Assembly (NCBI GenBank): GCA_017940545.1
Contig: JAGAYI010000019.1
Location: 1 to 32,244, forward strand
Direction of reading: 5' to 3'
Length of the DNA stretch: 32,244 nt
Source of the DNA: Prevotella sp.
Lineage (GTDB): Bacteria; Bacteroidota; Bacteroidia; Bacteroidales; Bacteroidaceae
The notes under the pieces are model-generated. The model saw nothing but the letters and a program-made list of their open reading frames with translations, was not told the origin of the DNA and did not search any database. The position numbers and the translations under genes were made by a program. Positions within the stretch are counted from its first letter, which is position 1. Every line of letters starts with the position of its first letter. Of this stretch, positions 1 to 32,244 are shown piece by piece.

Positions 1-58
1 AATCGGTCATTAGAGATTTATCCCATTCCATTTTCTAATGACCGCCATTAGGAAATTT
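1..58. repeat. Left terminal and subterminal inverted repeats of the IS
   Basis: CGGTCATTAG at 4-13 is the exact reverse complement of CTAATGACCG at 35-44, so the end can fold into a 10-bp stem. A further CATTAGGAAATTT at 47-59 resembles the inner part of the right terminal repeat. Such subterminal copies could be transposase binding sites; that is inference. Confidence 0.7.
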
Positions 59-66
59 CAATTTTA

Positions 67-98
67 TTTCGTTTATTCACAATAAGTTGCTACCTTTG
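67..98 (+). promoter_or_regulatory. Candidate promoter of the IS transposase
   Basis: TACCTTTG at 91-98 matches the Bacteroidota -7 consensus TAnnTTTG. About 20 bp upstream lies TTTCG (67-71), a partial match to the TTTG -33 box. The predicted start of transcription near 105 would give a short leader before the ATG at 121. Confidence 0.55.
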
Positions 99-120
99 CC
101 ACACATTAGAATTGATAGCT

Positions 121-1452
121 ATGATGGGTGATTATGACATAAAGTTCGTTAACAAGGAGATTACCCCGTTCGGCGGGCTTTCCCTGTTTTTGAAGATGCT
201 TGAGAGATGCCATTTTGCAGAGCATATAGAGATGTGCGGTGTTCCGTCCCAGGGCTCCAACAGGGGTTACAAGCCTTTACAGCTGATATTGGGCATGTTC
301 GCCGGAGTATGGTGTGGTGCAAGTTGCTTCGGTCACCTTGACGTAGTCCGGTATGATGCAGCCCTGTGCAAGCTTCTGGGTTGGAAGCGTGGAGCAGACC
401 ACAGGGCTTACCAGCGTTATTTCAACAAGTTCTCACAGGGCGTCAACCAGCGTGTGTTCTGTGAGTTGTTCAGATGGTTCTTCTCCGAGTTGATATTCGA
501 CAACTATACGCTTGACTTTGATTCCACAGTCATGGTTCGTGAGGGCAATCAGGAAGGGGCTGCCAAGGGATACAATCCGAAACGTCCCGGTCGCCCGTCC
601 CATCATCCGCTTCTTGCCTTTGTCTCGGATGTGCGCATGATTGCAAACTACTGGCTGCGTCCCGGCAACACCTCTGCCAGCACCAACTACCTCGCCTTCC
701 TGGAAGACACGCTGTCGCGTCTCCAGGACAAGAAGGTAGGACTTATTCGCATGGATAGTGGCTTCTTTTCTGGAAGCATACTTGATTATCTGGAAAAGGA
801 GCGCTTGCACTATATCATTGCCTGCCGCTTCAACAACCGCATCAAGTACAGCCTGACGCATGAGAATGTCTGGGCAGAAGTGGCAGACGGCCTGGAAATC
901 GCAGAGACGACTTACCAGGCAGAAGGTTGGGAGAAGCCCAGGCGCATCGTCATGGTAAGGCAGGAGTACGAGAAACGCCCGAAGGCGGCAGGAAAGCAGG
1001 TCAGGCAGTTGGAACTGTTTGAGGATGAGAAGGACTTCGGGAAATACAGATACAGCTGCTTTGTCACTGACCTTGGACTACCTGCCAAGATTGTATATGA
1101 CTCGTATCGTGGCAGGGCTGACTCGGAGAACAGGATCAAGGAACTGAAACACGACTTTTCAATAGACGACTTCGTGTCCCACAACTTCTGGGCGACTGAG
1201 GCATGTGGAAACTTCATCGTCATGGCATACAATTTCATGTCCCTGTTCCGCCATGCCTTGATTAACTCCGACAAGAAGAAGTTCCTCAAAACTATCCGAT
1301 ACGAACTAATCTCCACTCCTGCATATTTGGGGAAAACAAAGGATAAGCACATCCTGTACTTGGCAAGGTCGCTGAAGACTCGACAATCTTTCCTTTCGAT
1401 ATGGGAAAAACTGAAGGATTTCTCACTGCCATACAGCACCGAGAAATCCTAA
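121..1452 (+). CDS. IS1380-family transposase
   Basis: This 443-residue protein is a DDE transposase that would cut and insert the surrounding element. The segment GYNPKRPGRPSHHP following an FDST motif is characteristic of the IS1380 family. Likely catalytic acids are D134 (FDST), D212 (RMDSGF) and E336 (ADSENRIKEL), in the order and spacing expected for DDE enzymes with an inserted domain before the Glu. The reading frame is open from a TTG at 112, but the ATG at 121 is preferred because it follows the candidate promoter closely. The stop codon at 1450-1452 lies inside the right terminal repeat. Nothing is missing compared with the usual length of about 430-450 residues, so the copy may be active. 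Confidence 0.9.
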   Translation: MMGDYDIKFVNKEITPFGGLSLFLKMLERCHFAEHIEMCGVPSQGSNRGYKPLQLILGMFAGVWCGASCFGHLDVVRYDAALCKLLGWKRGADHRAYQRYFNKFSQGVNQRVFCELFRWFFSELIFDNYTLDFDSTVMVREGNQEGAAKGYNPKRPGRPSHHPLLAFVSDVRMIANYWLRPGNTSASTNYLAFLEDTLSRLQDKKVGLIRMDSGFFSGSILDYLEKERLHYIIACRFNNRIKYSLTHENVWAEVADGLEIAETTYQAEGWEKPRRIVMVRQEYEKRPKAAGKQVRQLELFEDEKDFGKYRYSCFVTDLGLPAKIVYDSYRGRADSENRIKELKHDFSIDDFVSHNFWATEACGNFIVMAYNFMSLFRHALINSDKKKFLKTIRYELISTPAYLGKTKDKHILYLARSLKTRQSFLSIWEKLKDFSLPYSTEKS

Positions 1453-1461
1453 TGACCGATT
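1449..1461. repeat. Right terminal inverted repeat of the IS
   Basis: Reading the minus strand from 1461 gives AATCGGTCATTAG, identical to the first 13 bases of the window. Confidence 0.8.
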
Positions 1462-1501
1462 TGGGTTAAAAACTTTCTCATATTTACATATTTTATCGAT
1501 G

Positions 1502-1533
1502 CAAAGGTATGGAATATCTACCAAACGCCCAAA
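1502..1533 (-). promoter_or_regulatory. Leftward promoter abutting the IS right end
   Basis: On the minus strand TTTG (1530-1533) is followed after 20 bp by TACCTTTG (1509-1502), a near-ideal Bacteroidota promoter. Its transcript would start near 1495 and run straight into the IS end at 1462, about 30 bp on. No gene in this window is served by it, so it probably belonged to a leftward gene that the IS separated from its promoter. The rest of 1463-1695 shows no gene; it includes the short repeated string CAGAGTCGCAGAG near 1645. Confidence 0.6.
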
Positions 1534-1695
1534 AAAGATAGATATTTATTTCCAGTTAGTAGAAATCCAAAGCCTATTCTTCGATAAAATTTTCCGGTTT
1601 AACGATTATTATTATTCAACTTTCGCCAGCCATTTTTATCGCGCAGAGTCGCAGAGTTGACGGAGTTTTCTATTGAGAAGAATGAATAACGTCAA

Positions 1696-3117
1696 TTACT
1701 CTTGCAGCGGTTTCTTTCTAAATATCTTCCAGCCAAGGGCGGCCACCAGAATACTGGCAAAGGGCGAAAGGATGTTGAAGAAACAATAAGGCAGGTAAGT
1801 AAGGGTAGAAACTCCCAGCACCGTGCTTTGCGTCAGACCACAAGTATTCCAAGGCACGAGCACGGAAGTAACAGTAGCACCATCCTCACAGCTGCGGCTC
1901 AGCAGGCGGGCCTCGTAGCCCCGCTCAAGGTAAGTATTCCTGAACATCTGACTGGACAGCATGATGGAGAGGTACTGGTCGGCCAACGCGACGTTACAGA
2001 AGAAGGCCGTGCCGACGGTAGATGCCACTAACGAGGCAGTGCCATGAGCCAGGCGCAGAACGAGTTTCATCAGGTCCTGCAACTGCCCCGTGGCAGTCAG
2101 CGTACCACCAAAGGTCTGGGCGCAGATGATGAGCCAAATGGTGGGCATCATGCCACCCATGCCGCTGGTTTGCACCAACTGGTTGAGCATGGGCACGCCG
2201 GTCTCTATGCTGGTGCTGCCGTAACACACCTGCATCATGCCTTTATAAGAGGCAATGAATCCGCGGCCTTCCTCGCCGGATATCTGGTGGACAAGCTGTG
2301 GCTGAAACAGAAGGCCCACAACGACAGCTAACAGAATGGCCAGAAACAGCACCACCATGGACGGCCAGCGCCGCGCTATCATCACGCCCGTCACGACGGG
2401 AACGAGCAACAGCCAGGGCGATATGACAAACGTACGCTCCAAGCCTCCCATGAACTCCGCAACATTACCATGCCCTGACACGTTCATGGCAAAGCCGGCG
2501 ACCAGGAAGACGGAAAGCGATACGCAAAACGTGGGGACGGTGGTGTAAAGCATGTAGCGAATGTGGGTGAAGAGCTCTGTTCCCGAAACGCTCGAGGCAA
2601 GCACGGTGGTGTCGGAAAGTGGCGACAGCTTGTCGCCGAAATAGGCTCCCGTAATGATGGAACCTGCTATCCAGCCATCGTCAAAGCCATGAGCCTTGCC
2701 AATGCCCATGAGCGCCACGCCAATGGTGGCTACCGTGGTCCACGAAGAGCCAATCATCAGACTGACCAGCGCACAAAGCAGGCTGCTGCTGACCAGGAAT
2801 ATTTCCGGCCGCAGAATCTGCATGCCGTAATAAATCATGGTGGGCACAATGCCCGACACCATCCATGTGCCGCCTATGGCTCCGATGAGCAGCAAAATGA
2901 TGATGGCAGGTGTGCAACTGGATATCTTGTCGGTTATTTCTGCCTCCAAGCGGCTCCACTCCAACCGCTTGGCAAAGTGGCCCACCAGCACGCTGACGGC
3001 CGATGCCGCCAGAAGCGACACCTGGCTGGCACCATCTAACGTTGCGTTGCCGAAGACGGCAACGCAACACGTTATAAGGATGACCAATACCACAAACGGC
3101 AGGAACGACCACATCAT
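1696..3117 (-). CDS. nhaC: NhaC-type Na+/H+ antiporter
   Basis: This 473-residue inner-membrane protein exchanges sodium for protons in pH and sodium homeostasis. The stretch GAYFGDKLSPLSDT (residues 147-160) is the hallmark of the NhaC family, and the rest is about a dozen hydrophobic segments joined by short loops. The frame stays open to 3270, but those extra residues overlap the upstream transporter out of frame and look unlike NhaC, so the ATG at 3117 is chosen, 28 bp after the POT gene. It is the last gene of a leftward four-gene operon. The substrate could be another small exchange pair (for example malate/lactate as in MleN-like relatives), but the context does not decide. Confidence 0.9.
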   Translation of the reverse strand: MMWSFLPFVVLVILITCCVAVFGNATLDGASQVSLLAASAVSVLVGHFAKRLEWSRLEAEITDKISSCTPAIIILLLIGAIGGTWMVSGIVPTMIYYGMQILRPEIFLVSSSLLCALVSLMIGSSWTTVATIGVALMGIGKAHGFDDGWIAGSIITGAYFGDKLSPLSDTTVLASSVSGTELFTHIRYMLYTTVPTFCVSLSVFLVAGFAMNVSGHGNVAEFMGGLERTFVISPWLLLVPVVTGVMIARRWPSMVVLFLAILLAVVVGLLFQPQLVHQISGEEGRGFIASYKGMMQVCYGSTSIETGVPMLNQLVQTSGMGGMMPTIWLIICAQTFGGTLTATGQLQDLMKLVLRLAHGTASLVASTVGTAFFCNVALADQYLSIMLSSQMFRNTYLERGYEARLLSRSCEDGATVTSVLVPWNTCGLTQSTVLGVSTLTYLPYCFFNILSPFASILVAALGWKIFRKKPLQE

Positions 3118-3145
3118 CTCTATCTTCTGGTAAACGGACAGACGG

Positions 3146-4705
3146 TTACTTGGTGACGCGCTCCAACCAGCTGACCATGGCATACATGACACCCATGGAA
3201 ATGAGGCACACCACAAGGAACACAGTCCAACAGATCCAGATGGGCCACTCGTTGTAAATGAGCGGACCAATCCACAGCAGGCCGTTGCCTACGGCCGTCG
3301 CTCCGAGCCAGAGGCCCTGGCAGAGACCCTGCAGATGCTTCGGCGCTACCTTCGACACGAACGACAGTCCGAGTGGCGAAATGAACAGCTCGGCCACGGT
3401 GAGGAAGAAGTAGGTGACAATGAGCACCCACGGACCGGCTTTCAGACCGGCCTTGGCAGAATCGGCCAACACCGTGAACTCATTGGCCGAAGGGTAGTCC
3501 TGCATCAGGCTATAGACGGCAAGGAAGAGGTAGGCTATGCCGGCAATGCCCATGCCGTAGGCTATCTTGCGGGGCGTGGAAATGGCACGTCCCCGGGCCG
3601 TGAACTGCGAGAACACCCACATGATAACCGGCGTCAGCACAATGACGAAGAAGGGATTGACAGCCTGCCAGATTTCGGGAGCAATGGCATCGGTCTGCAC
3701 GAAGTCGCGAGCAAAGAACGAAAGCGACTGTCCGTTCTGGTGGAACGAGAACCAGAAGAACACCGCAATGCCCAACACGGCAAACAGGGCATACATGCGC
3801 TGCTTGATTTCCTTTGCCATGGCCTGCTTCTCTTCGTCGGTGTAACCCTCGGAGACGGCAGCCTCCTTCTTGCCCGGTGTGGGGAAGAGGTGCTTCGACA
3901 GGAGGAAGATGGCAAGCGAAATGAGCATGGTGACTACCGACGCGATGAACGAATAGTGTATGCCCGTATTGAAGATGTCAAGATAGTGGGTGCAGAACGC
4001 GCCCAGGTCGGCGGTGTTGCCGCCTACCTTCGCAACCAGCTCAGTAAGGTTGCTCATGTGGTCGGCCGGCATCTGGCTGCCCATGCTGATGAACTCATGA
4101 CAGAGTTTGGGCAGGTCGGCATTATACTCCAGACCGTTACGGTTTAGCCACCAGCTGCGCAGCAGGGGGGCAATGAACGGAGCGACGAGGGCACCCACGT
4201 TGATGAAGACGTAGAAAATCTGGAAACCGGCATCACGCTGCCCCTGTGCCCACTTCAGGCGTTCGGGACTTTCCTTGGCTGCCTTGGCCTCGAAGTTGTC
4301 GTACATCTGTCCCACAATAGCCTGCAGATTACCCTTGAAGAGACCGTTGCCACAGGCAATGAGCGCCAGGGCGAAGATGGTGAACGCCAGCAGCCACGAG
4401 GTATTGTCGGGCGTGGCCAGCACGGGAATGGAGAGCAGCACGTAGCCAGAGGCCATGATGACCAGGCCCCAGGCAATGGTGGCTTTGTAGTTCTGAGTGC
4501 GGTCGGCAATGATGCCGCCGACAAGACTGAGCACGTAGATGGCTGTCAGGAACATGGCGGCAATGAAACCGCTTTGGCCGTCGCTAAGGCCGAACTTTGA
4601 ACAAAGGAAGAGCGCCAGCACGGCATTCATGATGTAATAGCCGAAGCGTTCGCCCATGTTGCTGAGAGCTGCCAGCAGCAGCCCTTTAGGATGATTTTTG
4701 AACAT
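3146..4705 (-). CDS. POT/PTR2-family proton-coupled peptide transporter
   Basis: This 519-residue polytopic inner-membrane protein belongs to the proton-dependent oligopeptide transporter family, which imports di- and tripeptides with protons. The N-terminal GERFGYY (residues 18-24) corresponds to the proton-coupling ExxERF motif, although the first Glu of the canonical motif appears to be replaced (SNMGER). GNGLFKGNLQAIVG matches the second family signature. About 14 hydrophobic segments are visible, with a long loop at roughly residues 195-255, as seen in Bacteroidota members. It starts 6 bp after the beta-barrel gene and ends 28 bp before nhaC, so the genes are almost certainly co-transcribed. 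Peptide is the likely substrate; the exact specificity is not visible. Confidence 0.9.
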   Translation of the reverse strand: MFKNHPKGLLLAALSNMGERFGYYIMNAVLALFLCSKFGLSDGQSGFIAAMFLTAIYVLSLVGGIIADRTQNYKATIAWGLVIMASGYVLLSIPVLATPDNTSWLLAFTIFALALIACGNGLFKGNLQAIVGQMYDNFEAKAAKESPERLKWAQGQRDAGFQIFYVFINVGALVAPFIAPLLRSWWLNRNGLEYNADLPKLCHEFISMGSQMPADHMSNLTELVAKVGGNTADLGAFCTHYLDIFNTGIHYSFIASVVTMLISLAIFLLSKHLFPTPGKKEAAVSEGYTDEEKQAMAKEIKQRMYALFAVLGIAVFFWFSFHQNGQSLSFFARDFVQTDAIAPEIWQAVNPFFVIVLTPVIMWVFSQFTARGRAISTPRKIAYGMGIAGIAYLFLAVYSLMQDYPSANEFTVLADSAKAGLKAGPWVLIVTYFFLTVAELFISPLGLSFVSKVAPKHLQGLCQGLWLGATAVGNGLLWIGPLIYNEWPIWICWTVFLVVCLISMGVMYAMVSWLERVTK

Positions 4706-4711
4706 AGCTTT

Positions 4712-5521
4712 TTATTTTATTTTGTTGTTTTTTGTCTTGGCAATGTCAAACAAGTAACTCAGTTTTATGACAATGTTGCCATAGTTGGAGCGGGCAAAAT
4801 AGTCGCGCTTGCTACTGCCGTAAATGTTACCCAGTCCGAAGTAGTAACGCCCTTCAAGCAGAATGTGGCCGGCTTTGGGAATGGAGAACTCGATGCCGCC
4901 ACCTGCCGCAATGCCGTAGTCGAACTTTTTTTCCACGGGCATGGTTTCCTGGTTGATGACGCGCGAGGCACGACTGCTGATGTTGCGCCGGCTGAGCTCG
5001 TAATTGGCTTTGGTACTCTCGTTCAGGTAGAGCCCGAACTGCGGACCGGCCTGAATGAAGAACTGGAAGCCCTTGCGCTCGCGTCCCCACCCCATGCGGG
5101 CCAGCAGGGGAACCTGCACGTAGTTGATGCGGCGCTCATATTCTTCCGGCAACTCGGTTTGCGGGTTAATGACGGGTTCGTCGTTCATGTCGAGAATGTC
5201 CTGCTGCCAACCTATCTGGGCGTAGTTCACCTCGGCAACTATGGCACAGATGCTGCTGAAATATTTTTCGGTGGTATAGCGGAAGGTCAGTCCGCCCAGC
5301 ATTCCGCCATACTGTTTCTGAGGAACAACAGGCATAAAGTCGATGGTGCTGAAGACGTAGCCTCCACTGACGCCCACGGCAAACTCATCGCGGTGGTCGC
5401 CAATCTGTGCGGCTGAGGTTAAAGGTAAAAAGGTAAAAAGGTAAAAAAGTAAAAAACATTTCACCCATTTCGCTCTCCCTACCTTATTAAATATAAAGTT
5501 TATCATGCTTCTTTTTTCCAT
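4712..5521 (-). CDS. Outer-membrane beta-barrel protein, PorT/OMP_b-brl-like
   Basis: This 269-residue precursor has a hydrophobic signal segment ending LTSAAQ and then alternating strands rich in Gly and aromatic residues (GVSGGYVFSTIDFMP, GGLTFRYTTEKYF, FGLYLNES), ending in an aromatic-rich strand (IVIKLSYLFDI). This is typical of the small porin-like barrels of Bacteroidota that include PorT. The frame is open to 5623, but that overlaps the upstream gene; ATG at 5521 (or 5506) fits the signal peptide and leaves a 17-bp gap. The signal peptide is partly encoded by an 8-bp tandem repeat. Its role is unknown; neighbours suggest an envelope function. Confidence 0.75.
   Translation of the reverse strand: MEKRSMINFIFNKVGRAKWVKCFLLFYLFTFLPLTSAAQIGDHRDEFAVGVSGGYVFSTIDFMPVVPQKQYGGMLGGLTFRYTTEKYFSSICAIVAEVNYAQIGWQQDILDMNDEPVINPQTELPEEYERRINYVQVPLLARMGWGRERKGFQFFIQAGPQFGLYLNESTKANYELSRRNISSRASRVINQETMPVEKKFDYGIAAGGGIEFSIPKAGHILLEGRYYFGLGNIYGSSKRDYFARSNYGNIVIKLSYLFDIAKTKNNKIK
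5423..5454. repeat. 8-bp tandem repeat (four units) in a signal-peptide coding region
   Basis: On the plus strand AGGTAAAA occurs at 5423-5430, 5431-5438 and 5439-5446, and a one-mismatch copy AAGTAAAA at 5447-5454. On the coding (minus) strand it encodes the hydrophobic core of the signal peptide. The unit is not a multiple of three, so gain or loss of one unit would shift the frame. Confidence 0.9.
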
Positions 5522-5538
5522 GCCTTTTACTTGCCTTT

Positions 5539-6912
5539 TCAGAATTTGATGGTTTCTATGCGCTTTTCGGGCGTGTAGTGAATAAACATGATGTGCCTGT
5601 TTTCCAGTCCGCCATTCCCGCAACGCTCGAACGACAAGGGTGTCTGAATGGCAGGATAGCCCACCATGCCCGGCGCTCCGCTGAAGTGCTTGCCATACAT
5701 GTGAAGTCCCCGCATGAAGTAGAAGGCATGGTCGAAGCCCGTTATGGCAAACCGCGGCAGGGAGTTCATCATGTCAGCATGGAAATTCCAACGATACTTC
5801 TGCTCAATGCGCTTGGTGCGTGGCGACTGGGGGTCGTAGTAAAAGGCTGTCGGTATGTGTACGTCGAGCTGGTGGAACTTGTCAATGTTCCTGCTGGTGT
5901 AAAGCATCCACTCGGTGTAGCCGAAGAGCGTCACCTCTAATTCCTGATGATCGACAAGCATTCCCGTCAGTTTCGACAAGGCCTTGCGCAGTTCCCTGTT
6001 GTGCTCAGAGTTGAGCACCACCACATTGCGCTGTGCCATGCTGAAGTTCTGCACGAACTTTTCCTCGCTGGTGTTCAGGTTGGTCAGGGCGTAGTTCACC
6101 ATTTTCTCGTCAAGGCGCTTGCGCAAGGCAGTCGTGAAGGAGCCTTTGGTGCTGGTGGAGTCGTTACAGTCAATGATGACCGGATGGCAGTTGGGGAACT
6201 GCTTGAGAAAATGGTCAACCGTGTTCAGGTTAAAGTCAGAGGGCGACTGATACACCTGGAAGAGCAACGGGTTGCGATTAACCTCAGGCGTATTGATGGA
6301 GAAAGGAATAAGCACGCGAATGTCGTTCTTCTCAGCAAACCGGCTGATGGCCGGCACCATTTTCGAATACAGGGGGCCGATGATCAGGTCCAACTGGGCC
6401 GCCTCGTCAGTAAGAAACTGGTTGACGTCGGTGTCCTCGGCCACGTTCCATGCATGCAAGTCAATGGACATGCCCGTCTGTCGAAGGCTGTCACAAGCCA
6501 TCAGCACACCTCGATAATACTCTATCATACGCCGGCCGTCGCCATTGACGGTGTGCAGGGGCAGCATCACGCCAACGCGCACTTCCCGGTCACGGACATC
6601 GCCCTTCCGGGGCAATGCCGGTTTGACGGGAGCCGGCTGCACCGGCTGCGCGTCGGGCTTCACCTGCGGTTCCGGAAAAGGAATACAGACAAAGGTGCCC
6701 TTCTTCAGCACAAAGTCAGGCTGCAGCATCTCCGGGTTCGCCTTTTTCAGCGCATCGACCGTCACACCATAATCATTGGCAATACTATAAATAGTTTCCT
6801 TACGTTTTACCTTATGAACATCGCGCCACCGGGGAACCTGTGCCAACAAGGTTTCTGTAGCGAAAAACAACATCACGAAAAGCATGATGTATGTAAAGAC
6901 TGTACGCTTCAT
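5539..6912 (-). CDS. LysM-domain protein with a type I periplasmic-binding fold
   Basis: The 457-residue precursor begins with a signal peptide (cleavage expected after TLLA, about residue 25), then a LysM domain at about 32-78 (HKVKRKETIYSIANDYGVTV...), a Pro-rich linker at about 80-102, and a C-terminal type I periplasmic-binding fold from about residue 110 (VRVGVMLPLHTVNGDGRRM, LDLIIGPLYSKMVPAIS, RVLIPFS). LysM binds peptidoglycan; the second fold resembles ligand-binding proteins and the LpoA-type activators of penicillin-binding proteins. The frame runs to a TTG at 6921, but the ATG at 6912 is preferred. It is the first gene of the operon leading to nhaC. It probably acts in the periplasm on the cell wall; the ligand is unknown. 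Confidence 0.8.
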   Translation of the reverse strand: MKRTVFTYIMLFVMLFFATETLLAQVPRWRDVHKVKRKETIYSIANDYGVTVDALKKANPEMLQPDFVLKKGTFVCIPFPEPQVKPDAQPVQPAPVKPALPRKGDVRDREVRVGVMLPLHTVNGDGRRMIEYYRGVLMACDSLRQTGMSIDLHAWNVAEDTDVNQFLTDEAAQLDLIIGPLYSKMVPAISRFAEKNDIRVLIPFSINTPEVNRNPLLFQVYQSPSDFNLNTVDHFLKQFPNCHPVIIDCNDSTSTKGSFTTALRKRLDEKMVNYALTNLNTSEEKFVQNFSMAQRNVVVLNSEHNRELRKALSKLTGMLVDHQELEVTLFGYTEWMLYTSRNIDKFHQLDVHIPTAFYYDPQSPRTKRIEQKYRWNFHADMMNSLPRFAITGFDHAFYFMRGLHMYGKHFSGAPGMVGYPAIQTPLSFERCGNGGLENRHIMFIHYTPEKRIETIKF

Positions 6913-6938
6913 TTTCTTCAAATTAGCTAATTTGCTTG

Positions 6939-6946
6939 CAAAGATA
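6939..6946 (-). promoter_or_regulatory. -7 box for the leftward LysM-to-nhaC operon
   Basis: The minus strand reads TATCTTTG (6946 to 6939), matching TAnnTTTG, 26 bp before the ATG at 6912. No good TTTG -33 box is seen at the expected distance; GGTTC near 6966 is the nearest. Confidence 0.6.
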
Positions 6947-6988
6947 CGAAATATTTTGCAACCTGAACCGTTTTAGAAAAAAAATTCA

Positions 6989-6996
6989 TACCTTTG
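6989..6996 (+). promoter_or_regulatory. -7 box for the rightward sorting-domain/uvrA operon
   Basis: TACCTTTG at 6989-6996 fits TAnnTTTG and lies 20 bp before the ATG at 7017. The -33 region is weak (TTTT at 6971-6974, spacing too short). With the opposite box at 6939-6946 it forms a compact divergent promoter pair. Confidence 0.65.
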
Positions 6997-7016
6997 CAAT
7001 TCAAATCATCACAATT

Positions 7017-7484
7017 ATGACATTTCAACGCTTGTTTACATTCATTTTTTCGGCTTTCCTGGCTACAAGCCTCTACGCACAGAGTGAAGACACCAATACC
7101 GAAAACGAAGAAAAAACGGAACAGGGCACCGAAGAGGGAACTGAAGAGGGCACAGAGGAAGGCGACAGCGCCAAGACAACAGTAAGCTACATTGAGATTC
7201 CCAACGCCTTCTCGCCCAACCAAGACGGCTACAACGACGACTACCACGTCACGAAACACGCCAACATCACCGAGTTCCGCGCCATCATCTTCAACCGTTG
7301 GGGCCAGAAACTCTACGAGTGGACCGACATTAACGGGAAATGGGACGGCACCCATAACGGACAGCTTGTCAAGCAGGGAACCTATTTCGTTCTTATCAAC
7401 GCGAAGGGCTCCGACGGAAAAGTGCACACCATCAAACGTGACGTAAACGTTCTTTATCGGGTAGCAAACAATGAACAACAATAA
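7017..7484 (+). CDS. Short secreted protein made of a T9SS type B sorting domain (CHU_C-like)
   Basis: The 155-residue protein has a signal peptide (1-22, ending SLYAQ), an acidic low-complexity stretch (about 23-52) with three GTEE repeats, and then a C-terminal domain at about 58-147. That domain carries the signature of gliding-motility-associated sorting domains: IPNAFSPNQDGYNDDY, FNRWGQKLYEW, WDG, GTYFVLI. In the family this domain routes a much larger passenger through the type IX secretion system, but here no passenger exists. The frame is open from 6936; ATG at 7017 is chosen because the signal peptide begins there. It overlaps uvrA by 14 bp, so the two are translationally linked. It may be a sorting-domain remnant or a small surface protein. 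Confidence 0.8.
   Translation: MTFQRLFTFIFSAFLATSLYAQSEDTNTENEEKTEQGTEEGTEEGTEEGDSAKTTVSYIEIPNAFSPNQDGYNDDYHVTKHANITEFRAIIFNRWGQKLYEWTDINGKWDGTHNGQLVKQGTYFVLINAKGSDGKVHTIKRDVNVLYRVANNEQQ
7125..7160 (+). repeat. 12-bp coding repeat encoding GTEE units
   Basis: Three consecutive 12-bp units encode Gly-Thr-Glu-Glu, with synonymous changes between units (GGCACC, GGAACT, GGCACA). Unit-number changes would keep the frame and only alter linker length. Confidence 0.75.
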
Positions 7485-10413
7485 CAGTCAGGATGAAAAA
7501 ATAAATGTCTGGGGAGCACGGGTGCATAACCTGAAAAACATTGACGTCGAGATTCCACGCCAGTCGCTCACCGTAATTACCGGACTCAGCGGTTCGGGCA
7601 AGTCAAGCCTGGCCTTCGACACCATCTTTGCCGAAGGGCAGCGCCGCTATATCGAGACTTTCTCTGCCTACGCACGCAACTTCCTGGGCGGACTGGAACG
7701 GCCCGATGTCGATAAGATAACCGGTCTGTCGCCCGTCATCAGCATTGAGCAGAAGACGACCAACAAAAACCCCCGCTCCACCGTAGGCACCACCACCGAG
7801 ATTTACGACTTTCTGCGACTGCTCTATGCCCGTGCCGGAAAGGCCTACAGCTACGTGACGGGCGAACCGATGGTGAAATATACGGAAGAACGCGTGCTCG
7901 ACATGATACGGCACGACTATGCCGGACGGAAAATCATGATTCTGGCACCCGTCGTTCGCAGCCGTAAAGGACATTACCGCGAACTCTTTGAAAGCATGCG
8001 CCGCAAGGGCTACCTGACCGTCCGCGTTGATGGAGAGCTGCAGGAAATCGTCCAGGGCATGAAGGTGGACCGCTACAAGAACCACAACATCGAGGTGGTC
8101 ATCGACAAACTTGTGCTGCCACCGGCACCTGCTGAAGGAGAGCCAAGTGCAGAACCCGGCGAACGCCTGAAGAAATCAGTATCCATCGCCATGAAACAGG
8201 GCGAAGGACTCCTGATGATTCTCGACGCGACGGATGCCGGAACAACGTCAGGAAAGACGAAAGGAGGAATCAAATACTTCTCGAAACGACTCATGTGCCC
8301 CACGACGGGAATGTCCTACAACGACCCAGCCCCCAATAACTTCTCGTTCAACTCGCCAATGGGAGCCTGCCCGCGCTGCAAGGGACTGGGCTACGTCAGC
8401 GAGATTGACCTGGAGAAGGTCATTCCAAACCGTAACCTGAGCATCTACGACGGAGCCATCGTCCCGTTGGGAAAATATAAAAGCCAGATGATTTTCTGGC
8501 AGATTGATGCCATACTGCATAAATATGACCACACGCTGAAGACACCCGTGAGCGATATTCCTGACGAGGCATTGAGCGAAATACTCTATGGCTCGTTAGA
8601 AAATGTGCGCATAGACAAGGAGCTGGTACACACCTCCAGCGACTATTTTGTGGCATACGACGGCGTGGTGAAATACCTGCGCTCCGTAATGGAAAACGAC
8701 GACAGCACCAGCGGACAGAAATGGGCAGACCAGTTTCTGGCCGAGTGTGAGTGTCCGGAATGTCACGGACAACGCCTGAACCGCGAAGCACTCAGCTACA
8801 AAATATGGGACAAGAACATTGCCGAACTGGCTGCAATGGACATCAGCGAGCTACGGCAATGGCTCGACGAGCTGGACAGAGAAGGAACGACACACCTCGA
8901 CCACCAGCAACGACAGATAGCCGGCGAGATTCTCAAGGAAATACGCACCCGACTGGACTTCCTGCTTGACGTAGGACTTGACTACCTGGCACTCAACCGC
9001 CAGTCAGCCAGCCTCTCAGGCGGCGAGAGCCAACGAATACGACTCGCCACTCAAATCGGTTCGCAACTGGTCAACGTGCTCTACATCCTCGACGAGCCCA
9101 GCATCGGACTGCATCAGCGCGACAACGAAAGACTGATACACTCGCTCAAGGACCTGCGCGACATTGGCAACACCGTCATCGTAGTAGAACACGACAAGGA
9201 CATGATGCTGGCAGCCGACCACATCATAGACATCGGTCCCCGCGCAGGACGCAAAGGCGGCGAAGTCGTGTTCCAAGGAACGCCGGCAGAAATGATGAAA
9301 GCCGACACCCTCACTTCCAAATACATCAAAGGTGAGCTCACCGTTTACGAGCATTCCGGATCATCCGATTATTCCGAATCATCCGATTATTCCGAACCAT
9401 CCAAGCCCTCAGGAAAGAAAATCACCCTACGCGGCTGTCGCGGCAACAACCTGAAAAATATTACCGTAGAGTTTCCACTCGGCAAACTCATCCTCGTCAC
9501 AGGAGTCAGCGGAAGCGGAAAGTCAACCCTCATCAACGAGACTCTCTACCCCATCCTCTCCAAGCACTTCTACCGCTCACTCAAAAACCCCATGCCCTAC
9601 GACACCATCGAAGGACTGGAAAACATCGACAAAGTCATCAACGTTGACCAAAGCCCCATCGGCCGCACGCCACGCTCCAACCCCGCCACATACACCGGCG
9701 TGTTCAGCGACATACGTTCCCTGTTCGTCCATCTGCCCGAAGCACAAATACGCGGTTACAAGCCGGGGCGTTTCTCGTTCAACGTCAAGGGCGGACGCTG
9801 CGAAACCTGCGGCGGCAACGGCTACAAGACCATCGAGATGAACTTCCTGCCCGACGTGATGGTGCCCTGTGAGGCATGCCACGGGAAACGCTACAACCGC
9901 GAAACCCTGGAGGTACGATACAAAGGCAAGTCCATTGCCGACGTACTCGACATGACCATCAACCAGGCCGTAGAGTTCTTCGAAAACGTGCCCGACATCC
10001 TGCGCAAAATCAAAACCATACAGGACGTCGGACTCGGCTACATCAAACTCGGACAGCCTTCCACCACCCTCAGCGGCGGCGAGAGCCAGCGTGTCAAGTT
10101 AGCCACCGAGCTGTCGAAGAAAGACACAGGCCGCACACTGTACATTCTCGACGAGCCCACCACTGGCCTGCACTTCGAGGACATCCGCATACTCATGGGT
10201 GTGCTGCGGCAACTGGTCAGCCGGGGCAACACCGTCATCATCATCGAGCACAACCTGGACGTCATTCGGCAGGCAGACTACATCATCGACATGGGACCAG
10301 AGGGTGGTCGCCGCGGTGGGGAAGTGCTATCTACCGGAACACCCGAGGAAATAGCACGAAGCAAAAAGGGCTTTACTCCCCGCTTCCTGAAACAGGAAAT
10401 GAACATGAAGTAA
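7471..10413 (+). CDS. uvrA: Excinuclease ABC subunit A
   Basis: UvrA is the damage-sensing ATPase of nucleotide excision repair; with UvrB it scans DNA for bulky lesions in the cytoplasm. The 980-residue protein has two ABC modules: Walker A at 38-46 (GLSGSGKSS) and 678-686 (GVSGSGKST), and ABC signatures LSGGES near 515 and 867. Zinc-binding cysteines are at 276 with 300/303, at 426/428/431, and at 777/780 with 800/803. The UvrB-interaction region ([17 protein letters not shown]) is present, so it looks like a canonical UvrA rather than the short UvrA2. It is about 30-40 residues longer than usual, partly through a Ser-rich linker at 625-650. The start at 7471 lies inside the preceding gene's last codons. 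Confidence 0.97.
9361..9396 (+). repeat. Perfect 18-bp duplication in the uvrA inter-domain linker
   Basis: Positions 9361-9378 and 9379-9396 are identical (TCATCCGATTATTCCGAA), encoding SSDYSE twice at residues 631-642, between the two ABC modules. Related half-units flank it on both sides (ATTCCGGA before, CCATCC after). Confidence 0.9.
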
Positions 10414-10445
10414 AGACATTAAACCGAGATTCATTCTTCTGCCCC

Positions 10446-11591
10446 ATGACAGCAAAACGTCTCTTCATCACCCTGTCCGTCATGCTGACCGTCGTCCCGT
10501 GCATGGCTCAGGAACACCTGCCCTATATGACAGAACAACTAGTGGACACCACACAAGCAGAGACCCTCGGACTGCAAAAGCCGCAGCAACTCACCACCAC
10601 CACCATTTTCTCTCCCGACGAGTCAGAGCCACACTATGCCAACGGAGCCGTCCTGACCGCATTCAAAGGCTCATTGTTCTGCATGTGGCAGTCATCGCAA
10701 ACCGACGAGGACGCACCGGAAACCTGCGTCATGTACTCCGTCAGCACCGACAAGGGACAAACATGGTCGCCCCCTACCCTGCTCGCTTCGGCCACCGACT
10801 CCACCTACTGCACGTCGGGCGGCTGGCTCAGCACCCCCGACACGCTTGTAGCCTACATCAACACCTGGGCTCCTGGCACAGAAACGGCCTGTGGCTACAC
10901 CCGCTATGTCACAACAACCGACGGACGCAACTGGTCCACGCCACAGCACGTTACAATGGCCGACGGCAGCCACATGGACGGCATCATAGAACAAGACCCA
11001 CTCGTGCTACCCACCGGGCGCATCGTTGGGGCAGCCCACTTTCAGCCCGGACTTCACGTATCGCCCATCTATACTGACGACCCCACAGGTCGCCACGGAT
11101 GGAAACGCGGAGACATGCAGTCCCACGACCACGGCAAACAGTCGCAAGAGTTGGAGCCCAGCCAGTATCTGCAGCACGACGGCTCGCTCATCATGGTGTT
11201 CCGCGACCAACAAGGCTCTTATAGAAAACTGGCCGCACGCAGTACCGACGATGGAGAAACATGGACGACACCCATGCCCACCAACATTCCCGACGCACGA
11301 GTCAAGCAGAGCGCAGGAAACCTGCCCGACGGCACTGCCTTTCTCATCGGCAACCCCACGGGCAACAAGCGTCGCTATCCGCTGGCCGTGCTCTACTCTG
11401 AAGACGGTATCTGCTTCGACCGCGCCTTCCTGCTGCGTGCCGGAGGCAGCGACCTGCCCCGTCAGCGTTGGCCCGGCCGTTACAAGACGTTAGGATACAG
11501 CTATCCGAAAGCCCTCGTTTACGGCGGGAAGCTCTACGTAGTCTATGCCACCAACAAGGAAGCCATTGAGTGCAGCATCCTGACATTATAA
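10446..11591 (+). CDS. Secreted sialidase-like (BNR/Asp-box) beta-propeller protein
   Basis: The 381-residue precursor starts with a signal peptide (1-22, ending PCMAQ). Asp-box motifs of the S-x-D-x-G-x-x-W type occur at about 100-107 (STDKGQTW) and 266-273 (STDDGETW), with a degenerate one in between (TTDGRNW). This is the six-bladed propeller fold of the sialidase superfamily. I do not see the FRIP motif or a clear arginine triad of proven GH33 sialidases, so activity on sialic acid is uncertain and another glycan substrate is possible. It begins 32 bp after uvrA and is probably co-transcribed. The long upstream frame overlapping uvrA is spurious; ATG at 10446 gives the signal peptide. The coding end directly abuts an IS remnant but looks natural (LYVVYATNKE near the C-terminus). 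Confidence 0.75.
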   Translation: MTAKRLFITLSVMLTVVPCMAQEHLPYMTEQLVDTTQAETLGLQKPQQLTTTTIFSPDESEPHYANGAVLTAFKGSLFCMWQSSQTDEDAPETCVMYSVSTDKGQTWSPPTLLASATDSTYCTSGGWLSTPDTLVAYINTWAPGTETACGYTRYVTTTDGRNWSTPQHVTMADGSHMDGIIEQDPLVLPTGRIVGAAHFQPGLHVSPIYTDDPTGRHGWKRGDMQSHDHGKQSQELEPSQYLQHDGSLIMVFRDQQGSYRKLAARSTDDGETWTTPMPTNIPDARVKQSAGNLPDGTAFLIGNPTGNKRRYPLAVLYSEDGICFDRAFLLRAGGSDLPRQRWPGRYKTLGYSYPKALVYGGKLYVVYATNKEAIECSILTL

Positions 11592-11610
11592 CTTGACTTC
11601 TCGCCTTACT

Positions 11611-12609
11611 GAGGCAGTAGGAGATGATGGCCACGTGTATCTGTATTCGGACTGCATTTTCAGATTCTCCCCAGAAACGCTTGACTTGGAGGTGTTGCTT
11701 GATCCATTTGAAAAAGAGCTCCACCTGCCACCTATATTTATAGAGCAGGGCAATGTCCTTTGCGCTGAGGTAGAAGTTGTTCGTGTAGTAGACGAAGCTT
11801 CGATGAAGCCCTGGCGCATAATAGACAATTCTTCTGATAACACCGGGATACTTCTCCTGATTCTCCTTTTTGGTGAAGCGAATGGTCTAGTCTTTGAGCA
11901 CGTTGTCTGTTCCATCGAGAATACTCTCGCCATCGACAATCTCGTAAGCAGGCTTACCTTTCTCCCTGATGATGAAAAAAGCCCCGAACACGTTGATGCG
12001 ATAGAGTCTGACGAGGTCAAAGTATCCTCTGTCAAACACATAGCGCGCCAAAGGCTCGTATGTGAACCAGTCCATCGAGTTGACATCATGCACCTTGGCA
12101 TTGGTAATTCTGTAGAATACGGGTATCTCAGTAACGATGTCAATCTGAGTATGGATTCTGATGCCAGACTTCGTGCTTCTAAACTCTGCCCATCTGAATA
12201 CGGACATGCACAGGTCGATGGTAGTGGAGTCAATAGCATAGAATTTGCCATGCAGTTCAAACTCTTTTGTAATGCGTCTGGCTTGGGCAATGGACACCAT
12301 GTAGAAAGCGAACTCCTCAAAGATACGATGGTCTCTGAGAGCATTGGCCTTCGACAGCATCTGTCTGTTGATAGGCTGGTGGCCAAATCCGAGGTGTTTA
12401 GACTTCTTGGCATGGGCGGTTGTTATATCAGTGAGTTCCCTAAGGCTTCCACAGCCCATAAGCTGACCGAACATCAGAACCAGCAAATGGTTCCAATGAG
12501 ACATCGACCAACCCTTGATCCTGTCGTTGTACTTGGCGAGTATGCGCCTGAACTGCCTCTGAGGGAGAAACTGTACGATCTGTGCAAAAACGAATGTCCC
12601 TATATGCAT
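11611..12609 (-). pseudogene. IS4-family transposase, interrupted by a stop and truncated at its 3' end
   Basis: From the ATG at 12609 the protein resembles the Bacteroidales IS4 transposase group: an N-terminal domain starting MHIGTFVFAQIVQFLP, FYAIDSTTIDL with the first catalytic Asp, and VFDRGYFDLVRLY with the second. A TAG at 11887-11889 ends the frame after 240 residues. The same frame then continues with TIRFTKKENQEKYPGVIRR and on to YRWQVELFFKWIKQHL, which carries the catalytic Glu, so this is a nonsense mutation, probably CAG to TAG, not a frameshift. Homology stops at about AIISYCL (11611), where the reading runs into the antisense of the sialidase-like gene. The C-terminal end and right IS boundary are therefore missing and the copy should be inactive. 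Confidence 0.85.
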
Positions 12610-12634
12610 ATCTGCTCCGGTTTTGAATCGGATG

Positions 12635-12642
12635 CAAAGGTA
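12635..12642 (-). promoter_or_regulatory. -7 box of the degraded IS4 transposase gene
   Basis: The minus strand reads TACCTTTG (12642 to 12635), 25 bp before the transposase ATG. No clear -33 box is present. The outer left end of this IS probably lies near 12690-12700 but no terminal repeat can be verified because the other end is lost. Confidence 0.5.
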
Positions 12643-12795
12643 GGCATTTCAAAACCCGGACAGGGTATCGCTGGGCTAAAACGTTGTGCATGAGAACTTT
12701 AATTTTGAATTTAAATGATTTTAAGAGACACTAGTGATTTCATCAAAAAACTCGTCCTTGCATATTACCGAAAAAAAATACCGAAAAAAATATTC

Positions 12796-12861
12796 GTTTA
12801 CCACTCGCTCCTAAGTTCGCTTTGCTTACAAAGAAAGATCATCAATTATTTCGGAATAATC
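12796..12861 (+). repeat. 66-bp direct repeat, copy A, downstream of the RAYT-like gene
   Basis: By hand alignment 54 of 66 positions match copy B at 14055-14120 without gaps. The shared core includes CCACTCG, TCGCTTTG, TTACAAAGAAAG and ATCAATTATTT. The two copies bracket the RAYT-like gene in the same orientation, 1259 bp apart. Confidence 0.8.
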
Positions 12862-12925
12862 AGCAGACCCCGTGATTCTCAGAGCACTGCTGGTTTTCTG
12901 TGGTGCTCTTTTGTTTTGCTTCTTG

Positions 12926-12973
12926 CTGTCCTTTTGTCTCTGCATGTTACTGTCCTTTTGTCTCTGCATGTTG
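12926..12973 (+). repeat. 24-bp tandem repeat, two units
   Basis: Units at 12926-12949 and 12950-12973 differ only in the last base; each contains CCTTTTGTCTCTGCATGTT. The second unit runs directly into the palindrome at 12969-12989. Confidence 0.85.
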
Positions 12974-12989
12974 CTGTGTCACAGCAACA
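12969..12989. repeat. Perfect palindrome just after the RAYT-like stop codon
   Basis: TGTTGCTGTG, one central T, then CACAGCAACA: ten perfect base pairs. It lies 10 bp beyond the stop codon at 13000-13002. A near-identical copy with one mismatch in the stem lies inside the gene at 13577-13597, and similarity between the two places extends over about 50 bp. REP-like function is inference. Confidence 0.85.
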
Positions 12990-12999
12990 CCCTCAACGC

Positions 13000-14013
13000 T
13001 CATCTCTCGCAAATTACCCTTGCCATCGCGTTCAGCTCCAGGCATTGGCCCCTTTTGATAACAATCTTCTCATTATGATGCTCCCAAGGTGCCAGAATCA
13101 GCAACTGCCCTTTGGCACAGGCATCCATTCTCTTTCCGCCTGGCTTTGCCAAATCCGTAAAACCATTCTCTTGCAAATAAATGAGCGGCAGTCCCTCCTC
13201 GAATGCCGCCCTCATAATAGCTTTCTCGCCCTTTGAGATAGCTGGCGATACAAGCACCGCACCTTGCCTTGCGGCTCTAAGGCATTCGTTCAGCTTTACC
13301 TGTAAATCACTCTCGCTGATGCTCCTTGAGCACTGCACCTGTATTTTCAAGGGCTTTTCTAACAAAAACCGATTACCAATAGCTGAAAAACTGAGACCTG
13401 CGAACGCCAACCCCCTCTGCACCCTAAACAAATCAGGATTCTCCCTCTTCATCAGCAGTCGCCTCGGGTTATCCTTCAGGTAAGTCAGCCAGCGCTCCAG
13501 CTGCCCATCCCTCAGCAAAATCTGGTCATTAAAGCCCTTCGCAAACAGCAGCCCGTTCTCGCGGCTCCTCTGTGCATGTTGCTGTGCCACAGTAACAAAC
13601 TCAACGGGCATCACCTCCCGAAACGCCTTATTGCAGGCCTGCTTAACCCCCAGTAGCACCTTACCTAACGGTTTCTCCATCCGCTCTTTTACAAATAGAA
13701 TGGCGTGCAGATGGTCAGGCATCATTTGTAGTGCCACCACTTTTACCTCCAGATGATGGCTGCTGATGGACTGCCAAATCTCCGCCACAGCCGCCCCTAA
13801 TGGCGATAACTCGACATGAGGCGCCTCTGGTGATGGCTCTACGGCCTCACTTCTCCCCATCACTTGACCAAACAGCGGCCTCCGCCCCTCCGTCACCATA
13901 GTTATCATATACATCCGCCGAGCGGTGTAGTCGTTATCCACACAGCGACGCAGCATCGAGGGTTTCTTCTCGCCAGCATATGCCTTCTGTTTTTCAAACG
14001 TTTCTCTATCCAT
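13000..14013 (-). CDS. RAYT/IS200-like HUH transposase with an extra C-terminal domain
   Basis: The N-terminal half (about residues 30-190 of 337) resembles Y1 (IS200-like) and REP-associated tyrosine transposases: MMPDHLHAIL supplies the HUH metal-binding pair (H101, H103), and LERWLTYLKDNPRRLL supplies a candidate catalytic Y178, in the same context as the RAYT motif YxxxNP. These enzymes nick and join single-stranded DNA at hairpins. Residues about 205-337 form a second domain (GAVLVSPAISKGEKAIMRAA, LPLIYLQENGFTDLAKPGGK, GQLLILAPW) with the feel of a Rossmann-like, DprA/LOG-type fold; I cannot name it. The gene is bracketed by 66-bp direct repeats and carries palindromes. A -7 box TAAATTTG lies at 14034-14027 on the minus strand. 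Confidence 0.75.
   Translation of the reverse strand: MDRETFEKQKAYAGEKKPSMLRRCVDNDYTARRMYMITMVTEGRRPLFGQVMGRSEAVEPSPEAPHVELSPLGAAVAEIWQSISSHHLEVKVVALQMMPDHLHAILFVKERMEKPLGKVLLGVKQACNKAFREVMPVEFVTVAQQHAQRSRENGLLFAKGFNDQILLRDGQLERWLTYLKDNPRRLLMKRENPDLFRVQRGLAFAGLSFSAIGNRFLLEKPLKIQVQCSRSISESDLQVKLNECLRAARQGAVLVSPAISKGEKAIMRAAFEEGLPLIYLQENGFTDLAKPGGKRMDACAKGQLLILAPWEHHNEKIVIKRGQCLELNAMARVICER
13577..13597. repeat. Internal copy of the palindrome within the RAYT-like gene
   Basis: TGTTGCTGTG, C, CACAGTAACA: the same palindrome as at 12969-12989 with one stem mismatch. It encodes part of FVTVAQQH (about residues 139-146). The flanking bases TGCATG before and CTCAACG after are also shared with the downstream copy. 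Confidence 0.85.
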
Positions 14014-14054
14014 AGCAATCGTACTGCAAATTTACAAATTTATTTCCTATTTCT

Positions 14055-14120
14055 GTTTGCCACTCGACTCTAAGGTCGCTTTGTTTACAAAGAAAGTTAA
14101 TCAATTATTTAGATATGATC
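14055..14120 (+). repeat. 66-bp direct repeat, copy B, upstream of the RAYT-like gene
   Basis: This is the partner of 12796-12861. It covers the last codons and stop of the TIR gene (stop at 14109-14111) and the space before the RAYT-like start. Its centre can fold as CTTTGT-TT-ACAAAG. Confidence 0.8.
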
Positions 14121-15041
14121 ATTGGAGTCCCCACGTACATCATTATATATCTTATATTCAAACTCTAATAAGTGATTAATATCCTCAGTTCGCCTGACAA
14201 CTCTCAGAATCTTGAGTGCAGCAAACTTATGCTTACGATTTTCCATCAAAACTATTTCTCCAACATTTACAGATTTGGTACGTGAGCTGAAATCAAAGTT
14301 AATAAAATCATTAGGAGAAGGAAACTCCTTATATGCAGGGTTATATCCTAATCTTAACACATGGTCTCTATAGCAATGAATAGAATTTTCTCCACATTCA
14401 CTCCATTGAGTGTTAAACTCATAATCACCTTCACCAATTATATATGATCCGCTATTCCTTTTATAATCAAAAGACACTTTCCCTTCTAAAAAGGGTATAT
14501 GAAAAATTATCTTCTCGACATTCAGTTTTGTTGTTATCTTGTCAGAAATCTCAGTTGAAATAAAAGGATTCTTTCCCAGTGGCGGTTTCTTCTTAATATC
14601 TTCATCGTAGATGCGTTCTAGTAGTTCCTGATAGCAATCAAAATAATTCCCATTATCAAAATCAACATATCTCAACCCCGATAAAAAAGTCGGAACTTTT
14701 TCTGTTCCGCTGTTACCTTTAACGATAGGAATTATATAGCGTTTATCACTATTATTCATCATTTCTGACGCAATAATTCGTTTCTCATAGCCAGCACCTC
14801 CGATTCCTCCGTTTGCTTTTTCTATGTATTTGTCACTACAAATACACAAAACGAAGTGGGAATCTGTAAGACCTTGCTCCATGAAGAATGAAAGATCATT
14901 GCCCAACCTCGCATCCCATTGGTCTAAAATTACGTCTAACCCATGTTTACGAAGGTTTGCTGCAAGTTTCAACACCCACTTTTTATGCTCCTCACTATCC
15001 CATGCATAAGATACAAAAGCTTTTTTGTTGTCTGGTGTCAT
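14109..15041 (-). CDS. TIR/SEFIR-domain protein, candidate defence effector
   Basis: Residues about 5-150 of 310 form a TIR_2/SEFIR-type domain: KAFVSYAWDSEEHKKWV at the start, LRKHGLDVILDQWD, LTDSHFVLCICSDKYIEKA and GYEKRII, where E86 is the likely catalytic Glu of TIR NADases. The C-terminal half (about 165-310) is a beta-rich region (GSYIIGEGDYEFNTQWSEC...) of a kind seen after such domains in other Bacteroidota proteins; it may sense a trigger or ligand. Bacterial TIR proteins commonly act in phage defence by depleting NAD+ or making signal nucleotides; whether this one does is inference. No Thoeris ThsA partner is present. The base composition is AT-rich compared with the flanks. It lies 102 bp after the BRCT gene on the same strand, with no clear promoter in between. 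Confidence 0.8.
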   Translation of the reverse strand: MTPDNKKAFVSYAWDSEEHKKWVLKLAANLRKHGLDVILDQWDARLGNDLSFFMEQGLTDSHFVLCICSDKYIEKANGGIGGAGYEKRIIASEMMNNSDKRYIIPIVKGNSGTEKVPTFLSGLRYVDFDNGNYFDCYQELLERIYDEDIKKKPPLGKNPFISTEISDKITTKLNVEKIIFHIPFLEGKVSFDYKRNSGSYIIGEGDYEFNTQWSECGENSIHCYRDHVLRLGYNPAYKEFPSPNDFINFDFSSRTKSVNVGEIVLMENRKHKFAALKILRVVRRTEDINHLLEFEYKIYNDVRGDSNDHI

Positions 15042-15143
15042 ATGTGTGCTTTTATTGTTGTCCGTTCAACTTTATATTATAATATTTGAGCTATCCACTA
15101 ATCATAGTTTAGTTCGCCAGAGTTAAACAGTAAAAACAAATCC

Positions 15144-15950
15144 TTATTTTTTATTTAGCTTATCTTCTAACATGATATCCAGTAACCTTGTCGTACTTTC
15201 ATCTGGGAATGTCTCCAGCCTCTTTTTTACCCATGTAATGAAGTCCGATTCGCTGGTAAATTGAATATTGAAAAACTTGGCTGTACTTTCATTGTAATGT
15301 TTCTCGATATTTGTAATTACCTGATCCTTGATACCTTGCTCCAGTAACCGCAAGGTCTCATCACTCAACATGATGACATTGGTTTCATCATAGTATTCGG
15401 TATTTGCATAGCCTCCAAAATTTCCGATGATTTGACGAAGAACCCCCATGTCTGTATTTGGCTTGTTGGGGACAAATATTTCCATACCATAAATTGGATT
15501 GTCCTCGCCATAGACAAGAGGCGATGAACAACGAATACCTGTATCTTCATCATCGTCATCTTCTATATAAACTGGAGGTGTCCAGTTATAATATGACATA
15601 TCTATGCTTATCTGCTTACGAGGTGCAAGTGGAGTCTCATATCCATTATAATGACCCTTGAATATCTCTTCCAATTCAGATTCACCTATCTTTAAAGGCT
15701 TCCATCCGTCATGTTCATAGCAGAGCAAACGATTTAAAAGTTCTTGTTTTACTTCATCCCCAATAACAAGGATTTGGGTGTCACGAGTTAGACCTTCCTT
15801 ACTTTTCTCAGAAGCTCCAAACTCTTTTACTTTCCGTACAAGTGCGGCACGGTTTCTGAACTTTCCAATGAATCCAACACGACGGTCGGTCAGAGGGTTC
15901 TGCTGACTAATGGCGCTATCGCCAAATATATCCAATTGTTGAGTACTCAT
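15144..15950 (-). CDS. BRCT-domain protein with a possible sliding-clamp motif
   Basis: The 268-residue protein begins MSTQQLDIFGDS; QLDIF matches the pattern of beta-clamp-binding pentapeptides (QLxLF-like). A BRCT-like domain follows at about 20-98 (RRVGFIGKFRNRAALVRKVK ... DTQILVIGD), then an acidic stretch (EDDDDED, about 130-136), then a possible second BRCT-like unit at about 150-235 (GMEIFVPNKP ... IIGNFGGYANTEYYDETNVI). It ends with a charged helical tail. The frame is open to 16052, but that part overlaps the exonuclease gene; ATG at 15950 leaves a 10-bp gap, so the two are co-transcribed. BRCT domains bind DNA ends or protein partners; here the partner may be the BRCT of the exonuclease or the clamp. 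Function is otherwise unknown. Confidence 0.65.
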   Translation of the reverse strand: MSTQQLDIFGDSAISQQNPLTDRRVGFIGKFRNRAALVRKVKEFGASEKSKEGLTRDTQILVIGDEVKQELLNRLLCYEHDGWKPLKIGESELEEIFKGHYNGYETPLAPRKQISIDMSYYNWTPPVYIEDDDDEDTGIRCSSPLVYGEDNPIYGMEIFVPNKPNTDMGVLRQIIGNFGGYANTEYYDETNVIMLSDETLRLLEQGIKDQVITNIEKHYNESTAKFFNIQFTSESDFITWVKKRLETFPDESTTRLLDIMLEDKLNKK

Positions 15951-15960
15951 AAAACTGCTA

Positions 15961-17856
15961 TTATATTTGTTTGATGATTTCTTTGAATTCTTCTTCAGGC
16001 ATAATGCGGGCACCAACTTCCTGTGCTTTCTGCATCTTAGATGGTCCAGCATTATAGCCTGTTATCAGTATGTTTGTTTTCTTGTTCACTCCATCTTTAA
16101 TGATGGCACCAAGTTCGTTCAACTTGTGTGCATATTCTTGACTATCACTTTTTGCAAAGCCTGTCAGCACAACAACTTGGTTCTTGAAAGGATTATCGGC
16201 AACACTTTCCAAGTCTGTACGTTGCACCTTGTCCTCAGGATTATATTTCTGTTTAGATGTAGTTGGCGTTTCTGCAACTTCAACAGTTTCACCTTCGCTA
16301 AGTATCTTTTGGAATAGAACCATCAAATTGCCGCTCATTTCTGCATCGGCCAAAGCATTATGATGATTGTTGCCAGCAATGCCAAATCGCTTACATACCG
16401 TGTCAAGTTGATGGGTTCCAGGTCCTTCTTCAGTGATTCCAAGTTTAGCCTCTACTTGTCTCGACAGTACAAGTGTGTCGAAAATGTTCTCAAAATCAAG
16501 TTTTGTCTCAATTCCATAGAATGCACTTGCATCTCTTATGCATGCTCTTTCTACACATGCATTATGTGCTACAAGAGGTAAACCATCAGCAAAGCGTTCC
16601 ATATCTGGTAATACTTCCTCAAATGTCTTCGCGTCTTTCACCATTTCCTCTGTCAAACCATGAATCCAAGTCAGTACGGTACCACATTTTCCAGGATAAT
16701 CGAATGGTGGACGAATGAGAGTATAGAATCTATCTACGATTTCGCCATCAATATATTTAACCATACCGACAGAACATGCCGAAACACGCTGAGGAAAAAG
16801 CGTTTCAAAATCAATTCCGACGAAAGATTTTGGTAGGGACTTAACATCATATTTGCGATAATTGATTCTTCTTAGTGTCCTTGCGCCAACCTTTCTAACT
16901 TTGATTTCTACAGAGCCATTTCTTTTGATTACTTGGACTTTATACCCATCAACGATTTCATCGTACTTGTATATGTTATAGTCATAAATCCCGTACTTCT
17001 CTTTGAGTCCTTCGTAAGAAACAGTTTTGCCATTTGAAATAATGCACTCGCCAACAAGCAGAATTTCAGAAAGTAACTTATCGTCCATGTCAGGATTATA
17101 ATATTCGCTTAGATATAAAGAGATCTTAACAAGATTACCATTGTCAGCTTCTACGTCAGCATAACGGAATGGATAATGAGAATAATTTAGAGGAATATTC
17201 ATTCGTCCGTTAATCAGTTCTCCATTATCCATGCATACATGTTGGAGGTTAAATCCGAAAAAATCTGTATCCCAATAATCATTAGAATATGTGTCGCTAT
17301 TCAAAATCTTCTGGATTTTCTCATTCCAATAGTACTGAGCTTCTTCTTTAGCTTTCCTTTCAGCTTCTATCTTCCTTTGCTTTTCTTCTTCTTTTCTTCT
17401 GATAGCATCATCATGTGCCTGCTGTTGGAGCTGGCGCATAAGTTCATTACCACATTCAGGGCATCCACATCTTGAATTCAGTATAGCATAAGGAAGTTTT
17501 ATAAAAGCTCCGTGCTTAGGGCAAATCAACATGATAGGCGAAGTAGAACTTTCGTAAACAAACTCTTCCAATCCAAATTTATTACCAAACTTCTCTTTCA
17601 ATTTGGCAATAAACTTCTCTCCCTTCTCGCATTTGGGGCATCCTTTGCCATCCAAATGCTCACGGGCATAAACTTGAAAATCACCATGAACGGGACACGT
17701 CACCACAACTCGATGCTCACTATTCCTATAGGCCACTTTGCTATAGTCATAGCGGTCACCATAAACCTGCTTGGCCTCTGCTATGAATGATTCCGTTGTG
17801 ACCACTCTTCTGCAGAGCTCCAAACTTCTATTGCCTTGTTTCTCTAACATATCCAT
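15961..17856 (-). CDS. Multidomain DEDDh 3'-5' exonuclease with zinc motifs and C-terminal BRCT
   Basis: The protein (631 residues from ATG 17856; a GTG at 17868 is possible) has five parts. Residues about 22-140 carry two related zinc-ribbon-like repeats: CPVHGDF with CPKC (C54, C73, C76) and CPKHGAF with CGCPEC (C112, H115, C130-C135). A charged coiled coil follows (about 145-175), then an unrecognised middle domain (about 180-340). The exonuclease domain of DnaQ/epsilon type is at about 345-520, with D349 and E351 (IDFET), motif II AHNACVERAC where E436 replaces the usual Asp, and H499/D504 (HHNALADAEM). A BRCT domain closes it (about 558-631: NQVVVLTGFAKSD ... TNILITGY). It would degrade DNA or RNA 3' ends. 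It leads the BRCT-TIR cassette behind a good promoter. Confidence 0.85.
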   Translation of the reverse strand: MDMLEKQGNRSLELCRRVVTTESFIAEAKQVYGDRYDYSKVAYRNSEHRVVVTCPVHGDFQVYAREHLDGKGCPKCEKGEKFIAKLKEKFGNKFGLEEFVYESSTSPIMLICPKHGAFIKLPYAILNSRCGCPECGNELMRQLQQQAHDDAIRRKEEEKQRKIEAERKAKEEAQYYWNEKIQKILNSDTYSNDYWDTDFFGFNLQHVCMDNGELINGRMNIPLNYSHYPFRYADVEADNGNLVKISLYLSEYYNPDMDDKLLSEILLVGECIISNGKTVSYEGLKEKYGIYDYNIYKYDEIVDGYKVQVIKRNGSVEIKVRKVGARTLRRINYRKYDVKSLPKSFVGIDFETLFPQRVSACSVGMVKYIDGEIVDRFYTLIRPPFDYPGKCGTVLTWIHGLTEEMVKDAKTFEEVLPDMERFADGLPLVAHNACVERACIRDASAFYGIETKLDFENIFDTLVLSRQVEAKLGITEEGPGTHQLDTVCKRFGIAGNNHHNALADAEMSGNLMVLFQKILSEGETVEVAETPTTSKQKYNPEDKVQRTDLESVADNPFKNQVVVLTGFAKSDSQEYAHKLNELGAIIKDGVNKKTNILITGYNAGPSKMQKAQEVGARIMPEEEFKEIIKQI

Positions 17857-18011
17857 ATTGGTTTTCACTTCGTTTCCTTCTTTTTATCTTATCTCATCCA
17901 GCACTTTGCCATTACACAAGAAGTACTTAGTCCCTGATAGACACCAAAAGGGGTATGTAAACGTACCGGTTCTTTGCTGTTCATATTGTGTCGTTAGTGT
18001 AATATTCCCTG

Positions 18012-18042
18012 CAAATTTACATAATAATTATGAAAAGACAAA
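18012..18042 (-). promoter_or_regulatory. Promoter of the exonuclease-BRCT(-TIR) cassette
   Basis: On the minus strand TTTG (18042-18039), exactly 19 bp, then TAAATTTG (18019-18012): an ideal Bacteroidota promoter. Transcription would start near 18005, leaving a leader of about 150 nt before the ATG at 17856. Confidence 0.75.
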
Positions 18043-18264
18043 TAACTAAAAGATAAAAAAGATACTTCAGCTCACGAAAATGCTATGTTTTGCTCACGAA
18101 AACGCCGTTATGAGCAAGTGTAAACGCCGTGTTTAGGTGCTGAAAGTGCCGTTTTCAGTGGCTGAAAGTACCGTTTTTCCTTACTTAAACCTATAGTTTA
18201 GGTAAGGGAAACCTATAGTTAGTACGGCACAAAGTATAGGTTTGTGTATAGGAAAGTCGCATCG

Positions 18265-18311
18265 CTTGCTCAGGTGCCGCTTGAGCAAAGTTCAAGCGGC
18301 ACCTGAGCAAG
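18265..18311. repeat. 20-bp perfect inverted repeat with 7-nt loop
   Basis: CTTGCTCAGGTGCCGCTTGA at 18265-18284 is followed by GCAAAGT and by its exact reverse complement at 18292-18311. A further half-copy (TTCAAGTGCCGCCTGAGG) starts at 18313. There is no T-run after it on either strand, so a plain intrinsic terminator is unlikely. Confidence 0.9.
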
Positions 18312-18378
18312 GTTCAAGTGCCGCCTGAGGAGAAAAATTTCGAGAGAATCCAAAGACCCAACCAAATGTGGCTGAAAG

Positions 18379-18465
18379 GCCGATGTATAAAGGGTTTGAG
18401 AATAGTGGGGTATTGCCTAAAGAGGTAACATACAGGTAACCAAACACCCCACCTAACACCCCACC
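18379..18465 (+). repeat. 87-bp inverted repeat, left arm (downstream of the VapE-like gene)
   Basis: Its reverse complement aligns without gaps to 19867-19953 with about 66 of 87 identical bases by hand count. It begins two bases beyond the VapE-like stop codon. Both arms end towards the gene in runs of the type CCCCACC. Confidence 0.8.
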
Positions 18466-18467
18466 CT

Positions 18468-19670
18468 TCATCGGTTTTTCACTACGCGATAGTAGTTGAT
18501 GTTGCCATGATTGGTGTGCCCATAACCGAGTTCCTTCAGCGCCAGACCCAGATGTACCTTGGTGCTGTGGCAGCTCTTGACGGAGGGGTATTCATGCTGA
18601 ATGAGTTTCAGCAACTGTCCGCAGCTCATGGGTTTTGTGACTTCTCCCTCATTAGGTTTGCGGAAGCAGCAGCTGACAATTTCAGCGATATCCTTCTGCT
18701 CCATGTAATTGAGGTTCAACTCCTGAATACGGGCTACCTCGCTGTTGTTGAACCAGTAGGGAGCCTTCAACTCGCGGATCTCATGAAGCACCTGTGCATA
18801 GAGCTGATCGTAGTCAATCTCGCCGCCGTTGTCAATGAGCTGTCCCTGCGGGATGGTCAGGCAGATGTAGCGACGGCTACCTGTGGCATCCGTCAGCGGA
18901 TGAGGGTTGTTCGTGGTTGCCACGAAGGAAGCGAAGCGGGGGCGGTCTTCCTGCGAACAGCCATAGATGGGACGGCCGTTGACCTTACTCTTCGAGAGTG
19001 TCTGTTTCAGCGCCGCATGCTGACTGGGACGGATAGCCTCCAATTCATCGAGGTTGACCAAGAGGTTGTTGGTCAGCGCCATCTCCTTGTCAAACTTGTT
19101 GGAGAGGTTCAGGTGGTCAAGGAAATACTGACGCAGATGCGGAGGGAGCAAGCGCACAACGAAGGTGGTTTTGCCACAGCCCTGCGGACCAATCAGCGTG
19201 GGAAGGCACTCGTTGCCATGCAGGGTGTCCATCTGGAGCCAGTGGGCTACCATCGAGCGCAACCAGACGACGAGGAAACCATGCTGTTCCGTGCTGATGC
19301 CGGGCAGTCGGCTGAAGAGACGAGAAACGTGGTTCTGTCCGTCCCACTGGGGCAGATGTTCCAGATAGTCGCCAATGGGATTGAATACAGGCACCTCTTC
19401 TGAATGCATCAGGTCGATGATGAGCGACTTGGGGTTGCCACCCTCGCAAATGTCCTCACGACGAGCTCTGATAATGATGCTGTTCAGGGCTTCCTGTGTC
19501 AGTACTCGCCAGACGGGGGTGTCGTCGCCCTGTGGTTTGGTTGAAAACTCTACTTTCCCGCTCAGCACGTTGCGGCGGAAAAGATAATGATCCTGAAGGA
19601 ACAACTCTACAGAAAGTATTCCTTCCTGTGAAGCTGCAATAGCCTCACCATTTAGAATGGTTTTTGACAT
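18468..19670 (-). CDS. VapE-like (virulence-associated E family) P-loop ATPase
   Basis: The 400-residue protein matches the virulence-associated E family, often paired with a DUF3874-type C-terminus in Bacteroidales. Walker A is GPQGCGKTT (161-169), Walker B is in NLLVNLDELEA (202-212), and a sensor/arginine-finger region follows at about 250-270 (ATTNNPHPLTDATGSRRYI). The last about 60 residues form a small winged-helix-like domain. Relatives are primase-helicase-type replication proteins of phages, satellites and integrated elements; no primase domain is visible here, so this copy looks like the helicase part only. It stands alone, with 87-bp inverted repeats on both sides and its own promoter. 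The GC-richer composition differs from the adjacent exonuclease cassette, pointing to separate origins. Confidence 0.85.
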   Translation of the reverse strand: MSKTILNGEAIAASQEGILSVELFLQDHYLFRRNVLSGKVEFSTKPQGDDTPVWRVLTQEALNSIIIRARREDICEGGNPKSLIIDLMHSEEVPVFNPIGDYLEHLPQWDGQNHVSRLFSRLPGISTEQHGFLVVWLRSMVAHWLQMDTLHGNECLPTLIGPQGCGKTTFVVRLLPPHLRQYFLDHLNLSNKFDKEMALTNNLLVNLDELEAIRPSQHAALKQTLSKSKVNGRPIYGCSQEDRPRFASFVATTNNPHPLTDATGSRRYICLTIPQGQLIDNGGEIDYDQLYAQVLHEIRELKAPYWFNNSEVARIQELNLNYMEQKDIAEIVSCCFRKPNEGEVTKPMSCGQLLKLIQHEYPSVKSCHSTKVHLGLALKELGYGHTNHGNINYYRVVKNR

Positions 19671-19741
19671 AAAATAAAATAAGAATTAAGATTTGAGGCT
19701 AAGAGTGGCCAATGAGTGTTTCTCATGCATCAAAGCGTTTG

Positions 19742-19773
19742 CAAAGATACAAAATTTTTAAGCGAAATCCAAG
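19742..19773 (-). promoter_or_regulatory. Promoter of the VapE-like gene
   Basis: The minus strand has CTTG (19773-19770), 20 bp, then TATCTTTG (19749-19742), a good -7 box with a one-mismatch -33 box. Predicted start near 19735, leader about 65 nt. Confidence 0.65.
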
Positions 19774-19866
19774 TTTTTGGGCAAAAAAGTTTTAGTTATC
19801 TGTTCTTGCGTCCCGATGGTAGCGGCAAAGCCGAGCGATCTGTTATCAGTTATCAGTTTTCAGGCT

Positions 19867-19953
19867 GGTGGGGTGTTTGGTGGGATGTATGGTTACCTCT
19901 TAGTTACCTCTTTGAGAACCACCCAACCCGCTTCAAACGCCCTGTACATCGGC
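19867..19953 (-). repeat. 87-bp inverted repeat, right arm (upstream of the VapE-like gene)
   Basis: Partner of 18379-18465. Read on the minus strand it can encode MYRAFEAGWVVLKEVTKR then stop; the left arm read on the plus strand can encode the related MYKGFENSGVLPKEVTYR then stop. Confidence 0.8.
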
Positions 19954-19981
19954 ATTTGCGGTGGTTTTGGTGGGGAGTACC

Positions 19982-20020
19982 AAAAAGACCGGAACATCGT
20001 GGGGATGCTCCGGCCTTTTA
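19982..20020 (-). terminator. Intrinsic terminator of the nuo operon
   Basis: On the minus strand, starting 24 bp after the nuoN stop, AAAAGGCCGGAGCATC and GATGTTCCGGTCTTTTT form a long GC-rich stem with a few mismatches, a short loop and a terminal T-run. It may also work weakly in the other direction because the opposite strand ends in CTTTTATAT. Confidence 0.85.
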
Positions 20021-20043
20021 TATGAGAAAAACGTTCTGAACGC

Positions 20044-21522
20044 TTACAACGCTGCAGAAGCGTAGATCCAGTCGTAGATGCAGCTGACGACACCGAAGAG
20101 GGCGATGCCTGCGGTGCAGATGGCCATGGCCACCTTGGTGCTGTTGTCACTCTGGAACGTGGGCAGCGGTGTGTCGGTCTTCTTGATGTACATGGCCTTC
20201 ACAATGAGCAGGTAGTAGTATAGGCTGACGACGGTGTTGATCAAGGCTATGAAGACAACGAAGTAAGCCCAGAAGGGGTTTGGCTCGTGGCCTGCCACGC
20301 CTGCCATGAAGACGAAGAACTTGGAGAACATACCTGCAAACGGGGGAATACCAGCCAGCGAGAACAGGGCCAGCGTCATGAGGAACGCCAGCTTGGGGTT
20401 GGTCTGGTAGAAACCATCGTAGGTGCTCATCATGGTCAGCGGCTGACCGCCAGGCGAGGGCTGTCCCTTATGTTCGACAACATTAATGACTGTGAAGACG
20501 GCCATGTTGGCGACTACATAGACGAGCACGTAGTAGATAAGTGCGGTTGTGGAAATCTGGAAGTTGTTTCCGATAACAGCCAGCATGATGTAGCCTGCCT
20601 GCGAGATGGAGCTGTAGGCCATGAAGCGCTTGAGTTCCTTCTGACGGATGGCAAAAAGGTTGGCTATGGTGATGCTGAGAATGATGACGACGAAGAGCAT
20701 AGCCTGATAGTAGTCTGCCATGGGGGCAAAGGCTTTCTCGAGCACGATGAGCAGCGTGAGGGCTGCTGCGCCCTTGGAGATAACACTCAGGTAGCCAGTG
20801 ACGGGCGTGGGGGCTCCCTGGTAGGTGTCGGCCGTCCAGAAGTGGAAAGGTACGAGCGAGAGCTTGAAGCCCAGTCCGCTGAAGAAGAAGGCCAAGCCCA
20901 CGAGCATGATGGGTGCGAACATATAATGTCCCTCGAGTGCCTGGCGGACACCGTCGTAATAGAGCGTACCTGCTCCGGCATAGACAAACGAGATGCCGAA
21001 GAGCATGATGCCGCTCGAGAAGGTGGCTACAAGGATGTACTTGGCAGCGGCCTCGGCAGAGTGTTTCTTCAGCTTGTCGAATGCCACGATGCAGGCCAAG
21101 GGCACGGAGGCGGTCTCCAGTCCGAGGAAGAACAGCAGGAAGTGTCCGCTGGACATCATGAAATACATGCCGAGCAGTGTGGAGAGGATGAGCATGTAGA
21201 ACTCACCCTCATACTTCGTGGCGGTGGCGCTGGAACGCACCCAGGTCTGAGCCATGACGACGACGATGAACGTGCCGGCGGTGAGGATGGTCTTCATCAC
21301 GCTGACGGCGTTGGTTGTGACGTACATGCCGCCGAAGGCTTCGGTGGGTACGGCTGTCAGACATACGCCGGTGGTGACGGCTAACAGGCCGAGGGTCAGA
21401 ATGTAGAGCGTGTTGCCCTTCTCCTGTTTCTTGGCTATGCAGAAATCTGCAAAAAATATGATGATGAGCGCGAGCACCAGGGCGGCTTCGGGCAGCATCA
21501 GTAAGAATTGACTATATCCCAT
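20044..21522 (-). CDS. nuoN: Complex I subunit N, antiporter-like
   Basis: NuoN is one of the three antiporter-like membrane subunits that carry proton translocation in NADH:quinone oxidoreductase-type complexes. The 492-residue protein has about 14 hydrophobic segments and the family signature around WTADTYQGAPTPVTGYLSVISKGAA. It is the last gene of the nuo operon; the hairpin terminator follows it. The gap to nuoM is 19 bp with an AGGAGGAG-like purine stretch before the ATG. Confidence 0.95.
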   Translation of the reverse strand: MGYSQFLLMLPEAALVLALIIIFFADFCIAKKQEKGNTLYILTLGLLAVTTGVCLTAVPTEAFGGMYVTTNAVSVMKTILTAGTFIVVVMAQTWVRSSATATKYEGEFYMLILSTLLGMYFMMSSGHFLLFFLGLETASVPLACIVAFDKLKKHSAEAAAKYILVATFSSGIMLFGISFVYAGAGTLYYDGVRQALEGHYMFAPIMLVGLAFFFSGLGFKLSLVPFHFWTADTYQGAPTPVTGYLSVISKGAAALTLLIVLEKAFAPMADYYQAMLFVVIILSITIANLFAIRQKELKRFMAYSSISQAGYIMLAVIGNNFQISTTALIYYVLVYVVANMAVFTVINVVEHKGQPSPGGQPLTMMSTYDGFYQTNPKLAFLMTLALFSLAGIPPFAGMFSKFFVFMAGVAGHEPNPFWAYFVVFIALINTVVSLYYYLLIVKAMYIKKTDTPLPTFQSDNSTKVAMAICTAGIALFGVVSCIYDWIYASAAL

Positions 21523-21541
21523 AATCTTTATCTCCTCCTTA

Positions 21542-23023
21542 TTAGATGATGTTAGACAAAATGGGGCCTACTGCATCGTTAATGACATTGCTGGCCCACA
21601 GGGGGAACAGGCCGAGGCCGGCCACACAGGCAATGAGGCTGATGACGGCGACGCGCTCGTCCCAGGTGGCATCGGTGAGCTCCAGGAAGTGCTTGTTCTC
21701 TACTTCGCCATAGAGAATCTTGCCGACGACACGCAGGATATAGACTGCGGTAACTACAATAGACGTACAAGCGATGATGGTTGCCACGCGGTGGAAAGTG
21801 TCAGCATTCTCGAACGAACCGACGAAGATGGTCATCTCGGCAATGAAGCCTGAGAAGCCCGGCAGACCGAGGTTGGCCAGACCGGCAATGACATAACCGA
21901 CGGCGAGGAAAGGCATGATCTTCATCAGGCCAGCCAACTCGCGAATATCGCGGGTGTGGGTACGACCGTAAATCATACCGATGAGGGCAAAGAAGAGAGC
22001 CGTCATCAGACCGTGAGAAAGCATCTGCAGGATGGCACCGGTGCAAGAGGTCTTCGTCATCATCAGAAGCGCAAAGAGCACCAAACCGCAGTGGGACACC
22101 GACGAATAGGCGTTGATGTACTTCAAGTCGGTCTGTACGCAGGCCGAGAAGGCACCATAGACGACGGAGATGGTGGTGAGGATGAGGAATATCCACGCCA
22201 GGTCGTTGGCTGCCTCAGGCAGCAGATACATGGCTACGCGGAAGCAGCCGTAGCCTCCAAGCTTCATGAGCACACCGGCATGGAGCATGGACACGGCGGT
22301 AGGCGCTGAAGCATGACCGTCGGGCGACCATGTGTGGAACGGGAACAGGGCTCCCAGTACGCCGAAGCCGATGAAGATGAAGGGGAAGAGCACCTTCTGC
22401 ATGTGAACGGGAATGTTGTGCATGGCAGCAATCTCGTTGACGTTCATGGTGGTGGCACCGCTGAAGTAGTAGATGCCCAGGATGCCCAGGATGAGCAGTG
22501 CTGAACCACCCATCAGCATGAGTGTAAGCTTCATGGCAGCATACTCTTTCTTGCCGGAGCCCCAAACGCCAATGAGCAGGTACATGGGGATGAGGGCTAC
22601 CTCGTAGAACATGAACATGGTGAACATGTCGGTGCAGATGAAGAAGCCATAGACTCCTGTTGAGAGCAGGGTGAACCAGAGGAAATACTCCTTGGTCATG
22701 GGTTTCAGCTGCCACGAGGCAAAGGTTCCCGTGAAGACGATGATGCTCGAAAGGAGCAGCATGACTACCGAGATGCCATCGACACCGACGGAATAGGCAA
22801 TGTTAAGCGGCTTGAACCAAGGCGTTGAAGAGGCGAGCAACATGACATCGGCATTGCCGGCAGCACGTTGTTGTACGAAATAAATGGTCAGCCATACGGA
22901 CAGTGCCAGCAGGCATGATGCGCCGACAACCATCACACCACGCACCTGACTGAGGTTCTTGGCCAGCCAAAGGCCCAGAAGCATCAGGGCGGGAATTATT
23001 ACGAATAGACTTAATATATTCAT
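21542..23023 (-). CDS. nuoM: Complex I subunit M, antiporter-like
   Basis: NuoM is the middle antiporter-like proton-channel subunit of the membrane arm. The 493-residue sequence has about 14 hydrophobic segments, EVALIPMYLLIGVWG with the key membrane Glu of this family, and WSPDGHASAPTAVSMLHAG in the discontinuous-helix region. It lies between nuoN and nuoL, with 34 bp to nuoL. Confidence 0.96.
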   Translation of the reverse strand: MNILSLFVIIPALMLLGLWLAKNLSQVRGVMVVGASCLLALSVWLTIYFVQQRAAGNADVMLLASSTPWFKPLNIAYSVGVDGISVVMLLLSSIIVFTGTFASWQLKPMTKEYFLWFTLLSTGVYGFFICTDMFTMFMFYEVALIPMYLLIGVWGSGKKEYAAMKLTLMLMGGSALLILGILGIYYFSGATTMNVNEIAAMHNIPVHMQKVLFPFIFIGFGVLGALFPFHTWSPDGHASAPTAVSMLHAGVLMKLGGYGCFRVAMYLLPEAANDLAWIFLILTTISVVYGAFSACVQTDLKYINAYSSVSHCGLVLFALLMMTKTSCTGAILQMLSHGLMTALFFALIGMIYGRTHTRDIRELAGLMKIMPFLAVGYVIAGLANLGLPGFSGFIAEMTIFVGSFENADTFHRVATIIACTSIVVTAVYILRVVGKILYGEVENKHFLELTDATWDERVAVISLIACVAGLGLFPLWASNVINDAVGPILSNII

Positions 23024-23057
23024 TGTTTCGTTGTTTCGTTTTTTTCGTTATTCGACA

Positions 23058-25058
23058 TTAAAGGGCTAATAGTATTAACGTCAATCCTACGGCACCACAA
23101 AGGAACCACACGGCATACTGACGCACGTCGCCACTCTGCCACGGGCGCAACGACTCGCCGGCCTCGTTGGCTCCCCAAGCCATGAAGTTGAACGTGCCGT
23201 CAACAACGTGGCGGTCGAACCAGGCAATGGGGGTTGAGACGCAGCGGAAGATGATGCGATGGGTGACAAACTGCCATATCTCGTCCTGATAGAAACGCTT
23301 GTAGGCTGCACGGTGCAGACGGGGGAACGTCTTGTACAGGCGGTCGGCTACGGGCTGCTGCTCTCCTTTGTATATATAGGTTGCCAGGCAGATGCTCAGA
23401 ATGGCAATAATCGTAGAGGTAGCGGCTACCTGTGTATCGAAGTGGATGGTGTAGTCGGTACCGGTAGCGGTAACGAACGAACCGAACGAACCGCCCCACC
23501 CTAAGAAGCCTGCCAGCGTGGTATAGACACCAACGCCGACGGTGATGACGCAAAGCACTATCAAGGGGATGGTCATGGTGAGCGGTGCCTCGTGGGGCGT
23601 ATGGTGCTCGTGAGCCTCTTTGTTCTCAGTACCCCAGAAGATTCCGTAGTACAGGCGGAACATGTAGAAGGCGGTCATGGCGGCAATGCCAGTCATGATG
23701 TAGCCGACAATGGGGCTGTACTCCATGCAAGCTGTGATAATCTCGTCTTTCGAGCTGAAACCCGAGAAGAAGGGTATGCCGGCAATGGCCAGGCAAGAGA
23801 TGAGGAACGTGATGTGGGTGATGGGCATGTACTTGCGCAGGCCACCCATCAGAGCCATCTCGTTGCTATGAACGGCATGGATGATGCAACCTGCACCAAG
23901 GAAGAGGCAGGCCTTGAACATGGCGTGAGTAAACAGATGGAACATGGAAGCCATGTAGCCTAACGAGGCATGGTTGTCGATAACGGCCTCGTCACCGTGA
24001 CCAGGCAGGCAGACACCGAGAGCCACCATCATGAAGGCAATCTGCGAAATGGTTGAGAAGGCGAGCACACGCTTGATGTCGCTCTGGGCACAGGCCACGG
24101 CAGCGGCATAGAAAGCGGTGAAGACACCCACCCAAACCACGATGTCGAGCGACTCGGGGGCATACTGAATCCACAGGGGGAACATGCGGGCAATCTGGAA
24201 CACACCGGCTACCACCATCGTTGCAGCATGGATGAGGGCTGAAACGGGTGTCGGACCCTCCATGGCGTCAGGCAGCCAGATGTGCAGGGGGAACATGGCA
24301 CTCTTACCGGCACCACCAATGAACATCAGCACAAGGGCGGTGGGCAGAATGAATGCACCGGCTGTCATGGCCTTGGCTGCACTACCGACAATGAACGGGG
24401 TGGCCCCCTCGCCCATCACCAGGTGGTTGACAAACGAGAAGCTGAACGAGTCGGTGTAATAGCCGAACAGCAGGATGCCGACGAGGAAGAACATATCGGC
24501 AAAGCGCGTCACGATAAAGGCTTTCTTGGAAGCGGCAATGGCGGGCTTCAGCGGATAGTAGAATCCGATCAGCAAGTAAGAGGAAACACCTACGAGCTCC
24601 CAGAAGAGGTACATCTGGAAGATATTTGTGGCCAGAACCAGTCCGAGCATGGACATGGTGAACAGGCTCAGGAAGGCGTAGTAACGCTGGAATCCCTTTT
24701 CGCCGTGCATATAGCCGAAGGAGTAGATGTGTACCATGAGGCTGACGGTGGAAATGACAATGAGCATCATGACCGAGATGGGGTCGAGCAGGACACCCAT
24801 GTCGAAATGCAGATTGCCCAGCGGCAGCCATGTGAAGTTATAGGGTACGAAAGTTGCGAAGCTGCCATCAGCCAGGCGGTCGGCCGTAAAATAGGTAAAG
24901 GCCGTCCAGTATGACAGTAGCGTAACCAGTCCCAGCGATGTGGTGCCGATAAGACCGGCGGCCTTATGCGACATCTTCATGCCCGCCAGTGCCAGAATCA
25001 CGAATGATAGCGCAGGCAGCAGAAGAATCAGGAAGGAATAACTATATACTGTTTCCAT
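23058..25058 (-). CDS. nuoL: Complex I subunit L, antiporter-like
   Basis: NuoL is the distal antiporter-like subunit; its long lateral helix braces the membrane arm. The 666-residue length fits the family (about 610-660 or a little more). The sequence has the expected WELVGVSSYLLIGFYYP segment with the key Glu, WLPDAMEGPTPVSALIHAATMV, and a long C-terminal extension containing a loop (about 585-625) before the last helix. It starts 41 bp after nuoK in an AT-rich spacer. Confidence 0.96.
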   Translation of the reverse strand: METVYSYSFLILLLPALSFVILALAGMKMSHKAAGLIGTTSLGLVTLLSYWTAFTYFTADRLADGSFATFVPYNFTWLPLGNLHFDMGVLLDPISVMMLIVISTVSLMVHIYSFGYMHGEKGFQRYYAFLSLFTMSMLGLVLATNIFQMYLFWELVGVSSYLLIGFYYPLKPAIAASKKAFIVTRFADMFFLVGILLFGYYTDSFSFSFVNHLVMGEGATPFIVGSAAKAMTAGAFILPTALVLMFIGGAGKSAMFPLHIWLPDAMEGPTPVSALIHAATMVVAGVFQIARMFPLWIQYAPESLDIVVWVGVFTAFYAAAVACAQSDIKRVLAFSTISQIAFMMVALGVCLPGHGDEAVIDNHASLGYMASMFHLFTHAMFKACLFLGAGCIIHAVHSNEMALMGGLRKYMPITHITFLISCLAIAGIPFFSGFSSKDEIITACMEYSPIVGYIMTGIAAMTAFYMFRLYYGIFWGTENKEAHEHHTPHEAPLTMTIPLIVLCVITVGVGVYTTLAGFLGWGGSFGSFVTATGTDYTIHFDTQVAATSTIIAILSICLATYIYKGEQQPVADRLYKTFPRLHRAAYKRFYQDEIWQFVTHRIIFRCVSTPIAWFDRHVVDGTFNFMAWGANEAGESLRPWQSGDVRQYAVWFLCGAVGLTLILLAL

Positions 25059-25099
25059 TTTTCAACTTTTTAATTCTTTAACTTTTTTACCTTCAAACA

Positions 25100-25408
25100 C
25101 TACCATTTCATATTCTTAATGCTGTCCACGCTGTCACTCTTGAAGTTGCGATAGACATTAATGATAATAGCAATGGCGACGGCCGACTCGGCTGCTGCCA
25201 CACCGATGACGAAGAGCGTCATGAACATGCCCTCCATGCCCTGCGGGTAGAGCAGACGGTTGACGGCGGCGAAGTTGATGTCAACGGCATTGAGCACCAG
25301 CTCGACCGAAATGAGCATGGCAATGAGGTTACGACGGGTGACGAAGCCAAACACGCCGATGAAGAACAGCAGGGCGCTCAGTATGAAATAACATTCTACG
25401 GGTATCAT
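25100..25408 (-). CDS. nuoK: Complex I subunit K
   Basis: NuoK is a three-helix membrane subunit that continues the proton path. The 102-residue protein keeps the two conserved membrane glutamates, E36 (ISVELVLN) and E74 (AAAESAVA). The frame is open to 25453, but the ATG at 25408 overlaps the nuoJ stop as ATGA and gives the normal length. Confidence 0.96.
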   Translation of the reverse strand: MIPVECYFILSALLFFIGVFGFVTRRNLIAMLISVELVLNAVDINFAAVNRLLYPQGMEGMFMTLFVIGVAAAESAVAIAIIINVYRNFKSDSVDSIKNMKW

Positions 25409-25920
25409 TTCTCTTCCTCCTTTCTTGCTACAACCAAACCACCAATAATACATGCCAGCAGGAACAACGAGATGAGCTCGAAGGGCAGAACATACTCGAA
25501 CTTACCTGCACCTACCAAGGCATTACCAATATCGCTCATGGGCACCTCAATATTCGTGGGAGCCGTCGTGACAAAGCCTGTCTTCAGCAGAATCACGCCT
25601 ACCACCACCAGTCCGGCAAGGGCTGCCAGAGCGCCACGCAGCAGTTTGCTGGCTTTCAGCTTTTCTTCCAGTCCCTGTAGGGTACGCTTGCTCACCAGCT
25701 GTATGGCAAAGACGTAAATCATGGTCACGCCACCGGCATAGACCGATATCTGAGCAGCGCCTAAGAATGTATAGTCGAGCAGGAAATAGATACCTGCCAC
25801 TCCAAACAGCACGAACAACATGAATGTTGCAGCGCGCATGATTCGCTTGGTCGTCACGCACAGCAGGGCTGAACCGATGATGACCACAGCGAGAATGCAA
25901 AACATGATTATATTTCCCAT
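25405..25920 (-). CDS. nuoJ: Complex I subunit J
   Basis: NuoJ is a five-helix membrane subunit next to NuoK. The 171-residue protein has five hydrophobic segments, with the conserved region around AQISVYAGGVTMIYVFAIQL. It overlaps nuoK by 4 bp and starts 6 bp after nuoI. Confidence 0.95.
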   Translation of the reverse strand: MGNIIMFCILAVVIIGSALLCVTTKRIMRAATFMLFVLFGVAGIYFLLDYTFLGAAQISVYAGGVTMIYVFAIQLVSKRTLQGLEEKLKASKLLRGALAALAGLVVVGVILLKTGFVTTAPTNIEVPMSDIGNALVGAGKFEYVLPFELISLFLLACIIGGLVVARKEEEK

Positions 25921-25926
25921 AACCGT

Positions 25927-26478
25927 TTACTTCGTTTTAGTGTTAAACTTACCTATCTCCTGCGGAGCACCGCCATTGAGAAGGTTGGGCAGAGAGCCGC
26001 CCTGATAAACCTCCTTGTCGAGGTGCAACACCAGCTTCGAGCGGTCGAACACTGCGTTCTCAAAGTCGTTAGTAAACTCAATAGCGTCAAAGTTGCACGC
26101 ATTCGTACACAGCTGACAGAACATGCAGTCGCCAAGGTCGTACAGGTAGTCGTCGAGCACCTTTTTCTTCTTGCCCGTCTCAGGATCTTCTGCCATGTGT
26201 GACGTAATCTTGATGGTTCCGTTAGGGCACGATTTCTCGCACAGCGTACAGGCCGTGCACTTGTAGCTGCCGTCCTCATTACGCTTGAACACAAGACGCC
26301 CGCGGTGACGCTTGGCCACGTGGAGCGTTGTCTTGCGGTTCTCGGGGTACTGCTCGGTTGACTTATTGGTGAAGAAGTCCTTGAAGTATTCCTTCCAGGT
26401 AATCTTCATGCCGGTAGCCAACGTCTTCAAGCCGTGCCCGATTTCTCCAAAATATGATTGTTCTTTTTCCATTTCCAT
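25927..26478 (-). CDS. nuoI: Complex I subunit I, 2x[4Fe-4S] ferredoxin-like
   Basis: NuoI carries two tetranuclear iron-sulfur clusters that pass electrons towards NuoB. The 183-residue protein has two CxxCxxCxxxC motifs: C74/C77/C80/C84 and C118/C121/C124/C128, each followed by a more distal Pro- or Asn-containing turn as in 8Fe ferredoxins. An N-terminal amphipathic part (about 10-37) resembles the segment that lies on the membrane. It ends 6 bp before nuoJ and starts 3 bp after nuoH. With NuoF and NuoG missing from the operon, NuoI is a likely entry point for an external electron donor. Confidence 0.95.
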   Translation of the reverse strand: MEMEKEQSYFGEIGHGLKTLATGMKITWKEYFKDFFTNKSTEQYPENRKTTLHVAKRHRGRLVFKRNEDGSYKCTACTLCEKSCPNGTIKITSHMAEDPETGKKKKVLDDYLYDLGDCMFCQLCTNACNFDAIEFTNDFENAVFDRSKLVLHLDKEVYQGGSLPNLLNGGAPQEIGKFNTKTK

Positions 26479-26481
26479 ACT

Positions 26482-27570
26482 TTATTTAATATACAGTCCC
26501 AGCGCCACAACAACCGTCATCAGCACGAGGTTGATGAGAGCCAGCGGCATCAGGTATTTCCACTCTAACTTCAGAATCTGGTCAATGCGCAGACGAGGGA
26601 AGGTCCACTTAATCCACATGAGCAGCCAAACGAGTGCAAAGGTCTTGCCCATGAACCATACAATACCGGGAATGTAGTTCATCACCGCATCGAAAGCGCC
26701 GACACCGATGTTGACAGGTGCCCAGCCACCCAGGAATACGGCAGCGGCAATGCCGGCAATAATAAACAGGTTGAGGAACTCTGCCAGATAGAAGAAGCCG
26801 AAGCCCATACCAGAATACTCGGTGTGGTGACCGGCGGTCAGCTCGCTCTCGGCCTCGGCCATGTCGAACGGGCCACGGTTGGCCTCGGCGTTACCGGCAA
26901 TGAGGAACACGAAGAAGGCAATCAGCGCAGGAATGTGTCCCTGGAAGATGAGCCACTTGAAGGGGCCCGTCTGGGCCTCCACAATGCCCGACATCTGCAT
27001 GGTGCCGGTCAGGATGACGGCGGTAATCAAGCAGAGGCAGAGCGACATCTCGTAGCTGATCATCTGGACGGCACCACGCATGGCGCTGACCACAGAATAT
27101 TTGTTGTTGGAACCCCAACCAGCAAGGAAGATGCCTACCACGCCTATCGAAGAGATGGCGGTGAGCAGGAACACGCCGACGTTGAAGTCGAGAATGGTGG
27201 CACCATTGTTCCAGGGAAGGAACGAGAATGCACCCACCGAACCAACGATGACCAACAGCGGTGCCACAGCATAAAGGAACTTGTCGGCCTTGTCAACAAA
27301 GAATATCTCCTTGATGAGCATCTTGAAGACGTCGGCAAACACTTGCAGCAGTCCCCAGTAGCCCACACGCATCGGGCCCAGACGGCACTGGAAGTAGGCA
27401 CACACCTTACGTTCCATAAATATCAGTGCGCATGCTATCAGCGCATAGGCTACCAGAATGAACACGCCTACCAGCACGCACTCTATCAGTATTGTCAACC
27501 ACTCAGGACAGCCTAACGTGTCCATCAGGAACTGGTTGAACCATTGTGTTACTATAGAAAAATCAAACAT
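26482..27570 (-). CDS. nuoH: Complex I subunit H
   Basis: NuoH is the membrane subunit that helps to form the quinone chamber and links it to the proton channels. The 362-residue protein has about eight hydrophobic segments and the family motifs ERKVCAYFQCRLGPMRVGYWG and GNAEANRGPFDMAEAESELTAG with its conserved acidic residues. The frame can be extended to a GTG at 27582, but that codon lies in the inverted-repeat element at 27580-27733; ATG at 27570 is more credible. A 173-bp gap separates it from nuoCD, the widest in the operon. Confidence 0.95.
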   Translation of the reverse strand: MFDFSIVTQWFNQFLMDTLGCPEWLTILIECVLVGVFILVAYALIACALIFMERKVCAYFQCRLGPMRVGYWGLLQVFADVFKMLIKEIFFVDKADKFLYAVAPLLVIVGSVGAFSFLPWNNGATILDFNVGVFLLTAISSIGVVGIFLAGWGSNNKYSVVSAMRGAVQMISYEMSLCLCLITAVILTGTMQMSGIVEAQTGPFKWLIFQGHIPALIAFFVFLIAGNAEANRGPFDMAEAESELTAGHHTEYSGMGFGFFYLAEFLNLFIIAGIAAAVFLGGWAPVNIGVGAFDAVMNYIPGIVWFMGKTFALVWLLMWIKWTFPRLRIDQILKLEWKYLMPLALINLVLMTVVVALGLYIK

Positions 27571-27579
27571 ATAAAAGCT

Positions 27580-27733
27580 CACCCAAGCCCTCCCAAAGGG
27601 AGGAATGTTAAGTTACATGGTTGGGTGCTCCATTTATTAATCGTTATACATTCATTTTATAAAACTCGTATTTAGCGAAAGTTCTTCCACCCTTGTCACC
27701 TCAGACATCCCTCCCTCTGGGAGGGCTTGGGTG
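27580..27733. repeat. MITE-like inverted-repeat element inside the nuo operon
   Basis: CACCCAAGCCCTCCC at 27580-27594 is the exact reverse complement of GGGAGGGCTTGGGTG at 27719-27733. Each end also folds on itself: CCTCCC-AAA-GGGAGG at 27589-27603 and CCCTCCC-TCT-GGGAGGG at 27709-27725. The interior is AT-rich and codes for nothing recognisable. The right end followed by GGTTTTTT at 27733-27739 could terminate plus-strand (antisense) transcription. Confidence 0.85.
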
Positions 27734-27743
27734 GTTTTTTCGC

Positions 27744-29354
27744 CTATCTGTCAATATCAGGTATCACGAAGTCTATTGCAGCACCCGTGGCCACGAGGTC
27801 GGCAATTTTCTGGCCGCGCAGCATGGGGTCGAGCGCACCGGTCAGCGAGAGGCCCATGGGGCGCATCTTCAGACGGTACGGGCTCTTGTCGCCACGAGAG
27901 TCGAGATAGACGCCGAACTCACCGCTGGCACCTTCTACAGAGAAGTACCACTGTCCCTCAGGCACCTTGATGATGGGCTTCTGCTTGACGTAGAAGTCGC
28001 CCTCGGGAATGTTGTCGATGAGCTGCTCAATGATTCTGAGGCTCTGGTACATCTCCGTGATGTGACAGGTGTAACGGTCCATGGTGTCGCATCCGGTCAT
28101 GGTGACCTGCTCCCACTCCACCTTGTCGTACATGTCGTAGGGGTGGTTCTTGCGCACGTCGTTCTTCCAGCCAGAAGCGCGTCCAGCAGGTCCTGTCACG
28201 GCATACGAGATGCAGTCTTCAAGCGACATGGGACCAACGTTCTCAAAGCGTTTGTGGGTGATGATATTGTCACCGAACACATCGACGTACTCCTGAATAA
28301 TGGGCTTCATATACTTGATGAGATCCTTCACATTCTTCACGAAGTTCGGGTCGATGTCGTCCTGCAGACCACCGATGCGGTAGTAGTTCTGAATCAGTCG
28401 GCCACCGGTGGTTTCCTCCATGCAGTTCAACACATGTTCACGGTCGCGCATGCTGTAGAGGAATGCCGTCAGGGCACCCATGTCCTGTGCACAGCAGCCT
28501 ACGTAGAGCAGGTGGCTGTCCAGTCGCTGCAACTCGTCCATGATGGTACGGATGTACTTGATGCGGTCGGTCAGTTCAACGCCGAGGCCTTCCTCGATAA
28601 CACCTACTAAAGCATGGCGGTGCATCATGGCACTCAGATAGTTGAGACGATCGGTTAAAGCAAGAGTCTGTGGATAGGTCATCGTCTCGCACATCTTCTC
28701 AATGCCGCGGTGGATGTAGCCTAAGTGCGGATAGACACGCTTCACAGTCTCACCGTTGAGTACGGTTTGGAGGCGGAGCACACCGTGGGTTGAGGGGTGC
28801 TGCGGACCGATATTGATGACGTACTCGTCGGCGGTGAACAGCTTGTTCTGCTTCGACTGCAGGTTGCCGTCCTTATCCAGATAGTACTCAAGACCATAGT
28901 CGGGTTCTACGTCATCCTCCAGCGTATATTCGTCGTTGAACTTCCAGTCCTTGCGGAAGGGGTAGCCCTTGAAGTCGGAACGCAGGAACAAGCGGCGCAT
29001 GTCGGGATGGCCCAGGAAAACGATGCCGTAGAAGTCATATACTTCACGCTCCAAGAGGTCGGCGACGCGCCATAATCCCGACACAGTCGGGATGTACGGA
29101 ACGGGCTGCCCGTCAGTATCGCCGGTACCGTTGCTTGACATGCCGTCGCCACAAACCTGTGTGCGGGCCAGTTGCTTGACAGAGCAACGTTCGTGCGTAT
29201 CGGTATTCTCTAAGATGTAGATACAACCGAGGCCCTCTTCGCCGAAGTCCTCGCCGACGATGGTTACCAGATAGTCAAAGTGCTTCTTTTCCTTCAAGTT
29301 GCGCATCTCCTGTGCGAACTTGTCAAAGTCGAATGATAAAAAGTCTAACTTCAT
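27744..29354 (-). CDS. nuoCD: Complex I fused subunit CD
   Basis: The 536-residue protein joins NuoC (about 1-150) and NuoD (about 170-536), as in many Bacteroidota and gammaproteobacteria. The NuoC part ends with LEREVYDFYGIVFLGHPDMR, its hallmark. The NuoD part starts with NIGPQHPSTHGVLRLQ, the loop that lines the quinone site, and continues with HLGYIHRGIEKMCE and the C-terminal DPMLRGQKIADLVATGAAIDFVIPDIDR. It sits at the junction of the hydrophilic and membrane arms where quinone is reduced. Its ATG overlaps the nuoB stop by 4 bp. Confidence 0.96.
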   Translation of the reverse strand: MKLDFLSFDFDKFAQEMRNLKEKKHFDYLVTIVGEDFGEEGLGCIYILENTDTHERCSVKQLARTQVCGDGMSSNGTGDTDGQPVPYIPTVSGLWRVADLLEREVYDFYGIVFLGHPDMRRLFLRSDFKGYPFRKDWKFNDEYTLEDDVEPDYGLEYYLDKDGNLQSKQNKLFTADEYVINIGPQHPSTHGVLRLQTVLNGETVKRVYPHLGYIHRGIEKMCETMTYPQTLALTDRLNYLSAMMHRHALVGVIEEGLGVELTDRIKYIRTIMDELQRLDSHLLYVGCCAQDMGALTAFLYSMRDREHVLNCMEETTGGRLIQNYYRIGGLQDDIDPNFVKNVKDLIKYMKPIIQEYVDVFGDNIITHKRFENVGPMSLEDCISYAVTGPAGRASGWKNDVRKNHPYDMYDKVEWEQVTMTGCDTMDRYTCHITEMYQSLRIIEQLIDNIPEGDFYVKQKPIIKVPEGQWYFSVEGASGEFGVYLDSRGDKSPYRLKMRPMGLSLTGALDPMLRGQKIADLVATGAAIDFVIPDIDR

Positions 29355-30082
29355 GCCTGCTCCTCCTTTGTTCTAACCTGAGCACTCTGGGTACTCTTCA
29401 TCTCGTTCACAAATTCTTCAGGGACGTCGGTCACCACGATGGGTGCACGGCGGTTGTCGCCTAACTTGCGAGCTACCAGCTCCTCGTTGGAAACGCCGAG
29501 CTCACGCTCTTCTGCTGACTGCTTGTGGTTGGCACCACCAAAGAATTTCTCAATCTTCACCTTGCGCTGCAGCTGCATCATGCCATACATGATAGCTTCC
29601 GGACGAGGCGGACAACCAGGAATGAATACATCGACAGGGATGATTTCCTCGATGCCCTTCACCACATGGTAGCTCGACTTGAAGGGGCCTCCGCTGATGG
29701 CGCAGCCGCCAACGGCTACCACATACTTCGGCTCGGCCATTTCGTCGTACAGACGCTTCAGGGCGGGAGCCATCTTGTGGGTGATTGTGCCGGCACACAT
29801 AATGAGGTCGGCCTGTCGGGGGGAGTTACGTGTCACCTCGAAACCGAAGCGGGCAAAGTCGTAGCGGCTGCACCCGCAGGCCATGAACTCGATGCCGCAG
29901 CAGGAGGTTGCGAAGGTGAGCGACCAAAGCGAATTGCTTCGACCCCAGTTGATGAGCTTGTCCAAAGAACCGGTCACTACGTTGACGCCGCCTTCATGCA
30001 GTTCGTCGATAATCTTCTCCAACGACTCGTTGTCGTTCCATTCCTCGTAGGGAATGCTTTTGATTTTCGGCTTTATTTCCAT
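29351..30082 (-). CDS. nuoB: Complex I subunit B, N2 cluster carrier
   Basis: NuoB holds the terminal [4Fe-4S] cluster N2, which hands electrons to quinone. The 243-residue protein has the ligand cysteines C61 and C62 (TSCCGIEFMACG), C127 (VGGCAISGG) and C157 (IPGCPPRPEA). A C-terminal extension of about 60 residues (from about 182) is longer than in enterobacterial NuoB and lacks recognisable motifs. The frame is open to 30193, but ATG at 30082 overlaps the end of nuoA by 10 bp and gives a normal N-terminus. Confidence 0.96.
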   Translation of the reverse strand: MEIKPKIKSIPYEEWNDNESLEKIIDELHEGGVNVVTGSLDKLINWGRSNSLWSLTFATSCCGIEFMACGCSRYDFARFGFEVTRNSPRQADLIMCAGTITHKMAPALKRLYDEMAEPKYVVAVGGCAISGGPFKSSYHVVKGIEEIIPVDVFIPGCPPRPEAIMYGMMQLQRKVKIEKFFGGANHKQSAEERELGVSNEELVARKLGDNRRAPIVVTDVPEEFVNEMKSTQSAQVRTKEEQA

Positions 30083-30423
30083 TCCAGCGCTCCTTTCCGC
30101 CAAGCGTATGCCAGGCCTAAAACAAGTACTACCAAGAAGAAGCCGATGGACAGCAGAGCTGCCGAACCAAACTCCTTCACTACTACAGCCCATGGATAGA
30201 GGAAAACCGTTTCCACATCAAACATGAGAAACAGGATGGCGAACAGGTAGAAGCCAATATGCGAAGGCAGCCAACTCGATCCACGAGTGGGGATACCACA
30301 CTCGTAGGGTTCGCCTTTCACCTTGTTATAGCTTCTGGGGCCAATGAGTTTCGCAACTACGTAGGCCGCCGCCACCAATGTAATAGCCGTTATCAAAACG
30401 GTAATTAACAAAGTAAAATTCAT
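30073..30423 (-). CDS. nuoA: Complex I subunit A
   Basis: NuoA is a three-helix membrane subunit near the quinone chamber. The 116-residue protein has the conserved loop YECGIPTRGSSW and the acidic FDVETVFLYPWAV segment. It is the first gene of the operon; the promoter lies about 45 bp upstream. Confidence 0.96.
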   Translation of the reverse strand: MNFTLLITVLITAITLVAAAYVVAKLIGPRSYNKVKGEPYECGIPTRGSSWLPSHIGFYLFAILFLMFDVETVFLYPWAVVVKEFGSAALLSIGFFLVVLVLGLAYAWRKGALEWK

Positions 30424-30467
30424 AATGTTTATAATATATTATAATGTCGTTCTCGCGAATCGTGGTG

Positions 30468-30499
30468 CAAAGGTAGTAAATAAATTGTGAACGAACGAA
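30468..30499 (-). promoter_or_regulatory. Promoter of the nuo operon
   Basis: The minus strand reads TACCTTTG (30475-30468) 45 bp before the nuoA ATG. At a spacing of 20 bp stands TTCG (30499-30496), a weak -33 box. Confidence 0.65.
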
Positions 30500-30542
30500 C
30501 AATTATGAATTAAAAATGAAAAATTATTTGACCGGGAGTACT

Positions 30543-30629
30543 GCAAGAGGGTGTGTCAAAATGAAGTGAACCCCGAAAGTTAGACAAAAAACTTTCGGGG
30601 TTCACTTCAAAATAGGCACATCCTCTTGC
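30543..30629. repeat. 87-bp imperfect palindrome between the phosphatase gene and nuoA
   Basis: The inner arms TGAAGTGAACCCCGAAAGT (30562-30580) and its exact reverse complement (30591-30609) are separated by 10 bases. Outer arms GCAAGAGGGTGTG and its near-complement CACATCCTCTTGC continue the pairing with few mismatches. Sequence such as GAACCCCGAAAGTTAGACA resembles ends of IS3-like elements, so a MITE origin is possible; it may also terminate the upstream phosphatase transcript. Confidence 0.85.
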
Positions 30630-30636
30630 TTTTTTG

Positions 30637-32151
30637 CTATTCAAATGTCAGGGCCTCACCTATGCAGGCATTGGGCTGCTGAATGTGGAGCATGGCGCAA
30701 ACGGTGGCTGCAAAGTCGGTGATGTGGGTTTCCCGCGGACTGCTGCCATGGGGCACGTGCCAGCCATAGAACAGCATGGGAATGTGGGCGTCATAGGGGT
30801 TCCACTCGCCGTGTGTCGTGCCCACCGGCGACGACCATTTGCCAAACTCATAGTAGCCGGGCTTGGGGAAGAAGATGATGTCGCCGGAACGGCCTGGATA
30901 GTAGCCTAACAGCGCACGGTCACGCAACACAGGGGGCATCGCCGTGGTGGCCAGGTCTCTATAGGCAGCAGCAAAGGTGACGTTTTCTTCCATACGCACA
31001 CAATCCAGTACTTGCTGAACTATGTCGGCAGTAATAAGTCCCTGAGAACGGATGGTGTCCCAGTTCATGAAAATGCGGTAGTCCATGATGTCGCCGATAA
31101 TGCCAGACACGTCCCCCATGTCGGAGGCCAGTTCGTCGTAGATGCGACTCTTCATCCCGTCACTGCTCCACGGACCTGCCGAGAGCTGATGGTCCTGCAT
31201 AAACTTCCAGTTGTGGGCGGCGCCGTGGTCGGCCGTCAGGAAGGCCAGGTAGTGCCCCACTCCCACCTGTTCGTCAAGGGCTGTGAGCAGGCGGGCCAGG
31301 TCTTTGTCTAATTCGAGATAGGCCTCGTTGGTGTGTTCGCCGCGCGTTCCCCATTCGTGGCCGATGACGTCGGTTTCTGAGAAGCTCACGCAGAGCATGT
31401 CGGTGACGTCGCCCTGGCCGAGATGCTCGCCCTTCAAGGCAGCGATGGCCATGTCGGTGGTGATATGTCCGCAAAGTGGATAGAGCCCTACGTCCTTGCC
31501 CACCTTCTTGAACTCGGCGTTCTGCTCGAGCGCCTTGTTATGGTCTTTCACCCACTGGGGAAGTTCGTTCATATAGTAGGTGGAGGTGATGAAGCGGCGG
31601 TTCTTCTTGTCGAGCCAATAGGCGGCGTTGGCCGAGCGTCCGGCGGGCAGGATGGCCGCACGGTCCTTGTAGCTGACGCCGATGACCTTCGATCGGAAGT
31701 CGGTGTGCAGGCGCAGCTGGTCACCAATGGTCGTGGCGAGCAGGTTACGGGGCGACATCTGCCCATCCTTTTTGTTGTCGGAGCCCACGGGCTGTACCGA
31801 CGTGTCGGTGCAGCAATAGACGTTGCGGTTGTCGATGTAGAAGTTGTTGCCGCAGATGCCGTGGAAGGCGGGCGTGGTGCCAGTATAGACGCTGGTATGC
31901 CCGATGGCGGTCACCGTCGGCACGTAGTTGATGAGGCAGTTGTCGTAGCTGAAGCCCTCGCCGATGAGCCGTCGGAAGCCTCCTTCGCCAAACTGCTCAT
32001 AATAGCGTGAGAGATAGTCCCAACGCATTTGGTCAACCACAATACCAACGACGAGCTTCGGTCGCTCGCCAAACTCTGGTCTGCTATTCTGTGCAGACAT
32101 CTGCACAGCGCAGGCCAACAATACAAATAGGAAAATGACTTTTTTGAACAT
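30637..32151 (-). CDS. pafA: PafA-type alkaline phosphatase
   Basis: The 504-residue precursor has a signal peptide (1-21, ending QMSAQ) and the alkaline phosphatase superfamily fold. Expected active-site residues are all visible: D40 (GIVVDQM), nucleophile T81 (PTVTAIGHTS), N102, K162 and R164 (SYKDRAA), D261 and H265 (SETDVIGHEWG), D308 and H309 (TADHG) and H447 (TTHGEW). The Thr nucleophile and the K/R pair are features of PafA, the phosphate-insensitive phosphatase of Bacteroidota, which hydrolyses phosphate monoesters in the periplasm or at the surface. The frame is open to 32205, but the ATG at 32151 starts the signal peptide. It is transcribed alone, in the same direction as nuo, with a palindrome after it. 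Confidence 0.93.
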   Translation of the reverse strand: MFKKVIFLFVLLACAVQMSAQNSRPEFGERPKLVVGIVVDQMRWDYLSRYYEQFGEGGFRRLIGEGFSYDNCLINYVPTVTAIGHTSVYTGTTPAFHGICGNNFYIDNRNVYCCTDTSVQPVGSDNKKDGQMSPRNLLATTIGDQLRLHTDFRSKVIGVSYKDRAAILPAGRSANAAYWLDKKNRRFITSTYYMNELPQWVKDHNKALEQNAEFKKVGKDVGLYPLCGHITTDMAIAALKGEHLGQGDVTDMLCVSFSETDVIGHEWGTRGEHTNEAYLELDKDLARLLTALDEQVGVGHYLAFLTADHGAAHNWKFMQDHQLSAGPWSSDGMKSRIYDELASDMGDVSGIIGDIMDYRIFMNWDTIRSQGLITADIVQQVLDCVRMEENVTFAAAYRDLATTAMPPVLRDRALLGYYPGRSGDIIFFPKPGYYEFGKWSSPVGTTHGEWNPYDAHIPMLFYGWHVPHGSSPRETHITDFAATVCAMLHIQQPNACIGEALTFE

Positions 32152-32174
32152 CGTGTTACTTATTAACTTGGGCA

Positions 32175-32206
32175 CAAAGGTAATCATAAAAATTGATGTT
32201 CCCAAA
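32175..32206 (-). promoter_or_regulatory. Promoter of the pafA-like gene
   Basis: On the minus strand TTTG (32206-32203), 20 bp, then TACCTTTG (32182-32175), a strong Bacteroidota promoter, 23 bp before the ATG at 32151. Confidence 0.75.
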
Positions 32207-32244
32207 TATTTTGCCAGTCATTTTTTAGTACAATTCAAGTTTCC

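Follow-up and report, generated by a model that had tools for sequence, protein, structure and literature searches.

Within a 32,244-nucleotide contig of Prevotella sp. (JAGAYI010000019.1; this whole stretch is the window below), three minus-strand genes follow one another: an exonuclease gene (15961..17868; 635 aa from a GTG, with an in-frame ATG four codons on as a possible start), after 10 bp the gene of its constant partner P2 (15144..15950; 268 aa, predicted tandem-BRCT) and after a further 102 bp a bSEFIR-like TIR/SEFIR gene (14109..15041; 310 aa). The coordinates agree with the initial annotation, which had read the three genes as one candidate defence cassette behind a single promoter. 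A Bacteroidales-type promoter match (TTTG, 19 nt, TAAATTTG) indeed lies upstream of the exonuclease gene on the minus strand (18012..18042), and the pattern TTTG-N-TAnnTTTG occurs four times across the window versus 0.39 matches expected. In the 102-bp gap between P2 and TIR we found no Bacteroidales-type promoter pattern and, on the minus strand, neither a sigma-70-like promoter nor a terminator-like site; an alignment also showed no remnant there of gene X, known from the loci L070 and L053. Gene X has a HEPN-like look by eye only, with no Pfam match for either of the copies and no PADLOC match for the L070 copy. Measured in 1-kb steps, the GC content is 0.35-0.40 across 14001-18000 versus 0.45-0.59 in the remaining steps, and the window carries a REP-associated-transposase-like gene with 67-bp repeats (score below the NCBIfam cut-off), a piece of an IS4-type transposase (below the NCBIfam but above the Pfam cut-off) and a VapE-like gene adjoining the pair, so that both the AT-rich block and the surrounding mobile-element remnants described earlier are borne out.

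The exonuclease consists of two zinc motifs, a variable middle region, a predicted DEDDh exonuclease domain and a C-terminal RFC1/LigA-type BRCT domain. Its zinc, exonuclease and BRCT parts had been proposed from the letters, and Pfam recovers them on the minus strand as DUF723 (two stretches, residues about 23-143; 17440..17802), RNase_T (residues 350-515; 16324..16821; E 2.3e-14, above the cut-off) and BRCT (residues 558-632; 15973..16197; E 2.7e-10). N-termini resembling the zinc region were found in the exonucleases that we group as class A (classes A, B and C are compared below) and in L069, L109 and L110, and the predicted model of the protein (pLDDT 73, pTM 0.39) gave no identification of the middle region. 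D353, E355, H503 and D508 are present in the window and kept in 24 of 26 exonucleases, D353/E355 lying beyond contig ends in the other two. At the Exo II position PolC has an Asp and the window protein Glu440. Glu occupies this position throughout classes A and C as well as in four further rows, so exonuclease activity could be altered; class B is of the Asp type. In the BRCT domain, T569, G570 and K611 are conserved in all 24 exonucleases that have one. The closest solved relatives of the domains are the PolC exonuclease and the BRCT domains of LigA and RFC1, although the BRCT is here fused to an exonuclease. According to the available text of PMC9293009, the RFC1 domain prefers 5'-phosphate ends, a feature of RFC1 that the window BRCT may share.

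For P2, the sole Pfam match is a sub-threshold BRCT (E 0.022); no family exceeded its cut-off in Pfam and nothing was found at E ≤1 in NCBIfam, PHROGs or PADLOC. A profile built from 16 P2 relatives matches a LigA BRCT (E 0.0023, first domain), and the predicted model (pLDDT 87.6) shows two BRCT-like domains with tandem-BRCT proteins as best PDB fold matches. P2 is therefore a predicted tandem-BRCT protein, in keeping with the BRCT assignment of the initial annotation; some of the alignments behind this model and that of the exonuclease included partial locus proteins (L066, L075, L078). Matches in the viral fold search were for the most part single BRCT domains, many of them belonging to DNA ligases. 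The clamp-binding-like QLDIF noted before is present at residues 5-9 (15924..15938, minus strand), but it is near-consensus only, with Ile where the consensus that we took from PMC11139829, in its available text, has Leu or Met; in the variant QQDLF the second residue is not aliphatic, unlike the same consensus. Similar N-termini occur in 17 of 19 P2 rows, with the start codon picked because it was motif-bearing in L071, L072 and L090; the exceptions are L032 (motif absent) and L034 (C-terminal). As a control, Q..[LIM]F starting at residues 1-9 was found in 25 of 584 ORFs of at least 100 aa from 47 loci, repeated loci not being collapsed, and all but one of them (24 of 25) are P2-family rows, which include four repeats of the same loci. 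Elsewhere the motif is relocated, as QLDLF between exonuclease and BRCT in L116 and L033 and as QQNLF at the P2 C-terminus in L034; no clear clamp-like motif was found in L032, L118 and L057.

A P2 relative adjoins or is fused to a DEDDh exonuclease in 23 distinct loci, with double finds counted once (L019=L066, L020=L070, L021=L078, L023=L080, L072=L091, L076=L093, L073=L112), so that the suggestion that these two genes belong together is upheld. ORFs for these comparisons came from a simple longest-ORF caller, which overlooked P2 relatives in L024, L027, L028 and L083. It also placed the starts in L071, L072 and L090 too far upstream, and these were cut back to the Met that carries the motif. 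The contig of L117 is 4.8 kb long. The two proteins form a single protein in L078 and L116 and the gene order is reversed in L118; fusions, reversed order and relocated motif all retain the same parts. Three pairs lie directly 3' of a Pfam-confirmed DNA polymerase I gene (L076, L077, L079). Distribution in the genus is sporadic (7 of 249 genomes, the window's included). The phylum search matched 7 of 395 genomes, again counting the window's; one match (G560) led to L057, a distant pair outside the family in which a 144-aa BRCT-like gene precedes a DEDDh/BRCT gene by 11 bp, and the other five are open frames of 671-1165 aa with one BRCT-sized piece matched, which may be DNA ligases. The exonucleases of L109 and L110 carry a hydrophobic tail (hydropathy 2.62) where the BRCT would be, and a search of both genomes for P2 gave no match; L111 has an exonuclease with BRCT, yet its genome gave no P2 match. 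In one genus P2 relatives were mostly solitary where inspected.

Among 12 of the 14 accessory loci (L066 and L073 were omitted, their exonucleases being cut by contig ends), P2 is 63-82% identical, whereas the three exonuclease classes are mutually 27-53% identical. Within classes the identity is 67-92% (A), 72-78% (C) and 98% (B); A and C are 49-53% alike, and class B shares 27-33% with A and C and 74-76% with the exonucleases found after DNA polymerase I. The P2 tree mixes the exonuclease classes, e.g. L092 (A) with L074 (C) at support 99/97, and forces at least two changes for class A and for class C. Still, the classes cluster somewhat (6 changes, a number as low being reached in 7 of 200 shuffles), support is weak at many forks of the P2 tree, and a long-branch warning applies to the exonuclease tree. 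The pair is thus a recurring, recombining accessory unit that appears to move between Bacteroidaceae genomes. The computations show the gene pairing, the partner exchange, the conserved catalytic and motif residues and the domain assignments; that the proteins bind the clamp and DNA ends, form a complex, act in the 3'-5' direction and have the biological role proposed below is what we infer.

The exonuclease domain matches PDC-S48, a PADLOC DEDDh single-gene defence candidate (E 1.8e-27 for the window, 1.7e-35 for L069), but residues 348-526 of the window protein cover just profile positions 5-173 of 411 and P2 has no match in the PADLOC library; since the profile was not matched over its full length, assignment to PDC-S48 was rejected. 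A literature search found no paper on PDC-S48 itself (PMC11514479, in its available text). PolC/DnaQ-type exonucleases with BRCT (NCBIfam PRK06195 and PRK06063, and phage proteins named ‘exonuclease’) have the DEDDh domain and the C-terminal BRCT in common with the window protein, which in turn adds the zinc and middle regions and a separate P2 with a clamp-like motif; scores were 102.4 bits for PRK06195 against a cut-off of 373, and 81 against a cut-off of 389, so that PRK06195 was rejected too. In HREX, a DexA-like DEDDh exonuclease is reported to protect E. coli from phage T4 on its own (PMC12153337); the likeness is of general exonuclease type, whereas that enzyme is selective for hydroxymethylcytosine DNA, and the available text of that paper does not mention BRCT or clamp partners. 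Our literature search on exonuclease-BRCT found no paper on the exonuclease-P2 pair.

We consider it reasonably probable that exonuclease and P2 are an accessory, recombining pair localised to the sliding clamp and to gaps or ends in DNA, with the TIR gene standing apart. The two proteins would form one two-part machine, in which the N-terminal QxxLF-type motif of P2 hooks onto the sliding clamp, the two P2 BRCT domains and the RFC1/LigA-type BRCT of the exonuclease join both proteins and may grip 5'-phosphate ends at gaps or nicks, and the DEDDh domain would trim the 3' ends at such sites. Substrate choice may lie with the zinc region at the N-terminus and with the variable middle region, which would explain why the exonuclease is exchanged together with those regions and P2 is constant. 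As its use we favour, by a narrow margin, the degrading or stalling of invading DNA under replication or repair, with general repair a close second. Should P2 indeed tether exonucleases to the clamp, the pair would be an accessory system of bacteria in which the target is selected via the replication machinery and not via sequence or modification. Moreover, nature has already made several swaps (three exonuclease classes combined with one P2, a hydrophobic tail in place of BRCT and P2, the motif shifted from one protein to another) from which one could learn directly how a nuclease is guided by clamp tethering and DNA-end binding.

A role as an accessory repair or replication exonuclease, for gap trimming or clamp proofreading, with no part in immunity and with islands as mere carriers, is a serious contender that we hold to be somewhat less than even. 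The three pairs after DNA polymerase I suit repair, as do the relatedness to PolC, LigA and RFC1 and the ten genes adjoining class C pairs, none of which has a PADLOC match. Sporadic presence in the genus, the AT-rich island position, the exchange of exonucleases with their N-terminal parts and the replacement of BRCT and P2 by a hydrophobic tail argue against it, and the zinc-repeat/GIY-YIG, SIR2-like and TIR neighbours suit conflict systems more than housekeeping repair. Some copies of the pair adjoin other defence-like genes, including SIR2-like ones (L065, and L110, which is without P2). We also entertain, tentatively, a polymorphic anti-invader system that would locate foreign DNA under replication via the sliding clamp and in which a constant, clamp-hooking tandem-BRCT P2 takes interchangeable variable-sensor exonucleases, BRCT and P2 are sometimes traded for a membrane anchor, and nuclease or NADase-type effectors (zinc-repeat/GIY-YIG, SIR2-like or TIR) are optional downstream.

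The TIR protein matches Pfam TIR_2 (2.8e-22) and SEFIR (2.8e-17, above the cut-off) as well as the solved SEFIR domain 5y8e (1.7e-25), contains E86 as earlier noted, and fits the PADLOC bSEFIR profile (238.5 bits, 5.7e-71), its residues 3-267 covering profile positions 37-274 of 412. NAD depletion on infection is the expected activity of bSEFIR; a literature search with this word found no paper. The ThsB match is weak (E 0.01), and in a scan of five proteins the neighbours on both sides of the TIR gene gave no ThsA match, which distances it from Thoeris. Within the stretches examined, some of them short (about 0.7 kb downstream of P2 in L068), a P0003-like (TIR) gene adjoins the pair in 1 of the 23 distinct loci, namely the window itself, and on this count we rejected the TIR gene as a conserved member of the unit. 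The co-occurrence expected by the initial annotation therefore holds for exonuclease with P2 and fails for TIR; the contrary evidence that it had named, homologues regularly lacking the TIR gene in housekeeping loci, is found in part, since homologues do lack this gene and three pairs come right after DNA polymerase I. The TIR/SEFIR gene is probably a separate bSEFIR-like defence cargo sharing the island.

That the three genes nevertheless form one defence system, the pair sensing phage replication or DNA ends and a variable effector of NADase-type fold (TIR here, SIR2-like in relatives) killing the cell, appears unlikely to us. It gains from the common strand, the single promoter match and the gap free of promoter or minus-strand terminator matches, and from L065 (exonuclease, P2, zinc-repeat and SIR2-like genes; gaps -4, 11 and 13 bp) and L110 (tailed exonuclease, zinc-repeat and SIR2-like genes; gaps 5 and 52 bp), whose SIR2-like proteins share 49% identity, Pfam SIR2_2 being above the cut-off in L110 and below it in L065. 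Set against this are the single TIR locus, the SIR2-like gene, which accompanies the pair in 1 of 23 loci and occurs besides in one P2-less locus, and the fact that no TIR or SIR2-like gene was recognised beside class C or DNA-polymerase-I-linked pairs. Furthermore, the nearest TIR relative found, with 78% identity, belongs to a restriction-like Parabacteroides plasmid locus that is without the pair, and no exonuclease is annotated beside the 40% relatives on plasmids of Prescottella and Croceicoccus.

An equally improbable reading has the genes serving a mobile element (replication, anti-restriction or exclusion of rivals) and not the host. Against it, neither the 50,697 phage and 72,556 plasmid records nor the viral contigs gave a match to P2; the viral contigs were scanned with P2 alignments and with the P2 of L034, and a scan with the tailed exonuclease led no further. 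No integrase came to notice next to the pair. The prophage setting that L034 suggested by eye was rejected, with PHROGs blank for seven of eight neighbours and the eighth matching unknown-function families only, and with DUF6712 alone from Pfam among three neighbours; this made us rate the mobile-element reading somewhat lower. In its favour, phages often carry DnaQ-BRCT exonucleases (part of P0002 is matched in 586 records, in none over 80% of it), a VapE-like gene adjoins the pair both in the window and in L069 (74% DNA identity), and transposase-like genes akin to the window's adjoin L072 and L078.

Re-examination of the sequence bore out the initial annotation as to three minus-strand genes encoding a DEDDh exonuclease (15961-17868), P2, a 268-aa predicted tandem-BRCT protein (15144-15950), and a TIR protein (14109-15041), as well as their gaps, promoter match, AT-rich composition and flanking mobile remnants. 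In the exonuclease, a pair of DUF723-type zinc motifs precedes a variable middle region, followed by an RNase_T/DEDDh domain and a C-terminal BRCT domain. We regard the exonuclease and P2 as an unnamed, recombining exonuclease unit, probably clamp-associated, that is worth testing. The source genome is 2.2 Mb and 70.5% complete. In the window, a REP-associated-transposase-like gene (13000-14013) lies between two 67-bp repeats (12796-12862 and 14055-14121, 82% identical), and 11586-12609 is an IS4-type transposase remnant readable in more than one frame. Genes related to the former adjoin the pair at two other fetched loci, L072 and L078. A VapE-like gene adjoins it in the window (18468-19670, upstream) and in L069 (9209-10420, downstream), with 74% DNA identity over 1.27 kb.

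P2 relatives were found in 17 of 301 family genomes and 7 of 249 genus genomes, the window's included in each, and in 3/45 and 1/19 genomes of two other genera, counts that overlap with that of the family; the genome-collection scan for P2 gave 19 loci. The named close relatives belong to metagenome-assembled genomes, many of them of rumen or gut origin, that carry the label Prevotella, Prevotellaceae or Bacteroidaceae. The exonuclease adjoins P2 in all seven P2-positive genomes of the genus search. With repeats removed, P2 lies next to a DEDDh exonuclease or is fused to it at 23 loci. At 14 of these the P2 is a close one (the window, L065-L075, L090 and L092); three pairs directly follow a DNA polymerase I gene according to Pfam (L076, L077, L079); L078 and L116 are fusions; L033 appears to be frame-broken; L032 and L034 are divergent pairs; and in L118 the order is reversed. 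L057 (7444-9137; genome G560, same phylum, outside the family), where a 144-aa BRCT-like gene lies 11 bp before a DEDDh/BRCT gene, is a distant pair candidate. One other Bacteroidaceae genus has P2 relatives, in one form or another, in 48 of 121 genomes; those inspected are mostly stand-alone, so P2 also exists without an adjoining exonuclease. Stand-alone relatives with a clamp-like N-terminus include L022, L025, L026, L029 and L031, among others; the short ones (L113-L115, L117) have exact QLDLF near the start and the second BRCT-like domain only.

Exonucleases of accessory loci fall into three sequence classes, A, B and C, which we compared at 12 of 14 loci, omitting L066 and L073 with their cut exonucleases. 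Over the part from the catalytic DxE to the C-terminus, the exonucleases are 27-53% identical between classes and P2 is 63-82% identical throughout; P2 is thus the constant component of the pair. Class B exonucleases are 74-76% identical to those following DNA polymerase I, while the P2s of the latter pairs are just 42-49% identical to accessory P2s. Classes A and C each form a single group in the exonuclease tree, which carries a long-branch warning, and are mixed in the P2 tree, where well-supported branches force at least two changes for each. Against exchange, some class clustering remains in the P2 tree (6 changes versus a shuffle mean of 8.0, with 7 of 200 shuffles as low). The N-terminal zinc and middle regions are also shuffled, L069 and L070 being alike there and differing in their exonucleases, and for 4 of the 5 complete relatives in class A, DNA similarity to the window breaks within this middle region.

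Pfam gave only a weak BRCT match for the window P2 (E 0.022), and a profile built from 16 P2 sequences matched the LigA BRCT (E 0.0023). The predicted model (pLDDT 87.6) shows two BRCT-like domains, and its best PDB matches were Rad4, TopBP1 and chains of end-joining complexes, which we take to be DNA ligase IV (named in match 3ii6). Whole-length TM to these was low (0.24-0.28) and rmsd large, probably because the two predicted domains are arranged differently; against single-domain RFC1 chains, rmsd was 2.3-2.6. The window P2 carries QLDIF at residues 5-9. The 47 fetched loci yielded 584 ORFs of at least 100 aa. Q..[LIM]F starts within residues 1-9 in 25 of these, of which 24 belong to the P2 family; in its remaining members in this set the motif is absent, or the ORF is overlong or missed. 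L023, L029, L082 and the four short forms carry an exact QLDLF or QLSLF, as do L116 and L033 internally, and QQNLF is at the extreme end of P2 in L034; a clear clamp-like motif was not found in L032, L118 and L057. The consensus used is that given in PMC11139829.

In 24 of the 26 exonucleases compared, D353, E355, H503 and D508 (window numbering) are kept; in the other two, the positions of D353 and E355 lie beyond the contig ends. As Exo II acid, the window, classes A and C, L033, L116, L109 and L110 have Glu, and all others have Asp, as does PolC. The exonuclease BRCT clearly matches those of RFC1 and LigA, with T569, G570 and K611 kept in 24/24 proteins having the domain and K614 in 20; the RFC1 BRCT prefers 5'-phosphate ends, according to PMC9293009.

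As to the role of the pair, we consider defence marginally more likely than repair, though this is not certain. In favour of defence, the pair is sporadic, exchanged, island-borne and found beside defence-type neighbours, in the window the TIR gene. Homologous zinc-repeat genes follow the exonuclease or P2 in L065, L067, L109 and L110, with GIY-YIG above the Pfam cut-off in L110, slightly below it in L109 and discernible by eye in L065 and L067; L090 has a zinc fragment as neighbour, the SIR2-like genes of L065 and L110 are 49% identical, and a PDC-M41A-like gene lies near L069. DexA-like exonuclease defence, as presented in PMC12153337, is a precedent. A repair unit, only slightly behind, is favoured by the three pairs located directly behind a DNA polymerase I gene, by relatives among replication enzymes, and by ten genes scanned beside class C pairs, which gave no PADLOC match.

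The three genes had also been proposed as a single defence system; the observation was right, but one system is probably not the case, since, within the stretches covered, the TIR gene accompanies the pair only in the window (1/23). The sequence covered at the other 22 pair loci, at most 18 kb and at some loci far less, gave no gene like it. The TIR protein is SEFIR-like by profile and structure matches. Its relatives occur in 9/301 family and 11/198 order genomes (the window's included in each), those in other genomes matching at 24-42% identity and none beyond residue 196. Of 198 matching plasmid records, 46 cover at least 80% of its length; relatives over most of the length are from Parabacteroides distasonis (78%), Prescottella and Croceicoccus (40%) and Lactococcus (28%). 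That of P. distasonis lies among SNF2, N-6 methylase and AAA genes and gene X, which precedes TIR on this plasmid and follows P2 in L070, so that both look like island cargo. Gene X (L053, 6019-6933; L070, 8790-9731) encodes 304-313 aa without a Pfam match in either copy.

In L109 and L110, related zinc/exonuclease proteins (60-63% over the matched part) have a hydrophobic C-terminal tail in place of the BRCT, and neither genome (92% and 89% complete, respectively) gave a P2 match. This joint absence argues for interaction between BRCT and P2; L111, which retains the BRCT in a genome with no P2 match, is a counter-example. The tailed zinc/DEDDh exonuclease is followed by the zinc-repeat gene in both (L109, 284-4209; L110, 6085-11058), and in L110 also by the SIR2-like gene, above the Pfam cut-off; this gene group is possibly a cassette of its own.
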